Assembly (NCBI RefSeq): GCF_004336805.1
Contig: NZ_SJXM01000014.1
Span: 1 to 64,000 of the forward strand
Reading direction: 5' to 3'
DNA from: Aeromicrobium sp. IC_218
GTDB taxonomy: Bacteria; Actinomycetota; Actinomycetes; Propionibacteriales; Nocardioidaceae
Length of the DNA: 64,000 nucleotides
Numbering within the stretch: position 1 is the first letter of the stretch; each line of letters begins with the position of its first letter. The translations under genes were made by a program, and so were the position numbers. Positions 1 to 64,000 of this stretch are shown in pieces. The notes beneath the pieces were generated by a model. It had not been told where the DNA came from, ran no database searches, and saw nothing but the letters and a program-made list of their open reading frames with translations.

Positions 1-378
1 GACCTGCGGCCCGCCCCCGTCCTCGCCGACCCTGAGCTGCTCGAGCGCCTGGTGGCGAACCTGGTGGGCAACGCGGTGCGGCACAACGCGGCGTCCGACG
101 GGTTCGTCTCGGTGACCACGCGCCGCGGGCCGGACGGTGCCGCTCGCCTGACGATCGAGAACTCCGGCGACGTGCTCGACCCGGCCATGGTGCCCACCCT
201 CGTGGAGCCGTTCGTCCGGGGCCGCGGCCGCGTCCGGTCCGGTGGGGCCGACACCGGCAGCGGGCTCGGCCTGGCCATCGTCGCGTCCGTCGCCCGCCGG
301 CACGGCGCCGAGCTGGACCTGCGAGCACGCCCGGACGGCGGCCTGGTCGCGACGGTGACCTTCCCCGCATCGGCCTGA
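1..378 (+). CDS. Sensor histidine kinase, C-terminal ATPase domain (5' end outside window)
   Basis: The reading frame is open from base 1, so the start lies upstream of the window. The visible 125 residues form the catalytic ATPase (HATPase_c) domain of a two-component sensor kinase. The N-box reads LVGNAVRHNA, and a G2-type ATP-lid motif GSGLGLAIV lies near the end, followed by the usual short C-terminal tail. Such kinases phosphorylate a partner response regulator, normally encoded next door, here presumably upstream. The sensor and dimerisation domains are not visible, so the signal cannot be named. A strong hairpin follows 9 bases after the stop. Confidence 0.9.
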   Translation, partial: DLRPAPVLADPELLERLVANLVGNAVRHNAASDGFVSVTTRRGPDGAARLTIENSGDVLDPAMVPTLVEPFVRGRGRVRSGGADTGSGLGLAIVASVARRHGAELDLRARPDGGLVATVTFPASA

Positions 379-386
379 GCCAGGGA

Positions 387-426
387 ACGAGGAAGGGCCG
401 CTGCTCTCGCAGCGGCCCTTCCTCGT
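387..426. terminator. Strong hairpin terminator after the histidine kinase
   Basis: A perfect 17-bp stem (387-403 with 410-426) closes a 6-base loop. It lies between the end of the plus-strand kinase gene and the 3' end of the minus-strand tRNA-Asn gene, so it could end transcription from both sides. There is no long T run, as is common in high-GC actinobacteria. Confidence 0.8.
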
Positions 427-430
427 GCAG

Positions 431-503
431 CTCCCCCGATTGGACTCGAACCAATAACCCTTCGATTAACAGTCGAATGCTCTGCCAATTGAGCTACGGG
501 GGA
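431..503 (-). tRNA. tRNA-Asn (anticodon GTT)
   Basis: On the minus strand a full 73-nt cloverleaf can be folded. The 5' acceptor arm TCCCCCG (from 503) pairs with CGGGGGA (432-438), followed by discriminator G. The anticodon loop is CTGTTAA, with anticodon GTT reading asparagine AAC/AAU codons. The T-loop is GGTTCGAGTCC. The 3' CCA is not encoded. The 5' end of the tRNA overlaps the last ten bases of the upstream sigma-like gene on the same strand. Confidence 0.97.
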
Positions 504-1090
504 TCGGCTTCGCCTTGCGGCTCAGCACGGTGCACCACCTTAGCAAGCCTCCCCCGGAGCTGTCGCATCGCCTCCCCCTCACGTGTCCGGACCTGGCTCA
601 CGGACAGCCCCAGGTGGACCGCGACGACCTCGCGCGACCGCGGCGGGCCAGGGGTCCCGTCCAGCCGGTGACGCACGCGCAGCACCTCGGCGAGGGTCGT
701 CTCGAGCCCGTGGACGGCCTCCGTGACCAGGCTCGGCGGCTCGTCCTCGCCGAGCGGGCTCCACGGTGCGGCCTGCTCCCGCTCGCACAGCACGGCGCCG
801 ACGGAGTGCGCGATCCACGGCCATGCGTAGGTCGCCAGCCGCACGCCGCGGTCGGGGTCGAAGCGGTCGACCGCCTCGATGAGCCCGACCGAGCCGGCCT
901 GCACCGCGTCCATGAGCGTCTCGCCGCGGGCACCGAGGCGTAGGGCGTGGAGCGGGACGAGCCGCAGGGCGGACTCGATCAGCTCGGCCCGGGCGGACGC
1001 GTCACCGTCACGGCTGCGGAGGGCGAGCTCGTGCTCGCGGTCGGGCTCGAGCGGCGGGAGGGACATCAGGCGGGTGACGAAGGCGTCCAT
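494..1090 (-). CDS. Short sigma-70-family sigma factor
   Basis: This 198-residue protein carries a recognisable sigma-70 region 2: GSVGLIEAVDRFDP followed by LATYAWPWIAHSVG resembles the region 2.2-2.4 core that binds RNA polymerase and the -10 element. A C-terminal segment (about residues 145-185) has the helix-turn-helix pattern of region 4 (VAVHLGLSVSQVRTREGEAM). It lacks region 1 and most of region 3 and is far shorter than a primary sigma factor. It lies 64 bases downstream of dnaG on the same strand. The stop codon (494-496) falls inside the tRNA-Asn gene. A regulatory role is inferred from the fold only; target promoters are unknown. Confidence 0.72.
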   Translation of the reverse strand: MDAFVTRLMSLPPLEPDREHELALRSRDGDASARAELIESALRLVPLHALRLGARGETLMDAVQAGSVGLIEAVDRFDPDRGVRLATYAWPWIAHSVGAVLCEREQAAPWSPLGEDEPPSLVTEAVHGLETTLAEVLRVRHRLDGTPGPPRSREVVAVHLGLSVSQVRTREGEAMRQLRGRLAKVVHRAEPQGEADPP

Positions 1091-1154
1091 GCGACGAGCG
1101 TCGTCCGCCGGGCTCCCCCGCCGCGACCCCCGGCCCGCGGGCTGTGGACGAGCG

Positions 1155-3047
1155 TCAGGCGCCGAGCACGGCGTCCTGGACCGACCGTCGCCGCTCCTCC
1201 AGCGCCATGACCTGCTCGAACAGCGCGCGGTAGCCGTCGGCGTCGGCCGGGTCGGCGCGTTGCAGCCGGCTCTTCGCCTCAGCGAGCTGACGCTGCACGG
1301 TCGCGACGCGGAGACGACCGATGAGGTCCTGGACGACGCGGGCCGCCGTCGCCTCGCGCGACCGCACGGGGTCGGTCGCGCAGATCATGAGGATGCGCCG
1401 GGTGGGCTCGTCGAGGGCGTCGGCGACGGCGGGCAGCCACGACGCGTCCTGGCGCTGCGGCAGGCCGCGCGTGGAGACCTCCTGCCAGATGGCCCTGGCC
1501 CGCGGGTGGGTGAAGTCGTCCACGGAGATCTCGCCGACGTGCCGCACGGCGATCTCGGGGTGCTGGACGATCGCCTTCAGCGCCTCACGCTCGTCGTTGA
1601 ACCGCGCCTCACCCAGGCTGGGCTCGGGGACGGCGGGCACCGCGGGCTCGGCCGGACGCTCGTCCACGAGCTCGGTGCGCGCCTGCGGACGTCCCTTCGG
1701 CGCGGCGCTCTTGCCGCTGCGCTTGCGCAGCTCGGAGCGCACCTGGTCGACCTCGACGCCGACCTTGGTCGCGATCTCGCGGACGAACTCGTCGGTCTTG
1801 GCCCGGTCGCGGATGGCTGTGGCGAGACCGACCGCCTCGCGCACCGCGTCGACGCGCTGGTCGCCGCGGTCGAGGTCGTACTTGGACAGCGTGTTGTCGA
1901 GCACGAAGCGGTACAGCGGGATGCGCGATGACACCAGCTGCTGCACGGCCTCGTCGCCGTCGGCCAGGCGCAGGTCGCACGGGTCCATGCCGCGCGGCTC
2001 GACGGCGACGTACGTCTGGGCGACGAACTGCTGGTCGCCCTCGAACGTCCTGATCGCCGCGCGCTGCCCGGCCGCGTCGCCGTCGAAGGTGAAGATGACC
2101 TCGCCGTGGAAGGCGTCGTGGTCGAGCATGATGCGGCGCAGGATGCGGGCGTGGTCCTCGCCGAACGCGGTGCCGCAGGTGGCGACGGCGGTCTTCACGC
2201 CGGCCTCGTGGCACGCCATGACGTCGGTGTAGCCCTCGACGACGACGGCCTGGCTGGACGACGAGATCGCGCGCCGCGCCAGGTCGATGCCGTACAGCAC
2301 CTGGCTCTTCTTGTAGATCGGCGTCTCGGACGTGTTGAGGTACTTGGCCTCGATGCGGTCGTCGTCGAAGATGCGGCGGGCGCCGAAGCCCACCACCTCG
2401 CCGCTCATCTCGCGGATCGGCCACAGCAGGCGTCCGCGGAACCGGTCGTAGAGTCCTCGCGAGCCGCGTCCGGCGAGGCCGGCGACCACGAGCTCCTCGT
2501 CGCTGAAGCCGCGTCCCTTGAGGTGCCCGACCAGGGCCTCCCCGCTGCGCGGGGCGAACCCCATGCCGAACGTCTCCGCGGCGGCCTGGGTGAACCCGCG
2601 GTCGGTCACGAACGTGCGTCCGGCCTGGGCCTCGGGCGCGCTGAACAGGTGCTGCGCGTAGAACTCGGCGGCGAGCTGGTGGGCCTCGAGCAGGCGTCCG
2701 CGCTGGCGGGGGTCACGCTGGGGTCCGCGCGGTGCGCCGTCCTCCTCGTACCGCAGCTGGATGCCGTACTTGCCGGCCAGCCGCTCGACCGCCTCGACGA
2801 AGGTGACGTGGTCGTGCTCCATGAGGAACTTGATCGAGTCGCCACCTGCCCCGCAGCCGAAGCAGTGGTAGAACCCCTGGGCCGGGCGGACGTTGAACGA
2901 CGGCGACTTCTCGTCGTGGAAGGGGCACAGGCCCTTGCGGGATCCGCCGCCGGCGTTGCGCAACGTGATGCCCGCGGCCTCGACGACCTCGTCGATCCGG
3001 GCACGTTCGCGGACGAGCTGGATGTCGTCGTCCTTGATGCGTGCCAT
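1155..3047 (-). CDS. dnaG: DNA primase DnaG
   Basis: This primase makes the short RNA primers for DNA replication together with the DnaB helicase. The 630-residue length is typical. The N-terminal CHC2 zinc finger is complete (C41, H44, C62, C65 in GLCPFHDEK and FYHCFGCGAGG). A TOPRIM catalytic core follows, with VVVEGYTDVMA and the acidic motif TFDGDAAG. The C-terminal part is the helicase-interaction region. ATG at 3045-3047 precedes the conserved MARIKDDDI start. In many actinobacteria dgt and dnaG are neighbours; here a DUF222-HNH gene and a repeat lie between them. Confidence 0.98.
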   Translation of the reverse strand: MARIKDDDIQLVRERARIDEVVEAAGITLRNAGGGSRKGLCPFHDEKSPSFNVRPAQGFYHCFGCGAGGDSIKFLMEHDHVTFVEAVERLAGKYGIQLRYEEDGAPRGPQRDPRQRGRLLEAHQLAAEFYAQHLFSAPEAQAGRTFVTDRGFTQAAAETFGMGFAPRSGEALVGHLKGRGFSDEELVVAGLAGRGSRGLYDRFRGRLLWPIREMSGEVVGFGARRIFDDDRIEAKYLNTSETPIYKKSQVLYGIDLARRAISSSSQAVVVEGYTDVMACHEAGVKTAVATCGTAFGEDHARILRRIMLDHDAFHGEVIFTFDGDAAGQRAAIRTFEGDQQFVAQTYVAVEPRGMDPCDLRLADGDEAVQQLVSSRIPLYRFVLDNTLSKYDLDRGDQRVDAVREAVGLATAIRDRAKTDEFVREIATKVGVEVDQVRSELRKRSGKSAAPKGRPQARTELVDERPAEPAVPAVPEPSLGEARFNDEREALKAIVQHPEIAVRHVGEISVDDFTHPRARAIWQEVSTRGLPQRQDASWLPAVADALDEPTRRILMICATDPVRSREATAARVVQDLIGRLRVATVQRQLAEAKSRLQRADPADADGYRALFEQVMALEERRRSVQDAVLGA

Positions 3048-3091
3048 GGTGCTCGCAGTCTAGTGCGCGGCACCAGGGCGCCGGGCCGTGC

Positions 3092-4402
3092 TCACACGGG
3101 CTCGGAGACACGTGGTCGGTGCTTGACGTGGCGGGCGTGGCGCAGCGGCCGCTGCTGTGGGTCGATCCGGGGTGGTGGGATCACCTCGACGACGCCGTCG
3201 TGACTGAGGCGGGCTTGCCAGTCGGAGTCGTGGAGCAGGTGGTGGTGGAAGAAGCAGAAGAGTGCCCCGTTGTCGATGGAGGTCTCGCCGCCCTGTGACC
3301 ACGGCTTGAGGTGGTGGGCTTCGCACCACCCGGGTGGTCGGTCGCAGCCCTTCCACGAGCAGCCACCGTCTCGCTTGGCGAGAGCGATGCGCTGGGACCT
3401 GTCGTGGAGACGCTTGGCCCGGCCGACGTCCATGGGCTGGCTCGCGCCGTCGAGAACCATGGGGATCAGACTCGCGTTGCAGGCCAGGCGCCGGGCTTGG
3501 GAGGCGGAGAGCCCGGTGTCGGTGGAGAGCATCGCCCGGCCGAGGTCGCGGATGAGGTCGTCGTGCTTCATCGAGATGGTCACCGTGGCGGCGACGCCCC
3601 CGGCCTGCGGGAACGCGTCCTGGGGCAGGTGCTCGACGAGCTCGCAGAGGGCGAGTCCCATGCGGCGGGCGTGGTCGAGCCGGCCGGTCTCTTGGTCGGA
3701 GTGGTCGCCGTCGACGTCTCGGAAGACCGCACCGTCGCGGCGGGGTGAGGCGAGGCCCTCAAGCACGGTCTTGAGCATGTCGGCCTGCACGTCGGGCAGG
3801 ATGCCGCGGATGCTGCTGCGGCCCTTGCCCATGCGAGTGATGGACAGGTGGGTCTCGTCCCAGGCCTGCTTCTCCTGGCGCTCCAGCTGCGCGCCGATGA
3901 TCTCGTCCGCACTGTCGGGGTCAACGACCTCCACGATGCGGTTCGCGAGGCGACGTAGGTCGTCCGCACCAAAGTCCTTCGCGTGCTCCAGGAGGGTGGC
4001 TTCGGCGTCGTCATGCTGCTCGTCCACGAACCAGTCCGGCAGGGAGTCCAGCGCCTTCAGGATGATCGATGCCTGCTCGGTGCTGAGCCGGCCAGTGGCC
4101 CAAGCGTCACGCGTCGCGGTACCGCGGGCCGCGTCCACTCGCGAGAGCGAGACCAACTTGGAGGCCTCACGTCGCGTGATCCCCGTGGTCGCGGCGAGCC
4201 ACGCGGTCGTCGACGCGGAGCCGTCCTCGCGCGGGATCGCCCGCTCCTCCACCGCACCGGCCAACCGTGCCGCCGTCGCGGTCAGGATCGCGATCGTGCG
4301 GTGGACCTCGACGTTCACCGCGCGCAGCTCGGAGTCGGTCAGCGACCACTCCTCCAGGGCGCGCAAGTCGTAGCGCAGACCCTCTAGCTGGCCGATGATC
4401 AT
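3092..4402 (-). CDS. DUF222 / HNH endonuclease-domain protein (13E12 repeat family)
   Basis: This 436-residue protein has an N-terminal DUF222 (13E12) region and a C-terminal HNH nuclease motif near residues 345-390, with WKGCDRPPGWCEAHHLKPW, a GG turn, DNGALFCFFHHH and paired metal-binding Cys/His. The family is expanded in actinobacteria, and several mycobacterial members are DNA-damage inducible; the function is unclear and the nuclease activity is inferred from the motif. An actinobacterial LexA box sits 14 bases upstream of the ATG, matching SOS control. The gene separates dnaG from dgt and is followed upstream by a tandem repeat, which suggests insertion into an ancestral dgt-dnaG pair. 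Confidence 0.9.
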   Translation of the reverse strand: MIIGQLEGLRYDLRALEEWSLTDSELRAVNVEVHRTIAILTATAARLAGAVEERAIPREDGSASTTAWLAATTGITRREASKLVSLSRVDAARGTATRDAWATGRLSTEQASIILKALDSLPDWFVDEQHDDAEATLLEHAKDFGADDLRRLANRIVEVVDPDSADEIIGAQLERQEKQAWDETHLSITRMGKGRSSIRGILPDVQADMLKTVLEGLASPRRDGAVFRDVDGDHSDQETGRLDHARRMGLALCELVEHLPQDAFPQAGGVAATVTISMKHDDLIRDLGRAMLSTDTGLSASQARRLACNASLIPMVLDGASQPMDVGRAKRLHDRSQRIALAKRDGGCSWKGCDRPPGWCEAHHLKPWSQGGETSIDNGALFCFFHHHLLHDSDWQARLSHDGVVEVIPPPRIDPQQRPLRHARHVKHRPRVSEPV

Positions 4403-4416
4403 CCGAGACCCCCGTG

Positions 4417-4432
4417 TCGAACGTTTGTTCTA
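4417..4432. promoter_or_regulatory. LexA (SOS) box and overlapping -10 of the DUF222-HNH gene
   Basis: The sequence TCGAACGTTTGTTCTA matches the actinobacterial/mycobacterial SOS consensus TCGAAC-N4-GTTCGA at 11 of 12 defined positions. It lies 14 bases before the ATG of the DUF222-HNH gene. On the minus strand a -10-like TAGACT (4432-4437) abuts and overlaps the box, so bound LexA would cover the probable transcription start. Confidence 0.75.
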
Positions 4433-4495
4433 GTCTACCGCACGGTGGTGACGGGAACAATGCGATATCCACTGGAATCGCGGACGTTTTCCGCG

Positions 4496-4736
4496 CTTCG
4501 GCAAGCTCCGCGAGCGGGACCGGGCGAGCCGACAGACCGGCCAAGCGAGCACCCAACCACTTCGTCATCAGCCCCCCGGGCAACCACGCACCCAGGGCTC
4601 CTTTCGACAAGCTCAAGGAGCGGGGACCGGGCGAGCCGACAGACCGAGGCGAGCCGAGACCCAACCACTTCGTCATCAGCCCCCCGGGCTCCTTCCGACG
4701 AGCTCAAGGAGCGGACCCGAGGCTCAAGGAGCGGGC
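4496..4736. repeat. Tandem REP-like repeat, period 108 bp
   Basis: A 31-base block is identical at 4551-4581 and 4659-4689 (108 bp apart). A second block, GGGACCGGGCGAGCCGACAG, is shared by the two units. Each unit carries a palindromic hairpin: GCTCCTT...AAGGAGC at 4597-4621, and again at 4688-4712 with two changes in the loop. A truncated third copy (GGCTCAAGGAGCGGG) ends at 4735, and a degenerate palindrome starts near 4496. The core, read on the minus strand as CTTGAGCTTGTCGAAAGG, resembles widespread REP-type palindromes. No gene is seen between 4403 and 4744. Confidence 0.85.
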
Positions 4737-4744
4737 ACCCATCC

Positions 4745-5971
4745 CTACAGCAGTCGCTGCCCCCACTGGCGGGCGGAGACGTCGGTGAGGCTGGCGACCT
4801 GGTCGACCACGACGCGCAGGCGGGCGGCGTCGTCGTCCGCGTCGGCCCAGTCGTGGGCGAACTCGGTCTCCAGGTGCTGGTCCCCCGTCGCCACCAGGTG
4901 CTCTACCAGCGCGGTGACGAGGTCGCGCTGCTCGGCGAGCATCCGCACCCGCTCGTCCGAGCGCATGACGTAGTGCGCGGCCACCGACTTGAGCGCGGTG
5001 ATCTCGTCGCGGGTGTGGGCGGGCACCACCAGGTCGGCCGCGTGCCGCACCAGGGGTCCCGGTCCCGCGGTCTCGACCGTCGCGGCCTCGGTGGCCTTGG
5101 CGAACCGGCCGATGAGCGCGCTGGTCAGGCTCTTGAGCACCGCGAGTGCCCGCCGTCCGCCGTCGTACGGTCCGACCGGCCACTCCGGCATGGCCCGCAG
5201 CCGGTCCCAGGCGGCGTCGAGCCGGTCGTCGCCGGCCTCGGGCAGGTACCACTCGCGACCGACCTGCCACGCAGCCGCGGTGTCGAGCGGCTCGCTGAGC
5301 GAGAACCAGCCGCCGACGACGCCGTCCTCGACGTCGTGCACGGAGTAGGCGATGTCGTCCGAGACGTCCATGACCTGCGCCTCGACGCAGCGCCGCTGGC
5401 CGTCGACGCCCTCGCGCAGCCAGTCGAAGACGGGACGGTCGTCGGCGTAGACGCCGAACTTGCGGCTGTCCGGACGCGGCCCCTCCCCGCGCGCCCACGG
5501 ATACTTCACGCAGGCATCGAGCGTGGCGCGGGTGAGGTTGAGCCCCACGCTGCCGCCCTGTCCGTCGAACGTCTTGGACTCCAGCCGGGTGAGGATGCGC
5601 AGCGTCTGGGCGTTGCCCTCGAACCCGCCGCAGGCCTGCGAGGCGGCGTCGAGCGCGTCCTCGCCGTTGTGGCCGAACGGCGGGTGCCCCAGGTCGTGCG
5701 CGAGCGCGGCGGAGTCGACGACGTCCGGGTCGCAGCCCAGCGCCTTGCCGAGCTCGCGGGCGACCTGCGCCACCTCGAGCGAGTGGGTCAGCCGGGTGCG
5801 GACGAAGTCGTCGGTGCCGGCGCCCATGACCTGGGTCTTGGCCGACAGCCGACGCAGCGCGGCGGAGTGGACGATGCGCCCGCGGTCGCGCTCGAACGGC
5901 GTGCGGCCGGAGCGCTTGGGCGGCTCGGGGACGCGCCGTGCACGCGCCTCGACGCCGTAGGGGCTGTTCAT
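4745..5971 (-). CDS. dgt: Deoxyguanosinetriphosphate triphosphohydrolase-like protein (HD domain)
   Basis: An HD-superfamily metal-dependent dNTP triphosphohydrolase. Enzymes of this family cut dGTP (or other dNTPs) to the nucleoside and triphosphate and tune dNTP pools. The 408-residue length fits the dGTPase-like class. The HD core is visible as RLTHSLEVAQVARELG (His) and ALAHDLGHPPFGHNGE (His-Asp), with the conserved N-terminal RDRGRIVHSAALRRLSAKTQV element just before it. The start at ATG 5971 gives the normal N-terminus MNSPYG. It is 36 bases downstream of mutM and may be co-transcribed with it. Confidence 0.95.
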   Translation of the reverse strand: MNSPYGVEARARRVPEPPKRSGRTPFERDRGRIVHSAALRRLSAKTQVMGAGTDDFVRTRLTHSLEVAQVARELGKALGCDPDVVDSAALAHDLGHPPFGHNGEDALDAASQACGGFEGNAQTLRILTRLESKTFDGQGGSVGLNLTRATLDACVKYPWARGEGPRPDSRKFGVYADDRPVFDWLREGVDGQRRCVEAQVMDVSDDIAYSVHDVEDGVVGGWFSLSEPLDTAAAWQVGREWYLPEAGDDRLDAAWDRLRAMPEWPVGPYDGGRRALAVLKSLTSALIGRFAKATEAATVETAGPGPLVRHAADLVVPAHTRDEITALKSVAAHYVMRSDERVRMLAEQRDLVTALVEHLVATGDQHLETEFAHDWADADDDAARLRVVVDQVASLTDVSARQWGQRLL

Positions 5972-6007
5972 CGCGTGCAGCCTAGCGCCGCACGCCGACG
6001 CCGCCCG

Positions 6008-6865
6008 TCAGGAACGGGCGTTGGCGCCGCGCGGACGCGGCTGGCAGCGCGGGCACCAGTACGACGACCGGTTCATCCAGGTGTCGCGGCGGATCGGGGT
6101 GCCGCAGCGCCCGCACGGCTCCCCCTCCTGGCCGTACGCGTTCAGCGATCGGTCGAAGTAGCCGCTCTGGCCGTTGACGTTGACGTAGAGGGCGTCGAAG
6201 GACGTGCCGCCCTGGGCGAGCGCGTCGCGCATGACGTCGGCGACGTGACCCATCAGCCGGCGGACGTCGATCGGTCGCAGCCGGTCGGTGGCGCGGGCGT
6301 AGTGCAGCGGGGTGCGCCACAGCGCCTCGTCGGCGTAAATGTTGCCCACGCCGGACACGAGCGTCTGGTCGAGGAGCGCCCGCTTGACGCCGGTGCGCCG
6401 GGCCCGCGTGCGGCGCACGACGTCCTCGACGTCGAAGCCGGGGTCGAGCGGGTCGAGCGCGATGTGCGCGACCTCGTCGGGGACGTCCGGGCTGCCCCCG
6501 GACACGAGCATGCCGCCGAAGATGCGCTGGTCGACGAAGCGCAGCTGGCTGCCGTCGGACAGGTCGAGCGCGACCTTGAGGTGCTTCTCGCGCGGGGCGT
6601 CGGGCTGCTCGACGAGCATCTGCCCGCTCATGCCCAGGTGGCACACCACGGGGGTGTCGTCGTCGAGGACGAGCCAGAGGAACTTGCCGCGGCGGCGGGC
6701 GGCGGTGACCGTGCGGCCCTCGAGCCGGGCGGCGAAGTCGTGCGGGCCGGCCAGGTGGCGGCGCAGCGACCGGACGTCCAGGACGTCCACGCGCTCGACC
6801 GTGCGGCCGACGACGTGGGCGTCCAGGCCGCGACGGACCACCTCGACCTCGGGCAGCTCCGGCAC
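6008..6865 (-). CDS. mutM: Formamidopyrimidine-DNA glycosylase MutM (Fpg)
   Basis: A base-excision repair enzyme that removes 8-oxoguanine and ring-opened purines and nicks the abasic site. The N-terminus [14 protein letters not shown] supplies the catalytic Pro2 and Glu3. The C-terminal zinc finger has the Cys4 pattern ([10 protein letters not shown] and YWCPRCQ). Length is 285 residues, as usual. The start lies 3 bases after the rnc stop, so it is the last or second-last gene of the DUF177-rpmF-rnc-mutM operon, a common arrangement in actinobacteria. Confidence 0.98.
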
Positions 6866-6868
6866 GGG

Positions 6869-7579
6869 CTAGGCCTGCGTCACGGGCTTCGGATCGGGGT
6901 CGAGCTCGGCCTTGAGGGCGCGCCAGGCGATCTCGGCGACCATCTGCTCGGCCTCCTTCTTGGAGCGGCCGCGCCCACCGGTGTACCGACGCTCACCCAT
7001 GACGACGTCGGCGGTGAACACCTTGTCGTGGTCGGGGCCCGTGCCCTCGAGCACGTAGGACGGCACGCCGACCTCGTGGTCGGCGCACATCTCCTGCAGC
7101 GACGTCTTCCAGTCCAGCGCCGCGCCGAGCTCGGCCGCGGCCTCGATCGCGTCGTCGAAGACGCGATGGATGACCTCGGCCGACCGCTCGATGCCGAACT
7201 GCACGTAGACCGCGCCCAGCACGGCCTCGACCGTGTCGGACAGGATCGACGTCTTGTCGCGGCCGCCCGTGGTCTCCTCGCCGCGGCCCAGCCGGATGTG
7301 CTGGCCGAGCTGCAGACGCGTGCGGGCGACCTCGCCGAGCGCCTTGGCGCTCACGACCGCCGCCCGCAGCTTCGCGAGCTGCCCCTCGGGCAGGTCGGGA
7401 TGCTTGTGGAACAGCGTGTCGGTGACGACGAGGCCCAGCACGGAGTCCCCGAGGAACTCGAGACGTTCGTTGTGCAGCACGCCGGGGTGCTCGAAGGCGT
7501 ACGAACGGTGCGTCAGCGCGTGCTGGAGCAGCTCGTCGTCGAGGTCAGGAACTCCGAGGACCGCTCGGAGCCGGTCCAC
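6869..7579 (-). CDS. rnc: Ribonuclease III
   Basis: A double-strand-specific endoribonuclease that processes rRNA precursors and structured mRNAs. The signature [13 protein letters not shown] sits at about residues 37-49, with catalytic Glu41 and Asp45. The second acidic cluster follows in [12 protein letters not shown], and a double-stranded-RNA-binding domain occupies about residues 160-225. The start is GTG at 7577-7579, three bases after the rpmF stop. Length of 236 residues is normal. Confidence 0.98.
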
Positions 7580-7582
7580 CTG

Positions 7583-7768
7583 TCAGAGGACCTGGCGACG
7601 CTCGCCACGAGCGCCGTACTGGCCGCACTCGCCGCAGGCGCGGTGCGGGACGACGCGCGAGTCGCACGCCGGGTTCGGGCACTCGACGGTCTGGACGGCG
7701 ACGGCCTTCCACGCCGAACGACGGTGACGGGTGTTGCTGCGCGACATCTTCCGCTTCGGGACAGCCAC
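7583..7768 (-). CDS. rpmF: 50S ribosomal protein L32
   Basis: The 61-residue protein starts at GTG 7766-7768 (MAVPKRKMSRSNTRHRRS, the standard L32 N-terminus). Four cysteines in ECPNPAC and RACGECG form the zinc ribbon of the zinc-binding (C+) type. It is a structural component of the large ribosomal subunit. It lies between the DUF177 gene (2-base gap) and rnc (3-base gap), the classical yceD-rpmF order. Confidence 0.97.
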   Translation of the reverse strand: MAVPKRKMSRSNTRHRRSAWKAVAVQTVECPNPACDSRVVPHRACGECGQYGARGERRQVL

Positions 7769-7770
7769 GG

Positions 7771-8313
7771 TTACTCCTTGGGTCCGTCGGGCGTGTCGCC
7801 CGACTCTGGGTCGGTCATCTGGCTCAGCGCGGCCCACCGGGGGTCGATCGCCTCGCCGTGTGTGTGATCTGGATCGTCCGCGAGTCGTGCCCCGCACTCG
7901 GGACAGAGTCCCGGACATTCCGGATCGCACACCGGGTTGATCGGCAGTGCGAGCACCACCGCGTCCCGGAGGACGGGCTCGAGGTCGAGCAGGTCACCCT
8001 CGAGCTGAAGCTCCTCCTCGCTAGCGTCCGCGTACAGGTACAGCTCCTGGACGTCCACGACGAGGTCGTCCTGGATCTCCGTGAGGCACCTGACGCACTC
8101 CCCCACGAGGTGCACGCTGGCAGTTCCGGTCGCGAGCACGCCGTCCATGACGGCCTCGAGCCGGAGCTCGATCGCGATGTCACTGCCCTCAGGCACGCCG
8201 ATGAGGTCGACGCCCAGCTCGGCCGGCGCCGGGACGGTCAGGTCGTAGGTACGTTCGGTCCCGGGACGTCGACCCAGCTCGTGGGTGTCGATGACCAGGG
8301 GGCCGGGGCGCAC
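7771..8313 (-). CDS. DUF177 / YceD family protein
   Basis: This 180-residue protein belongs to the DUF177 (YceD) family, which is nearly always encoded directly before rpmF and has been linked to 23S rRNA accumulation in other organisms. Two cysteine clusters are visible, GECVRC in the middle and CDPECPGLCPECGARL near residues 129-144; the latter looks like a metal-binding knuckle. The start is GTG at 8311-8313. About 107 bases separate it from coaD, so an operon promoter probably lies at 8314-8420; I see no convincing -35/-10 there. Confidence 0.9.
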   Translation of the reverse strand: MRPGPLVIDTHELGRRPGTERTYDLTVPAPAELGVDLIGVPEGSDIAIELRLEAVMDGVLATGTASVHLVGECVRCLTEIQDDLVVDVQELYLYADASEEELQLEGDLLDLEPVLRDAVVLALPINPVCDPECPGLCPECGARLADDPDHTHGEAIDPRWAALSQMTDPESGDTPDGPKE

Positions 8314-8420
8314 GCTTCACTTCCCGTCGTCGGTGCAGACAGAACTTCGGCCTGCAAGCAGGCCAGCGACCATCCTAGCGTGCGGCTGCGACGGGAGGCC
8401 AATCGCCACCGTCGCGTCCG

Positions 8421-8900
8421 TCACGCTCCGGCGAACTTGCCGTGCAGGGCGTCCAGGACGTGCTGCGGCACGAGGCCGGACACGTCGCCGCCGTGCTTGG
8501 CGACCTCCTTGACCAGGCTCGAGGCCAGGAAGGAGTACTCGGGGCTGGTGGGGATGAAGACGGTGTCGACGTCGGTGAGCTTGCCGTTCATCTGGGCCAT
8601 CTGGAGCTCGTAGTCGAAGTCCGTGACGGCGCGCAGGCCCTTGACGATGGCGTCGATGCCGCGGTCGGCGCAGAAGTCGACCAGCAGGCCCTTGAACGAG
8701 TCGACCCGGACGTTGTCGAGTCCCTGGGTCGCCTCGGCGAGCAGGTCGAGCCGCTCCTCGATGGTGAACAGGCCGCGCTTGGACTCGTTGACCAGGACGG
8801 CGACGACCACCTCGTCGAACAGGTGGGCCGAGCGCTCGATGATGTCCAGGTGCCCGTTGGTGACGGGGTCGAAGGACCCGGGGCAGACCACCGTCGTCAT
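8421..8900 (-). CDS. coaD: Phosphopantetheine adenylyltransferase
   Basis: It catalyses the penultimate step of coenzyme A synthesis, joining ATP and 4'-phosphopantetheine. I place the start at ATG 8898-8900 ([19 protein letters not shown]) because this gives the conserved nucleotidyltransferase N-terminus with the TxGH-type motif at residues 14-17; an in-frame upstream start would add 15 residues with no family match. The resulting 159 residues are typical. The C-terminal [14 protein letters not shown] segment is the second substrate-binding motif. It starts one base after rsmD ends. Confidence 0.98.
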
Positions 8901-8901
8901 G

Positions 8902-9453
8902 TCAGCGACCGTACCAAAGCCGTGTCTCGCCGTACGTCTTGTCACGGACGGCCTCGTACCCGGCGGGCCACTCGAACGCGTCCCGGCTGGAGCGCTCCAC
9001 CACGACCAGGGCGTCGTCGGCCAGCCAGCCGGGTGCGCGCAGGGCGGTGAGCAGATCGGCGAGCGCCAGGTGGGGCAGGGCGTAGGGCGGGTCGAGCAGC
9101 ACGAGGTCGTACGGCGCGACCGGGCTGGACGCCACGAACCGCTCGGCCGTGGTGCGGTGCACCTTCACGCCGCGGCCCCCCACGACCCCGGCGTTGCGCT
9201 GGACGACGGTCGCGGCGCGGGCGTCCTTCTCGACCAGGTCGACGGCGGCTGCTCCGCGGGATGCTGCCTCGAGGCCCAGGGCGCCGGAGCCGGCGAACAG
9301 GTCGAGCACGCGCAGGCCGGCCAGGCCGCCGAGCGCCGACTCCAGCGACGAGAACAGCGACTCGCGGACGCGGTCGGTGGTCGGACGCGTGGTGTCGCCG
9401 GGCAGCGTGGTCAGCCGGCGGCCACCGGCGGCGCCGGCGATGATGCGGGTCAA
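8902..9453 (-). CDS. rsmD: 16S rRNA (guanine966-N2)-methyltransferase RsmD
   Basis: A SAM-dependent methyltransferase acting on 16S rRNA G966. The SAM motif [14 protein letters not shown] and the catalytic LLDPPY motif are both present. The likely start is a rare TTG at 9451-9453, giving [14 protein letters not shown], the usual family N-terminus, with an AGAGG-like ribosome-binding site 6-8 bases upstream. This gives 183 residues, the normal size. It follows recG by 10 bases and precedes coaD, the standard recG-rsmD-coaD order. Confidence 0.95.
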
Positions 9454-9463
9454 GACGGGCCTC

Positions 9464-11593
9464 TCAGGTGCGTTCCATGTAGTCGGCGCGCTCGCTCGCG
9501 TCGAGCTCGCGCACCATCGTGCCCAGCGCCGGGTGGTCGGCCAGCGCCGGGTCGGCGTCGACCAGCGCGGTGGCGGCCTCCCGGGCGTCGGCGATGACGT
9601 CCTCGTGCTTGATGACCGACAGCAGGCGCAGGCTCGAGCGGACGCCGGACTGGCGGGCGCCGAGCACGTCGCCCTCGCGGCGCAGCTCCACGTCCAGCCG
9701 GCTGAGCTCGAAGCCGTCCGTGGTGGAGGCGACGGCGTCCAGGCGCTCCCGGGCCGGGCTGCCGCCCTCGGACTCGGTGACGAGCAGGCACAGGCCCGCC
9801 TCGCTCCCCCGCCCGACGCGGCCGCGCAGCTGGTGGAGCTGGGAGATGCCGAACCGGTCGGCGTCCATGACGACCATGACGGTGGCGTTGGGCACGTCGA
9901 CGCCGACCTCGACGACGGTGGTCGCGACCAGCACGTCCAGGTCACCGGCGGCGAACGCGCTCATCACGGCGTCCTTGTCCTCCGGCGCCATGCGGCCGTG
10001 GAGCATCCCGAGCCGCAGTCCGTGCAGGGCGCCGTGCTCCAGCTCCTCGTGCAGCTCGACCAGCGAGTGGCGGTCGTCCTCGGACGGCTCGGACTGCGCG
10101 TCGCCGATGCGCGAGACGACGACGTACGCCTGGCGGCCCTTGCCGACCTCCTCGCGGACCCGCTGCCACGCGCGCTCGAGCCAGGCCGGACGCTCGAGGG
10201 CGGGCACCACGCTGGTCTGGATCGGCTGCCGCCCCGCCGGCAGCTCGTCGAGCGTGGACGTCTCGAGGTCGCCGAACACGGTCATGGCCAGCGTCCGCGG
10301 GATGGGGGTCGCGGTCATGACGAGCACGTGCGGCCGGACGTCGTAGCGGTCGACGAGGGCGGCCCGCTGCTCGACGCCGAAGCGGTGCTGCTCGTCGATC
10401 ACCAGCAGGCCGAGCTCGGCGAGCTGGACGTTCTCCTGCAGCACCGCGTGCGTGCCGACGACGATGCCGGCCGCACCGGAGGCCGCGTCGAGCAGCGCCT
10501 CCTTGCGCGCCTTGGCGCCCATCGACCCGGTGAGCAGCCGGACGCGGGTCGCCTCGTCGGCACCGCCGAGCATCCCGCCGGCCGCCAGGTCGCCGAGCAT
10601 GCGCGTGAACGAGCGGTGGTGCTGCGCGGCGAGGACCTCGGTCGGGGCGAGCAGCACGGCCTGGCCGCCGGCGTCCACCACCTGGAGCATCGCCAGCAGC
10701 GCCACGATCGTCTTGCCCGAGCCGACCTCGCCCTGCAGCAGCCGGTGCATCGGGTGCGTGCCCGACAGGTCGGTCGTCAGCTCGTCGAGCACCCGCTGCT
10801 GGCCGGCGGTGAGGCTGAACGGGAGCCGGTCGAGGAAGCGCTCGCGGAGGCCGCCCTCGCGCGGCGGCCGCGCGGCGGCGACGCCGTCGGCCAGGGCGCG
10901 CCGGCGCAGGGCGAAGACGGTCTGCAGCACGAACGCCTCCTCGAACCGGAAGCGACGCTGGGCGTCCTGCCAGTCGCGGCGCTCGCGCGGGCGGTGGATG
11001 CCCTCGTACGACGGACGCAGCTCGGGCAGGTCGCGGGCGAGACGGACGTCCTCGGGCAGCGGGTCGTCCAGGCCCTCCACGACGTCCAGCACGAGCCGGA
11101 CGGTGCGGCCGATCGCCCACGACGAGATCTTCGCGCTGGCCGGGTAGATGGGGATGATGCCGCGCTCGACCGCCGAGTCCTCCTCGAACAGGTTGTGCAT
11201 CGGGTGGGTGAGCTGCAGCTGGCCGCGGAACTCCCCCACGACGCCGGAGAACATGCCGACCATGCCGGCCTGCACCTGCTTGAGCAGGTAGGGCTGCTGG
11301 AAGAAGGTCAGCGTCAGGCGTCCGGTGCCGTCGGTGATGACGACCTCGGTGCGGGTGCGGCGCCCGCCCGGGCCGAAGGAGTAGTTCTTGGCGCTCACGA
11401 CCTCGGCGACCACGGTCGTGTGCTCGCCGACGACCAGGTCCGACAGCCTCGTCCGGTCGCCGAGGTCGACGTAGCGGCGCGGGTAGTGGCCCAGCAGGTC
11501 GCCGACGGTCTGCATGCCGAACGCGGCTTCGAGCTTCTTGGCGTCCTTGCCGCCCACCGCGGACGACAGCTTGGACGACGGGGTGACGGCCAT
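9464..11593 (-). CDS. recG: ATP-dependent DNA helicase RecG
   Basis: A superfamily-2 helicase that remodels stalled replication forks and branched recombination intermediates. An N-terminal wedge/OB region is followed by Walker A GEVGSGKT, the DEAH-box variant VIDEQHRFG and conserved helicase motifs such as TATPIPRTL and GRVGRGS. I choose ATG 11591-11593 (MAVTPSSKL) because a GGAG site lies five bases upstream and it sits two bases after the preceding gene's stop. Length is 709 residues. Confidence 0.97.
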   Translation of the reverse strand: MAVTPSSKLSSAVGGKDAKKLEAAFGMQTVGDLLGHYPRRYVDLGDRTRLSDLVVGEHTTVVAEVVSAKNYSFGPGGRRTRTEVVITDGTGRLTLTFFQQPYLLKQVQAGMVGMFSGVVGEFRGQLQLTHPMHNLFEEDSAVERGIIPIYPASAKISSWAIGRTVRLVLDVVEGLDDPLPEDVRLARDLPELRPSYEGIHRPRERRDWQDAQRRFRFEEAFVLQTVFALRRRALADGVAAARPPREGGLRERFLDRLPFSLTAGQQRVLDELTTDLSGTHPMHRLLQGEVGSGKTIVALLAMLQVVDAGGQAVLLAPTEVLAAQHHRSFTRMLGDLAAGGMLGGADEATRVRLLTGSMGAKARKEALLDAASGAAGIVVGTHAVLQENVQLAELGLLVIDEQHRFGVEQRAALVDRYDVRPHVLVMTATPIPRTLAMTVFGDLETSTLDELPAGRQPIQTSVVPALERPAWLERAWQRVREEVGKGRQAYVVVSRIGDAQSEPSEDDRHSLVELHEELEHGALHGLRLGMLHGRMAPEDKDAVMSAFAAGDLDVLVATTVVEVGVDVPNATVMVVMDADRFGISQLHQLRGRVGRGSEAGLCLLVTESEGGSPARERLDAVASTTDGFELSRLDVELRREGDVLGARQSGVRSSLRLLSVIKHEDVIADAREAATALVDADPALADHPALGTMVRELDASERADYMERT

Positions 11594-11595
11594 GG

Positions 11596-13185
11596 TCACT
11601 CCACGCTCACGAACAGCGGGTAGTGCTCCTGGCCGCCGGTGTAGATCACGGTGTCGACGTCGGGCCGGACGCGGCGCACGTGGCGGCACAGCGCGTCGGC
11701 CAGCCCGTCGTCGGCGCCGGCGCCGAGCACGAGCGTCAGCAGCTCGGCGCTGGGCGCGAGCAGCTGGTCGACGACGCTGGCCCCGATGGCGACCGGGTCG
11801 TCGCCGACGAGGGCGAAGTCGCCCTGGACCACGCCGAGGACGTCACCGGCCTCGCACGGCCCGGCCATCGTCATCGCCGCCTCGGCCGCGATGGTGAGGG
11901 CGCCGTGCTGCACGTGCGCGGCGGCGCTCGACATGGCCACGACGTCGTCGTCGAACGGACGTCCGGGGTCGTGCACGGCCAGCGCGGCCAGGCCCTGCAC
12001 CTGCGCGTGGGTGGGGATGATCGCCACCCGCACGCCGGCCTCTCGCGCCTCGCGGGCCGCGGCCTCGAACAGCGACACGTACCGGACGTTGTTGGGCAGC
12101 ACCACGACCTCGGCCGCCTCCCCCGACGTCAGGGCCTTGCGCATGCGGTCGACGTCGAGCGGCTGCTCGCGGGTGAACGGCAGCACTACCGCGCCGCTGC
12201 TGGCGGCGAGCTCGCCCAGCCCGTCGCCGGTGGTGGCCGCCAGCACCATGCGTCCCTGACGCTGCGGCACGGGAGCGGCCCGCTGGTCGGCGAAGTGGGT
12301 GACGCGGACGCGGTAGGGACGTCCGGCGGTGATGCCCGCCTCGATCGCCGCCCCGACGTCGTCGACGTGCACGTGGACGTTCCAGAGCCCGTCGCCACCC
12401 ACGACGACGAGCGAGTCGCCGAGCCCGTCGAGCGTCGTGCGCAAGGTCGCGACCGCGGCGTCGTCGGCCTGGAGCAGGTACATGACCTCGTAGGCGGGAC
12501 CGCCCTCGACGAGGTCGCCGGCCTGCGGCACGGGCAGCGGCGCGACGGCCGGCGACGCGCCGCGGTAGCGCCCGGTCATGACCTGCTCGGTGGTGTCGAG
12601 CACGACGACGAGCGCGCGTCCGCCGGAGTCGACCACGCCGGCGGCGGCCAGCCGGTCGAGCTGCTGCGGGGTGCGGGCCAGGGCCTCGCGCGCCTCGCGG
12701 GCGACGGTCGCGAACGTCTCGCGCACGCCCGTGCCGGAGGCCGCGGCGGCGGTCGCCCCGTCGGCCGCCGCGCGGGCCACCGAGAGGATCGTGCCCTCGA
12801 CCGGACGCGCGACCGCGGCCCACGCCGCGTCGGCGGCGAGCTCGAAGCAGCGGGCGACGTCCGCGGCGGAGGGCTCGGGGTGACGGACGGCCTCGCGGAA
12901 GTACGCGCGCACGAGCTGGGACAGGATGACGCCGGAGTTGCCCCGGGCGCCGGTGAGCAGGGCGTCCACGTGGGCCCGCACGCAGACCTCGACGCGGGCG
13001 TCCGCCGGCAGCGCCTTGACCGCGTCGTCCGCGGCCACGAAGGTGAGGTAGGCGTTGGTGCCGGTGTCGCTGTCCGGCACGGGGAAGACGTTGAGCGCGT
13101 CGATCTCCGCCCGGGCCTCGCCCAGCGCCTCCACGCACGCCCGGCTCCAGCGTCGGAACGCGGCGGCGTCGAGGGTCACGGACAT
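11596..13185 (-). CDS. DAK2 (DhaL-type) phosphatase/kinase domain protein, FakA/YloV-like
   Basis: The 529-residue protein has an N-terminal DhaL (DAK2) nucleotide-binding domain with the metal/ATP motif [13 protein letters not shown] near residues 31-43 and [13 protein letters not shown]. The long C-terminal region matches the DegV-like part of FakA/YloV proteins. FakA phosphorylates fatty acids bound by FakB, but no FakB (DegV) gene is visible here, so the substrate is inferred. The placement next to recG and divergent from rpmB is the standard yloV context in Gram-positives. It probably leads the DAK2-recG-rsmD-coaD operon. Confidence 0.9.
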
Positions 13186-13244
13186 GCGCCCGAGGGTATC
13201 GGGCGCCCGGAGCCCGAGGGCGTCACGAGCGTCACCGGGGCCGA

Positions 13245-13275
13245 TTGGATTCGGGCGGTGGCCATCGGCTATCCT
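13245..13275 (+). promoter_or_regulatory. Candidate promoter of rpmB
   Basis: A -35-like TTGGAT (13245-13250) and a -10-like TATCCT (13270-13275) are separated by 19 bases, slightly long. They lie about 70 bases upstream of the rpmB start in the 158-base region between the divergent DAK2 and rpmB genes. Recognised by eye only. Confidence 0.4.
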
Positions 13276-13343
13276 TGAGCGGTTGCCTGCGGCGAAGTCG
13301 CGGGCGATCCCGATTCCAACGAGACTTTCCAGGAGTGGTCGCT

Positions 13344-13529
13344 GTGGCAGCGGTCTGTGATGTGTGCGGCAAGGGACCCGGCTTCGGCCACAACGTCTCG
13401 CACTCGCACCGGCGCACGAAGCGTCGTTTCGACCCCAACATCCAGCGCGTTCGCGCCATCGTCTCGGGCGCTCCCAAGCGTCTGAACGTGTGCACGTCGT
13501 GCCTGAAGGCGGGCAAGGTCACTCGCTGA
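13344..13529 (+). CDS. rpmB: 50S ribosomal protein L28
   Basis: A 61-residue large-subunit ribosomal protein. GTG 13344-13346 is the start because an AGGAG ribosome-binding site lies at 13331-13335, eight bases upstream, and the product begins [20 protein letters not shown] as in the family. CDVC near the N-terminus and CTSC near the C-terminus make the Cys4 zinc-binding (C+) type. A weak 5-bp GC hairpin follows just after the stop. Confidence 0.97.
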
Positions 13530-13630
13530 CCCCTCGGGCTCCGGCCCGACCGTACGACCGAGGCGATCTCGACATTGTCGGGGTCGCCTTCGTCGTGCCC
13601 GCACGCGCCGACCCGCTACGGTGGCTGGCC

Positions 13631-14422
13631 ATGACGTCCCGTACCCGCCTGACCGCCCTGCTGAGCGTCGTGCTCCTCGCGACCGCCTGCTCGTCCGGCG
13701 ACGACGACGCCCCGGCCCCGTCGGCGTCCGCGCCCTCGAGCAGCTCGTCCCCGTCGGCCAGCCCGACGCCGTCGCCCTCCCCGACGCCCCCGCCGACCCC
13801 GACCGTCCCCACGACGACCGAGCCGAAGGTCAGCCGCATCGGTGACGCCCAGTGGGCGAAGATGGTGGAGACCGGCTCGTGGCGTCCCGAGTGCCCGGTC
13901 GACCGCAGCGACCTGCGGGTCCTGGAGCTCAACTACAAGAACTTCGACGGCGAGGTCGAGCGCGGCCGGCTGGTGGCCAACAAGGACACGATCAGCAGCC
14001 TGAAGCGCATCTTCGAGAAGCTCTTCCAGGACGACTTCCCGATCGAGAGCATGCGCCCGAACGAGGAGTTCGACGGCGACACCCTCAAGAGCCTGAAGGC
14101 CAACAACACCGCGGCCTACAACTGCCGCCGGCCCGACCAGATCAACGCGCCGGTCAAGGAGTCGCCGCACGCCAACGGACGCGCGATCGACATCAACCCC
14201 GACCTCAACCCGTGGATGGACCTGCGCTGCGACTGCTGGTCGCCGCGGGCCAAGCACCACGAGCGGACGCCGGCCCCGGGCAAGATCCTGAAGGGCGACC
14301 CCGTCGTCCGGCTGTTCGCGCGCGAGGGCTGGGTCTGGCAGAACATCAAGGTGCCCGACTACATGCACTTCGACACGGGCTACCCGTCCAAGCCGTGGCG
14401 AAGCCCGCGCGACGCCGCGTAG
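13631..14422 (+). CDS. Lipoprotein with M15-type D-alanyl-D-alanine carboxypeptidase-like domain
   Basis: The 263-residue product begins with a lipoprotein signal peptide (lipobox LATAC, Cys20). A low-complexity Ser/Pro/Thr linker covers about residues 21-65, and the catalytic domain resembles peptidase M15 (VanY/M15_4). The zinc ligands are visible as SPHANGRAIDIN (His and Asp) and YMHFDTG (final His). Such enzymes trim peptidoglycan stem peptides outside the membrane; the exact bond cut is not predictable. It ends one base before the convergent thiL stop. Confidence 0.88.
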   Translation: MTSRTRLTALLSVVLLATACSSGDDDAPAPSASAPSSSSSPSASPTPSPSPTPPPTPTVPTTTEPKVSRIGDAQWAKMVETGSWRPECPVDRSDLRVLELNYKNFDGEVERGRLVANKDTISSLKRIFEKLFQDDFPIESMRPNEEFDGDTLKSLKANNTAAYNCRRPDQINAPVKESPHANGRAIDINPDLNPWMDLRCDCWSPRAKHHERTPAPGKILKGDPVVRLFAREGWVWQNIKVPDYMHFDTGYPSKPWRSPRDAA

Positions 14423-14423
14423 C

Positions 14424-15368
14424 TCAGGCGAAGTGCCGGTGGCCGGGCGAGCCCTCCCAGGGCTCCCCGGCCACCGTCACGCCCGCACCCTCCGCGACCG
14501 CGCCGATGCGCGTCCAGCCGGTCGGCAGATCGGCGTCGGCCGGGAAGGTCGCGACGAGCGCGTAGTCGTCGCCGCCGGTGAGGACGAGGGTGAGCGGGTC
14601 CAGGCCGAGCGCCTCCGCGACGGTGGCGACCGGCTCGGCCACGGGCAGCAGCGCCGGGTCCAGGTCGATCGCCACGTCGCTGGCGGTGGCGACGTGGCCC
14701 ACGTCGGCCAGCAGGCCGTCGCTCACGTCGACCATCGAGGTCGCTCCGGCGATCGCCGCCTGCGGGCCGGCCGCGTACGGCGGGGCCGGCACGCGGTGCG
14801 ACTCCACGGCCGCGCGCGGCGAGCGGAAGCCGCGGCTCAGCGCGGCGAAGCCGGCCCCGGCCAGGCCGAGGTTGCCCGCGAACGCCACCACGTCACCGGG
14901 ACGGGCGCCGTCACGCCGCACCGGCCGGGTCGCCTCGCCGATGGCCGTCACGGACACCACGATCGACTCGCTGGCCGTCACATCGCCACCGACCAGGTGC
15001 GCCCCGACGGCCTTGCACTCGTCCACGACGCCGCGGGCCAGGTCGAGCGCCCACTGGGCCGGCAGGTCGCCCGGCACGCCCAGGCCCACCGTGAGAGCGT
15101 CCGCGACGCCACCCATCGCGGCGATGTCGGACAGGTTGCACGCGGCGGCCTTGCGCCCGACCTCGTAGGCGCTGGACCAGTCGCGGCGGAAGTGCCGGTC
15201 CTCGACGAGCAGGTCGGTCGAGACGAGGTAGCCGCCCGTGCGCACCGCGACGTGCGCGGCGTCGTCGCCGGGACCGATGAGCACCTTGCCCCCGCCGCCG
15301 ACGAGGGCGCTCACCTCCGCCACCAGGCCGAACTCCCCCAGCTGCTGCACCGTCGTCTGCGCGTCCAT
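14424..15368 (-). CDS. thiL: Thiamine-monophosphate kinase
   Basis: It phosphorylates thiamine monophosphate to the active cofactor thiamine pyrophosphate. The 314-residue length is typical of the PurM-like ATP-binding fold. Motifs visible are GPGDDAAHV near the N-terminus, STDLLVEDRHFRRDW, the LVGGDVTASES loop and a C-terminal MVDVSDGLLADVGH segment. It converges on the M15 lipoprotein gene (one base between stops) and diverges from the Lrp-type gene. Confidence 0.96.
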   Translation of the reverse strand: MDAQTTVQQLGEFGLVAEVSALVGGGGKVLIGPGDDAAHVAVRTGGYLVSTDLLVEDRHFRRDWSSAYEVGRKAAACNLSDIAAMGGVADALTVGLGVPGDLPAQWALDLARGVVDECKAVGAHLVGGDVTASESIVVSVTAIGEATRPVRRDGARPGDVVAFAGNLGLAGAGFAALSRGFRSPRAAVESHRVPAPPYAAGPQAAIAGATSMVDVSDGLLADVGHVATASDVAIDLDPALLPVAEPVATVAEALGLDPLTLVLTGGDDYALVATFPADADLPTGWTRIGAVAEGAGVTVAGEPWEGSPGHRHFA

Positions 15369-15468
15369 GGTCGTATTCTGGCCGACCGGCTCGCCGGAGC
15401 ACGCATCCTGTAGCGTTTCGGAGGCGACGGATCCGTCGCCGCTTCACCAGGCCGAGAGGGGCAGCGCC

Positions 15469-15705
15469 ATGACCGTGCAGGCCTACATCCTGATCCAGAC
15501 CGAGGTCGGCAAGTCCACCGAGGTCGCGCAGGCGATCGCCGAGATCGAGGGCGTCGTCCAGTCCGAGGACGTCACCGGACCGTACGACGTCATCGTGCGG
15601 GCCGAGGGCCAGAGCGTCGACGCGCTCGGCCAGATGGTCGTCTCGAAGGTCCAGTCCGTCCCGGGCATCACGCGCACGCTGACCTGCCCGATCGTCCGGT
15701 TCTGA
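15469..15705 (+). CDS. Lrp/AsnC-type ligand-binding (RAM) domain protein, stand-alone
   Basis: At 78 residues this is only the C-terminal regulation-of-amino-acid-metabolism (RAM) domain of Lrp/AsnC regulators, with no helix-turn-helix. ATG at 15469 follows a GAGAGGGG ribosome-binding site. The βαββαβ pattern is evident (AYILIQTEVG, VAQAIAEIEGVVQSEDVTG, YDVIVRAEGQ). Such proteins assemble as decamer-like rings that bind amino acids; what this one signals to is unknown. It is probably co-transcribed with the DUF3515 gene, two bases downstream. Confidence 0.9.
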   Translation: MTVQAYILIQTEVGKSTEVAQAIAEIEGVVQSEDVTGPYDVIVRAEGQSVDALGQMVVSKVQSVPGITRTLTCPIVRF

Positions 15706-15707
15706 CG

Positions 15708-16154
15708 GTGCGCCGCGGCCTGCTCGCGGCCGCCGCCTCGCTGCTCGTCCTGGGCGGCTGCTCGGGCGGCCTGCAGGTCGACACCTACCCGACCGAGGAC
15801 GGCACCGAGCTGGACTGCCGCAGCATGTTCGCGGACACCCCGCAGGCCGTCGGCGGACGTGCCGCCCGCCGGGTCGCCGACGACGTCGCCGCGGCCTGGG
15901 GCGACCCGCCGATCGTGCTGCGCTGCGGCGTCGAGGACCCGGCCGCGCTCACGCCCGCCTCGCGCTGCGACATGGTCGCGGACGTCGGCTGGTTCACCGA
16001 GGAGGTCGCGGGCGGGTTCCTGTTCACCACCATCGGGCGCCGGTTCAACGTCAGCGTCGAGGTGCCCGACGACTACGCGCCCGAGGCGGACGTGCTCGTC
16101 GACGTGGCCGAGCTCGTCCAGAAGCACGACCCGGTCGAGCAGCCCTGCGTCTGA
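15708..16154 (+). CDS. DUF3515 family lipoprotein
   Basis: The 148-residue product starts at GTG 15708 and has a short lipoprotein signal with lipobox LGGC (Cys18). The mature part contains further cysteines (LDCRSM, LRCGVE, SRCDM, QPCV) that could form two disulfides outside the membrane. DUF3515 proteins are actinobacterial and often lie next to this stand-alone Lrp-type gene and ddl/thiL, as here. Function unknown. Confidence 0.88.
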   Translation: MRRGLLAAAASLLVLGGCSGGLQVDTYPTEDGTELDCRSMFADTPQAVGGRAARRVADDVAAAWGDPPIVLRCGVEDPAALTPASRCDMVADVGWFTEEVAGGFLFTTIGRRFNVSVEVPDDYAPEADVLVDVAELVQKHDPVEQPCV

Positions 16155-16181
16155 CCCACCCTTCGCCCCCGGTCCCGTCCA

Positions 16182-16244
16182 CGCTGAGTGTGACGTTCCG
16201 GGGGCCGCCAGGCGCTCAGGACCCCCGGAACGTCACGCTCAGCG
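16182..16244. terminator. Long hairpin between convergent DUF3515 and ddl genes
   Basis: Arms at 16182-16204 and 16222-16244 pair over 23 bp with a single T·G wobble, around a 17-base loop. It sits exactly between the two gene ends and could stop transcription from either side. The stem is unusually long for a simple terminator and may be a mobile palindromic repeat. Confidence 0.75.
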
Positions 16245-16273
16245 CGTTCCGCGACGACCTCGACCGGTGAGGC

Positions 16274-17353
16274 TCAGCGCAGGCCGGTGGGACGCGCGAG
16301 GGCGAGCTGCAGCAGCCGGTCGACCAGGTCCGCGTAGGGCACGCCGGACGCGGCCCACAGTCCCGGGAACATCGAGAACGGCGTAAAGCCGGGCATCGTG
16401 TTGATCTCGTTGATGACCAGGCCGTCGTCGGTGAGGAAGAAGTCGACGCGCGCGAGGCCCTCGCAGCCCAGCGCCTCGAACGCCTGGACGCCGTAGGTGC
16501 GGATGCGCTCGGACAGCGTCTCGGGGACGTCGGCCGGGACGACGTTGGTGCTCGTGCCGTCGAGGTACTTGGCGTCGAAGTCGTAGAACTCGTGCGAGGC
16601 GTCCGCGGCGACGACGATCTCGCCCACGACGCTGGCGACGGCCGTGCCGTCGGGCTGCTGGATGACGCCGACCTCGAGCTCACGGCGACCGCGGGCGGCG
16701 GCCTCGACGACGACCTTGGGGTCGAGCTCGGCGGCGTCCAGGACGGCGGACTCGAGCTCGTCCCAGCTGGAGACCTGACGGACGCCGGAGCTGGACCCGG
16801 CCCGGGCCGGCTTCACGAACACCGGCAGGCCGAGCGCGTGGACGCGGGCCTCGACCCGGTCGCGGTCGGTCTTCCAGGCGCCGGGTGCGATGGTCACGTA
16901 GGGCAGCTGCGGCAGGCCGGCGGCCGAGAAGACGGTCTTGGTGAACGGCTTGTCCATCGCCACGGAGCTGGCCAGGACGCCGGCGCCGACGTAGCGGACG
17001 CCGGCCATCTCGAACAGGCCCTGCACCGTGCCGTCCTCGCCCCACGGTCCGTGCAGCAGCGGCAGCACGACGTCGAACGACGCGATGTCGTCCCAGCTGA
17101 ACGCGGGCAGGTCGGCCCGCACCTCGGGCAGCCCGGCGGCCAGGTCGTCCCAGCGTGCGGTCTCCAGGACCCAGTCGCCGGCGCGGGTGATGCCGACCGG
17201 CACGACGTCGTAGCGCTCGGGGTCGATGACCGCGATGACCTCGCGGGCGGTGAGGCACGACACGCCGTGCTCGCTGGAGCGTCCGCCGAAGAGCACCGCG
17301 ACGCGCGGACGGTCAGGGGTTCCCAGGGGCGAGACGTCCATGGGCAGCGACAT
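16274..17353 (-). CDS. ddl: D-alanine--D-alanine ligase
   Basis: An ATP-grasp ligase that makes the D-Ala-D-Ala dipeptide for peptidoglycan in the cytoplasm. Visible motifs are the N-terminal AVLFGGRSSEHGVSCLTA, the PLLHGPWGEDGTVQGLFE loop, FVKPARAGSSSGV in the ATP-binding region and the C-terminal FFLTDDGLVINEINTMPGFT metal-binding element. The length of 359 residues is normal. ATG 17351-17353 is used; a second in-frame ATG four codons later is possible. Confidence 0.97.
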   Translation of the reverse strand: MSLPMDVSPLGTPDRPRVAVLFGGRSSEHGVSCLTAREVIAVIDPERYDVVPVGITRAGDWVLETARWDDLAAGLPEVRADLPAFSWDDIASFDVVLPLLHGPWGEDGTVQGLFEMAGVRYVGAGVLASSVAMDKPFTKTVFSAAGLPQLPYVTIAPGAWKTDRDRVEARVHALGLPVFVKPARAGSSSGVRQVSSWDELESAVLDAAELDPKVVVEAAARGRRELEVGVIQQPDGTAVASVVGEIVVAADASHEFYDFDAKYLDGTSTNVVPADVPETLSERIRTYGVQAFEALGCEGLARVDFFLTDDGLVINEINTMPGFTPFSMFPGLWAASGVPYADLVDRLLQLALARPTGLR

Positions 17354-17376
17354 TACCGTGCAGGCACAATGGGCTC

Positions 17377-18513
17377 ATGCCCCGACACCCGCGCGCCCGC
17401 CAGGACTCGTCAGGACTCGATCTCTCCCCCAGCACCATCGCCGTGAGCAGCGGCCGGCCCGACCGGGTGCCCGGCGGACCGCTGTCCTCCCCGCTGACGA
17501 TGGCCAGCGCCCTGCACCCCGGCGCCGAGTCCTCCTACGCCCGGCACGGCAGCCCGGCGTTCGACGCCTTCGAGCAGGTCGTGGGCGACCTCGAGGGCGG
17601 CCAGGCGGTCGCGTTCTCCTCCGGGCAGGCCGCCACCACCGCGGTGCTCGACCTGGTGCCGCACGGCGGCGTCGTGGTCGCGTCCAAGGGCCCGTACAAC
17701 GGCACGCTCGCGCTGCTCAAGGAGCGCGCGAAGCGCGGCGCGATCGAGCTGCGCCTGGTCAGCCACACGAGCACCGACAACATCGTCAAGGCCGCCGAGG
17801 ACGCCGCCCTGCTGTGGCTGGAGTCCCCCACCAACCCGATGCTGCAGGTCGCGGACGTCGAGGCCGTCGCCACCGCGGTGTCGGCCAACGGCACCGCCGT
17901 CGCCGTCGACAACACCTTCGCCACGCCGCTGCGCCAGCGCCCGCTCGACCTGGGCGCCGACTTCGTCGTCCACTCGGCCTCCAAGCTGCTGTCCGGGCAC
18001 ACCGATCTCGTGCTCGGCGCGGTGGTCACCCGCGACCCGCGCGGCTACAAGGCGCTCGTCGGGCGCCGCACCCAGCACGGCGCCATCCCCGGTGCGATGG
18101 AGGCGTGGCTCGCCGTCCGCGGCATCCGCACCCTGGCCGTCCGGCTGGACCGGGCCGAGGCCAACGCCACCGAGCTCGCCGATCGGCTCGGCGCGTCCGA
18201 CCTCGTCGACAAGGTCCGCTACCCCGGGTTCGGCACGATCGTGTCCTTCGACGTCGCCGCGGGCGCGGACGTCGCGGAGGACGCCTGCTCCATCAGCGAG
18301 CTGGTCACCCACGCCACCAGCCTGGGCGGGGTCGAGAGCACCTGGGAGCGCCGGCGCCGGCACCCCGCGGAGCCGGGCACCACGCCGGACAACCTCATCC
18401 GCCTGTCGGTCGGCATCGAGGACGTCGACGACCTGTGGGCCGACGTCGAGCACGCGCTGAAGGCCGCCACGCGACGCGCGGCCCGTGCCGCCGCCCGGGC
18501 GGCCAAGCAGTAG
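17377..18513 (+). CDS. PLP-dependent Cys/Met metabolism enzyme (cystathionine gamma-lyase/synthase type)
   Basis: A fold-type I PLP enzyme of the trans-sulfuration family, 378 residues. The PLP lysine lies in VVHSASKLLSGHTDLVLGA. Other conserved segments are SSGQAATTAVLDLV, WLESPTNPMLQVADV, AVDNTFATPLRQRPL and the C-terminal RLSVGIEDVDDLWADV. It acts on cystathionine or related thioether/amino-acid substrates; lyase versus synthase cannot be settled from the sequence. The tail ends in an Ala/Arg-rich stretch (RRAARAAARAAKQ). It diverges from ddl and converges on gpsA with one base between stops. Confidence 0.9.
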   Translation: MPRHPRARQDSSGLDLSPSTIAVSSGRPDRVPGGPLSSPLTMASALHPGAESSYARHGSPAFDAFEQVVGDLEGGQAVAFSSGQAATTAVLDLVPHGGVVVASKGPYNGTLALLKERAKRGAIELRLVSHTSTDNIVKAAEDAALLWLESPTNPMLQVADVEAVATAVSANGTAVAVDNTFATPLRQRPLDLGADFVVHSASKLLSGHTDLVLGAVVTRDPRGYKALVGRRTQHGAIPGAMEAWLAVRGIRTLAVRLDRAEANATELADRLGASDLVDKVRYPGFGTIVSFDVAAGADVAEDACSISELVTHATSLGGVESTWERRRRHPAEPGTTPDNLIRLSVGIEDVDDLWADVEHALKAATRRAARAAARAAKQ

Positions 18514-18514
18514 G

Positions 18515-19516
18515 TCAGTGGCGCTCGTGCTTGGTCTCGCGGGCGATCATCTCGCGCACGAGGTCGGCCGGTGAGAGCGTGCCGTCGACCAGGCGGGCCA
18601 CCGCCTCGACGATCGGCATCTCGATGTCGTGCAGGCGGGCCAGCTCGGCCACCGACTGGCACGACTTGACGCCCTCGGCGACCTGACGCGTCTGCGCGGT
18701 CACCTGCTCCACGCTCATGCCCTGGCCGAGCTTCTCGCCGAACGTGCGGTTGCGCGACAGCGGCGACGAGCACGTGGCGACCAGGTCGCCCAGGCCGGCC
18801 AGGCCCAGGAACGTCATCGGGTCGGCGCCCATGGCGGCGCCCAGGCGGGCCGTCTCGGCCAGCCCGCGCGTGATGACGGACGCCTTGGAGTTGTCGCCGT
18901 AGCCGAGCCCGACGCAGACCCCGACGGCCAGGCCGATGACGTTCTTGGTCGTGCCGCCGAGCTCGCAGCCCACGACGTCGGAGTTCGTGTACGGCCGGAA
19001 CGACGGCGTGTGGCACAGCTTCTGCAGGCGCTCGGCGACCCCCAGGTCGGTGCAGGCGATGACCGCGGCCGCCGGCTCGCGGTCGGCGATCTCGCGGGCC
19101 AGGTTGGGGCCGGTGAGCACGGCGATGCGGTCGGGCGTCGCGCCGGTGACGTCGGCGATGACCTCGCTCATCCGCTGGTGGGTGCCGAGCTCGACGCCCT
19201 TCATGAGGCTCACCAGGATCGTGTCGTCGCCGCACAGCGGGCCCCACGACGTGAGGTTGGCGCGCAGCTGCTGCGACGGCACGGCCAGCACGACGACCTC
19301 GCGGTCGTCCAGGGCGACGGCCGGGTCGCTGGTGGCGGTGACCAGGTCGGGCAGCGCGATGCCCGGCAGGTACTCGGTGTTCTCGTGCTGCTCGTTGATC
19401 GCGCGCGCGACCTCCTCGCGGCGCGCCCACACGCACACCTCGTTGCCGGCGTCGGCGAGCACGAGCGCGAACGCCGTGCCCCACGAGCCGGCTCCCATCA
19501 CGGCGATCCGGGCCAT
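18515..19516 (-). CDS. gpsA: NAD(P)H-dependent glycerol-3-phosphate dehydrogenase
   Basis: It reduces dihydroxyacetone phosphate to sn-glycerol 3-phosphate for phospholipid synthesis. The N-terminal Rossmann motif is [17 protein letters not shown], and a substrate-binding segment contains [14 protein letters not shown] with the catalytic lysine. Length is 333 residues. The start at 19514-19516 overlaps the plsC stop in a TGATG junction, so the two phospholipid-pathway genes are translationally coupled. Confidence 0.97.
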
Positions 19517-20253
19517 CAGGCGCTCCTCCTGTGCTGGTCGCCCACCGAGTGGGCGTCGATCGGGGGACGGGTCGGGCGTTCGCCGCGCAGCTCGGCGAGC
19601 TGGTCGGTGATCGCCGCCATGAGCCGCTGCGTGCCCTCGCGGAGCACGGACTCCTCGAGCGGACGTCCGGCCAGGTCGGACAGGTCGACCGGCGGCCCGG
19701 CGAGCACGCGGTAGGTGCGGCGCGGGAAGAACCGGGGGCGCTTCGTGTAGGGCCACAGGACGTCCTGCGGACCCCACTGGGCGACGGGGACGAGCGGGGC
19801 GCCGGTGCGCAGCGCGACGCGGACGGCGCCGGTGTGCCCGGTCATGGGCCACAGGTCGGGGTCGCGCGTGATGGTGCCCTCGGGGTAGAAGCTCACGACC
19901 CAACCGCGCTCGACCGCCTCGACGGCCGCGTCGAACGCGTCGCGGGCGCGGTCCGAGCGCCGGTAGACCGGGATCTGCTCGGCGCTGCCGACGACACGGC
20001 CGACCAGCGGCTTGACCCGGAACAGCCCCTCCTTGGCCAGGAAGTGCGGCGAGACCCCGTGGTCGAGCATCCAGTGCGACAGCATGATCGGGTCCAGGTG
20101 CGACACGTGGTTCGCCGCCAGCACGAAGCCGCCCTCGGCCGGCAGGTTCTCCGCGCCCCGCCAGTCGCGCTTGGTGAGCACCATGAGCGGCCGGCGCAGC
20201 AGCAGCTTCACCAGGCGCACGGTCGTCGAGAGGCGGGCCCGGGCGTGCGTCAT
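19516..20253 (-). CDS. plsC: 1-acyl-sn-glycerol-3-phosphate acyltransferase
   Basis: A membrane-associated acyltransferase that makes phosphatidic acid. The catalytic HX4D motif is NHVSHLD and the glycerophosphate-binding motif is [11 protein letters not shown] hydrophobic/basic N-terminal helix is visible before the motif. Length is 245 residues. It is the first gene of a plsC-gpsA pair, which supplies and uses glycerol-3-phosphate. Confidence 0.93.
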
Positions 20254-20307
20254 GGGGGCGAGCCTACGGCGCGGCGGGGCCGCGCCGCACCCAGGCCCGG
20301 CGCCGGC

Positions 20308-20904
20308 TCAGCGGGCCGGGAGCGTCGCCGGCTTGAAGGCCGGGCGGCGCGCCTCGTAGGCGCTGATGTCGTCGTCGTGCGACAGCGTGATCGCGACGTC
20401 GTCCAGGCCCTCGAGCAGGCGCCAGCGGGTGTAGTCGTCGATGTGGAACGGCGCCTCGAGGTCGCCGGCCCGCACGGTGCGCGACTCCAGGTCGACCGTG
20501 ATGCTGGCCCCCGGGTCGGCCTCCAGGTACGCCCACAGCTGCTCGACGACGTCCTCGTCGACCTGGGCGGCCACCAGGCCGGCCTTGCCGGAGTTGCCGC
20601 GGAAGATGTCGGCGAAGCGCGGCGAGATGACCGCCTTGAAGCCGTAGTCCATGAGCGCCCAGACGGCGTGCTCACGCGAGGAGCCGGTGCCGAAGTCGGG
20701 TCCGGCGACCAGCACGGTGGCGTTCGTGTACGCGTCCTGGTTCAGCACGAACGACTCGTCGTTGCGCCAGGCCGAGAACAGGCCGTCCTCGAAGCCGGTG
20801 CGGGTCACCCGCTTGAGGTAGACCGCCGGGATGATCTGGTCGGTGTCGACGTTGCTGCGGCGCAGCGGGGCGCCGACACCGGTGTGCGCGGTGAACTTCT
20901 CCAT
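20308..20904 (-). CDS. leuD: 3-isopropylmalate dehydratase small subunit
   Basis: The small swivel-domain subunit of the leucine-pathway isomerase that converts 2-isopropylmalate to 3-isopropylmalate together with LeuC. ATG 20902-20904 gives [26 protein letters not shown], the standard start. The conserved [17 protein letters not shown] and the [10 protein letters not shown] region are present. It has 198 residues and starts two bases after leuC ends. Confidence 0.98.
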
Positions 20905-20906
20905 GA

Positions 20907-22328
20907 TCAGGCTCCTGCCTTCGACAGCTGCTGCAGGTCGGCGGGCGAGGCGAGGTGCCCCAGCACGCCGGTGGCGACGGCCACCTCGGGCGAGACCAGG
21001 TGGGTCCGACCACCCTTGCCCTGGCGACCCTCGAAGTTGCGGTTGGACGTCGAGGCGCTCCGCTCCCCCGGCGTCAGCTGGTCGGGGTTCATGCCCAGGC
21101 ACATCGAGCAGCCCGCGCCGCGCCACTCGGCGCCGGCGTCCTTGAACACCACGTCCAGGCCCTCCTGCTCGGCCTGCAGGCGCACCCGCACCGAGCCGGG
21201 GACGACGAGCACGCGGGTGCCCTCGGCGACCTTGTGGCCCTCGAACAGGCTCGCGGCGACCCGCAGGTCCTCGATGCGGCCGTTCGTGCACGAGCCGATG
21301 AACACCGTGTCGACGGCGATGTCGCGCATCGGCGTGCCGGCGGTCAGGCCCATGTACTCCAGCGCCCGCTCGGCGGCGACGCGCTCGTTGGGGTCCTCGA
21401 ACGAGGCCGGGTCGGGCACGTCGCCGGACAGCGCGACGCCCTGGCCGGGGTTGGTGCCCCAGGTGACGAACGGGGTGATGGTGCTGGCGTCGATGGTGAC
21501 GACCTTGTCGAAGACGGCGTCGTCGTCGGTGCCCAGGCTGCGCCAGTAGGCCACGGCCTCGTCCCAGGCCTCGCCCTGCGGGGCGTGCGGACGGCCCTGC
21601 AGGTAGTCGAAGGTGGTGTCGTCCGGCGCGATGAGGCCGGCCTTGGCGCCCCACTCGATGGACATGTTGCAGATGGTCATCCGCGCCTCCATCGAGAGCT
21701 TGCGGATGGCGTCGCCGCGGTACTCGACGATGTAGCCCTGGCCGCCGCCGGTGGTCTCCTGGGTGATGAGCGCCAGGATCAGGTCCTTGGCGGTCGAGCC
21801 CTCGGGCAGGTCGCCGACGACCTCGACGGCCATCATCTTCGGCTTGGCCTGCGACAGCGACTGCGTGGCCAGCACGTGCTCGACCTCGGACGTGCCGATG
21901 CCGAACGCGATCGAGCCGAAGGCGCCGTGCGTGGACGTGTGCGAGTCGCCGCAGACGATCGTCATGCCCGGCTGGGTCAGGCCCAGCTGCGGGCCGACGA
22001 CGTGGACGATGCCCTGGTCGATGTCGCCCATGGGGTGCAGCCGGACGCCGAACTCCTCGGCGTTGCGGCGCAGCGTCTCGACCTGCGTGCGCGAGACGAG
22101 GTCGGCGATCGGCTTGTCGAGGTCGGTCGTCGGGATGTTGTGGTCCTCGGTGGCCAGCGTCAGGTCCGGCCGGCGGACGGGACGGCCCGAGAGACGGAGT
22201 CCGTCGAACGCCTGGGGGCTGGTGACCTCGTGGATGAGGTGCAGGTCGATGTAGAGCAGGTCCGGCTCTCCGTCGGCACTGCGGACGACGTGGTCGTCCC
22301 AGATCTTCTCAGCAAGCGTCTTGCCCAT
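20907..22328 (-). CDS. leuC: 3-isopropylmalate dehydratase large subunit
   Basis: An aconitase-family subunit carrying the catalytic 4Fe-4S cluster for leucine biosynthesis. Cluster-ligand cysteines appear in [14 protein letters not shown] and [13 protein letters not shown]. The active-site regions [13 protein letters not shown] and EDHNIPT are also present. Length is 473 residues. It is the first gene of the leuCD operon, divergent from an IclR-type regulator across an 82-base promoter region. Confidence 0.98.
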
Positions 22329-22379
22329 GTCTGGCTCCTCGGCTGGTGGTTCGTCCGTCCTGAGTCGTGTCGCACTTGC

Positions 22380-22396
22380 GTCTCACAATGCGATAC
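22380..22396. promoter_or_regulatory. Candidate operator between leuC and the IclR-type gene
   Basis: GTCTCACAATGCGATAC is an imperfect 17-bp inverted repeat (6 of 8 pairs match) centred in the short region between the divergent leuC and regulator genes, 15 bases before the regulator ATG. NdgR/LtbR-type IclR regulators bind the leuCD promoter in related bacteria, so this is the natural site to test. Confidence 0.45.
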
Positions 22397-22410
22397 GGCA
22401 GTATCAAGAC

Positions 22411-23133
22411 ATGGACAACTCTAGCGGAGTCGGCGTTCTGGACAAAGCCGCACTCGTCCTGGCCGCTCTGGAGCCGGGACCGCAGACGCTCGCCGGGCTC
22501 GTGGCGGGCACCGGACTGGCCCGCCCGACGGCTCACCGCCTGGCGGTCGCGCTCGAGCACCACCGGCTCGTGGCCCGCGACATGCAGGGACGCTTCATCC
22601 TCGGCCCGCGCCTGGGCGAGCTGGCCGCCGCGGCCGGCGAGGACCGGCTGCTGGCCGCCGCCGGACCGGTGCTCGCCCGCCTGCGCGACATCACGGGCGA
22701 GTCGGCCCAGCTGTACCGCCGCCAGGGCGACGCCCGCGTGTGCGTGGCCTCGGCCGATCGTCCCACGGGCCTGCGCGACTCGATCCCGGTCGGCTCGCAG
22801 CTGACGATGTCGGCCGGCTCGGCGGCCCAGGTGCTGCTGGCCTGGGAGGACCCCGAGCGCATGAACAAGGGCCTGGTGAAGGCGACGTTCTCGGCGGCCG
22901 AGCTGTCGGCCGTCCGGCGTCGCGGCTGGGCGCAGAGCGTCGGCGAGCGCGAGGCCGGCGTCGGCTCGGTGTCCGCGCCCGTCCGCTCCCCCTCCGGCAA
23001 GGTCGTCGCCGCGGTGTCGGTGTCGGGCCCGCTGGAGCGGCTCACCCGCCAGCCCGGACGCATGCACGCCCCGGCCGTCGTCGCCGCCGCCGAGCGGCTG
23101 TCGCAGTCGCTGCGGCGGTCGAACGAGGGCTAG
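22411..23133 (+). CDS. IclR-family transcriptional regulator (NdgR-like)
   Basis: The 240-residue protein has an N-terminal winged helix (LAGLVAGTGLARPTAHRLAVALEHHRLV) and a C-terminal IclR effector-binding domain. Its position, divergent from leuCD, is that of NdgR in Streptomyces and LtbR in corynebacteria, regulators of leucine (and other amino-acid) biosynthesis; the assignment rests on this conserved context and the family. ATG 22411 starts the characteristic MDNSSGVGVLDKA N-terminus. It ends three bases before the convergent coiled-coil gene. Confidence 0.88.
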   Translation: MDNSSGVGVLDKAALVLAALEPGPQTLAGLVAGTGLARPTAHRLAVALEHHRLVARDMQGRFILGPRLGELAAAAGEDRLLAAAGPVLARLRDITGESAQLYRRQGDARVCVASADRPTGLRDSIPVGSQLTMSAGSAAQVLLAWEDPERMNKGLVKATFSAAELSAVRRRGWAQSVGEREAGVGSVSAPVRSPSGKVVAAVSVSGPLERLTRQPGRMHAPAVVAAAERLSQSLRRSNEG

Positions 23134-23136
23134 CCG

Positions 23137-23649
23137 CTACCGCGTGCCGAGCGCGAGCAGCAGCTGCTCGCGCGGCATGCGCGAGTAGCCGGTGACGCCC
23201 TGCGCACGGGCCTCGGCTCGCAGGCGGGTCAGGCTCCACGTCGCGTAGGGCTCGTCGGCCGGCACCATGACCGCGGGCTCGAGCGCCCGGGCCGCGAGCG
23301 GCTGCTCGTCGACTCCGGGCACGTCGGGCGTGCTCTCCGCCGGCAGGTCGGGCACCGGGGCGAGCGGCGTCTCGGCGTGCTCGGTCACCGACGCGAGCGC
23401 CTTCTTCGCCTTCTTCTGCGCCTTGCGGGCCTGCTTCTCGGCCTTGGCCGCCACCTCCAGCGCCCGGCGGGCCGCCTCGCGCGACTCGTTCGAGCGGCGC
23501 TTGTGCTCCTTGGCCTTGGCCTTCCAGCGGTCCGCGTCGTCGGCGGACTCCTGCGCGGCGGCCTTCAGCGCCTTGACCTTCTGCCGGTAGCTGTCGACCT
23601 TGGCCTCCAGCTCGGCGATCTCGCGCCGAGCCGCGTCCTTCTTGCCCAT
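23137..23649 (-). CDS. Hypothetical Ala/Lys-rich coiled-coil protein
   Basis: The 170-residue protein is unknown to me. Residues 1-92 form a highly charged, Ala/Lys/Glu-rich coiled coil, followed by a Pro-rich linker (about 93-115). A C-terminal domain (about 130-170: WSLTRLRAEARAQGVTGYSRMPREQLLLAL) looks like the helix-extended-loop-helix of Rho N-terminal/SAP-type nucleic-acid-binding domains. No signal peptide or membrane segment is visible. A good ribosome-binding site (AGGAGG) precedes the ATG at 23649. Possibly a small nucleoid- or RNA-binding protein, as inference only. Confidence 0.75.
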   Translation of the reverse strand: MGKKDAARREIAELEAKVDSYRQKVKALKAAAQESADDADRWKAKAKEHKRRSNESREAARRALEVAAKAEKQARKAQKKAKKALASVTEHAETPLAPVPDLPAESTPDVPGVDEQPLAARALEPAVMVPADEPYATWSLTRLRAEARAQGVTGYSRMPREQLLLALGTR

Positions 23650-23715
23650 GGGGAACCTCCTGCGTCGAGCCTGCCGTACCCAGGTGAACGCGCGGCGAAC
23701 GCGCCGGTGCCCGGC

Positions 23716-24177
23716 TCAGAACAGGCCGGGCTGCTCCAGGGCGAGGAGCGTCCGCTTGCGGTCCAGGCCGCCGGCGTAGCCGGTCAGCGTGCCGTCCGCG
23801 CCGATGACGCGGTGGCACGGCACGACGATGGGGATCGGGTTGCGTCCGTTGGCGGCACCGACGGCCCGCGACACGACGGGCTCGTAGCCCAGGCGGCGGG
23901 CGATCTCGCCGTAGCTCGCGGTCTCGCCGAACGGGATGCGGCGCAGCTCGCCCCAGACCTTCTGCTGCCACGCCGTGCCCTCGCTGGCCAGCGGCAGGTC
24001 GAAGTCGCGCCGGTCGCCGCCGAAGTACTCGGCGAGCTGGCGCTCGGCGTCGTCCAGCACCGGGTCGGCGACGCGGGTGCCGCGCGGCTCGGCGTCGAAC
24101 TTGATCGCCGCGAGCAGGCCGGCGCGGGCGTGCAGGCGCAGGCCGCCGATCGGCGAGTCCATCCAGCGTGTCGTCAT
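23716..24177 (-). CDS. ogt: Methylated-DNA--protein-cysteine methyltransferase
   Basis: A suicide repair enzyme that takes methyl groups from O6-methylguanine onto its active-site cysteine in [10 protein letters not shown]. The 153-residue length is that of a stand-alone Ogt. ATG 24175-24177 ([13 protein letters not shown]) is chosen because it overlaps the upstream gene's stop by 4 nt (ATGA). Together with the upstream Ada/AlkA fusion it makes a two-gene alkylation-damage operon. Confidence 0.97.
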
Positions 24178-25631
24178 GGTCGGTTCCTCTCGGGGACGGG
24201 CGAGGCCGCGGCCCGCCACAGGTGCATGCCGGCGTAGGAGCGCCACGGGCGCCACCGGTCGGTGTCGTCGGGTCCGAGGCCGCGACGCTCCAGCTCACGG
24301 CGCAGGACCAGGTCGGTGGTGAGCAGGACGTCGGGGTGGGACAGGCCGCGCATGAGCACGTAGTCGGCGGTCCAGGGTCCCACGCCGGGCAGCGCCAGCA
24401 TGGCGGTGCGGGCCTCGTCGCGGTCGGCGCCGGGGTCGAGGGCCAGGTCGCCGGCGTCGACCGCGCGGCCCAGCCCGGCGAGCGCGCGGGCTCGCGACCG
24501 CGGCATCACCAGCGACTCGGCCGGCACCTTGGCCACGACGTCCGGCGACGGGAAGGCCCGGTCGAGCCCGTGCCGGCGGGCCAGCGGGAGGTCGACGGGC
24601 TCGCCGTGGGCGGCGACCAGACGGCCCAGCACCGTCGCCGCGCCGGCCAGCGAGACCTGCTGGCCGACGATCGTCCGGGTCGCGGTCTCGAACCCGTCCA
24701 TCGAGCCGGGGACGCGCAGGCCGGGCTCGGCGGCGACGTGGGGCGCGAGGCCCGGGTCGGCGGCCAGCAGCTCGTCGATCGCGAGCGGGTCGGCGTCCAG
24801 GTCCAGCAGTCGACGGGCGCGGCCGACGGCGACGGCGGTGTCGCGCAGGTCGTCGAGCTCGAGGTCGCAGCGGACGTGGTCGTCGTGCAGCGTCAGCGCG
24901 ACGACGGCGTGGCCGTGCGGCAGCCGCGCGGTGCGCACGTAGGTGCGGTCCTCGACGGTCTCCATCCCGGGCACGACGTGGTCGGCCAGGAACTCCAGCA
25001 TCGGCCCGGCCGCGAACGGCTGGCGGACGGCGAGACGCAGCGACAGCGTGCCCGCGGCGGCCGGCGCGCGTCCCCCTCGGGTCCGCAGCTCGCGCGGCGT
25101 CATGCCGTAGGCCGCCCGGACGGAGTCGTTGAACTGGCGCACCGAGGAGAAGCCGGCGGCGAACGCCACGTCCGCCATCGCCATGGCCGTGGTCTCGATC
25201 AGCAGCCGCGCCGTCTGCGCCCGGTTGCTGCGGGCGAGGGCGAGCGGACCGGCGCCCAGCTCGTCGGTGAGCAGACGGGTCAGGTGCCGGGTGCTGTAGC
25301 CGAGCCGCGAGGCCAGGCCACCGACGCCGTCGCGCTCCACGACGCCGTCGCCGATGAGCCGCATCGCGCGCCCGACGACGTCCGCCCGCACGTCCCACTC
25401 CGGGGAGCCGGGGACGGTGTCGGGCCGGCAGCGCCGGCAGGCGCGGTACCCGGCGTCCTGCGCGGCCGCCGCGGTGACGTAGAACTCGACGTTCTGGATG
25501 CGCGGCGTGACCGCGGGGCACGACGGACGGCAGTAGATGCCGGTCGTGCGCACCGCCGTGAAGAAGACGCCGTCGAACCGCGCGTCGCGGGCGGCGACGG
25601 CGCGGTGGCGCTGCTCGTGGAGGTCGGTCAC
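24174..25631 (-). CDS. Ada-type regulator fused to AlkA 3-methyladenine DNA glycosylase
   Basis: A 485-residue fusion in three parts. Residues 1-80 are the Ada metal-binding domain ([13 protein letters not shown] and ACRRC, four zinc cysteines of which one can accept a methyl group). About 85-190 is an AraC-type helix-turn-helix ([20 protein letters not shown]). About 205-485 is AlkA, with an N-terminal AlkA domain and the HhH-GPD glycosylase motif [16 protein letters not shown] followed by the catalytic Asp in TTDLVL. GTG 25629-25631 gives the family N-terminus. It probably senses methyl phosphotriesters, regulates its own operon and excises alkylated bases. Confidence 0.93.
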
Positions 25632-25711
25632 GCCTCCATCATGACGCCTCTCCCCCACCGGTTCTGGCGGGAATCGGACGCGGACGTGGGAGTGGCTCCG
25701 ACAGGGACGAC

Positions 25712-25742
25712 GAAGGCCCCCGAGCGATGCTCGGGGGCCTTC
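25712..25742. terminator. Terminator hairpin after first tRNA-Glu
   Basis: A perfect 14-bp stem (25712-25725 with 25729-25742) closes a 3-base GAT loop, ten bases beyond the 3' end of the minus-strand tRNA-Glu gene. It is repeated almost exactly 325 bp away at 26038-26066. Confidence 0.85.
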
Positions 25743-25751
25743 GCGACGTGG

Positions 25752-25824
25752 TAGCCCCGACGGGATTCGAACCCGCGCTACCGCCTTGAGAGGGCGACGT
25801 GCTAGGCCGCTACACAACGGGGCC
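25752..25824 (-). tRNA. tRNA-Glu (anticodon CTC), copy 1
   Basis: A complete 73-nt cloverleaf folds on the minus strand: acceptor GGCCCCG with CGGGGCT (one G·U), anticodon loop with CTC reading GAG, T-loop GGTTCGAATCC, discriminator A. The sequence is identical to the copy at 26077-26149. CCA is not encoded. Confidence 0.97.
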
Positions 25825-26036
25825 ACGTGCGCGGCTCGGGCACCGGAGCGCCTGAGCCGAAGAGAACTTTACCAGCGCGTCACCGCAGGTTCGAATCCGG
25901 GGGCGGTGACGTCCGTCGCTCCCCGGACCCACCACCGCCCCAGGCGTCCTCGACTCCCCCAGGTCTGCAGACCGAGGGCGGTCGGGTCTACCTGGGGCCC
26001 CAGGTAAACCCGAGCGGCCCTGGTCCGGGACACGAC
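25825..26036. other. Non-coding spacer between the two tRNA-Glu genes
   Basis: No gene is supported here. The stretch holds a perfect 12-bp palindrome GGTCTGCAGACC (25962-25973) and the 26-bp GGTYTACC element at 25985-26010, described separately. Confidence 0.7.
25985..26010 (-). repeat. 26-bp palindromic element, copy 1
   Basis: On the minus strand it reads GGTTTACC, a 10-bp centre TGGGGCCCCA, then GGTAGACC. The two 8-bp half-sites are exactly those of the elements at 58715-58740 and 58794-58819, while the centre differs. The whole unit is nearly a perfect palindrome (one mismatched pair). It lies between the two tRNA-Glu genes. Confidence 0.75.
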
Positions 26037-26037
26037 G

Positions 26038-26066
26038 AAGGCCCCCGAGCGATGCTCGGGGGCCTT
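26038..26066. terminator. Terminator hairpin after second tRNA-Glu
   Basis: A perfect 13-bp stem (26038-26050 with 26054-26066) with a GAT loop, identical in sequence to the core of the hairpin at 25712-25742 and the same distance from its tRNA-Glu gene. Confidence 0.85.
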
Positions 26067-26076
26067 GCGTTCCTGG

Positions 26077-26149
26077 TAGCCCCGACGGGATTCGAACCCG
26101 CGCTACCGCCTTGAGAGGGCGACGTGCTAGGCCGCTACACAACGGGGCC
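26077..26149 (-). tRNA. tRNA-Glu (anticodon CTC), copy 2
   Basis: The 73-nt gene is identical to the copy at 25752-25824, with its terminator at the same offset, so the terminator-tRNA unit is duplicated with a 325-bp period. It lies between tRNA-Gln and copy 1, downstream of gltX, whose product charges this tRNA. Confidence 0.97.
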
Positions 26150-26176
26150 AGGAGACGAGAACCGGAGTTCTCGAAG

Positions 26177-26248
26177 CTGGGGTACTAGGACTCGAACCTA
26201 GAACAACTGAACCAGAATCAGCCGTGTTGCCAATTACACCATACCCCA
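26177..26248 (-). tRNA. tRNA-Gln (anticodon CTG)
   Basis: A 72-nt cloverleaf on the minus strand: acceptor TGGGGTA with TACCCCA, anticodon loop TTCTGGT with CTG reading CAG, T-loop GGTTCGAGTCC, discriminator G. It is the first tRNA of a Gln-Glu-Glu cluster downstream of gltX. Confidence 0.97.
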
Positions 26249-26333
26249 CCGGTGCCGCGGACTTTCGTCCGGCGAACCGAGAGACAACGTTACCCGACGA
26301 CCCCGGCGCGTCCCAAACCGGGGTCACCCATCG

Positions 26334-27836
26334 TCAGGCCAGGGCCGCGTCGAGCCGCGCCAGCGTGCGGCGCTTCTCGAGCAGCTCCAGCGACTCGAAG
26401 AGCGGCGGGGAGATGCGGCTGCCGGTCGTGGCCACCCGCACCGGCCCGAAGGCGACGCGCGGCTTGAGCCCCAGGTCGTCGATGAGGGACGCACGCAGGG
26501 CGCCCTCGATCGTCGCGGTCGACCAGGTGGTCAGGCCGGACAACGCCTCGCGCGCGGCCCGGACGACGTCCAGGCCCTTCTCGTCGAGCTGCTTGGCCCG
26601 GTCGGCCTCGTCGACCGTGAACGCCTCGTCGGAGACGAACAGGAAGCGCAGCATCGAGACGCCCTCGCTGAGCAGCGCCATGCGCTCGTGCACGAGCGGC
26701 GCCGCGGCGGTGAGCAGACCGAGCTGGAACTCGGTCGGCGGGTCCGCGACGAGTCCCTCGGCCTGGAACAGCGGGACCAGGCGGTCGACGAGCTCGGCCG
26801 GCTGCAGCAGGCGTACGTGCGAGCCGTTGATCGCCGTGCACTTGTCGAGATCGAAGCGCGCGGGGTTCGGGTTGACCCGGCTGATCTCGAACGCCTCGAC
26901 CATCTCGGCCAGCGTGAAGACGTCGCGCTCGGCGTCCAGCGACCAGCCCAGCAGCGCCAGGTAGTTCAGCAGGCCCTCGGGCAGGAAGCCCTGGTCGCGA
27001 TAGCCGAGCAGGTTCGACTCGGGGTCGCGCTTGGAGAGCTTCCGGTTGCCCGAACCCATGACGTACGGCAGGTGGCCGAAGGCCGGCACGAAGCCCTGGC
27101 CGACGCCGATCTGCGCGAACGCCTCGTACAGCGCGATCTGGCGCGGGGTCGAGCTGAGCAGGTCCTCGCCGCGCAGCACGTGGGTGATGCCCATCATCGC
27201 GTCGTCGGTCGGGTTGGTCAGCGTGTACAGCGGCTGGCCGTTGGCCCGGACGATGACGAAGTCCTGGACGTCCGCCTCGCCGAAGGTGATCGGTCCGCGG
27301 ACGAGGTCGTCGAACGTGTAGTCGCGGCGGGGCATCTTGAACCGGACGACCGGCTCGCGTCCCTCGGCCTCGAACGCCGCGCGCTGCTCGTCGGTCAGGT
27401 CGCGGTGCAGGCCGTCGTAGCCGCTCGGACGCCCCTCGGCGCGCGCCTTCTCGCGGCGCTCCTCGAGCTCCTCGGCGGTGTCGTACGCCTGGTAGGCCAG
27501 GCCCGCGTCGAGCAGGCGCTGCGCGACGTCGGCGTAGACGTCCATGCGCTCGGACTGGCGGTACGGGCCGTTCGGGCCGCCGACGACCGGGCCCTCGTCC
27601 CAGTCCAGGCCCAGCCAGCGCATGACGTCCAGCAGCAGGTCGTAGGACTCCTGGGAGTCACGGCTGGCGTCGGTGTCCTCGATGCGGAAGACGAACTTCC
27701 CGCCGTGGTGCCGGGTGAACGCCCAGCTGAACAGCGCCGTGCGGGCCATGCCGACGTGCGGGTTTCCCGTGGGCGACGGGCAGAAACGTCCGACGACGGG
27801 ACGGTCGCCGGGGCCGGGAACGGTCGAGTAGGTCAC
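26334..27836 (-). CDS. gltX: Glutamyl-tRNA synthetase
   Basis: A class I aminoacyl-tRNA synthetase that attaches glutamate to tRNA-Glu, and in many actinobacteria also to tRNA-Gln before amidation. The signature [12 protein letters not shown] is the HIGH motif in its HVGM form, and KLSKRD is the KMSKS equivalent. Length is 500 residues. GTG 27834-27836 overlaps the FAH-family stop by 4 nt (GTGA), so the pair is coupled. The Gln/Glu tRNA cluster lies 85 bases downstream. Confidence 0.97.
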
Positions 27837-28612
27837 GAGGCATCCACCACCGGGTTCGTGAGGGTGCCGAGACCCTCGATCGTGATGCTGACGGAGTCGC
27901 CCGGCGTCACCTGGCCGACGCCCGCGGGCGTCCCGGTGAGCAGCAGGTCGCCCGGCAGCAGGGTCATGAAGGACGAGACGTACGCGATGAGGTCGGCGAC
28001 CTTGTGGACCATGTCGGACGTGCGACCGTCCTGCTTGGTCTCGCCGTTGACCGTCGTCGTCACGCGCAGGTCGGCCGGGTCGAGGTTGGTCTCGATCCAC
28101 GGGCCGATCGGGCAGAACGTGTCGAAGCCCTTGGCCCGGGCCCACTGCCCGTCGCTCTTCTGCAGGTCGCGCGCGGTGACGTCGTTGGCCACCGTGTAGC
28201 CGAAGATCACCTTGCTCGCGTCGGCGGCCGGCACGTCCTTGCAGATGCGGCCGATGACGACGGCGAGCTCGCCCTCGAAGTGGACGTTCGAGCTCTGCTC
28301 GGGGTGGAAGATCGGCTCGCCGGGACCGATGACGCTCGTGTTCGGCTTGAGGAAGACGAGCGGCGTCTCGGGCACGTCGTTGCCCAGCTCCGCGGCGTGG
28401 TCGGCGTAGTTGCGACCGATGCCCACCACCTTGCTCCGCGGGATGACCGGGGCGAGCAGGCGGACGTCCTCGACCTTCACCTTCTGACCGGTCAGCTCGA
28501 ACCCCGCGTAGAGCGGGTCTCCCTTGAGGACGGCGATCGTGGGGACGCCGTCCTCCTCTCCAACGACTCCGAATCGGGGATCGTCGTCCCCGGCAAACCT
28601 GGCGATACGCAC
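27833..28612 (-). CDS. Fumarylacetoacetate hydrolase family protein
   Basis: A 259-residue FAH-superfamily protein (hydrolase, decarboxylase or isomerase of 2-keto acids and enols). Metal-binding elements are visible in [13 protein letters not shown] (acidic residues) and [14 protein letters not shown], with the C-terminal [13 protein letters not shown] loop. GTG 28610-28612 gives [17 protein letters not shown], the common N-terminus of the gltX-linked actinobacterial members. The substrate is not predictable. It is coupled to gltX by a 4-nt overlap. Confidence 0.9.
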
Positions 28613-28719
28613 GTCCGCCAGCCTATCGGCCGCACGCACGGGCGCCCGCCCCGGCGTTTGCCCCGCTCCCGACCGGGTACGCCCGGGTCGTCCGACCGCG
28701 AAGAGGGAGAGCGACCTAC

Positions 28720-29904
28720 ATGAAGGCAGTCACCTGGCAGGGCACGCGCAACGTCTCGGTCGAGGAGGTGCCCGACCCCCGCATCGAGCAGCCGACCGAC
28801 GCGATCATCAAGATCACGTCCACGGCGATCTGCGGCTCCGACCTGCACCTGTACGAGCCGCTCGGCCCGTTCATGAAGCCCGGCGACGTGCTGGGCCACG
28901 AGCCCATGGGCGTCGTCGAGGAGGTCGGCTCGAGCGTCGGCGACCTCAAGGTCGGCGACCGCGTCGTCATCCCGTTCCAGATCTCGTGCGGCTCGTGCGT
29001 GCCGTGCGGACAGGGCCTCATGACCCAGTGCGACACCACGCAGGTGCGCGAGCAGGGCACCGGCGCCGCCATCTTCGGCTACTCCGAGCTGTACGGCTCG
29101 GTGCCCGGCGGCCAGGCCGAGTACCTGCGCGTCCCGCAGGCCCAGTTCACCCACATCAAGGTCCCCGAGGGCCCCGACGACGACCGCTTCCTGTACCTGT
29201 CGGACGTGCTGCCGACGGCGTGGCAGGCCGTCGAGTACGCCGACGTGCCGGACGGCGGCACGCTGCTCGTCCTGGGCCTCGGCCCGATCGGAGACATGGC
29301 CACGCGCGTCGCCCACCAGCGCGGCGTCGAGAAGGTCATCGCGATCGACCTGGTGCCCGAGCGGCTCGAGCGCGCCCGCGCCCGCGGCGTCCACGTCATC
29401 GACCTGCGCGAGCACGGCGACGACCTGCGCGACGTCGTGCTGAGCCTCACCGACGGACGCGGCCCGGACTCGGTGGTGGACGCGGTCGGCCTGGAGGCCC
29501 ACGGCTCCCCCGTCGCCAAGGTGATGCAGAAGATGACCGGCCTGCTGCCGTCGGCGATCTCGGCGCCGATGATGAAGACCGCCGGCATCGACCGGCTCGG
29601 CGCGCTGTACACCGCGATCGACCTCGTGCGCCGCGGCGGCACCGTGTCGCTGTCGGGCGTCTACGGCGGCATGGCCGACCCGATGCCGATGATGCGCATG
29701 TTCGACAAGCAGATCCAGCTGCGCATGGGCCAGGCGAACGTGAAGCGCTGGGCGGACGACATCCTGCCGCTGCTCACCGACGACGACCCGCTGGGCGTCG
29801 ACGGCTTCGCCACCCACCACCTGCCCCTGGACCAGGCGCCCATGGCGTACGACCGGTTCCAGAAGAAGGCCGACGGCCACGTGAAGGTCGTCCTCAAGCC
29901 CTGA
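28720..29904 (+). CDS. Zinc-dependent alcohol dehydrogenase family protein
   Basis: The 394-residue medium-chain dehydrogenase has a GroES-like N-terminal half with catalytic-zinc ligands in AICGSDLH and LGHEPMG, and a structural-zinc loop [15 protein letters not shown]. The cofactor-binding Rossmann half has [11 protein letters not shown] followed by an acidic [10 protein letters not shown], suggesting NAD(H). Its size and inserted segments resemble glutathione-independent formaldehyde-dehydrogenase-like members. Substrate unknown. It is monocistronic, with a GGGAG ribosome-binding site and a terminator hairpin after the stop. Confidence 0.92.
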
Positions 29905-29922
29905 CCCCCCAGGCAGGGAGAC

Positions 29923-29952
29923 CGAGCCCGTCCGGCACCCCGGGCGGGCTCG
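29923..29952. terminator. Hairpin terminator between alcohol dehydrogenase and uppS
   Basis: An 8-bp stem CGAGCCCG/CGGGCTCG (29923-29930 with 29945-29952) around a 14-base loop lies 18 bases after the plus-strand stop and 29 bases after the end of minus-strand uppS, so it can serve both. Confidence 0.65.
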
Positions 29953-29981
29953 ACTCTGTCCGGGGACCGACGACGGCAGGC

Positions 29982-30740
29982 TCAGGCGCTGCCGTAGCGG
30001 CGGTTGCGGCGCGCGTACTCCTCGACCGCGGCCCACAGCGCGAGCCGGTCGACGTCGGGCCAGGCGATGTCGCTGAACACCATCTCGGCGTAGACCGCCT
30101 GCCACGGCAGGAAGTTGCTGGTGCGCTGCTCGCCGGACGTGCGCCAGAACAGGTCGACGTCGGGCATGTCCGGCTCGTCGAGGTAGCGGGCGAAGACCTT
30201 CTCGGTGACCTTCTCGGGGTCGAGCCGGCCCGCCTTCACGTCGCGGGCCAACGCGGCCGCGGCGTCGGCGATCTCGGCGCGTCCGCCGTAGTTGACGCAC
30301 ATGGTGAGGGTGCAGCGCGTGTTGTGCTTCGTCAGCTCCTCGGCGATCTCGAGCTCGCGGATGACCGAGCGCCACAGCCGTGGGCGGCGGCCGGCCCAGC
30401 GCACGCGGACGCCGAGGGCGTGCATCTCGTCGCGCCGGCGACGGATGACGTCGCGGTTGAAGCCCATGAGGAAGCGCACCTCCTCGGGCGAGCGCTTCCA
30501 GTTCTCGGTGGAGAAGGCGTAGGCGCTGACCGCCTTCACGCCGATCTCGACCGCGCCCTCGACGACGTCGAACAGCGCCGCCTCGCCGCGCTCGTGGCCG
30601 GCGGTGCGGGGCAGGCCGCGGGCCTTCGCCCAGCGGCCGTTGCCGTCCATGACGATCGCCACGTGGGCGGGGACGAGCTCGGCCGGCAGGCTCGGGGCGG
30701 TGGCCCCGCTCGGGTGCGGGGTGGGCGCGCGGTAGGTCAT
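29982..30740 (-). CDS. uppS: Isoprenyl transferase (cis-prenyl diphosphate synthase)
   Basis: It condenses isopentenyl diphosphate units in the cis configuration to make polyprenyl diphosphate, the precursor of the cell-wall lipid carrier. Motifs are [17 protein letters not shown] (catalytic Asp), [27 protein letters not shown] and the C-terminal [12 protein letters not shown] 30738-30740 gives 252 residues. It is ten bases downstream of recO, a typical actinobacterial pair. The chain length of the product cannot be read from the sequence. Confidence 0.95.
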
Positions 30741-30750
30741 CGGTGGGGCC

Positions 30751-31479
30751 TCAGCGATCGACGTGCGCCAGCGAGCGGAGGCCGCGCTCGAGGTGCCAGG
30801 ACAGGTAGGCCGAGACCAGGCCGCTGGCGTCGCGCCGGGACCGGTCGTCGGAGGTGTCGGCGACCGGCCAGTCGCCGGCCAGCAGCGCACCGAGCAGCTC
30901 GACGGTGGCGGCGGCGGGCGTGGACGAGCCGGGGACGCGGCAGCGGTCGCACAGGGTGCCGCCGGACGGGACATGGAAGTTGCGGTGCGGTCCCTCGAGC
31001 CCGCACAGCGCGCAGGCGGCGAAGGTCGGGGCGTAGCCGGCGACCGACAGGGCGCGCAGCTGGTAGGAGTCGAGGATGAGCCCCGGGCTGTGCCGGCGCA
31101 TGGCCAGGGCGTTGAGCGCCCCGACGAGCAGCTGGTACTGCTGCACGGCGGGCTCGCCGTCGCCGTCGACGAGCCGCTCGGCGGTCTCGAGCATGGCCGA
31201 GCCGGCGGTGTAGCTCGGGTAGTCGGCGCCGAGGTCCTTGGCGAACGCCGACAGCGTGACCGCCTGGGTGATCGTGTCGAGGCTGCGCCCCTCGGCCAGC
31301 TGCAGGTCGACGTGCATGAACGGCTCGAGCCGGGCGCCCCAGCGCGAGGACGTCTTGCGCACGCCCTTGGCGACGGCGCGGACGAGCCCGCGCTCGCGGG
31401 CCAGCAGCGTGATGATGCGGTCGGCCTCACCGAGCTTGTGCGTGCGCAGGACGACGGCCTGGTCGCGGTAGAGGCTCAC
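30751..31479 (-). CDS. recO: DNA repair protein RecO
   Basis: It loads RecA on SSB-coated DNA within the RecFOR pathway. The N-terminal OB fold starts [20 protein letters not shown] from GTG 31477-31479. A C4 zinc-binding region is visible in CALCGLEG and GTLCDRCR. Length of 242 residues is normal. It is the first gene of a recO-uppS operon. Confidence 0.95.
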
Positions 31480-31678
31480 CGCACCATCGTGCCACCCGGC
31501 GCCGACACCGGCCTCTCCCCCACGCCGGGCCTGCCCGCCCGCGTCGAGACGGCGCCGACTTGGATGAACGTCCCCCTCGGGCCTACGCTCAGGGGGTCGC
31601 CACCTCTCGCCGGGTGCGCGGCCACGACCCCGGGAGGCTCCACCCTCGCCGGGGTCACCTGCGTCCGGGGCCCTTTCC
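31480..31678. other. Intergenic region with a terminator for the lysine-type operon
   Basis: No gene is supported. An 8-bp stem GACCCCGG/CCGGGGTC (31626-31633 with 31649-31656, 15-base loop) lies about 20 bases beyond the end of the minus-strand dioxygenase gene and is a plausible terminator. A weaker CCCCCT/AGGGGG hairpin is at 31572-31596. The recO promoter must lie here, but no clear -35/-10 stands out. Confidence 0.55.
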
Positions 31679-32899
31679 TCAGCGGGACGCGGCGCGCTCG
31701 GCCTCGTACAGCGCGTACGGGTCGCGCAGCTCGCGCCCGAGGACGTCCTGCATCCACGCGGCGTCGCGGGCGGCCGCCCGGCGCGTGGCGTCGGCCCGGC
31801 CCTCGCTCGTGAGGTTGGAGGCGAAGATGCCCGCGGCGGACTTCGGCAGGAAGTCCTCGTAGACGATCGGCTGCAGCTCGCCACGCTCGTCGCGCACGTA
31901 GTAGGCGAGGTTGGCGGCGTCCAGCTCGGCCTCCGTCTGCGGGAAGGCGTCGATCCCCCGCCCGTCGTAGAGCGCGCGGCCCTCCGGCGTCAGCGCGACG
32001 CCGCGGGCCTCGACCTCGCCGAAGCGCACGCGCAGGTGCCCCTCGACGACCGAGCCGTCCGGCTCGCGGAAGCGCCGCGGCTCGGCCAGGGCCCGGAACG
32101 ACGTCTGGCGCAGCAGGACGTCCGGCTTGTCGGTGCGCGGCGGACCCTGGATGCGGTCGATCATCTCGATGCCGCGCTGCTGCATGCGCTCGTACAGGGC
32201 GTCGATGTCGAGCACCCGCGGCGTCAGGTGGTTGATGTGGGTCGTGGTGACGCCGCCGATGTCGGCCGCGACGCTCGAGACGTCCTCCAGGCGCTGGTAC
32301 CAGGCCCGGTCGACCGGCTCGGGCGAGAGCGCGAACGCCGCGGTGGCCAGCTCCAGGAAGCGGTCGGCGTCGGCATCGGACAGCCCGCCGTCGCGCTCGG
32401 CGACGTCGGCCAGCGCCAGGAGCTCGTCGGGGAACAGCCGGCGCGCGCCCAGGAACGCGCGCAGCTCGGCCTCCAGCGACTCGTCGAAGAAGCGGCGGTC
32501 GTCCACGACGAGCAGCGAGGTGAAGACGCGGAACGGGTTGGCGGCCAGCTCGGCACGGTCGACCGGGCGGAACGCCGTCGAGACCACCGGGATGGGCGGC
32601 GTCGCCTCGCGCAGGTCGTAGAAGCCGACCGGGTGCATGCCGCAGGCCCCGAAGACGCGCGCGACCTGCGCGAGCTCCTCGGGCGTGCCGACCCGGATGG
32701 CGCCGTGCCGCTCGGCGGTGACCCGGTCGATCGTGCCGAGCCGCTCGGCGGCGTCGCCGAGGCGCTCCAGCACCTCGGCGTTCACCTCCTCGGACACCTC
32801 GACGAGGGTCGTGTAGGCCGGCACCTCGGTGCCGTAGAGCGCCGAGAGCGCGGCGGCGAACCGCGCCCTCAGCGTCGTCGACGTGACCGCGGGGCTCAC
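31679..32899 (-). CDS. hglS: 2-oxoadipate dioxygenase/decarboxylase (HglS-like, DUF1338)
   Basis: The 406-residue product resembles the DUF1338/HglS family, Fe(II) enzymes of VOC-like fold that convert 2-oxoadipate to 2-hydroxyglutarate in lysine catabolism. The motif ERHGAIRVG places His65 and Arg69 with the spacing of the known metal/substrate pair. Other elements are THINHLTPR (His221/His224), GEVEARGVAL with a candidate Glu ligand, and YEDFLPKSAAGIF. The start GTG overlaps the aldehyde dehydrogenase stop by 4 nt. The role is inferred from family and from its partners, which supply the preceding steps. Confidence 0.82.
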   Translation of the reverse strand: MSPAVTSTTLRARFAAALSALYGTEVPAYTTLVEVSEEVNAEVLERLGDAAERLGTIDRVTAERHGAIRVGTPEELAQVARVFGACGMHPVGFYDLREATPPIPVVSTAFRPVDRAELAANPFRVFTSLLVVDDRRFFDESLEAELRAFLGARRLFPDELLALADVAERDGGLSDADADRFLELATAAFALSPEPVDRAWYQRLEDVSSVAADIGGVTTTHINHLTPRVLDIDALYERMQQRGIEMIDRIQGPPRTDKPDVLLRQTSFRALAEPRRFREPDGSVVEGHLRVRFGEVEARGVALTPEGRALYDGRGIDAFPQTEAELDAANLAYYVRDERGELQPIVYEDFLPKSAAGIFASNLTSEGRADATRRAAARDAAWMQDVLGRELRDPYALYEAERAASR

Positions 32900-34404
32900 A
32901 CGAACTCGACCCCCTGGGACAGCGGCAGCTCGGTGGAGTAGTTGATCGTGTTCGTCGCGCGGCGCATGTAGGCGCGCCAGGAGTCCGAGCCGGACTCGCG
33001 GCCGCCACCGGTCTCCTTCTCGCCGCCGAACGCACCGCCGATCTCCGCGCCGGACGTGCCGATGTTGACGTTGGCGATGCCGCAGTCCGAGCCGACGGCC
33101 GACACGAACGTCTCGGCCTCGCGGACGTCCAGGGTGAAGATCGCCGACGACAGGCCCTGCGCCACGTCGTTGTGCAGCGCGATCGCCTCGTCGAGCGTCT
33201 CGTAGCCCAGGACGTACAGGATCGGCGCGAACGTCTCGGTGCGGACGACGTCAGTCTGCGCCGGCATGTCGAGGATGGCCGGCTCGACGTACTGGCCGCC
33301 GCCCTTGACCGGGGCGACGCCGCCGCCGGTCACGAGCGTGCCGCCGTCGGCCTGGGCCTGGGCGATCGCAGCCTCGAACGCCTCGCGGGCGGACGCGTCG
33401 ATGAGCGGGCCGACGAGCGTCCGGTCCTCCAGCGGCGAGCCGATCGCGAGCGTGCCGTAGGCCTTGGCGAGCCGCTCGACGAGCTCGGCGCGGACCGACT
33501 CGTGGACGATGAGCCGGCGCAGCGACGTGCAGCGCTGCCCGGCCGTGCCGACGGCCGAGAACACGATGCCGCGCACGGCCAGGTCGAGGTCGGCGCTCGG
33601 CGCGACGACGGCGGCGTTGTTGCCGCCGAGCTCGAGCAGCGAGCGGCCCAGGCGGGCGGCGACGCGCGGGGCGATCTGCTTGCCCATGCGGGTCGAACCG
33701 GTGGCCGAGACCAGCGGGACGCGCGGGTCGTCCGCGAGCGCCTCGCCCACCTCACGCCCGCCGACGAGCACCTCGACCAGACCCTCGGGCGCGCCGGCGC
33801 GGCGACCGGCCTCGGCGGCGATGGCCTGGCAGGCCAGCGCGGTCAGGACGGTCTTCTCCGACGGCTTCCAGACCACCGGGTCGCCGCAGACGAGCGCCAG
33901 CGCGGAGTTCCAGGACCAGACGGCCACCGGGAAGTTGAAGGCCGAGATGACGCCGACGACGCCCAGCGGGTGCCACTGCTCCATCATCCGGTGGCCCGGA
34001 CGCTCGGAGGCAATCGTGAGGCCGTGCAGCTGGCGCGAGAGGCCGACGGCCAGGTCGCAGACGTCGATCATCTCCTGCACCTCGCCGAGGCCCTCGGACA
34101 GGATCTTGCCCGCCTCGATCGACACGAGCCGGCCCAGGTCCTCCTTGTGCTCGCGCAGCAGCTCGCCCATCTCGCGCACCACCTGGCCGCGGACGGGGGC
34201 GGGCACGCTGCGCCACTGCAGGAACGTGGCGTGCGAGCGGCCGACGACGTCGGCGACGTCCTGGGCGGTGTGCTCCACCAGGCGGCCGAGCTCGCTGCCG
34301 TCGACCGGGGTGCGGGCGACGAGCGTGCCGTCGGCGTCGAACGGGTCACCGACGCCCAGGCGCGCGAGCAGGTCGGTGGTCAGGGCGTCCAGCGAGGTGG
34401 TCAT
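32896..34404 (-). CDS. Aldehyde dehydrogenase, alpha-aminoadipic semialdehyde type (ALDH7-like)
   Basis: The 502-residue NAD(P)-dependent aldehyde dehydrogenase has catalytic Cys in GTAGQRCTSLRRL and general-base Glu in LLELGGNNAAVV. The NNA variant and the C-terminal GAEIGGAFGGEKETGGGRESGSD segment are typical of the ALDH7/AmaB group, which oxidises 2-aminoadipate-6-semialdehyde to 2-aminoadipate. It sits between a saccharopine-dehydrogenase-family gene and hglS with 4-nt overlaps on both sides, which supports lysine catabolism. Confidence 0.9.
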   Translation of the reverse strand: MTTSLDALTTDLLARLGVGDPFDADGTLVARTPVDGSELGRLVEHTAQDVADVVGRSHATFLQWRSVPAPVRGQVVREMGELLREHKEDLGRLVSIEAGKILSEGLGEVQEMIDVCDLAVGLSRQLHGLTIASERPGHRMMEQWHPLGVVGVISAFNFPVAVWSWNSALALVCGDPVVWKPSEKTVLTALACQAIAAEAGRRAGAPEGLVEVLVGGREVGEALADDPRVPLVSATGSTRMGKQIAPRVAARLGRSLLELGGNNAAVVAPSADLDLAVRGIVFSAVGTAGQRCTSLRRLIVHESVRAELVERLAKAYGTLAIGSPLEDRTLVGPLIDASAREAFEAAIAQAQADGGTLVTGGGVAPVKGGGQYVEPAILDMPAQTDVVRTETFAPILYVLGYETLDEAIALHNDVAQGLSSAIFTLDVREAETFVSAVGSDCGIANVNIGTSGAEIGGAFGGEKETGGGRESGSDSWRAYMRRATNTINYSTELPLSQGVEFV

Positions 34405-35495
34405 GCGGGCCTTCCGGTCTGGGTGGGTCGGGCGAGCAGCGCGCCGGCCTTGGTGGCGTGCAGGTCGGCCAGCGCGACGTCCTCCTGCCTCAGGAAACCA
34501 GACGCCGGCAGCACCCCGTCGGCGACCAGCTCGACGACCGCGACGCACGACGCGGCGGTCGTCCAGGAGATGGCGCGCCAGGTGCGTCCGGCGATCTCGA
34601 TCGGCAGGTAGCTGCGGACGTGGTTGGCGCGGGCCGGACGTCCGTCGCGCACGCCCTCCACGGCGACGTGGACGTGCACGACGTCGTCGTCGACCGGCGG
34701 CTTGGCGTCCTGCAGGATGCGTCCGGCGAGCTCGCGGTCGGTGCGCAGGCCGAGCTCGTCGAACAGGAACCGCATCTGGGCGAAGTGACCCGGGTAGCGC
34801 ATCGTCTTGTAGTCGAGCCGGTCGACGCGGCCCTCGTAGGTGCGGCACATCGTGCCCAGGCCGCCGGACGTCAGCGACGCCTCCAGCTCGAGGCCGCCGA
34901 GCACGACGCGCTCGTCGTCGCTCATGGCCGGGACGAGCTGCCGGCGTCCGCCGCGGACGACCTCGCAGTCGTTGAGGTACTCGTTGACGACGCCCTCGGC
35001 CGACCACGTGAACGCGTAGCCGAGCAGGCCCGTGGGGTTCTGCGGCAGCGCGCCGACCTTGAGCTCCATCGAGCGCAGCGAGTCGAACTGCTCGGCCAGG
35101 GACGCGGCGACGATGCCGACCAGGCCGGGCGCCAGGCCGCACTGCGGCGCCATGAGCCCGCGGGCGTCCTGCGCGGCGAGCTGGATGATGCGGTCGGTGG
35201 TGGGGACGTCCTCGGTGAGGTCGAAGTAGTGCACCCCGAGCTCGTGGGCGGTCTCGGCGACCGGGATGTTGGCGTGGAAGGGCAGGCACGAGACGACCGC
35301 GTCGACGCCGCGCAGCGCCTCGCGCAGGGCGCCCCGGTCGGACGCGTCCAGCTGGTGCACCTCGAGGCCGGGGCACTCGCGGCGGGCGGCGTCGAGGCCG
35401 ACGACCTTGAACCCGGACTCGGTGAGGAGGGTGGCGACGAGCTCGCCGACCTTGCCCAGGCCGAGCACGGCGACCTGGTTGATGATGCGCGACAT
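34401..35495 (-). CDS. Saccharopine dehydrogenase-family protein (possible lysine 6-dehydrogenase)
   Basis: The 364-residue oxidoreductase has an N-terminal Rossmann motif (VAVLGLGKVGELVATLL) and the catalytic-domain features of the saccharopine dehydrogenase/LysDH family (QCGLAPGLVGIVA, TWSAEGVVNEYLND, RYPGHFAQMRFL). L-lysine 6-dehydrogenase belongs to this family and has a similar length, so direct conversion of lysine to the semialdehyde is a reasonable guess; saccharopine as substrate is the alternative. ATG 35493-35495 is preceded by AGGAG. It is the first gene of the three-gene operon. Confidence 0.8.
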   Translation of the reverse strand: MSRIINQVAVLGLGKVGELVATLLTESGFKVVGLDAARRECPGLEVHQLDASDRGALREALRGVDAVVSCLPFHANIPVAETAHELGVHYFDLTEDVPTTDRIIQLAAQDARGLMAPQCGLAPGLVGIVAASLAEQFDSLRSMELKVGALPQNPTGLLGYAFTWSAEGVVNEYLNDCEVVRGGRRQLVPAMSDDERVVLGGLELEASLTSGGLGTMCRTYEGRVDRLDYKTMRYPGHFAQMRFLFDELGLRTDRELAGRILQDAKPPVDDDVVHVHVAVEGVRDGRPARANHVRSYLPIEIAGRTWRAISWTTAASCVAVVELVADGVLPASGFLRQEDVALADLHATKAGALLARPTQTGRPA

Positions 35496-35542
35496 GGACG
35501 CTCCTGTCCGTCGGCGTGCCGGTTCGCGGCGCGCGGGCGATC

Positions 35543-35564
35543 GACGCACGAGGTGACGTGCGTC
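35543..35564. promoter_or_regulatory. Inverted repeat, candidate operator 1 (lysine-type operon / MFS promoter region)
   Basis: GACGCACG (35543-35550) and CGTGCGTC (35557-35564) form perfect 8-bp arms around six bases, 48 bases upstream of the saccharopine-dehydrogenase-family start. No regulator gene is adjacent. Confidence 0.45.
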
Positions 35565-35578
35565 ACAGGCAGCGTACC

Positions 35579-35602
35579 GCTGTACCGTCCGGCCGGTACA
35601 GC
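35579..35602. promoter_or_regulatory. Inverted repeat, candidate operator 2 (lysine-type operon / MFS promoter region)
   Basis: GCTGTACCG (35579-35587) and CGGTACAGC (35594-35602) form perfect 9-bp arms around six bases, midway between the divergent dehydrogenase and MFS genes. The centre-to-centre distance from candidate operator 1 is 37 bp. Confidence 0.5.
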
Positions 35603-35676
35603 ACCTGCCGGTTAACTTCTCGTGTCGTCCCGAGCCGACGTCCCGGTCCGTGGGGCCCGGTGGCAGGCTTGCGCCC

Positions 35677-36873
35677 GTGACCTTCCTGCGCGGCGAGCGG
35701 GCCCTGTGGGCCCTCGTGCTCGCCTTCACCGTCACCATGATCGGCACGACGATGCCGACCCCGCTCTACACGCACTACCAGGCCGAGCTGGGCTTCTCGC
35801 TGAGCACGTCGACGGTGATCTTCGCGGTGTACGCGATGGGCGTCCTGGCGGCGCTGCTCGTCACCGGCCGCTGGTCGGACGCCGTGGGGCGCCGCCCGCT
35901 GCTGCTGGGCGGCCTGGCCTTCGCGCTGGCCAGCGACCTGGTCTTCCTGGTCGCGGACGCGACGTGGATCCTGCTCCTGGGGCGGGTGCTGTCGGGCATC
36001 TCGGCCGGCGTGTTCGTCGGCACCGCCACGGCCGCGGTCGTCGAGGCCGCGCCGGAGCGGCGCCGCGCCTGGGCGCCGGTCGCCGCGACCGCCGCCAACA
36101 TCGGCGGACTCGGCCTCGGTCCGCTGCTCGCCGGCCTGCTCGTCGACCTCGGTCCCTGGACGCTGCACCTCACGTTCGTCGTCCACGCCGTGCTCACGCT
36201 CGTCGCGGTGGTGCTCGTCTGCGGCGTGCCCGAGACGGTCGAGCGGGTCCCCGGCGCCCGGCTCAGCCTGCAGAAGCCGGAGGTCCCGGCGAGCATCCGG
36301 CAGGCCTTCGTCGCCGCCGGCATCGCGGGATTCGCCGGCTTCGCCGTGACCGGCCTGCTGACCGCCGTCTCCCCGCGCCTCGTCGCTGAGGTGCTGGACG
36401 ACCCGTCGGCCCTCGTGCAGGACTCGGTCATCGTCCTGGCGCTCCTGGTGTCGGTCGTCGCCCAGGTCGTGCTGCGCGGCGTCTCCACCACGACCGGCGT
36501 GACCCTGGGGTGCGCGCTGCTCGCGCTGGGCTCGCTCGTGCTGGTGGCCGGCCTCTGGACGGAGTCCTACGCCGTCCTGCTGGCGTCCGCCCTGTTCATC
36601 GGCCCCGGCCAGGGCCTGAGCTTCGGCAAGGGCCTGGCGTCGCTGCTCGAGCGGGTGCAGCCGCACCAGCGCGCCGGCGTCAGCTCGGCGTTCTTCATCG
36701 TCGGGTACGTGGCGATCTCGCTGCCCGTCATCGGCGCGGGCGTCGCGGCCCAGGAGTGGGGGCTGGAGGCCGCGGCCGAGTCGTTCGGCCTCGGCGTGGC
36801 CGCCCTGTCGCTGCTGGCGCTCGTCGCTCTCGTGGTGGAGCAGCGCCGCACCCGCGAGACCGCGACCGCCTGA
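35677..36873 (+). CDS. MFS transporter
   Basis: The 398-residue membrane protein has about 12 transmembrane helices. The MFS motif A loop appears after helix 2 as GRWSDAVGRRPLLL, and helix 4 contains LGRVLSGISAGVFVG. GTG 35677 is used because it starts just before helix 1 (MTFLRGERALWALVLAF); an earlier in-frame GTG would add nine residues. It is divergent from the lysine-type operon and may move a related compound, but nothing in the sequence names the substrate. Confidence 0.88.
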   Translation: MTFLRGERALWALVLAFTVTMIGTTMPTPLYTHYQAELGFSLSTSTVIFAVYAMGVLAALLVTGRWSDAVGRRPLLLGGLAFALASDLVFLVADATWILLLGRVLSGISAGVFVGTATAAVVEAAPERRRAWAPVAATAANIGGLGLGPLLAGLLVDLGPWTLHLTFVVHAVLTLVAVVLVCGVPETVERVPGARLSLQKPEVPASIRQAFVAAGIAGFAGFAVTGLLTAVSPRLVAEVLDDPSALVQDSVIVLALLVSVVAQVVLRGVSTTTGVTLGCALLALGSLVLVAGLWTESYAVLLASALFIGPGQGLSFGKGLASLLERVQPHQRAGVSSAFFIVGYVAISLPVIGAGVAAQEWGLEAAAESFGLGVAALSLLALVALVVEQRRTRETATA

Positions 36874-36880
36874 TCGACGC

Positions 36881-36917
36881 ACGAGGCCCCGCCGGAGCAT
36901 CTCCGGCGGGGCCTCGT
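36881..36917. terminator. Bidirectional terminator between MFS and SDR genes
   Basis: A perfect 17-bp stem (36881-36897 with 36901-36917) closes a CAT loop, eight bases after the MFS stop and eleven bases after the end of the convergent SDR gene. Confidence 0.88.
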
Positions 36918-36927
36918 CACGTCGTGG

Positions 36928-37683
36928 TCACTGCGCGGCGTAGCCACCGTCCACGAGGTGGTAGCTGCCGGTCACGAACGTCGCGGCGTCCGACACCAGG
37001 AAGGCCACGAGGTTCGCGACCTCGTCGGACGTGCCCAGCCGGCCGGCCGCGTGCTTGTCGGCGAGCGCCTGCTGGGCGGCGGCGTCGAGGTTGGCCTCGA
37101 GCAGCGGGGTGGCGATGAAGCCCGGGCCCACCGCGGTGACGCGGACCTGCTGCGTGCCGTACTCCAGCGCGGCGTTCTTGGTCAGGCCGAGCAGGCCGTG
37201 CTTGGCCGTGACGTAGGCCGACGAGCCGGGGATGCCGACCGAGCCGAGCACCGACGCCATGTTGACGATCGCGCCGCCGCCGTTCGCGGCCATCGCGGGG
37301 GCCTGCGCACGGACGCCGTAGAAGACGGCGTTGAGGTTGACCTCGATCACCTTGCGCCAGGCGTCCTGCGGGTAGTCGCCGACCGTCTCGGCTGGGCCGC
37401 CGATGCCGGCGTTGTTCACCGCGACGCGCAGCGGCGCGAGCTCCTCGGCCGCGGCGACCATCGCCTCGGCGACGCCGTCGGCGGCCACGTCGCCGACGAA
37501 CGCGCGAGCCGTCCCGCCCGCGGTGGTGATCTCCTCGACGACGGCGTCGGCCGCGTCCTGGGAGATGTCGGCGACCAGGACGGCCGCTCCGTTCTGCGCG
37601 AGCAGGGTGGCGACCGCGCGCCCGATGCCCGATCCCGCGCCGGTCACGATCGCCGAGCGGTCCGCCACGTCGTACGTAGCCAT
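36928..37683 (-). CDS. Short-chain dehydrogenase/reductase (SDR)
   Basis: The 251-residue classical SDR has TGAGSGIG (cofactor loop), an NNAG motif, a catalytic Ser in ASVLGS and YVTAK (Tyr and Lys). Asp in VADIS after the second strand suggests NAD(H). ATG 37681-37683 is preceded by AAGGAGG. It is divergent from a TetR regulator, with two palindromes in the shared promoter, so it is probably that regulator's target. Substrate unknown. Confidence 0.92.
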   Translation of the reverse strand: MATYDVADRSAIVTGAGSGIGRAVATLLAQNGAAVLVADISQDAADAVVEEITTAGGTARAFVGDVAADGVAEAMVAAAEELAPLRVAVNNAGIGGPAETVGDYPQDAWRKVIEVNLNAVFYGVRAQAPAMAANGGGAIVNMASVLGSVGIPGSSAYVTAKHGLLGLTKNAALEYGTQQVRVTAVGPGFIATPLLEANLDAAAQQALADKHAAGRLGTSDEVANLVAFLVSDAATFVTGSYHLVDGGYAAQ

Positions 37684-37732
37684 GGGGTTCCTCCTTCTGG
37701 CGTCGCGACGGGCGGCGCCCTGATCCACGTAT

Positions 37733-37746
37733 CCGACAACTGTCGG
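37733..37746. promoter_or_regulatory. Palindrome, candidate TetR operator 1
   Basis: CCGACA-AC-TGTCGG is a perfect inverted repeat located 50 bases upstream of the SDR start in the region shared with the divergent TetR gene. Confidence 0.5.
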
Positions 37747-37770
37747 TTACTTTCCCCAACCTACTCCGGT

Positions 37771-37785
37771 GCGGAATCATTCCGC
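37771..37785. promoter_or_regulatory. Palindrome, candidate TetR operator 2
   Basis: GCGGAAT-C-ATTCCGC is a perfect 7-bp inverted repeat ending 14 bases before the TetR ATG, a position suited to autoregulation. Confidence 0.55.
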
Positions 37786-37799
37786 GCGGAGGTGGGGTC

Positions 37800-38405
37800 A
37801 TGGACGCACGACAGCGGCGCACCCGCGAGCGGCTGCACACGACGGTGCTGGAGCTGGCGGACGCGCGGCCGGTGGACGAGCTGTCGGTCACGCAGGTCGC
37901 CGCGGCGGCCGGCGTGCACCGGTCGACGTTCTACGAGCACGCCGCCTCCCCCGTCGCGCTGCTCCAGCAGGCGCTCGTGGGCGAGCTGGACGCGCTGCGC
38001 GACGAGCTGCTGGCCGACACGACGACCGACGTGGCCCAGGCGGTCACCCGCACGACGCAGGCGGTGCTCGACCACGTCGAGCGGCACGCCGACATCTACC
38101 GTCGCGGGCTCGGCGCCGGCAGCGGGGCGGCCAGCCTGCACGCGATGCTCAGCGGCCACTTCCTGGAGACGAGCCGGATGCTCAGCGAGCTCGCCCGTGT
38201 GGACGTCCGCGTGCCGGTGCCGGGCGTGCCCGACGACGTCGTCGCCGACGCGGCCGCGCGCTTCATCGCCGACGGCACGGTCGGCGTCATCGAGGGGTGG
38301 CTGGACTCCCCCGCGCCGAAGGTCGACGACTTCATGCGGGTCTACGTGAGCCTGCTCCCGGCGTGGTGGCCCAAGGACCTCACCGCGGCCACGCCGACGG
38401 CGTAG
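37800..38405 (+). CDS. TetR-family transcriptional regulator
   Basis: The 201-residue protein has an N-terminal TetR helix-turn-helix (VTQVAAAAGVHRSTFYEHAAS, about residues 30-50) and a helical ligand-binding C-terminal domain. The gene starts at ATG 37800 with a GGAGG upstream. It probably controls itself and the divergent SDR gene through the palindromes in between. The ligand is unknown. Confidence 0.92.
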   Translation: MDARQRRTRERLHTTVLELADARPVDELSVTQVAAAAGVHRSTFYEHAASPVALLQQALVGELDALRDELLADTTTDVAQAVTRTTQAVLDHVERHADIYRRGLGAGSGAASLHAMLSGHFLETSRMLSELARVDVRVPVPGVPDDVVADAAARFIADGTVGVIEGWLDSPAPKVDDFMRVYVSLLPAWWPKDLTAATPTA

Positions 38406-38419
38406 GACGTCCCGGACGC

Positions 38420-38457
38420 GACGCGGCCCCCACGACGCTCGTCGTGGGGGCCGCGTC
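38420..38457. terminator. Bidirectional terminator between TetR and the yhf-like operon
   Basis: A perfect 17-bp stem (38420-38436 with 38441-38457) with a GCTC loop lies 14 bases after the TetR stop and 13 bases beyond the end of the convergent seven-gene operon. Confidence 0.88.
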
Positions 38458-38470
38458 GCGCAGCGGCTCC

Positions 38471-39520
38471 TCAGCGGGTCCGGGTCACCTTGGACAGGCC
38501 CTCGGGGCGGTCCGGGTCGCGGTGACGGCTCAGGCTGAGCTCCAGCGCGAGCGCCTGGACCGGGACGATCTCGGCGACCGGCACGAGCGCGTCCTCCAGC
38601 CCGTCGAGACCGGGCACCGGCACGTCCTCGTGGTCGGTGCGACCGCCGACGGCCAGCGTGCGCGCGCCCAGGATGCGGACGTGGTCGAGCAGCTCGCGCG
38701 TGGAGCCGCCGCCGGGCGTGCCGAGACCGAGCCCGACGACCGGCGTGCCGTCCTGCACCTGGCCCACCGGACCGTGCCGGGCGTCGGCCGAGCTCCAGCC
38801 GGAGGCCGCGAGCCCGGAGGTCTCGATGAGCTTGAGCGCGCCCTCCTTCGCCGAGGCCATCGAGAACCCGCGTCCGACCAGGAGCGCTCGGTCCTCGCCG
38901 GCGAGCGTCGGCGCGGCGGACGCCGCCCACGACGACGCGACCTCGACGAGGACGTCGCCCACCTCCGCGAGCCGGCCGACCGCTGCCTCCAGGTCGTCCC
39001 ACGAGCGTCCGGCCACGCGACCGACGAGCAGGTAGAGGGCCAGCAGCTCGGCGGTGTAGCTCTTCGTCGCGGCGACCGACAGCTCGTCCCCCGCGTCGAG
39101 CGACACGTGCACGTCCGCCTCGACCGCCAGCGGGCTGTCCGGGGTGTTGGTGATCGAAATCGCGCGGACCCCGGTCTCCCGTGCGGCGCGGGCGGTCGCC
39201 ACGAGATCGGGCGACGCCCCGGACTGGGAGAGCGCCACCTGGATCGTCCGGGGGAACCGGGAGCCCCGCTCGAAGACCGTCACCAGGCTCGGCGTGGAGT
39301 GCACGGCCGGGACACCCAGCTCAGCCGCCGCCAGGTACTGCCCGTACAGCGCGGCGTGGTCGCTGGAGCCGCGCGCGACAAGGTGCAGCAGCTCGGGGTC
39401 GGTCGAGCGGACGAGCGCGGCCGCCTCGTCGAGCGGTCCGCGCGCGTCGCGCACGAGCCGCCGCCAGACGTCCGGCTGCTCGGCGACCTCGGCCCGCATG
39501 TGGGCGCCGGGGACCGTCAC
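38471..39520 (-). CDS. SIS-domain sugar isomerase/deaminase (NagB-II/AgaS-like)
   Basis: The 349-residue protein has two SIS domains like the isomerase half of glucosamine-6-phosphate synthase. Typical elements are ARGSSDHAALYGQYL, ALSQSGASPDLVA, NTPDSPLA, GRGFSMASAKEGALKL and a C-terminal SADARHGPVGQV loop. Stand-alone proteins of this kind deaminate or isomerise amino-sugar phosphates (NagB-II, AgaS) or split ketosamine phosphates (FrlB). GTG 39518-39520 overlaps the upstream ATPase stop (GTGA); ATG seven codons later is an alternative. It is the last gene of the operon and probably acts on the ROK kinase product. Confidence 0.85.
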   Translation of the reverse strand: MTVPGAHMRAEVAEQPDVWRRLVRDARGPLDEAAALVRSTDPELLHLVARGSSDHAALYGQYLAAAELGVPAVHSTPSLVTVFERGSRFPRTIQVALSQSGASPDLVATARAARETGVRAISITNTPDSPLAVEADVHVSLDAGDELSVAATKSYTAELLALYLLVGRVAGRSWDDLEAAVGRLAEVGDVLVEVASSWAASAAPTLAGEDRALLVGRGFSMASAKEGALKLIETSGLAASGWSSADARHGPVGQVQDGTPVVGLGLGTPGGGSTRELLDHVRILGARTLAVGGRTDHEDVPVPGLDGLEDALVPVAEIVPVQALALELSLSRHRDPDRPEGLSKVTRTR

Positions 39521-40257
39521 TGCGCCAGGCCCGTGATCATCGCGACGAGGTCGTTCTTGGCCACCTCGTCGATGCGCCGGGTGCCGACCTGGGTGCCTCG
39601 GCGCAGCACCGTCACGCGGTCGGCGACGCGGAAGACCTGCTCGAGGTTGTGCGACACGATCAGCACCGCGGCGCCGCGTGCCTTGAGCCGCAGGATCGTC
39701 TCCTCGACCTTCGCGGTCTCGGCGACGCCGAGGGCGGCGGTCGGCTCGTCCATGAGCACGAGGCCACGAGCCCAGTGGGTGGCGCGAGCGATCGCGATGC
39801 CCTGTCGCTGGCCGCCGGACAGGTCGCTGAGCGTGGCGTGCGGCGACGGGATCCGGACGTCCAGCTCGGTGACGAGGTCCTGCGTCTCCCGGGCCATGCG
39901 GGCTCGGTCGAGCGTCCGCAGCGGCCCCTTGGTGAGCTCTCGGCCCAGGAACAGGTTCATGTACACCGGCTGCTGGTCGACGAGCGCGAGGTCCTGGTAG
40001 ACGACCTCGACGCCGTGCGCGCGAGCGTCCGAGGCGTCGCGGAACGAGACCGGCTCGCCGCTCAGCCGGATCTCCCCGTCCGTGGGCTGGTAGAGACCCG
40101 AGATGATCTTGACGAGCGTGGACTTGCCGGCGCCGTTGTCGCCGACGAGTGCGACGATCTCGCCCGGAGCGACGTCGAGGTCGAACCGTTCGATCGCCGT
40201 CACGGCGCCGAACTGCTTGTGGATGCCCCGCAGCTCCAGGGCGGACTCGGTGGTCAT
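39517..40257 (-). CDS. Sugar-type ABC transporter ATP-binding protein
   Basis: A single-domain 246-residue ATPase with Walker A GDNGAGKST, signature LSGGQRQG and Walker B LVLMDEPTAALG. Single-domain ATPases with the GDNGAGKST form resemble FrcA of the fructose/ribose-type (CUT2) importers. It pairs with the permease (41486-42439) and lipoprotein (44542-45657) in the same operon. The start overlaps the PLP gene stop by 4 nt (ATGA). Confidence 0.95.
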   Translation of the reverse strand: MTTESALELRGIHKQFGAVTAIERFDLDVAPGEIVALVGDNGAGKSTLVKIISGLYQPTDGEIRLSGEPVSFRDASDARAHGVEVVYQDLALVDQQPVYMNLFLGRELTKGPLRTLDRARMARETQDLVTELDVRIPSPHATLSDLSGGQRQGIAIARATHWARGLVLMDEPTAALGVAETAKVEETILRLKARGAAVLIVSHNLEQVFRVADRVTVLRRGTQVGTRRIDEVAKNDLVAMITGLAQ

Positions 40258-41477
40258 CGTGCTCCCTCCAGCCCGCGCAGGGCGTCGTCGACGGTCAGCA
40301 CCGGGGCGCCGTTGGCGGCCCAGGCGCGATGGGCAGTGGGTGTGGTCCCCACGCCCGACAGCCCCACGGTGAGGCTGCGGCTCACGAAGACCTGCGGTCG
40401 GAACCCGAACAGCACGGTGTCGCCCGGCGACACCGTCACCGGTGGGGACTCGATGACCGCGTAGTAGTCGATGGCCTCGGGAGCAGGCATCTCGATCGTC
40501 ATCTCGGTGGCGTCCGCCAGGCCACCGCCCCGCGGCACGACCAGGACCGTCGTGGGCACCGGTCCGAGCACGGGATCGGCGTAGAGGCCACCGCCGAACA
40601 CGAAGGCGTCGCCGCCGTGCAGGTGGGACACCTCGCTCACGTACACCAGCGCCGGTTCCTCGGCGAGGTCCTGCACCGCGTGCAGCGGCGTCGTGCCGGT
40701 CAGCCCGTGCCCCGGCTCGACCTGGGTCGATCCCGCGGCGGCGAGGGTCGCGAGCACCGCCGAGGAGGTGGTGCCGGGCGTGTTCATCTCCACGTCGGTG
40801 CGTCCGGCCGCCTCCAGCGCGCGACGGGCCGCCTCCACGGTGGCCAGGTTCGGGGTCGGACGGACCTCGCCGGACTCGCGGTCGAACAGCAGCGTCGGGA
40901 AGGTGGTCACGCCGGCCAGCTCGACTCCGTCGATGGCGTCGAGCTCGTCGGCGACGCGCACCACGTCGGCGGCGTCGAACCCGCCCTCGTGGCCCCGGTA
41001 GAAGCGGTCCCCCGGCGCGGAGAGGCGCGCGAGCACCCGCTGCGTACGTCCGGCGCGGCGGGCCGCGGCACCGGCCTCCCGCGCCTTCTCCAGGCTGAAG
41101 ACCGTCCAGAAGTCCGGCGTGAGGGCCGCGGCCTCGTCGGCCCGCGAGCGTGGCACCTGGACGAGGTGCCCGAGGTGGCCGGTGCGCAGGCCGCCGGCGG
41201 CGGCCGCGATGCCGCACTCCAGGTCGACGGCGACGGCCGCGTCGATGCCACCGCGGCGAATGGCCTCGGACGCGTCGGGGTTGCGGCCGATCTGCTTGGT
41301 CATGGCGAAGGGACGGAGCCCCAGCCGGGCCGCCTCCGACGCGAGCGTGCGAGCGTTGCGCTCGATCGCGTCCAGGTCCAGGACGGTGGAGTTGGCCGGC
41401 ACCTCGCCGGACTGGTGGAGCGCGGCGGCGGCCTCGAGCAGTGCCGGGTTGCGGCGGCGCAGGGTCTGCAGGAACAC
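40254..41477 (-). CDS. YhfX-family PLP-dependent protein (alanine racemase-type barrel)
   Basis: The 407-residue fold-type III PLP protein closely follows E. coli YhfX as I recall it. Shared features are the N-terminal RRNPALLEAA, the PLP-lysine segment MTKQIGRNP, HLVQVP, a conserved VEPGHGLTGTTP and the SEVSHLHGGDAFVFGGGLY segment. Alanine-racemase N-terminal-type barrels act on amino acids (racemases, aldolases, dehydratases), but the reaction of YhfX is not established to my knowledge. The start is GTG 41475-41477. It sits between the ABC permease and ATPase genes, an odd place that ties it to the imported substrate. Confidence 0.85.
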   Translation of the reverse strand: MFLQTLRRRNPALLEAAAALHQSGEVPANSTVLDLDAIERNARTLASEAARLGLRPFAMTKQIGRNPDASEAIRRGGIDAAVAVDLECGIAAAAGGLRTGHLGHLVQVPRSRADEAAALTPDFWTVFSLEKAREAGAAARRAGRTQRVLARLSAPGDRFYRGHEGGFDAADVVRVADELDAIDGVELAGVTTFPTLLFDRESGEVRPTPNLATVEAARRALEAAGRTDVEMNTPGTTSSAVLATLAAAGSTQVEPGHGLTGTTPLHAVQDLAEEPALVYVSEVSHLHGGDAFVFGGGLYADPVLGPVPTTVLVVPRGGGLADATEMTIEMPAPEAIDYYAVIESPPVTVSPGDTVLFGFRPQVFVSRSLTVGLSGVGTTPTAHRAWAANGAPVLTVDDALRGLEGAR

Positions 41478-41485
41478 GGTGACTC

Positions 41486-42439
41486 CTAGACGGTCTTCTT
41501 GGCGCGCAGCGAGAGCGAGACGGCGACGAGGATGATGACGCCGCGCACGATCATCTGCTGGGAGACGTTGAGGCCGGCCAGGATGAGGCCGTTGTTGATC
41601 ATCGCCATGAGCAGGCTTCCGACGAGGGCACCGATCATGGCCGCCTTGCCGCCGGCCAGCGCGGTGCCGCCCACGATGACCGCGGCGAGGACGGACATCA
41701 TGTCGCTCTCACCCAGGGTGTACCGAGCACCCTGGAGGCGCCCGCTGTACAGGACGCCGGCGAGCGCGGCGGCCGCGCCGCTGATCATGAACACGCCCAT
41801 GCGCACGCGGTTGACCTTGACCCCGCTGACGCCCGCGGCGCGGGCGTCGTTGCCGACGGCCAGGACATGGGCACCGAACCGTCGCTGGCGCAGCACGTGC
41901 CAGCCGACGGCCACGACGACGACCGTCCACCAGACCATGATCGACACGCCGAGCAGGTCGCCGCCGCCGAACAGCCACACGAACGTGTCGTCGACCACCG
42001 GCACCGACTTCAGGTCGGTCATCTGGCGGGCCACGCCCACCAGCAGCCCCATCGTCGCGAGGGTGACCAGGAACGACGGCAGCCGGACCACGGTGATGAA
42101 GAAGCCGTTCACCGCGCCGATGAGGACGCCGATGCCGAGCCCGGCGAGCGCCGCCAGCCACCAGGCCTCGGTGGACTCGAGCACCATCGCGCTGCCCAGG
42201 GCCGCGACGGCGACCGTCGAGCCGATCGACAGGTCGATCTCGCCGGTCGCCAGCACGAAGACCGTGCCGACGGCCATGACGGTGATCGGAGCGGCCTGCA
42301 CCACGATGTTGGTGAGGTTCGTCGTGGTGAGGAAGTACTCGGTCTGGGTCAGGGCGAAGTAGGCGAAGACGAGCACGAAGCCGAGGTAGACGACGTAGTC
42401 GCGCCAACGCGTCCCGAGGCGGTCGAGGGCCGTGGTCAT
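41486..42439 (-). CDS. Sugar-type ABC transporter permease (RbsC/FrcC-like)
   Basis: The 317-residue integral membrane protein has about 8-10 hydrophobic helices and the BPD_transp_2 pattern of CUT2 permeases: GEIDLSIGSTVAVAAL in the first half, NDARAAGVSGVKVNRVRMGVF before the last helices and a C-terminal GVIILVAVSLSL. One copy would form the membrane channel as a homodimer. ATG 42437-42439 overlaps the ROK kinase stop (ATGA). Confidence 0.95.
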   Translation of the reverse strand: MTTALDRLGTRWRDYVVYLGFVLVFAYFALTQTEYFLTTTNLTNIVVQAAPITVMAVGTVFVLATGEIDLSIGSTVAVAALGSAMVLESTEAWWLAALAGLGIGVLIGAVNGFFITVVRLPSFLVTLATMGLLVGVARQMTDLKSVPVVDDTFVWLFGGGDLLGVSIMVWWTVVVVAVGWHVLRQRRFGAHVLAVGNDARAAGVSGVKVNRVRMGVFMISGAAAALAGVLYSGRLQGARYTLGESDMMSVLAAVIVGGTALAGGKAAMIGALVGSLLMAMINNGLILAGLNVSQQMIVRGVIILVAVSLSLRAKKTV

Positions 42440-43344
42440 GACGGACTTCCTTCCGTGAGATGAGCCTGGGCGGCGAGCCGCAGCGCCCCGACGAGCGCAG
42501 GGTCGCCGGCGACGGCGCTGTGCCGCAGGTCGAGGTCGTGGCCGAGCAGCGTCAGCTCGGCACGCACGAGGTCCAGCAGGTCGTGCCGCGACCCGACCCC
42601 ACCACCCAGCACCAGGCAGGCGGGGTCGACCACGGCGTGGACGGCGACGAGCGCCTCGGCCAGGTGCCGGGCGGCCCCGCGCACCGCGTCGCGAGCGTCG
42701 GCGTCGGTGGCGAGGCGGGCGAAGACCTCGCGGGTCGCCAGACGGTCGCCGGTGCGCCGCGCGTACTCGGCCGCGATGGCCGGGCCCGACACCGCGTCCT
42801 CGAGCGGACCGCGGACGCGGTGACCCGGGTCGCGCGGGTCGCGGCCCAGCGGCAGGTAGCCGATCTCGCCGGCGCCCCCACGCGCGCCGCGCAGGAGCCG
42901 GCGGTCGGCCACCACCCCCATGCCGATGCCGGTGCCGACGGCCACGAAGACGAAGGAGTCGACCTCGCGGCCGACGCCCGCGTGCAGCTCACCCAGGGCG
43001 GCAGCGTTGACGTCGTTCTCCAGCACGACCGCGTGGCCCAGACGCGAGCCGAGGGCGGCCGCGAGACCGTCCGCCGGCAGCGTCAGGTTGGGGGCGAGCG
43101 CCAGGCTGTCACGCTCGTGGTCGGGCACCCCGGCACCGGCGACGGCCGTCGCCTCCACGTCGGAGACGGCGACGTCGGCCCGGCGCGCGACCGCGTCCAC
43201 CGCCGACGTGAGCTGCTCGACCAGGTCCTGGCCGGCCGCGTGGGTGGCCAGCTCCACCTGCGCGTCGACGGAGCCGTGCCCGTCGCCGAGCGCGGCGCGG
43301 ATCTTGGTGCCCCCGAGGTCGACGCCGACGAAGACGCCGGTCAC
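42436..43344 (-). CDS. ROK-family sugar kinase
   Basis: The 302-residue protein has an N-terminal phosphate-1 motif VGVDLGGTKIRAALG, an ENDVNAAALGE active-site region and FVAVGTGIGMGVV. The DNA-binding extension of ROK repressors is absent, so it is an enzyme. The usual ROK zinc-binding CxCGxxGC cluster is missing: the segment after GEIGYLPLG reads RDPRDPGHRVRGPLED. It would phosphorylate the imported sugar or amino sugar before the SIS protein acts. GTG 43342-43344 overlaps the upstream stop by 4 nt. Confidence 0.88.
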   Translation of the reverse strand: MTGVFVGVDLGGTKIRAALGDGHGSVDAQVELATHAAGQDLVEQLTSAVDAVARRADVAVSDVEATAVAGAGVPDHERDSLALAPNLTLPADGLAAALGSRLGHAVVLENDVNAAALGELHAGVGREVDSFVFVAVGTGIGMGVVADRRLLRGARGGAGEIGYLPLGRDPRDPGHRVRGPLEDAVSGPAIAAEYARRTGDRLATREVFARLATDADARDAVRGAARHLAEALVAVHAVVDPACLVLGGGVGSRHDLLDLVRAELTLLGHDLDLRHSAVAGDPALVGALRLAAQAHLTEGSPS

Positions 43345-44342
43345 GAGCGATCCTCGACCGTCAGCAGGCGCGCCGGCGTGCGGGCCAGCATCGTCTCGAC
43401 CGCGTCCTCGCCCACGCCGCGGGCGAGGAGGCGCGGGACGAACTGCTCGGCGAGGTACCGGTAGCCGAGCGTCCCGTGGGTCGTGGGGTTCATCCAGCAC
43501 TCGGCTCCCGTGAGGTCCTGGGCGAGCACCACGCGCTCGACGTGGCCGGCGGCGACGAGGGCGGCGACCAGGTCGGCCCGCCGGTCGTCCGACCGGTGGA
43601 AGGCGCGCTTGGCGAACTCGCCCTCGGGACGCTCGGTGTCGGCGGGACCGAGGAAGAAGTCCCACTCCTGCTTGCCGATCGTGTCGACGGCGACCAGCAC
43701 GCCCCGCTCGGCGAGCGACAAGGCCGGCTCGACCTCGAGCTGGGTGTCCAGGTGGCCGATGACGACCCGGTCGAGGTCGGCGCCCTCCTCCAGGGCGAGG
43801 TCGACCTGGTCATGGGCCATCGTGCCGTGGGTCGTGTGCGTGAACAGGGCCAGGCCGGTGCGTCGCTGGGCCCGGAGCACGGCGCGGAACGCCTTCTCCT
43901 CGTGGTCGGTGATCTCGCCCAGCCCGGTGGCCTGCTCGCCGAGCACGCCGGCGCGCACCGAGGTCGCGCCGATGCCGGTGGTCGCGTCCGCGACGAAGCG
44001 GTCGGCGAGCTCCTCGACGGAAGCCTCCCGGGCCCAGTCGGGCGAGAAGCTCTCGAGGTAGACGGCAGTGCCGGCGACGACGTGCAGGCCGGTGCGGCGG
44101 GCGACCTCCCGCAGCGCCTCGACGTTCGCGCCGTCCGCGTCACGACCGACGACGCCGTACGGGCTCAGGTCGACGACCGTGCCGAAGCCGAGGTCGCGCA
44201 GCGGCAGGAGCGCGGCGACGGCCGCGTCGACCGCGTCGGCGCCCCAGTCGCCCGGCTGCAGCGAGAAGACGTGCTCGTGGGGCATGACGCGGCCGAGCGT
44301 CTGCGGGTCCACCGGACCGAGCACGGTCTGGACGTGGGGCAC
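43341..44342 (-). CDS. Phosphotriesterase-family protein, PHP (Glu) subtype
   Basis: The 333-residue amidohydrolase-superfamily protein has the metal-binding HxH as MPHEHVFS, further metal ligands in FTHTTHG and IGHLDTQ, and the catalytic Asp in VLAQDLTG. The residue bridging the two metals appears to be Glu in RAGVLGEQATG, aligned to the AGIIAE of E. coli PHP, rather than the carboxylated Lys of true phosphotriesterases. Related proteins include lactonases. GTG 44340-44342 gives MPHVQTVLGPVD. Its pairing with YhfX is as in E. coli yhf; the substrate is unknown. Confidence 0.88.
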   Translation of the reverse strand: MPHVQTVLGPVDPQTLGRVMPHEHVFSLQPGDWGADAVDAAVAALLPLRDLGFGTVVDLSPYGVVGRDADGANVEALREVARRTGLHVVAGTAVYLESFSPDWAREASVEELADRFVADATTGIGATSVRAGVLGEQATGLGEITDHEEKAFRAVLRAQRRTGLALFTHTTHGTMAHDQVDLALEEGADLDRVVIGHLDTQLEVEPALSLAERGVLVAVDTIGKQEWDFFLGPADTERPEGEFAKRAFHRSDDRRADLVAALVAAGHVERVVLAQDLTGAECWMNPTTHGTLGYRYLAEQFVPRLLARGVGEDAVETMLARTPARLLTVEDRS

Positions 44343-44372
44343 GACGGGCTCCTTGGGCGGGGAAGGTGGTGG

Positions 44373-44533
44373 CCTCGGGCGGGACGCTCGGGGGACGGCG
44401 TCCCGCCCGAGGAGCGGGAGGGAGACCGTGGGCGAAGGATCTCGGGGAAGACTCCCCCGCCCACGGTGTCCGGGTGGGAGCGCGTGGCTCCCGGGGCCGT
44501 GGACGCCGACCGCGGGGATCGGCGGCGTCCACG
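44373..44533 (-). terminator. Three stacked hairpins between the binding-protein and phosphotriesterase genes
   Basis: Three stable stems lie in the 199-base gap: 44498-44508 with 44523-44533 (11 bp), 44425-44434 with 44458-44467 (10 bp) and 44373-44386 with 44399-44412 (14 bp). The first begins nine bases after the binding-protein stop codon in mRNA order. They probably act as partial terminators or 3' stabilisers that make the binding-protein message more abundant than the rest of the operon. No gene is seen in the gap. Confidence 0.65.
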
Positions 44534-44541
44534 AAGCCTGG

Positions 44542-45657
44542 TTACTTCGTGGCGGCGGCCGGCGGCTCGGTGCCGTAGTCGGCCTGCCAGGCCTCGGTGA
44601 GGTTGTCGAGGGTGACCTTGACCGGCGGCGAGGCGACCAGGGCGGGCGCCTGCTTGCCGAGCAGGTCGTAGGCGGCGGCGGTCGCGAGGCCGCGACCGAT
44701 GTCCAGCGACCCGTTGCCGACCATGCCCACCACGTTGCCCTCGTCGGCCATGTCCGTGGCCAGCGTGGCGTCCAGGTCGTTGGTGACGACCTTGACGTCG
44801 CTGCGACCGGCGTTGCGCAGGGCCGAGACGACACCCTGGGCGGCGGTGGCCCAGGAGACGTAGATGCCCTCGATGTCGGGGTTGCGCGTCAGCATCGCCG
44901 TGGCGATCTCCTCGGTGCGCGACTCGTCGGCGAACCCCTCCTCGGCCACCACCTCGATGTCGGGGTAGGAGAACGCCGTCCAGTCCAGGAACGCCTCGTC
45001 GCGCTGGTTGGTGAACCAGAAGTCGGCGTCGTGGAACAGGTAGCCGACCTTGCCCTTGCCGTCGAGCGCGTCGCCGAGGATCTCGGCGTTGGCCCGGCCG
45101 GCGTCGGTGAGGGACTCGGTGACGATCGAGACGAAGTCCTTGCCCGCCTCGTAGTCGGCCGGCGGCGTGGTCATGATGACGAGCGTCTTGCCCGCGTCGA
45201 CGACCGGCTGGAAGGCCTTCTTGGCCGAGGTCGCGTCGACCGCGATCGTCACGACGACGTCGGGGTCGAGCGCCATGACGCTCTCGACGTTGTTGGCCTG
45301 CGTGGCCGCGTCGAAGTCGGCCTGGGTGCTGGAGACGACGTCGATGCCCAGCTTCTCGAACTCCTCCGTGGCGCCCTTCTCGACCGCGGAGACGAACTCC
45401 GAGGACGTGTGCCAGACGAAGGCGGCGGTGTGCTGGCCGGCCTCGACCTTCTCGGTCTCGTCCGCCGAGAGCGTGAGGGCGTCCAGGCCCTCGGGCTTCT
45501 CGCCGTTCGGGCCGACGAACTCCAGGCTCGGCTCGGAGGCGGGTCCGGAGGAGGAGGTCTCGTCGTCGTCGCCGGAGGCGCACGCCGAGAGCACGAGGGC
45601 TGCGGCGGCGAGCGTCCCGACGAGGGCGCGGCGCCGACGGTGGCGAAGAGCGTTCAT
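44542..45657 (-). CDS. ABC transporter substrate-binding lipoprotein (sugar type)
   Basis: The 371-residue product has a lipoprotein signal (RRRRALVGTLAAAALVLSAC, Cys26) and an acidic linker, then a periplasmic-binding-protein type 1 (Peripla_BP_4) fold: AAFVWHTSSEFVSAVEKGA, VVVTIAVDATSAKKAF, IEGIYVSWATAAQGVVSAL. It delivers the substrate to the RbsC-like permease. AAGGA lies eight bases before the ATG. It is the first gene of the seven-gene operon, under a promoter region with repeated TTGCCCAGATTT sites. Confidence 0.94.
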   Translation of the reverse strand: MNALRHRRRRALVGTLAAAALVLSACASGDDDETSSSGPASEPSLEFVGPNGEKPEGLDALTLSADETEKVEAGQHTAAFVWHTSSEFVSAVEKGATEEFEKLGIDVVSSTQADFDAATQANNVESVMALDPDVVVTIAVDATSAKKAFQPVVDAGKTLVIMTTPPADYEAGKDFVSIVTESLTDAGRANAEILGDALDGKGKVGYLFHDADFWFTNQRDEAFLDWTAFSYPDIEVVAEEGFADESRTEEIATAMLTRNPDIEGIYVSWATAAQGVVSALRNAGRSDVKVVTNDLDATLATDMADEGNVVGMVGNGSLDIGRGLATAAAYDLLGKQAPALVASPPVKVTLDNLTEAWQADYGTEPPAAATK

Positions 45658-45697
45658 GGGCAGATCCTTCTCGATGGTGGCGGCCTCGGGGGAAGGC

Positions 45698-45752
45698 TTG
45701 CCCAGATTTTTCTTTCATCGTGCAATCAAAGTCAAGGGATTTGCCCAGATTT
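45698..45752. promoter_or_regulatory. Direct-repeat operator and promoter of the yhf-like operon
   Basis: TTGCCCAGATTT occurs exactly twice, at 45698-45709 and 45741-45752, 43 bp apart (about four helical turns). On the minus strand a -35-like TTGACT lies between them (45730-45735), so the repeats flank the probable promoter of the binding-protein operon. The stretch is AT-rich compared with its surroundings. The neighbouring divergent ROK repressor is the natural candidate to bind here. Confidence 0.55.
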
Positions 45753-45813
45753 GTTCGGAAGGGGCGCGAAGGTCGGACCGAGCGCCGCGCAGGTCTGCTA
45801 CTTTTCCGGCACT

Positions 45814-47001
45814 GTGGAAACCAAATCGTCCCCCGAGACGCGGCGTCCGCCCGCCGACCGCGCCGTGCTCACCCAGCTCGTCCGGTCGCGTCCGAGCACG
45901 CGGACCCGGCTCGCGGCCGAGACCGGCATGTCCGCGGCGACCGTCTCGCGCGCCGTCGACCACCTCGTCGAGGCGGGCGTGGTCCGGGAGGGCGCCGCGG
46001 TCGTCGCGGGCACGCGTGGACGCCGGGCGGTCACGCTCGACCTCGACGCGTCGCGCGGCGTCGTCGTCGGTGTCGATCTCGGAGCCACCAGCACCCGCCT
46101 GCTCGCGGCCGACCTCGTCGCCACGCCGGTCGCGGTGCGCGAGCTCGACACCGCCACCGGCCTGGACGCCCCGGACCTGGCCGCCTGGCTGGCCGAGCTG
46201 GTGCTCGCCCTCGCCGAGGGGTCCGCTCCCCTGCTGGCCGTCTCCCTGGGCCTGCCCGGCGCCGTGCAGTCCGACGGTCCGGTCGTCACCAACGCCAACA
46301 ACCTGCCCCAGGTCGAGGACCCGGCGTTCGTCCGCGTGCTGCGCGAACGTCTCGGGGTCGACCTGCACGTGCTGAACGACGCCGACCTCGCCCTGCTCGG
46401 CGAGCAGAGCTTCGGCGCGGCCCGCGGCGCGGCCGCGGCCGCCATCCTCACGTTCGGCACCGGGCTCGGCGGTGCGCTCGCCCGGCAGGGCGTCCTGGTG
46501 CAGGGCCCGCACGGCGTGGTCGGCGAGTTCGGCCAGCTGCCGGTCGGCCCGCTCGGCACCCGGCTCGAGCACATGGTCACGGGTCCGGGAATCATGCGCC
46601 GCGCCGCCGAGGCCGGTCTCGCGCTGAGCTCGCCCGCCGATCTCTTCACGTCCACGGCGCCGGCCGTCGCGTCCATGCGGGCGCAGTTCGACGGCGCCCT
46701 CGTCATCGCGCTCACCGCGGTCACGGTCGCCGCCGAGCCCGACGTGCTCGTGCTCGGAGGTCGCCTGGCTCCCTCGCTCGCGCCGCACCTGCCCGCCTAC
46801 GAGGCCGCGGTCGCGCACCACGTCCACTGCACGCCTCGGCTCGCACCGGCGGCGCTCGGGTCGTACTCGGGGGCGTGCGGCGCGGTCGTGGCCGCCCTGC
46901 GGGGCTGCTACCGCGACCTGGGCGTGGACGAGGACGCCCTGGGCGACGTGCCGATGGGGGCCGCGCTGGACCTGGACGCGCTCGAGGCCGTCCGCGCCTG
47001 A
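45814..47001 (+). CDS. ROK-family transcriptional repressor
   Basis: The 395-residue protein has an N-terminal winged helix (STRTRLAAETGMSAATVSRAVDHLVEAGVV, about residues 30-60) and a C-terminal ROK sugar-binding domain (VGVDLGATSTRLLAAD, LNDADLALLGEQ, FGTGLGGALARQG). Zinc-cluster cysteines are not evident. GTG 45814 is the best start just before the HTH region, though no strong ribosome-binding site precedes it. It is divergent from the ABC/yhf-like operon and probably represses it until a sugar or sugar phosphate binds. Confidence 0.9.
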   Translation: METKSSPETRRPPADRAVLTQLVRSRPSTRTRLAAETGMSAATVSRAVDHLVEAGVVREGAAVVAGTRGRRAVTLDLDASRGVVVGVDLGATSTRLLAADLVATPVAVRELDTATGLDAPDLAAWLAELVLALAEGSAPLLAVSLGLPGAVQSDGPVVTNANNLPQVEDPAFVRVLRERLGVDLHVLNDADLALLGEQSFGAARGAAAAAILTFGTGLGGALARQGVLVQGPHGVVGEFGQLPVGPLGTRLEHMVTGPGIMRRAAEAGLALSSPADLFTSTAPAVASMRAQFDGALVIALTAVTVAAEPDVLVLGGRLAPSLAPHLPAYEAAVAHHVHCTPRLAPAALGSYSGACGAVVAALRGCYRDLGVDEDALGDVPMGAALDLDALEAVRA

Positions 47002-47027
47002 CCGTCCCCGCCGCGTCGCCCGTGGAG

Positions 47028-48848
<1,821 letters not shown>

Positions 48849-48896
48849 CTAGAGGGCCTCGGCGCGGCAGCGAAGGAGGAGGTTCGCGTAACGCAT
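48849..48896 (-). CDS. leuA leader peptide
   Basis: A 15-codon frame on the minus strand encodes MRYANLLLRCRAEAL followed by TAG. Three consecutive leucine codons (CTC CTC CTT) plus a final CTC make it a classic leucine-sensing leader. It ends 87 bases upstream of leuA. Similar short Leu-rich leader peptides precede leuA in other actinobacteria. Slow translation when leucyl-tRNA is scarce would shift the downstream RNA fold in favour of leuA expression. Confidence 0.82.
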   Translation of the reverse strand: MRYANLLLRCRAEAL

Positions 48897-48915
48897 CGCC
48901 ACCTAGGCTAGCAGC

Positions 48916-49965
48916 ATGACCGACGACCTCTCGACGTCCGGCTCCTACGTGAAGCCCGGGGCGCAGTTCGACCGCGACATGAGCTACATCCCGGACCGCG
49001 TCACCGCCGGCGGGCGCGAGCCGGTCGACGGGCGCGCGGGCACCGGCCACCCCTCCCCCGCGGACGCGCCGCCCTGGCCGGTCGAGGCGGGCCGCTACCG
49101 GCTCGTCGCCGCGTACGCCTGCCCGTGGGCGAACCGCTCGATCATCGTGCGCCGCCTGCTCGGCCTCGAGGACGTCATCAGCCTCGGCACGCCCGGCCCC
49201 ACGCACGACAAGCGCAGCTGGACGTTCGACCTCGACCCCGGCGGCGTCGATCCCGTGCTGGGCATCGAGCGGCTGCAGGACGCCTACCTGGCCCGCTACC
49301 CCGACTACCCCAAGGGCATCACCGTGCCCGCGCTGGTCGAGGTCGCCTCCGGCGAGGTCGTCACCAACGACTTCCCGTGGATCACCCACGACTTCTTCTT
49401 CGAGTGGACCGAGCACCACCGTCCCGGCGCGCCCGACCTGTGGCCCGAGGCCACGCGCGACGAGATGGAGGACGTGATGAAGCGCGTCTTCACCGAGGTC
49501 AACAACGGCGTGTACCGCTGCGGCTTCGCCGGCTCCCAGGAGGCGTACGACGAGGCGTACGACCGGCTCTGGACGGCGCTGGACTGGCTCGAGGAGCGGC
49601 TCTCGACCCGTCGCTACCTGATGGGCGACCACCTCACGGAGGCCGACGTCCGGCTCTTCACGACGCTGGCCCGGTTCGACGCGGTCTACCACGGCCACTT
49701 CAAGTGCAACCGGCAGAAGCTCACCGAGATGCCGGTGCTGTGGGCGTACGCGCGCGACCTGTTCCAGACCCCCGGGTTCGGCGACGAGACCGACTTCGAG
49801 CAGATCAAGCAGCACTACTACGTCGTCCAGACCGACATCAACCCGACGCAGGTCGTCCCGAAGGGCCCCGACCCGCTCGTGTGGCTGACGCCGCACGGTC
49901 GCGAGGAGCTGGGCGGCTCCCCGTTCGGCGACGGCACCCCGCCGGCGCCGCGCGCGGACGTATGA
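48916..49965 (+). CDS. Xi-class glutathione S-transferase family protein (quinone-thiol reductase type)
   Basis: The 349-residue protein matches the ECM4/YqjG (GS-hydroquinone reductase) group. The catalytic cysteine lies in AAYACPWANRS, and a helical C-terminal domain contains YLMGDHLTEADVRLFTTLARFD. In proteobacteria these enzymes reduce glutathionyl-hydroquinones; actinobacteria mostly lack glutathione, so the mycothiol equivalent is likely (inference). ATG 48916 is 20 bases after the divergent leuA leader peptide start, so the promoters overlap. Confidence 0.9.
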   Translation: MTDDLSTSGSYVKPGAQFDRDMSYIPDRVTAGGREPVDGRAGTGHPSPADAPPWPVEAGRYRLVAAYACPWANRSIIVRRLLGLEDVISLGTPGPTHDKRSWTFDLDPGGVDPVLGIERLQDAYLARYPDYPKGITVPALVEVASGEVVTNDFPWITHDFFFEWTEHHRPGAPDLWPEATRDEMEDVMKRVFTEVNNGVYRCGFAGSQEAYDEAYDRLWTALDWLEERLSTRRYLMGDHLTEADVRLFTTLARFDAVYHGHFKCNRQKLTEMPVLWAYARDLFQTPGFGDETDFEQIKQHYYVVQTDINPTQVVPKGPDPLVWLTPHGREELGGSPFGDGTPPAPRADV

Positions 49966-49975
49966 GCCCGACCGC

Positions 49976-50704
49976 CTAGGCGGGAGCCGGCAGCAGGCAC
50001 ACCTCGTTGCCCGACGGGTCGGCGAACAGCCGCCACGGGAGCCCCTCGGCGAGCGGGGCCAGCGCCCGGCCACCGCGGGCGACGATGCCGGCGGCGACCT
50101 CGTCGGGGTCGTCGTCGGCGTCGAGCCGGACGTCCAGGTGCAGCCGGTTCTTGGCCGGCCCCTTCGGCCCGCGCTCGGGGCACAGCTCGAGCAGGGGCCC
50201 GAGGCCCGACGGGTGCTGCAGCGTCCGCGGCGCGAGGCCCGGGACGTCGGCCCAGCCGGTCAGCCATCCCCAGAACGCGGCGTCGCGGTCGGGGTCGGCC
50301 GAGTCCAGCGGCAGCGCGGACACCGGCCCGCTCACGGCGTCCACGGCCCGCTCCTCCAGGACGCAGAACGGGTTGCCCTCGGGGTCGGCCAGCACGATCC
50401 AGGGCACGTCGCCCTGGCCGACGTCCAGGTGCCGTGCGCCGAGCGCGAGCAGGCGCTCGACCACCGCCTCCTGCTCGAGGCCCCCGCGCAGGTCCAGGTG
50501 CAGCCGTGGCGACGGCGTCGGGGTACCGGCGACGGGCTGGAAGCAGACGTCGAGCACCGGGCCGCCGGGCACGGCGACCCGCGTCTCGAAGCCGTCGGCC
50601 CCGTCGGTCAGGCGCTCGCCGCCGAGCGCGGCCTCCCAGAACCGGCCCAGCCGGGCGGGATCGGCGGCGTCCACGACGAGGTTCTCCAGGTGCACGGCGC
50701 CCAC
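49976..50704 (-). CDS. VOC (glyoxalase-like) two-domain protein
   Basis: The 242-residue protein contains two repeats of the vicinal-oxygen-chelate half-fold: residues about 1-115 (LENLVVDAADPARLGRFWEAAL ... WIVLADPEGNPFCVL) and 120-242 (ALPLDSADPDRDAAFWGWLTGW ... WRLFADPSGNEVCLL). Metal-binding positions are only partly conserved, and no substrate can be named. GTG 50702-50704 is used; a second GTG three codons on is equally plausible. It starts 21 bases after the GrpB-family gene ends and may be in its operon. Confidence 0.85.
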   Translation of the reverse strand: MGAVHLENLVVDAADPARLGRFWEAALGGERLTDGADGFETRVAVPGGPVLDVCFQPVAGTPTPSPRLHLDLRGGLEQEAVVERLLALGARHLDVGQGDVPWIVLADPEGNPFCVLEERAVDAVSGPVSALPLDSADPDRDAAFWGWLTGWADVPGLAPRTLQHPSGLGPLLELCPERGPKGPAKNRLHLDVRLDADDDPDEVAAGIVARGGRALAPLAEGLPWRLFADPSGNEVCLLPAPA

Positions 50705-50725
50705 CGTGGGCGAGCCGGGGCGCAG

Positions 50726-51283
50726 CTAGAAGGTGGCGAGCGCCCAGGCCTCGGCCCGCGAGGTCGCCTCGGCGACGAACGCCGTCTTGGCCTGCGCGTA
50801 GTCGTTCATGTCGGCCCACTCACGCTGCGCCAGGTCGCGCTTGAGCTGCTCGTACGCCCGCCGGTCGGTGGCGTCCAGCCGCAGCCAGTCGCGGAAGACG
50901 AGGTGGCGGTAGGCCCAGTCGCTGCCGGCCTCGCAGACGTGGAGGTGGACGTCGCGCTCGGGCGTGCGCAGCATCCGGTGGCCCTCCTCGCGGACCCGCA
51001 TCTCGTAGCCCGCGCGCAGCAGCGGCGGGACGTACGCGAACTCGTCCTCGGGGTCGCGCACCTGCACCAGCACGTCCACGACCGGCTTGGCGGCGAGGCC
51101 GGGGACGCTCGTCGAGCCGATGTGGTCGACGCGGCGGGCGCGAGGTCCGAGGGCGCGCTGGATGCGCTCGGCGTGCTCGCGGAAGCGCACGGGCCAGTGG
51201 TGGTCGTAGTCGACGATCTCGATGCGGCGGCGCTCACGGCCGCCGATCAGCACGCCTGGTCGGATGACGTCCCCCGAAGTCAT
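50726..51283 (-). CDS. GrpB family protein (nucleotidyltransferase-like)
   Basis: The 185-residue protein belongs to the GrpB (UPF0157) family, which has a nucleotidyltransferase-like fold. Recognisable pieces are the YDHHWPVRFREHAERI start region, VDHIGSTSVPGLAAKPVVDVLV and HLHVCEAGSDWAYRHLVFRDWL. Function is unknown for most members. ATG 51281-51283 overlaps the transglutaminase-gene stop by 4 nt (ATGA). Confidence 0.9.
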   Translation of the reverse strand: MTSGDVIRPGVLIGGRERRRIEIVDYDHHWPVRFREHAERIQRALGPRARRVDHIGSTSVPGLAAKPVVDVLVQVRDPEDEFAYVPPLLRAGYEMRVREEGHRMLRTPERDVHLHVCEAGSDWAYRHLVFRDWLRLDATDRRAYEQLKRDLAQREWADMNDYAQAKTAFVAEATSRAEAWALATF

Positions 51284-53517
51284 GCGTCCAGTCTCGCACC
51301 GGGCCGGTCGTCGTCGGACACCCGAGGTGCGGTGTCTCGCCGTCCGGTCAGCGAGCGCGGGAGCAGGGCGGCCCGCCAGCGGCCCGCGCGCCCGGCGCCG
51401 GCGCGCAGGCCGGCGAGGGCGGTCTCGAGGTCGGCGCGGGCGTCGGGACCCGCCTCCTGCGTGGGCGGCCCGAACCGCTCGCGCTCGTAGGCGCGCAGCA
51501 GCCGGTCGACCGCGTCCGCGTCGCTGCCCGGCGCGGCGGCGAGGGTCGCCGCCTCCTCCCGCGGCGTGGCTCCGGGCGGGGCCGGCAGGCCGAGGTCGTA
51601 CGCGGTGTCGAGCAGCTCCTCCCAGGCGGGTGCGACCGCGTGCTCGGCGGCGCGCAGGCGCAACCGGCGGCGCACCTCGCGCACGGCGGCGGGGACCCCG
51701 AGGACGACGAGCAGCGCGACCAACGCGCCGAGCAGCGGGCCGAACGACGTCTGCGGCTCGTCCTGCCGCTGGGCCTGGGGCGACTGGTCGGCCTCGTCGG
51801 GGCGGGCCTGCGGCGTCTCGGTGGGCGTGGTGGGCTCCGGCGTCGCCGAGTCCTCCGTCGTCTCCCCCGCCTCCTGGTCCTCGGCCAGGTCGGTGGCCGA
51901 GCCGATGCCCGGCGTGGGGTCGAAGCCGATCCAGCCGACGTCCTCGAAGTACAGCTCGGGCCAGGCGTGCAGCGTGTCGGACGTGTTGCGGAACACCGCC
52001 CGGTCGTCGTCGTCCGTGCCGATGCGCTCGCCCGGCGCGAACCCGACGACCACGCGCGAGGGGATGCCGAGGTCGCGCGCCATCACGGCCATCGACGAGG
52101 CGAAGTGGACGCAGTAGCCGGACCTGGCCTCGAGGAACTCGGCGATGACGTCGACGCCGCTGCCGTCGTAGCCCTCCTCGACCGGGGCCGTCTCGGAGTA
52201 CTCGAACGACCCGTCGCGGAAGTACGACTGCAGGGCGAGCGCCTTGTCGTAGTCGGTGCCGGCGCCGGCCGTCACGCGCCGCGCCTCCGACTCGATGACG
52301 TCGGGCAGGTCGGGCAGGTTCAGGTAGGGGCGCACGCCCAGACCCGACGGGTCGCCCGCGTCGCGGACCTCGTCCTCGGTGGGCGTGGACGGCCGCGACT
52401 CCACCGTGTACGTCTGGCCGTCGGTGGTCGAGCTGGCCGACGACATCGTGAGTCCTTGCTCGTCCAGGCTCCAGCTGCCCTCCAGGCCCTCGACGGTCTC
52501 GACCGGGTACGTGAGCGGCAGCCGGGACGAGTCGAGCTCCTGGATGCGGATGGACGTGCGCACCGGCTCGTCGTCGGGGTCGGCGTCGCGCGGCAGCTCG
52601 ACGGCGCCGAACCGCGCGGACCGGCGCGACGGCGCCCAGGTCGAGCCGTCGAACTCGCGCAGCGTCGCGACGCGCAGGTACTGCGGGTCCTCGGACGTCG
52701 TGGAGTACTCCAGCGAGGTCACCGTGTCGCCGCGGCGCAGGTTGGAGCCGAGCTCGACCATCGGGTTGATGCCGCGCGAGAACACCTCCGGCGGCGCCCC
52801 GCCCCAGTCGGACGCGAGGGTGACCACGCGCGGCAGGGCGGTGGGCACCACGACGCTGAGCACGACCGCGCCCACACCGATGACCGTCGCCGGCACACGG
52901 TGGACGCCGAGCGGCGCCCCGCGGGCCGAGGCGACGTCCTCCAGCCGCAGGAGCAGCAGCCAGACGACGGCCACGAGCACGAAGATCGTCATGGACGGCT
53001 CGTCGCCGACGATGAGCGCCGGGCAGACGTACATGGCGACCATGACGACCCCGACGCCCACCGCGGACGTGAGCGAGACCAGCAGGGTGTCCAGCACGAC
53101 GGCGAGCAGCCCGAAGGCCGCGGCGAGGACGAACGAGATCGGGGCGACCGGGTCGACCGGCGCCACCTCCTCGACGACCACGCGTCCGGCCCGGCGCCCG
53201 ACGTCCAGCAGCTCGGGGATGCTCGAGGGCGTCGGCACGAAGCCGGCCAGCGTCGTCGACGGCGCGAACACCGCCACCAGGACGACGAACCAGACGACCA
53301 GGCCGACGACCATCCCCGGCAGGCGCACGGCCCGGCCGACCGCGGACCCCAGCAGGCTGGCGGCGACGACGCAGACCGAGGTCCACCACCAGGCCCAGCC
53401 CTCGACGACCATGCGGAAGCCGCTGAGCAGGGCCGCGATGGCGACGAGCAGCAGGGCGGTCTGCAGCCAGGGGGTGATGGACGCCGACCGCGGCGCCGGA
53501 CGCTCAGCGCGCAGCAC
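51280..53517 (-). CDS. Membrane-bound transglutaminase-like protein (DUF3488/TgpA type)
   Basis: The 745-residue protein has about six or seven N-terminal transmembrane helices (about residues 15-205) and an external transglutaminase core with catalytic Cys469 (SGYCVHFASS), His517 (LHAWPEL) and Asp533 (FDPTPG). A Pro/Thr/Glu-rich linker, another membrane helix (about 595-620) and a C-terminal DUF4129-like cytoplasmic tail follow. It is encoded after MoxR and DUF58, a conserved trio thought to act at the envelope; its substrate is not known. The GTG start overlaps the DUF58 gene by 14 nt. Confidence 0.92.
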   Translation of the reverse strand: MLRAERPAPRSASITPWLQTALLLVAIAALLSGFRMVVEGWAWWWTSVCVVAASLLGSAVGRAVRLPGMVVGLVVWFVVLVAVFAPSTTLAGFVPTPSSIPELLDVGRRAGRVVVEEVAPVDPVAPISFVLAAAFGLLAVVLDTLLVSLTSAVGVGVVMVAMYVCPALIVGDEPSMTIFVLVAVVWLLLLRLEDVASARGAPLGVHRVPATVIGVGAVVLSVVVPTALPRVVTLASDWGGAPPEVFSRGINPMVELGSNLRRGDTVTSLEYSTTSEDPQYLRVATLREFDGSTWAPSRRSARFGAVELPRDADPDDEPVRTSIRIQELDSSRLPLTYPVETVEGLEGSWSLDEQGLTMSSASSTTDGQTYTVESRPSTPTEDEVRDAGDPSGLGVRPYLNLPDLPDVIESEARRVTAGAGTDYDKALALQSYFRDGSFEYSETAPVEEGYDGSGVDVIAEFLEARSGYCVHFASSMAVMARDLGIPSRVVVGFAPGERIGTDDDDRAVFRNTSDTLHAWPELYFEDVGWIGFDPTPGIGSATDLAEDQEAGETTEDSATPEPTTPTETPQARPDEADQSPQAQRQDEPQTSFGPLLGALVALLVVLGVPAAVREVRRRLRLRAAEHAVAPAWEELLDTAYDLGLPAPPGATPREEAATLAAAPGSDADAVDRLLRAYERERFGPPTQEAGPDARADLETALAGLRAGAGRAGRWRAALLPRSLTGRRDTAPRVSDDDRPGARLDA

Positions 53518-54748
53518 CGGCGGCCTCCACGTGCTCGTGCCACAGGGTGCGCAGGTCGTCCGAGGACCGGTACGGCACGCAGCGCCAGCCCCGGTCGTGC
53601 AGGACGCCGACCGCCGCCGCCGGCGACCCGTGGGCGACGAGCGCGACCGAGCGGCGTCCGGCCAGGCGGGCCCAGGTGCGGGCCGACCGCTCGTCGACCC
53701 GGCCGAGCACCGCGACGACCGGGACGTCGCCGGCGGCGCCGGTGAGCGGGGCGGTGTCGTCGGCGGGCTCGAGCAGGGCCAGGTCGACGAGGACGTCGCG
53801 GACGGTGTCCTGGCCCTCGCCGACGACCCGCTGCACCGGCGTGCCGGGGCTCTCGACGTGGACGACGTAGCCGCTGCCGGCCAGGTGCTCCACCAGGGAC
53901 GCGCACGCCGAGATCGCCCACTCCAGCGTGGGCGAGTGCTCCCAGGAGCCCTGCCGGTCGCGCTGGGCGTCGTGGGCGGAGGCCGAGGCGTCCAGGACGA
54001 CCAGGACGGACGGGTTCACGCGCTGCTCCTCCTGGCGCACCATGAGCTGGCCGCGGTGCGCGGTGGCCTTCCAGTGCAGCCGGCGCACCTCGTCGCCGGG
54101 CACGTACGGCCGGGCGATGACGTCGTCCTCCCCCACGCCGACGTGCTGCGGGGCGGGCATCGTGGCGCCGCTCTCGGCGCGTCCGGCCCGGTCGTCGTCG
54201 CCGAGCGCGTGGCGCCGGGGCAGGACGACGACGTGGTCGACGTGGGTGGTGCTGCGGTGGCGGGTGACCAGGCCGAACGGGTCGCCCGCCTCGAGCGCGA
54301 GCGGACCGACGGCGTGACGACCGCGCCGCGTGCCGCGCAGCGCGTACCGGACCTGCACCTGACGGGACGAGCCGCCCAGCGCGTCCAGGACGCCGTGCAC
54401 GTCGGCCACGAGCGACGAGCCGACCCGGTCGGTCCAGCGCACGTGGAGGCTGGGCAGGACGGCGGTGCTGCGCACGGCCAGGGTGACCACGACCGGCTCG
54501 CCCGGGTCGGCGACCTCGGGACGGAACGAGCGGGTCACGGCGACCCGGGCGTGGCCGGCCGCGACGTGCACGGCGGCGCAGACGACGAGCGCCACGAGCA
54601 GGACGCCCACGTGGACGAAGGGACCGACGTCGGCGCGGGCGCCCACGACGGGCAGGGCGAGCCCCGCGGCCAGGAAGCCGAGCCCGCGGCGGGTCAGCCG
54701 GTAGGTGCCGAGCACGTCGCGCAGGCGACGGACCCGCTGCCGGATCAC
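53504..54748 (-). CDS. DUF58 domain-containing protein
   Basis: The 414-residue protein has two N-terminal hydrophobic segments (about residues 20-65), a β-rich region and the DUF58 signature RRLHWKATAHRGQLMVRQEE near residues 235-255, followed by a von Willebrand-like LVVLDASASAH (a degenerate MIDAS). GTG 54746-54748 overlaps the MoxR stop by 4 nt (GTGA). DUF58 proteins are partners of MoxR ATPases. Exact role unknown. Confidence 0.92.
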   Translation of the reverse strand: MIRQRVRRLRDVLGTYRLTRRGLGFLAAGLALPVVGARADVGPFVHVGVLLVALVVCAAVHVAAGHARVAVTRSFRPEVADPGEPVVVTLAVRSTAVLPSLHVRWTDRVGSSLVADVHGVLDALGGSSRQVQVRYALRGTRRGRHAVGPLALEAGDPFGLVTRHRSTTHVDHVVVLPRRHALGDDDRAGRAESGATMPAPQHVGVGEDDVIARPYVPGDEVRRLHWKATAHRGQLMVRQEEQRVNPSVLVVLDASASAHDAQRDRQGSWEHSPTLEWAISACASLVEHLAGSGYVVHVESPGTPVQRVVGEGQDTVRDVLVDLALLEPADDTAPLTGAAGDVPVVAVLGRVDERSARTWARLAGRRSVALVAHGSPAAAVGVLHDRGWRCVPYRSSDDLRTLWHEHVEAAGAAR

Positions 54749-55674
54749 GAGGTCCGCCGGGCCCCGGACGGGACGGGCGTGGCGGCGACCAGGCGGTCGA
54801 CGACCTCGGTGGCGGTCGCCCCGCCGCGGCGCACCTGCAGCCGGTGGGCGAGCACCGGCACGGCGAGCGCGTCGACGTCGTCGGGCAGCACGAAGTCGCG
54901 GCCCTGGACGTACGCCCGAGCCTTGGCCGCGCGGGCGAGCTGCAGGGTGGCGCGCGGGCTGGCGCCGAGCCGCAGGTCGGCGTCCTCGCGGGTGCCGCGC
55001 ACCAGGTCGACGACGTAGCGCTCCACCGGCTCGGACAGGTAGACCCCGCGGGCCTCGGCGATCATGCGGTGGACGTCCTCGACCGTGGCGACCGGGACGA
55101 GCGCGTCGAGCGGGTTGGCCGCGTCGCGGTCGCGCAGCATCGCGAGCTCGGCGTCGACGTCGGGGTAGCCGAGCGAGATCTGCGCCATGAACCGGTCGCG
55201 CTGGGCCTCGGGCAGCGAGTAGGTGCCCTCCATGTCGACCGGGTTCTGCGTGGCGACGACGAAGAACGGGCTGCCCAGCTGGTGGGTGGTGCCGTCGACC
55301 GTCACCTGGCGCTCCTCCATCGCCTCGAGCAGCGCCGACTGCGTCTTGGGCGAGGCGCGGTTGATCTCGTCGCCGATGAGGATGTTGGTGAACACGGCGC
55401 CGGGCTTGAACTCGAACTCGCCCGCGCTCTGGTTGAAGGCCGAGACGCCGGTGACGTCGGAGGGCACGAGGTCGGGCGTGAACTGGATGCGGCGCACCGA
55501 GCAGCCGATCGAGCGGGCGAGCGACTTGGCCAGGACGGTCTTGCCGACGCCGGGCACGTCCTCGAGCAGCAGGTGCCCCTCGGCGACCAGCACCACCAGC
55601 GCGGTCTCCACCGCCTCGGGCTTGCCGTCGACCACGCTGGACACGTTGGCCAGGATGCGCTCCGTCACCGCCAT
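54745..55674 (-). CDS. MoxR-family AAA+ ATPase
   Basis: The 309-residue protein has Walker A EDVPGVGKTVLAKSL, Walker B ILIGDEINRASPKTQ, sensor 1 VATQNPVDMEGT and the YSLPEAQRDRFM arginine-finger region, followed by an AAA lid domain. MoxR ATPases act as chaperone-like remodellers of partner proteins, here probably the DUF58 and transglutaminase products encoded just downstream. ATG 55672-55674 has only a weak ribosome-binding site. Confidence 0.95.
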   Translation of the reverse strand: MAVTERILANVSSVVDGKPEAVETALVVLVAEGHLLLEDVPGVGKTVLAKSLARSIGCSVRRIQFTPDLVPSDVTGVSAFNQSAGEFEFKPGAVFTNILIGDEINRASPKTQSALLEAMEERQVTVDGTTHQLGSPFFVVATQNPVDMEGTYSLPEAQRDRFMAQISLGYPDVDAELAMLRDRDAANPLDALVPVATVEDVHRMIAEARGVYLSEPVERYVVDLVRGTREDADLRLGASPRATLQLARAAKARAYVQGRDFVLPDDVDALAVPVLAHRLQVRRGGATATEVVDRLVAATPVPSGARRTS

Positions 55675-55737
55675 GCCGAATCCTAACCACACGGTGACAA
55701 CCCGCTCGCGGCGAACGAGCGGGCTAGCGTGGGCCCC

Positions 55738-56190
55738 ATGGCCCGCCTGCTCGTCGTCCACCACTCCCCCACGCCGCGCGTGCGCGAGCTGACCGACGCG
55801 GTGCTGGCCGGTGCCGGCGACGACGCGATCGAGGGTGTCGAGGTCGTGGAGCGCCCGGCGCTCGAGGCGACGGCCGACGACGTCCTCGCCGCCGACGGCT
55901 ACGTGCTGCTGACGCCGGCGAACTTCGGCTACCTCTCCGGTGCCCTGAAGCACTTCTTCGACACCACCTACGACGCCGCGCGCGAGCCCACCGCCGGACG
56001 TCCCTTCGGGTACGCCATCCACGGCAGCACCGACACGTCCGGGGCGGAGCGGGCGATGGTCGCGATCACCACCGGCCTGGGCTGGCGGCTGGCCGCGGAG
56101 CCGCTCACCATGCTCGGCGAGCTGGACGACGACCACCGCGAGCGGGCCTACGAGCTCGGCGGCACGGTGGCCGCGCTCGTGGCCGGCTAG
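55738..56190 (+). CDS. Flavodoxin-like/NADPH-dependent FMN reductase family protein
   Basis: The 150-residue protein starts MARLLVVHHSPTPRVRELTDAVLAG, with a phosphate-binding HHSPTPR loop typical of flavodoxin-like folds. LLTPANFGYLSGALKHFFDTTYD matches the WrbA/flavodoxin-type substrate loop. It probably binds FMN; the redox partner is unknown. ATG 55738 is preferred over an in-frame start three codons upstream. The stop shares bases with the convergent PHP gene stop (CTAG). Confidence 0.88.
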   Translation: MARLLVVHHSPTPRVRELTDAVLAGAGDDAIEGVEVVERPALEATADDVLAADGYVLLTPANFGYLSGALKHFFDTTYDAAREPTAGRPFGYAIHGSTDTSGAERAMVAITTGLGWRLAAEPLTMLGELDDDHRERAYELGGTVAALVAG

Positions 56191-57218
56191 CCCTTCTTGC
56201 GCCGGGTCCAGGCGAGCAGCTCGTCCTTCGGCCACGTGGTGACGATGCGCTCGGCGGGGATGCCGTGCGCGGCGGCGCGCTCGGCGCCGTAGTCGAGGAA
56301 GTCCAGCTGACCCGGCGCGTGGGCGTCGGTGTCGATCGAGAACAGGCAGCCGGCCTCGACCGCGAGCTCGATGAGGTCGTCGGGCGGGTCCTGGCGCTCG
56401 GGACGGCTGTTGATCTCGACCGCGACGTCGAGCTGCGCGCACGCCTCGAAGACGATCTCGGCGTCGAAGGCCGACTGCGGACGGGTGCCGCGACTGCCCT
56501 CGACAAGACGGCCGGTGCAGTGGCCCAGGACGTTCGTGCGCGGATTGGCGATGGCCCCCACCATGCGCCGGGTCATGGCGTCGTGGTCCATGCGCAGCTT
56601 GGAGTGGACGCTGGCGACGACGACGTCGAGCCGGTCGAGCATCGCCGGGGTCTGGTCGAGGGAGCCGTCGTCGAGGATGTCGACCTCGATGCCCGTGAGC
56701 AGCGTGAAGTCGTCCCAGCCGTCGTTGAGCTCGGCCACCACGTCCAGCTGCTCCGCCAGCCGTTCGGCGCTCAGCCCGTTGGCGACGGTCAGCCGCGGCG
56801 AGTGATCGGTGAGCGCCTGGTACTCGCGACCGCGCTCACGGGCCACGCGGGCCATCTCGGCGATCGGCGACCCGCCGTCGGACCAGTCCGAGTGGCTGTG
56901 CAGGTCGCCGCGCAGCAGCGCCCGCAGCTCGGCCCCGCCCTCGGCCAGGGGCCCGTCGCCTCGCTCCCGCAGGTCGGCGAGGTAGTCGGGAACCTCCCCG
57001 GCGAGCGCCTGCTCCACGACGGCGAGCGTCTTCGGCCCCAGGCCCTTCACCTTCCCCAGCGTGCCGGCGCTCGCGCGCTCGACGACCTGGTCGGGCCCGA
57101 GGTCGTCCAGCGCGGCGGCGGCCTTGCGGAACGCCTCGACCCGGTAGGTCTTGGCCCGCTCCCGCTCGAGCCAGAAGCCGACTTCCTTGAGCGCGTCCAC
57201 CGGATCCATGGCGCCCAT
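56187..57218 (-). CDS. PHP-domain phosphoesterase with N-terminal helix-hairpin-helix region
   Basis: The 343-residue protein resembles the C-terminal half of DNA polymerase X (PolX) without the polymerase. Residues 1-85 are HhH-like (VKGLGPKTLAVVEQAL). About 105-340 is a PHP domain with metal ligands in DLHSHSDWSDGG, ALTDHS, GIEVDIL, ASVHSK, GHCTGR and FSIDTDAH. Such proteins are metal-dependent phosphoesterases and may act on DNA ends. ATG 57218 is used; ATG three codons later is possible. Confidence 0.88.
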   Translation of the reverse strand: MGAMDPVDALKEVGFWLERERAKTYRVEAFRKAAAALDDLGPDQVVERASAGTLGKVKGLGPKTLAVVEQALAGEVPDYLADLRERGDGPLAEGGAELRALLRGDLHSHSDWSDGGSPIAEMARVARERGREYQALTDHSPRLTVANGLSAERLAEQLDVVAELNDGWDDFTLLTGIEVDILDDGSLDQTPAMLDRLDVVVASVHSKLRMDHDAMTRRMVGAIANPRTNVLGHCTGRLVEGSRGTRPQSAFDAEIVFEACAQLDVAVEINSRPERQDPPDDLIELAVEAGCLFSIDTDAHAPGQLDFLDYGAERAAAHGIPAERIVTTWPKDELLAWTRRKKG

Positions 57219-57315
57219 CGTCGCGGAGCGGTGCGACAGCGTCCACCGGAGCCGACCGGCGGTGAGCCTGCGTCCACCGGACGGTCCCGGGTGGACGCAG
57301 GACCACCGCCACCGG

Positions 57316-58209
57316 TCAGAGCAGGCTCTGGACGCAGGCCGCGCCGGCCTTGAGCCCGGACGCCGCGGCGACGAGCACGGCGGCCATCGCCATGGGCAGG
57401 GTCGCCTCGTGGGCCATGTCGCCCGCGGCGAAGACCCCCTCCGCGCTGGTGCGTCCCATCGGGTCGACCTCGACGCCGCCGGAGGGCAGGGTGGTCAGGC
57501 CGAGCTGCGCGGCGAACGGCGCGGCCTGGGTGCTGGTCGGGCCGACGAACAGGCCGCCGAGCGCCACCGGCTCGCCCTCGACGACGGCGACGAGGCCGTC
57601 AGCGGAACGCTCGACCCGGTCGACCTTGCCGGCGACGAGGGACGCCCCACGCTCGGCGAGCGAGGCGGCCACCGCCGGGTCGACCGGCTCGTCGTCGTCC
57701 AGCACGACCAGGGACGCGGCGACCGGGCCCATCATCGCGACCAGGTGGCCGGCTCGCTCGGCGCCGAGGACGCCCACGACGCGTCCGGCCATCTCGTGCC
57801 CGTGGCAGAACGGGCAGTGGGCCACGAGGTCGCCCTCGTGCCACAGCTCGGCCAGCCCGGGCACGTCCGGCACCTCGTCGCGCAGGCCGGTGGCCAGCAC
57901 GATCCGGCGGGCCTGCTCGACCGAGCCGTCGGCGAGCCGCACGGAGAAGTCGTCCGTGCTGCCCGACACCTGGTCGGCGGAGGCGTCGCGCACCTCGACG
58001 GTGTCGTAGGCCTCGAGGTCGGCGCGAGCCGCGTGGCGCAGCTCGGCCGGCGGGGTGCCGTCCTGGGCGAGGAAGTTGTGCATGTGGTCGGCCGGGTCGT
58101 TGCGGTACCGGCCGGCGTCCAGCAGCAGCACCGAGCGGTGCAGCCGACCGAGGGTGAGCGCGGCCTGCAGGCCCGCGGGTCCGCCGCCGAGGATGATGAC
58201 GTCGCGCAT
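57316..58209 (-). CDS. FAD-dependent thioredoxin reductase-like oxidoreductase
   Basis: The 297-residue flavoprotein has the FAD motif VIILGGGPAGLQAALTLGR, a redox-active CPFCHG motif at about residues 135-140 and the C-terminal GVFAAGDMAHE flavin-binding segment. The CxxC spacing is that of low-molecular-weight thioredoxin reductases, but the NADPH-binding GxGxxA motif is degenerate (VVGVLGAERAG), as in ferredoxin- or thiol-dependent relatives. ATG 58207-58209 is preceded by GGAGG. Divergent from a MerR regulator with a palindrome between them. Confidence 0.9.
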   Translation of the reverse strand: MRDVIILGGGPAGLQAALTLGRLHRSVLLLDAGRYRNDPADHMHNFLAQDGTPPAELRHAARADLEAYDTVEVRDASADQVSGSTDDFSVRLADGSVEQARRIVLATGLRDEVPDVPGLAELWHEGDLVAHCPFCHGHEMAGRVVGVLGAERAGHLVAMMGPVAASLVVLDDDEPVDPAVAASLAERGASLVAGKVDRVERSADGLVAVVEGEPVALGGLFVGPTSTQAAPFAAQLGLTTLPSGGVEVDPMGRTSAEGVFAAGDMAHEATLPMAMAAVLVAAASGLKAGAACVQSLL

Positions 58210-58218
58210 GGGAGGTCC

Positions 58219-58241
58219 TTCCTGAGAATCGTTGTCAGGAA
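58219..58241. promoter_or_regulatory. Inverted repeat between trxB-like and merR genes
   Basis: TTCCTGA (58219-58225) and TCAGGAA (58235-58241) are perfect 7-bp arms around nine bases, in the 54-base gap between the divergent flavoprotein and MerR genes. MerR-family proteins bind such dyads within a long promoter spacer. Confidence 0.55.
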
Positions 58242-58263
58242 GAGCGTGTATGTTCACGTCGAC

Positions 58264-58659
58264 ATGAAGTCAACTCTCTCGATCGGCGACCTCGCCGCCC
58301 GCTTCGCCCTCGCCACGCACGTCCTGCGCCACTGGGAGGACGTCGGCCTGCTGCGCCCGGCCCGTGACGCCGGAGGCCGGCGCGTCTACGGCGACGACGA
58401 CGTCGTCCGGGTCGCGGTGATCGTGCGCAGCAAGGCGGCCGGCATGAGCCTGGAGCAGATCGCGGTGCTGCTCGACCAGGAGGCGCGCGACCGGCACGTC
58501 GTGCTCGAGGAGCACGTCGCCGAGCTGGACCGGCGCATGGCCGAGATGGCGCTCTCGCGCGAGATGACCCTGCACGCCCTGCACTGCGAGGCGCACGACA
58601 TCACCCGATGCCCGAACTTCCGCTCGCACCTGGACGACCTGCTCGCCCGCACGTCCTAG
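58264..58659 (+). CDS. MerR-family transcriptional regulator
   Basis: The 131-residue protein has the MerR N-terminal winged helix (IGDLAARFALATHVLRHWEDVGLLRPARD), a coiled-coil dimer helix and a short C-terminal segment containing LHCEAHDITRCPNF, whose Cys and His residues could sense metal or redox state. It probably regulates the divergent thioredoxin reductase-like gene. ATG 58264 is used. Confidence 0.92.
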   Translation: MKSTLSIGDLAARFALATHVLRHWEDVGLLRPARDAGGRRVYGDDDVVRVAVIVRSKAAGMSLEQIAVLLDQEARDRHVVLEEHVAELDRRMAEMALSREMTLHALHCEAHDITRCPNFRSHLDDLLARTS

Positions 58660-58714
58660 ACGTGCCGTGGTCGGTGAGCCCGGGGCGTCCCGCGTTGGGT
58701 GGGGTCCGGTTGTC

Positions 58715-58740
58715 GGTTTACCACGTAGACTAGGTAGACC
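58715..58740 (+). repeat. 26-bp palindromic element, copy 2
   Basis: GGTTTACC, centre ACGTAGACTA, then GGTAGACC. Same half-sites as the copies at 25985-26010 and 58794-58819. It is flanked by TC before and GACG after, like copy 3 in the opposite orientation. Confidence 0.78.
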
Positions 58741-58793
58741 GACGAAGGCCAGGAAAGCTTCCCTGGCGGACGTCGGGAAACCTGGCGGACGTC
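58741..58793. repeat. Loop region between the inverted 26-bp elements
   Basis: The 53 bases between copies 2 and 3 hold a near-palindrome CCAGGAAAGCTTCCCTGG (58749-58766) and a direct repeat CTGGCGGACGTCGG (58763-58776 and 58782-58795). With the flanking elements the whole 105-bp stretch can fold as a large cruciform between the convergent merR and era genes. No gene is seen at 58660-58842. Confidence 0.6.
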
Positions 58794-58819
58794 GGTCTAC
58801 CACGCAGACCAGGTAAACC
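58794..58819 (-). repeat. 26-bp palindromic element, copy 3
   Basis: On the minus strand it reads GGTTTACC, centre TGGTCTGCGT, then GGTAGACC, so it is an inverted partner of copy 2 (58715-58740). It ends 23 bases before the 3' end of era. Confidence 0.78.
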
Positions 58820-58842
58820 GAGGGCCGAGGAGCGACAGACCC

Positions 58843-59763
58843 TCAGAAGCCGAGCTTGCGGAGCTGCTTGGGGTCGCGCTGCCACTCCTTGGCGACCTTG
58901 ACGTGCAGGTCGAGGAAGACCGGGGTGCCGAGCAGCTTCTCGATCTGGCCGCGCGAGCTGGCGCCGATCTCGCGGAGCCGGGTGCCCTTGTGGCCGATGA
59001 TGATGCCCTTCTGGCTGTCCCGCTCCACGTAGACGTCCACCCGGACGTCGACGAGCGGCTTGTCGGCCGGGCGGTCCTCACGCGGCACCATCTCGTCGAC
59101 CACGACGGCCAGCGAGTGCGGCAGCTCGTCGCGCACGCCCTCGAGCGCGGCCTCGCGGATGATCTCCGCGACCAGCGTCTCCTCCGGCTCGTCGGTGAGC
59201 TGGCCCTCGGGGTACAGCGCGGGGCCCTCGGGCAGCGTGGCGACGAGGAGGTCGGTCAGCAGCTCGACCTGCTCGCCGGCCACCGCCGACACCGGGACGA
59301 TCTCGTGCCAGCGCAGGCCGGCCTCCTCGCCGGCGCGCTGGATGGCCTGCAGGTGCTCGGCGAGCCGGTTCGGCGAGACGAGGTCGGTCTTCGTCGCCAC
59401 CGCGAGCACCGGCTTCTTGCGGCCGAGCGCGGCGAGCTCCTTGACCAGGTACTTGTCGCCGGGGCCGACGCGCTGGTCGGACGGGAAGCACATGGCGATC
59501 GTGTCGACCTCGGCCCACGTCGTGCGCACGAGGTCGTTGAGCCGCTCGCCCAGGACGTTGCGCGGACGGTGCAGACCGGGGGTGTCGACGAGCACGAGCT
59601 GAGCGTCCTCGCGGTGCACCAGCCCGCGGATGACGTGGCGCGTGGTCTGCGGGCGCGAGGACGTGATGGCGATCTTCTCGCCCACCAGCGCGTTGGTCAG
59701 CGTGGACTTGCCCGCGTTGGGACGTCCGACGAAGCAGGCGAAGCCCGAGCGGAAGCCGGTCAC
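58843..59763 (-). CDS. era: GTPase Era
   Basis: An essential GTPase that helps 16S rRNA maturation and 30S assembly. GTP-binding motifs are G1 GRPNAGKST, G3 DTPGLH and G4 TKTD, followed by a C-terminal KH RNA-binding domain (IIGHKGTRLREIGASSR). Length is 306 residues. GTG 59761-59763 overlaps the stop of the upstream cytidine-deaminase-like gene. It ends the phoH-ybeY-corC-like operon, a conserved order in actinobacteria. Confidence 0.98.
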   Translation of the reverse strand: MTGFRSGFACFVGRPNAGKSTLTNALVGEKIAITSSRPQTTRHVIRGLVHREDAQLVLVDTPGLHRPRNVLGERLNDLVRTTWAEVDTIAMCFPSDQRVGPGDKYLVKELAALGRKKPVLAVATKTDLVSPNRLAEHLQAIQRAGEEAGLRWHEIVPVSAVAGEQVELLTDLLVATLPEGPALYPEGQLTDEPEETLVAEIIREAALEGVRDELPHSLAVVVDEMVPREDRPADKPLVDVRVDVYVERDSQKGIIIGHKGTRLREIGASSRGQIEKLLGTPVFLDLHVKVAKEWQRDPKQLRKLGF

Positions 59764-60098
59764 GAGGCCAGCTCCGCGACGAGGCTGCCGGAGGCGTCGG
59801 CCACGTAGACCGGGACGCCCTCGCCGCCGAGGTCGGCGACCACGTCGGTGTCGACCGGCTCGTCGGGCTCGTAGTCGCGCACGACCGCGGCGGCCTCGAG
59901 CCTCTTCGCGCCGGACGAGGCGGCCATGGCGACCGCGAGCGGCAGGGCGTCGAGCTGCAGCGAGGGCAGGTCGACGTTCACCGCCACGTAGGTGCGGCCG
60001 TCCTGGTCGCGCACCGCGGCCCCCTCGATGGTGCTGGTGCGGGCACGAGCGGCCTTGGCCAGCGTGACGAGCTTGGCGTCCTCAGGGGCGAGTTCCAT
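59760..60098 (-). CDS. Cytidine deaminase-like protein without catalytic motifs
   Basis: The 112-residue protein keeps the size and hydrophobic pattern of the small cytidine-deaminase-like proteins encoded between the CBS-domain protein and era in actinobacteria (KLVTLAKAARARTSTIEGAAVRD, LDALPLAVAMAASSGA). The zinc-site motifs of real cytidine deaminases (HAE and PCxxC) are missing and there is no cysteine at all, so catalysis is unlikely. It overlaps the upstream gene by 17 nt and era by 4 nt. Confidence 0.8.
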   Translation of the reverse strand: MELAPEDAKLVTLAKAARARTSTIEGAAVRDQDGRTYVAVNVDLPSLQLDALPLAVAMAASSGAKRLEAAAVVRDYEPDEPVDTDVVADLGGEGVPVYVADASGSLVAELAS

Positions 60099-61389
60099 GG
60101 TCCAACGCTACCGAGTCCTCGTCCGGCTCGACCGGCTCGGCCCTGCTGATGAGCACGCGACCGATGCGGTTGCGGCGTCCGGAGGGTGCCTCGGCCACGA
60201 ACCGGAGGCCGTCGATGACGACCGCGCTGCCCGGGATCGGCACCTTGCCCAGGTGCTTGGCCATGAGTCCACCGACCGAGTCGACGTCCTCGTCGTCGAT
60301 CTCGACCTCGAACAGCTCGTCGAGGTCGTCGACCTCGTAGCGGGCGCTGACCCGCACCGAGCCGTCGGCCAGGTGCTCGACGGCGTCGGGCTCGACGTCG
60401 TACTCGTCAGTGATGTCGCCGACGATCTCCTCGAGGATGTCCTCGATCGTCACCATGCCGGCGGTGCCGCCGTACTCGTCGACCACGATCGCCACGTGGG
60501 TGCGCTTGAGCTGCATCTCCTTGAGCAGCTCGTCGGCGTGCTGGGTGTCGGGGACGAACAGGCACTCACGCGCCACGGAGTCGACCCTTTCGGTGCTCTC
60601 GGCGTCGCGGTTGTCGAACGTGCGCTTGGTGATGTCCTTGAGGTACGCCATGCCCACCACGTCGTCGAGGCTGTCGTCGACGACCGGGATGCGCGAGTAG
60701 CCGCTGCGCAGGGCCAGGCTCATCGCCTGGCGCAGCGTCTTGGTGCGCTCGATGAACACGACGTCCGTGCGCGGCACCATGACCTCCCGGGCCAGCGTGT
60801 CGCCGAGCTCGAAGACCGAGTGGATCATGCGCGACTCGGACGACTCGATGACGCTCGTGGCCGCCGCCAGGTCGACGAGCTCGCGCACCTCGACCTCGGA
60901 CGCGAACGGGCCCTCGCTGAAGCCGCGGCCGGGCGTGAGCGCGTTGCCGATGAGGATGAGCAGCTGCGGCAGCGGTCCGAGCAGCGTGCGGACGCCCCGG
61001 ACGGGTGCGGCGGCCGCCAGCGCGATGCGCTCGGAGTGCTGTCGTCCGACGGTGCGCGGGCCGACGCCGATGAGCACGTAGCTGACCAGCACCATGATGC
61101 CGGTGGCCACGAGCAGCGGCTGCCAGAGCCCGTCGACCGCGTCGCCGACCAGCAGCGCCACGATGACCACCGCGGCGGTCTCGGCCAGCACCCGCAGCAG
61201 CAGGATCGTGTTGATGAAGGGTGCCGGGTCGTCGAGGATCACCAGCAGGTTCTTGGCCCCGCCACGTCCCTCGTCGTCGAGCTCCTCGGCCCGCGCCTTG
61301 GAGAACGCCGACAGCGCCGCGTCGACGCTGGCGAGCAGGCCCGCGAACGCGGCGAGCGCGACCGCGGCGACGAGCAGCGGCACGTTCAC
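60082..61389 (-). CDS. CNNM/CorC-type membrane protein with CBS domains
   Basis: The 435-residue protein has an N-terminal DUF21/CNNM membrane domain with about four helices (residues 1-150), two CBS domains (about 205-330: MVPRTDVVFIERTKTL and VVDEYGGTAGMVTIEDILEEIVGDI) and a C-terminal CorC_HlyC domain. Relatives take part in magnesium/cobalt transport or its regulation. GTG 61387-61389 overlaps the ybeY stop by 4 nt (GTGA), fixing the start. Confidence 0.93.
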   Translation of the reverse strand: MNVPLLVAAVALAAFAGLLASVDAALSAFSKARAEELDDEGRGGAKNLLVILDDPAPFINTILLLRVLAETAAVVIVALLVGDAVDGLWQPLLVATGIMVLVSYVLIGVGPRTVGRQHSERIALAAAAPVRGVRTLLGPLPQLLILIGNALTPGRGFSEGPFASEVEVRELVDLAAATSVIESSESRMIHSVFELGDTLAREVMVPRTDVVFIERTKTLRQAMSLALRSGYSRIPVVDDSLDDVVGMAYLKDITKRTFDNRDAESTERVDSVARECLFVPDTQHADELLKEMQLKRTHVAIVVDEYGGTAGMVTIEDILEEIVGDITDEYDVEPDAVEHLADGSVRVSARYEVDDLDELFEVEIDDEDVDSVGGLMAKHLGKVPIPGSAVVIDGLRFVAEAPSGRRNRIGRVLISRAEPVEPDEDSVALDHGTRP

Positions 61390-61871
61390 TCGGGGTCCAC
61401 TCCCTCGGCGGCCCGCTGCCACTCCAGCAGCAGCCGGCCCTGGACGCCGAACATCTCGCGGTGCTCCTCGGGGTCGACGTGGTCGTAGCCGAGCAGGTGC
61501 AGCACGCCGTGGACGAGCAGCAGCTCCATCTCGTCCTGCGGGGTGTGCCCGGCGGCCGGCGCCTGCTGCGCCGCGACCTGGGGGCACAGGGCGATGTCGC
61601 CGAGGTAGCCCTCGTCGTTGTCCTCGGGACGGGTGTCCTCGCGCCCGGGGCTCAGCTCGTCCATGGGGAACGACAGGACGTCGGTCGGGCCCTTCTTGCC
61701 CATCCACTGCTCGTTGAGCAGCGCGATGGTGTCGGGCTCGACGAGCCGGACGGTCATCTCCGTGCCCGGGTGCAGGCGCATGCGGCGCATCACGAACCGG
61801 GCCAGGCGCGTCAGGTCGACGACGTCGGCGTCGGCACCGGACTCATTGAGTACGTCGACGTTCACCGGCAC
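61386..61871 (-). CDS. ybeY: Endoribonuclease YbeY (16S rRNA maturation)
   Basis: A zinc-dependent endoribonuclease involved in 16S rRNA 3'-end maturation and ribosome quality control. The metal motif is HGVLHLLGYDHVDPEEH near residues 114-130, with a conserved Arg-containing N-terminal half. The length of 161 residues is normal. GTG 61869-61871 lies inside the end of phoH (29-nt overlap); a second GTG two codons later is an alternative. Confidence 0.96.
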   Translation of the reverse strand: MPVNVDVLNESGADADVVDLTRLARFVMRRMRLHPGTEMTVRLVEPDTIALLNEQWMGKKGPTDVLSFPMDELSPGREDTRPEDNDEGYLGDIALCPQVAAQQAPAAGHTPQDEMELLLVHGVLHLLGYDHVDPEEHREMFGVQGRLLLEWQRAAEGVDPE

Positions 61872-62826
61872 CTGCCTCGAAGTCGTCGTAGGCGGCCACG
61901 ATCTTGCCGACCAGGCGGTGCCGGACGACGTCCTGGGAGTCGAGGTAGGAGAAGTGCACGTCCTTGACGTCGCCGAGGACGTCCTGGACGACGCGCAGGC
62001 CGCTGCGGCTGCCGCCGGGCAGGTCGACCTGCGTGACGTCGCCGGTGACGACCATCCGCGAGTTGAACCCCAGGCGGGTCAGGAACATCTTCATCTGCTC
62101 CTGGGTGGTGTTCTGCGCCTCGTCCAGGATGATGAACGCGTCGTTGAGGGTGCGCCCGCGCATGTACGCCAGCGGCGCGACCTCGATGGTGCCGTTGGTG
62201 AGCAGCTTGGGGATGCTCTCGGGGTCGACCATGTCGTGCAGCGCGTCGTACAGCGGTCGCAGGTACGGGTCGATCTTCTCGCTCAGCGTGCCGGGCAGGT
62301 AGCCCAGGCGCTCGCCGGCCTCGACGGCCGGACGCGTGAGGATGATCCGGTTGACGTCCTTGCTCTGCAGCGCCTGGACGGCCTTGGCCATGGCCAGGTA
62401 CGTCTTGCCGGTGCCGGCCGGACCGATGCCGAAGACGACGGTGTGCTTGTCGATCGCGTCGACGTAGCGCTTCTGGTTGAGGGTCTTGGGCCGGATCGTG
62501 CGTCCGCGGTTGGACAGGATGTTCAGGCTCAGGACCTCGGCCGGACGCTCCTCGGTCTCGGTGCGCAGCATGGCGATGCTGCGCTGGACCGACTCGCGCG
62601 ACAAGGGCTGGCCGGTGCGCACGATGGCGACCAGCTCGTCCAGCAGGCGCTCGAGGAACGCGGCCTCGCTCGGGGTGCCGGTCACGGTGATCGTGTTGCC
62701 GCGGGCGTGGATGCCGGCGTCGACCTCGGACTCGATCACCCGCAGGTACTCGTCCGCGGGCCCGAACAGGGAGACCGTCGGGACGCTCGCGGGGATGGTG
62801 AAGGTGTGGGGCAGTGGTTCTGTCAT
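61843..62826 (-). CDS. phoH: PhoH-family ATPase
   Basis: The 327-residue protein has a KH-like N-terminal region (residues 25-105) and a PhoH P-loop ATPase domain with GPAGTGKTYLAM (Walker A), FIILDEAQNTT (Walker B) and VVTGDVTQVDLPGG. PhoH proteins are ATP-driven RNA helicase-like enzymes; the fixed neighbourhood with ybeY and era points to RNA/ribosome maturation. ATG 62824-62826 is used. It is translationally linked to ybeY by overlap. Confidence 0.95.
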   Translation of the reverse strand: MTEPLPHTFTIPASVPTVSLFGPADEYLRVIESEVDAGIHARGNTITVTGTPSEAAFLERLLDELVAIVRTGQPLSRESVQRSIAMLRTETEERPAEVLSLNILSNRGRTIRPKTLNQKRYVDAIDKHTVVFGIGPAGTGKTYLAMAKAVQALQSKDVNRIILTRPAVEAGERLGYLPGTLSEKIDPYLRPLYDALHDMVDPESIPKLLTNGTIEVAPLAYMRGRTLNDAFIILDEAQNTTQEQMKMFLTRLGFNSRMVVTGDVTQVDLPGGSRSGLRVVQDVLGDVKDVHFSYLDSQDVVRHRLVGKIVAAYDDFEAGAGERRRTQ

Positions 62827-62881
62827 AGGCGTCCCCAGTCTACGGGCGCGCCGGTCGCGCCGCGACGTCTCCGGGCCGGCG

Positions 62882-63223
62882 TCAGCGCGGCGGCCAGCCG
62901 AGCGGCTCGCCGGACAGCACGTGGCCGTGGCAGTGGAAGACCGTCTGGCCGGCGTCCGGGCCGGTGTTGAACACCAGCCGGAAGCTGCTGCTGCCCTCGG
63001 CCCGCGCCACCTCGGCGACGTCGACGAGCAGCGCGGCGGCGACGTCGGGACGCGCCGCGGCCAGGCTCGCAACGTCGGGGTGGTGCTCGCGCGGCACCAC
63101 GAGCACGTGCGAGGCGGCCTGCGGGCTGATGTCGCGGAAGGCGACCGTGTGCTCGTTCTCGGCCACGACCTCGGCGGGCACGTCGCCGCTCACGATCTTG
63201 CAGAACAGGCAATCGTCGGACAT
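62882..63223 (-). CDS. HIT-family protein
   Basis: The 113-residue protein carries the histidine triad TVFHCHGHVLSG (HxHxH) and an N-terminal zinc-binding CLFCKIVSGD. HIT (HINT branch) proteins hydrolyse nucleotide phosphoramidates such as adenosine 5'-monophosphoramidate. ATG 63221-63223 is preceded by GAGAGGAG. It lies between dnaJ and phoH, where mycobacteria have rsmE and other genes. Confidence 0.95.
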   Translation of the reverse strand: MSDDCLFCKIVSGDVPAEVVAENEHTVAFRDISPQAASHVLVVPREHHPDVASLAAARPDVAAALLVDVAEVARAEGSSSFRLVFNTGPDAGQTVFHCHGHVLSGEPLGWPPR

Positions 63224-63255
63224 GGACGCTCCTCTCGTCGCTCGCAGGCTACCGG

Positions 63256-64000
63256 TCAGCGGAACGCCTCGCGCAGGCGCTCGAAGACGCCGTGGCGTCC
63301 CGAGCCCATGCGTCCGGCCGGACGCTGCTCGCCGCGCAGCTCGGCCAGGCGGGCCAGCAGCTCGCGCTGCTCGTCGTCCAGCTTCTCGGGGGTCTCGACG
63401 ACGACCTGCACGTGCAGGTCGCCGCGGCCGCCGCCGCGCAGGCGCGGCACGCCGAAGCCCTTGATCGTCACCGTCTCGCCGGACTGGGTGCCGGGCGGGA
63501 CGTCCAGCGCGACGGACGTCTCGACGTCGTCGCCGGGCTCCTCGAGCTCGGCCTCCAGCGTCGGGATGTCGAGCTGGGCGCCGAGCGCGGCGGCGGTCAT
63601 CGGGACGCTCACCTGGCAGTACAGGTGGTCGCGCTCGCGGGTGAAGAACTCGTGCTGGCGCACGGCGAGCTCGACGTACAGGTCGCCGGCCGGCCCGCCG
63701 CCGGGGCCGACCTCGCCCTCGCCGGACAGCTGGACCCGGGTGCCGTGGTCGACGCCCGCGGGGATCTTCACGCTGATCGTGCGGCGCGAGCGAACCCGGC
63801 CGTCGCCGCCGCACTCGGCGCACGGGTCGGGGATGACGGTGCCGTAGCCCTGGCAGGTCGGGCACGGGCGGGACGTGCGGATGTCGCCGAGCATCGAGCG
63901 CTGCACGTGCTGCACGGCGCCCTGGCCGTGGCAGGTGCCGCAGGTGACCGGCTCGCGGCCGTCGGCGGAGCCGTGGCCCTCGCACACCGAGCAGGTGACG
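63256..64000 (-). CDS. dnaJ: Chaperone DnaJ, C-terminal part (5' end outside window)
   Basis: The visible 248 residues cover most of the zinc-finger domain (CSVCEGHG at the window edge, CGTCHGQG, CPTCQGYG, CAECGGDG) and the two substrate-binding β-domains (IPAGVDHGTRVQLSGEGE, VPPGTQSGETVTIKGFGVPRL). The J-domain and Gly/Phe linker must lie beyond base 64000. DnaJ delivers unfolded proteins to DnaK. In actinobacteria this copy usually follows hrcA, outside the window. Confidence 0.96.
   Translation of the reverse strand, partial: VTCSVCEGHGSADGREPVTCGTCHGQGAVQHVQRSMLGDIRTSRPCPTCQGYGTVIPDPCAECGGDGRVRSRRTISVKIPAGVDHGTRVQLSGEGEVGPGGGPAGDLYVELAVRQHEFFTRERDHLYCQVSVPMTAAALGAQLDIPTLEAELEEPGDDVETSVALDVPPGTQSGETVTIKGFGVPRLRGGGRGDLHVQVVVETPEKLDDEQRELLARLAELRGEQRPAGRMGSGRHGVFERLREAFR

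Follow-up and report, generated by a model that had tools for sequence, protein, structure and literature searches.

The stretch of DNA analyzed here (the window) comprises 64,000 nucleotides from Aeromicrobium sp. IC_218 (contig NZ_SJXM01000014.1, positions 1 to 64,000). It contains seven co-directional genes on the minus strand that face a divergent ROK-family repressor gene on the plus strand, all of them where the first-pass annotation had placed them. Pfam and NCBIfam models gave a clear family assignment for every product:

38471-39520, minus strand: SIS protein of the GlmS-isomerase/NagB-II type, proposed glucosamine-6-phosphate deaminase (SIS PF01380, 3.5e-28)
39517-40257, minus strand: ABC ATPase, single-domain CUT2 type, 246 aa (ABC_tran, 4e-29)
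40254-41477, minus strand: YhfX, PLP-dependent enzyme of fold type III (YhfX-like_C PF21279, 2e-18, and Ala_racemase_N PF01168)
41486-42439, minus strand: CUT2 permease, GguB/AraH-like (BPD_transp_2 PF02653, 1.3e-37)
42436-43344, minus strand: ROK kinase without the usual zinc motif (ROK PF00480, 8e-46)
43341-44342, minus strand: PTE-family metallohydrolase of the PHP/YhfV type, proposed amide hydrolase (PTE PF02126, 3e-55)
44542-45657, minus strand: CUT2 substrate-binding lipoprotein (Peripla_BP_4 PF13407, 7e-33; lipobox LSAC)
45658-45813, no strand: candidate divergent promoter/operator region (sigma-70-like site and 12-nt direct repeat)
45814-47001, plus strand: ROK-family repressor with HTH and ROK domains (NagC/AlsK/Mlc-type ROK models, best 1e-19)

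On the minus strand the genes run from the binding protein through PTE, ROK kinase, permease, YhfX and ATPase to the SIS protein. A 199-base gap separates the binding-protein gene from PTE; the five junctions that follow are 4-nt overlaps in four cases and an 8-base gap in the other. The cluster is bounded by LeuA at one end and by TetR and SDR genes at the opposite end. The divergent region contains one sigma-70-like site (minus strand, 45735-45706), overlapped by a perfect 12-nt direct repeat, TTGCCCAGATTT, at 45698-45709 and 45741-45752; this repeat is a candidate operator and was not found in the close relative L002. The repressor itself is closest to ROK models of the NagC/AlsK type.

The Peripla_BP_4 binding protein, BPD_transp_2 permease and RbsA-type ATPase identify the transporter as a CUT2 importer. 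The ATPase is most similar to the YtfR, XylG and MglA models of NCBIfam, of which it matches only the N-terminal half; it is thus a single-domain protein, in contrast to the usual fused double domain, and the long form is present at one Chloroflexota locus (L051). An AF2 model of the binding protein (pLDDT 92) adopts the ribose/allose-binding-protein fold, but its matches are general sugar binders of the ribose, allose and arabinose types at about 20% identity, from which a ligand cannot be predicted. The ROK kinase retains the DLGGTK and END motifs, so that DxGxT and the catalytic Asp of ROK sugar kinases are both present. The CxCGxxGCxE zinc motif is missing from this protein and from all 26 actinobacterial homologs examined, and these kinases (window 42436-43344 and the 26 homologs) form a consistent clade.

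The YhfX protein aligns with E. coli YhfX (PDB 4kbx) over 376 residues (3e-69). It carries the PF21279 C-terminal domain, the Ala_racemase_N domain and the PLP lysine, K61, which is invariant in 56 homologs. Its AF2 model (pLDDT 94) best matches 4kbx (TM 0.90), followed in order by D-threonine aldolase, alanine racemase and beta-hydroxyaspartate aldolase. In a profile comparison, YhfX and E. coli Alr did not align well enough to place the tyrosine of racemases. No characterized member of the YhfX family was found in the literature searched, where mentions of YhfX and the yhf operon were incidental.

A similarity scan of GTDB genomes with the window YhfX yielded a set of 80 loci. The order permease-YhfX-ATPase is kept in 75 of the 78 that have upstream room, across Actinomycetota, Alphaproteobacteria and Chloroflexota, an arrangement that is more than chance and that disfavors the idea of YhfX as a passenger gene. 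The three departures are L011, L023 and L074; in L023 the transporter genes have been lost and PTE, a ROK gene and YhfX remain. In actinobacteria the cluster runs from the repressor through binding protein, PTE, ROK kinase, permease and YhfX to the ATPase, which SIS usually follows. In alphaproteobacteria it comprises a ROK regulator, an M20 hydrolase, one binding protein or two, then permease, YhfX and ATPase, with SIS in some cases, and in most of these operons the sole ROK protein carries an HTH. The first-pass annotation had made its case depend on YhfX and PHP being present in the syntenic clusters of close relatives, and a second genome of the genus (L100, on the contig shared with L002) keeps the whole cluster at 64-86% protein identity. 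Altogether the operon is a genuine, conserved catabolic unit of known enzyme families, undescribed within the literature searched. The distribution is scattered. Of the 58 relatives other than the window genome, 4 have YhfX, and all 4 belong to its genus; sampling gave 5 genomes with YhfX among 397 of the phylum (the window genome included), 11 among 151 for Chloroflexota and 8 among 299 for Pseudomonadota.

Several loci show variations on this theme. In Microbacterium halotolerans (L011, 10001-12416) a tandem YhfX pair is divergent from the remaining cluster. In another Microbacterium (L010, 12046-14512) the SIS slot holds the 5-oxoprolinase PxpA with a PxpB/C-looking gene downstream, which may be incidental. 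The minimal unit, at L123 (9757-13735), consists of a ROK regulator, a permease that resembles APC-type amino-acid permeases in sequence, and YhfX; the L075 cluster holds a similar permease.

The hydrolase gene varies as well. Among the 68 loci with full flanks, exactly one of PTE and M20 is present in 66, neither in two and both in none. Actinobacterial loci have PTE in 24 of 25 cases, with M20 in the other (L080), and alphaproteobacterial loci have M20 in 41 of 42; M20 is also found in the actinobacterial L098, and L051 is without any hydrolase. This split mostly tracks phylum, so independent exchanges are few, the clear ones being L080 and L098. The M20 proteins are nearest the ArgE/DapE deacylases and keep their metal motifs in most loci. 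A third type is found in a sister operon of the window's genus (L101), whose Amidohydro_3 enzyme is D-aminoacylase-like and has PRK09061 as its best NCBIfam match. The window PTE itself retains the metal ligands H22, H24, E136, H169, H197 and D276, invariant in the alignment, and scores 146 bits against PRK09875, below the curated cut-off of 486 bits. Its bridging metal ligand is a glutamate, as in E. coli PHP and in PTER, an animal N-acetyltaurine hydrolase with metal residues H26, H28 and E169 whose top structural match is 3K2G (PMC11374699). The same entry, 3K2G, is a top match among the best PDB hits of the window PTE. PTER and the window protein thus share the PTE fold and a Glu-bridged metal site; PTER is, however, an animal enzyme, and a substrate common to the two has no present support. 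For three unrelated or distantly related hydrolase types, amide hydrolysis would be the reaction on which they best converge, and the replacement of PTE by M20 or Amidohydro_3 argues with moderate strength for amide cleavage rather than lactone chemistry.

The SIS protein retains all eight equivalents of GlmS S303, S347, Q348, S349, K485, E488, H504 and K603, as do eight related SIS proteins. It scores 185 bits against the NagB-II model NF046059, far below the curated cut-off of 430 bits, which no relative reached in the 54 genomes searched. In four loci from two phyla (L029, L031, L055 and L098) the SIS gene is replaced by the unrelated NagB-I: it begins 31-37 bases past the ATPase stop codon in L029, L031 and L055 and lies at the end of the actinobacterial L098 operon. 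When matched by position to the genome-wide NagB-I hits, the L029 copy (G933:C46:753877-754593) scores 264.9 bits and the L031 copy (G934:C10:252710-253432), the sole NagB-I of its genome, 263.2 bits, both against a curated cut-off of 236.9 for glucosamine-6-phosphate deaminase. As NagB-I and SIS proteins are unrelated, have one known reaction in common and occupy the same slot in two phyla, deamination of glucosamine-6-phosphate is indicated. Together with the GlmS residues and the homolog of GlcNAc kinase that L101 encodes beside YhfX and SIS, this replacement gives good support to the view that the sugar half most likely exits via glucosamine-6-phosphate to fructose-6-phosphate. The first-pass annotation had proposed an aminated sugar, and this part of it gains support.

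No NagB-I was found in the window genome, which otherwise holds two SIS/GlmS homologs, both GlmS-sized. Most other actinobacteria with an operon SIS carry a NagB-I elsewhere. All 23 genomes whose operons are without a deaminase have one elsewhere, and most genomes with a SIS-containing operon likewise carry NagB-I, so this comparison does not discriminate. Because many host genomes already have NagB-I, the operon SIS may prefer a distinct substrate, for example an N-substituted glucosamine-6-phosphate.

From the observed gene content, gene order, conservation, enzyme families, retained catalytic residues and replacement pattern, we infer a route, with its individual reactions, the sequence of its steps, the amide bond and the nature of the amino acid alike, to which we assign about an even chance: the operon would encode complete import and catabolism of a glucosamine-type sugar to which an amino acid is joined by an amide bond, that is, an N-aminoacyl or related conjugate. 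We envision a scenario in which, after import of the amino-sugar conjugate by the binding protein, permease and ATPase, the ROK protein adds a phosphate at C6 of the sugar and the PTE-family protein hydrolyzes the amide bond. The SIS protein would then turn glucosamine-6-phosphate into fructose-6-phosphate and ammonia, YhfX would racemize or otherwise convert the amino-acid part, and the divergent ROK repressor would control the operon. A role for YhfX on the amino-acid part is weakly suggested by its family, and racemase is our preferred guess over aldolase or dehydratase because the D-aminoacylase-like partner suggests D-amino acids. Counting against the racemase step, the nearest characterized folds to the modeled YhfX are D-threonine and hydroxyaspartate aldolases rather than racemases. 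Counting against the route as a whole are the SIS score of 185 against 430 bits, the kinase without a zinc motif, the NagB-I elsewhere in most SIS hosts, the small number of independent PTE/M20 exchanges, the hydrolase-free L051 and the HTH-bearing ROK protein that stands alone in most alphaproteobacterial operons.

Other readings of the same genes have to be weighed against this one. Kinase, hydrolase and deaminase steps parallel NagK-NagA-NagB, and the cluster could be an ordinary GlcN/GlcNAc operon in which PTE or M20 would do no more than N-deacetylation and YhfX would be a passenger or a protein of cofactor handling. We consider this quite improbable: YhfX sits inside the transporter genes in nearly all loci of three phyla, persists with PTE and a ROK gene in L023 though the transporter genes are missing, and in L123 has a ROK regulator and an APC-type amino-acid permease as its only companions. 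Somewhat easier to credit, yet still unlikely, is a Heyns-type substrate, an N-(1-carboxyalkyl)-glucosamine similar to glucoselysine, from which SIS or NagB would free fructose-6-phosphate and the amino acid after phosphorylation, with PTE or M20 removing a separate N-acyl group and YhfX racemizing the amino acid. Such a substrate fits the SIS/NagB exchange and explains why an operon SIS persists alongside a chromosomal NagB-I. It accounts only loosely for the near-constant amide hydrolase, however, and it would have NagB-I act on N-substituted substrates, which to our knowledge it is not known to accept.

Two further possibilities relate to the Amadori and lactone ideas of the first-pass annotation, both of which have lost ground. 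One is an Amadori route, in which SIS would deglycate a fructose-amino acid after its import and phosphorylation, and YhfX and PHP would handle the amino-acid or lactone-like part. The combination of SIS, kinase and amino-acid enzyme is as expected for such a route, and in E. coli the frl operon adjoins yhf. The SIS protein lacks FrlB character, however: E. coli FrlB is without GlmS S303, Q348, S349, K485 and K603, all of which the window SIS has. Among the NCBIfam matches listed for SIS, the FrlB model scores lowest (18.5 bits), and in some operons NagB-I stands in for SIS. By the residue comparison SIS is not an FrlB-type deglycase, and we regard the Amadori route as very unlikely. The lactone branch could take the form of an amino-sugar acid route, with PTE as an aminoaldonolactone lactonase and YhfX as a dehydratase or aldolase on a 2-amino-2-deoxyaldonate. 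Many PTE relatives are lactonases and the fold neighbors of YhfX use beta-hydroxy-alpha-amino acids. Against this, the enzymes that replace PTE are M20 and D-aminoacylase-like amide hydrolases, its Glu-bridged metal site is as in PTER, and the substrates of SIS and NagB are aldose phosphates, not aldonates, making this route equally hard to sustain. We favor the aminoacyl amino-sugar route as a working model.

The operon has features in common with several known systems. The nag pathway for GlcNAc (NagK, NagA, NagB/NagB-II) likewise joins a kinase, an N-acyl hydrolase and a glucosamine-6-phosphate deaminase, and the SIS protein can be replaced by NagB-I; window-type operons differ in using PTE, M20 or Amidohydro_3 instead of NagA, in their extra PLP enzyme and in their CUT2 importer. 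The frl, fra and gfr systems for Amadori and Heyns compounds also combine import of an amino-acid/sugar conjugate with a kinase and a SIS protein. Unlike them, the window operon has a GlmS-type rather than FrlB-type SIS site, no PfkB-type kinase, and an added hydrolase and YhfX.

Another close system is the yhf operon of E. coli (yhfZYXW-php-yhfUTS), which shares YhfX and PHP with the window operon and for which, in K-12, no described pathway was found in the open-access literature searched. It differs in using YhfU/YhfT for transport instead of a CUT2 ABC importer, in encoding the mutase YhfW and the aminotransferase YhfS and in being without a ROK kinase; these YhfU, YhfT, YhfW and YhfS partners are absent from the window operon and from L002-L081. 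The E. coli genome, used as a control, has nagB outside the yhf operon, and the adjacency of frl and yhf there does not show common chemistry. The first-pass annotation had linked YhfX and PTE with an importer of the CUT2 type, a ROK kinase and a SIS protein resembling NagB-II, and this is supported. Its yhf link is real as well: three genomes of the same genus (L102, L103 and L104) have yhf operons of the E. coli type that terminate in a SIS gene of the same NagB-II type, that of L104 encoding a NagB-II-like protein. In Chloroflexota (L121) a GlmS-type SIS gene similarly lies alongside the yhf operon, and a yhf operon from Cetobacterium includes an amidase. Because the importer changes while the combination of YhfX, PTE and a glucosamine-type SIS turns up again, yhf and window-type operons probably share a substrate class.

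By linking YhfX and PHP to an exit via glucosamine-6-phosphate and to a step that cleaves an amide, the replacement patterns suggest what YhfX, PHP and several SIS proteins with fold-only annotation may do, and they narrow the orphan yhf pathway to a few substrates and assays that can be tested. They also raise the possibility, which we offer as speculation and consider doubtful, that (D-)aminoacyl amino sugars are a common, unrecognized nutrient class used in at least three phyla by a YhfX-centered pathway, of which E. coli yhf would be a version with a different importer. If so, YhfX would become the first characterized enzyme for aminoacyl amino-sugar conjugates or their D-amino acids.

A second YhfX operon in a genome of the window's genus (L101, 9070-15100), with YhfX, a ROK regulator, a BadF-type, NagK_SO3507-like homolog of GlcNAc kinase, Amidohydro_3 and SIS, lies downstream of transporter genes. 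At L144 (7885-8507) two small genes that by eye resemble PTS EIIA/EIIB follow a yhf operon, a hint that YhfT/YhfU could be PTS-linked.
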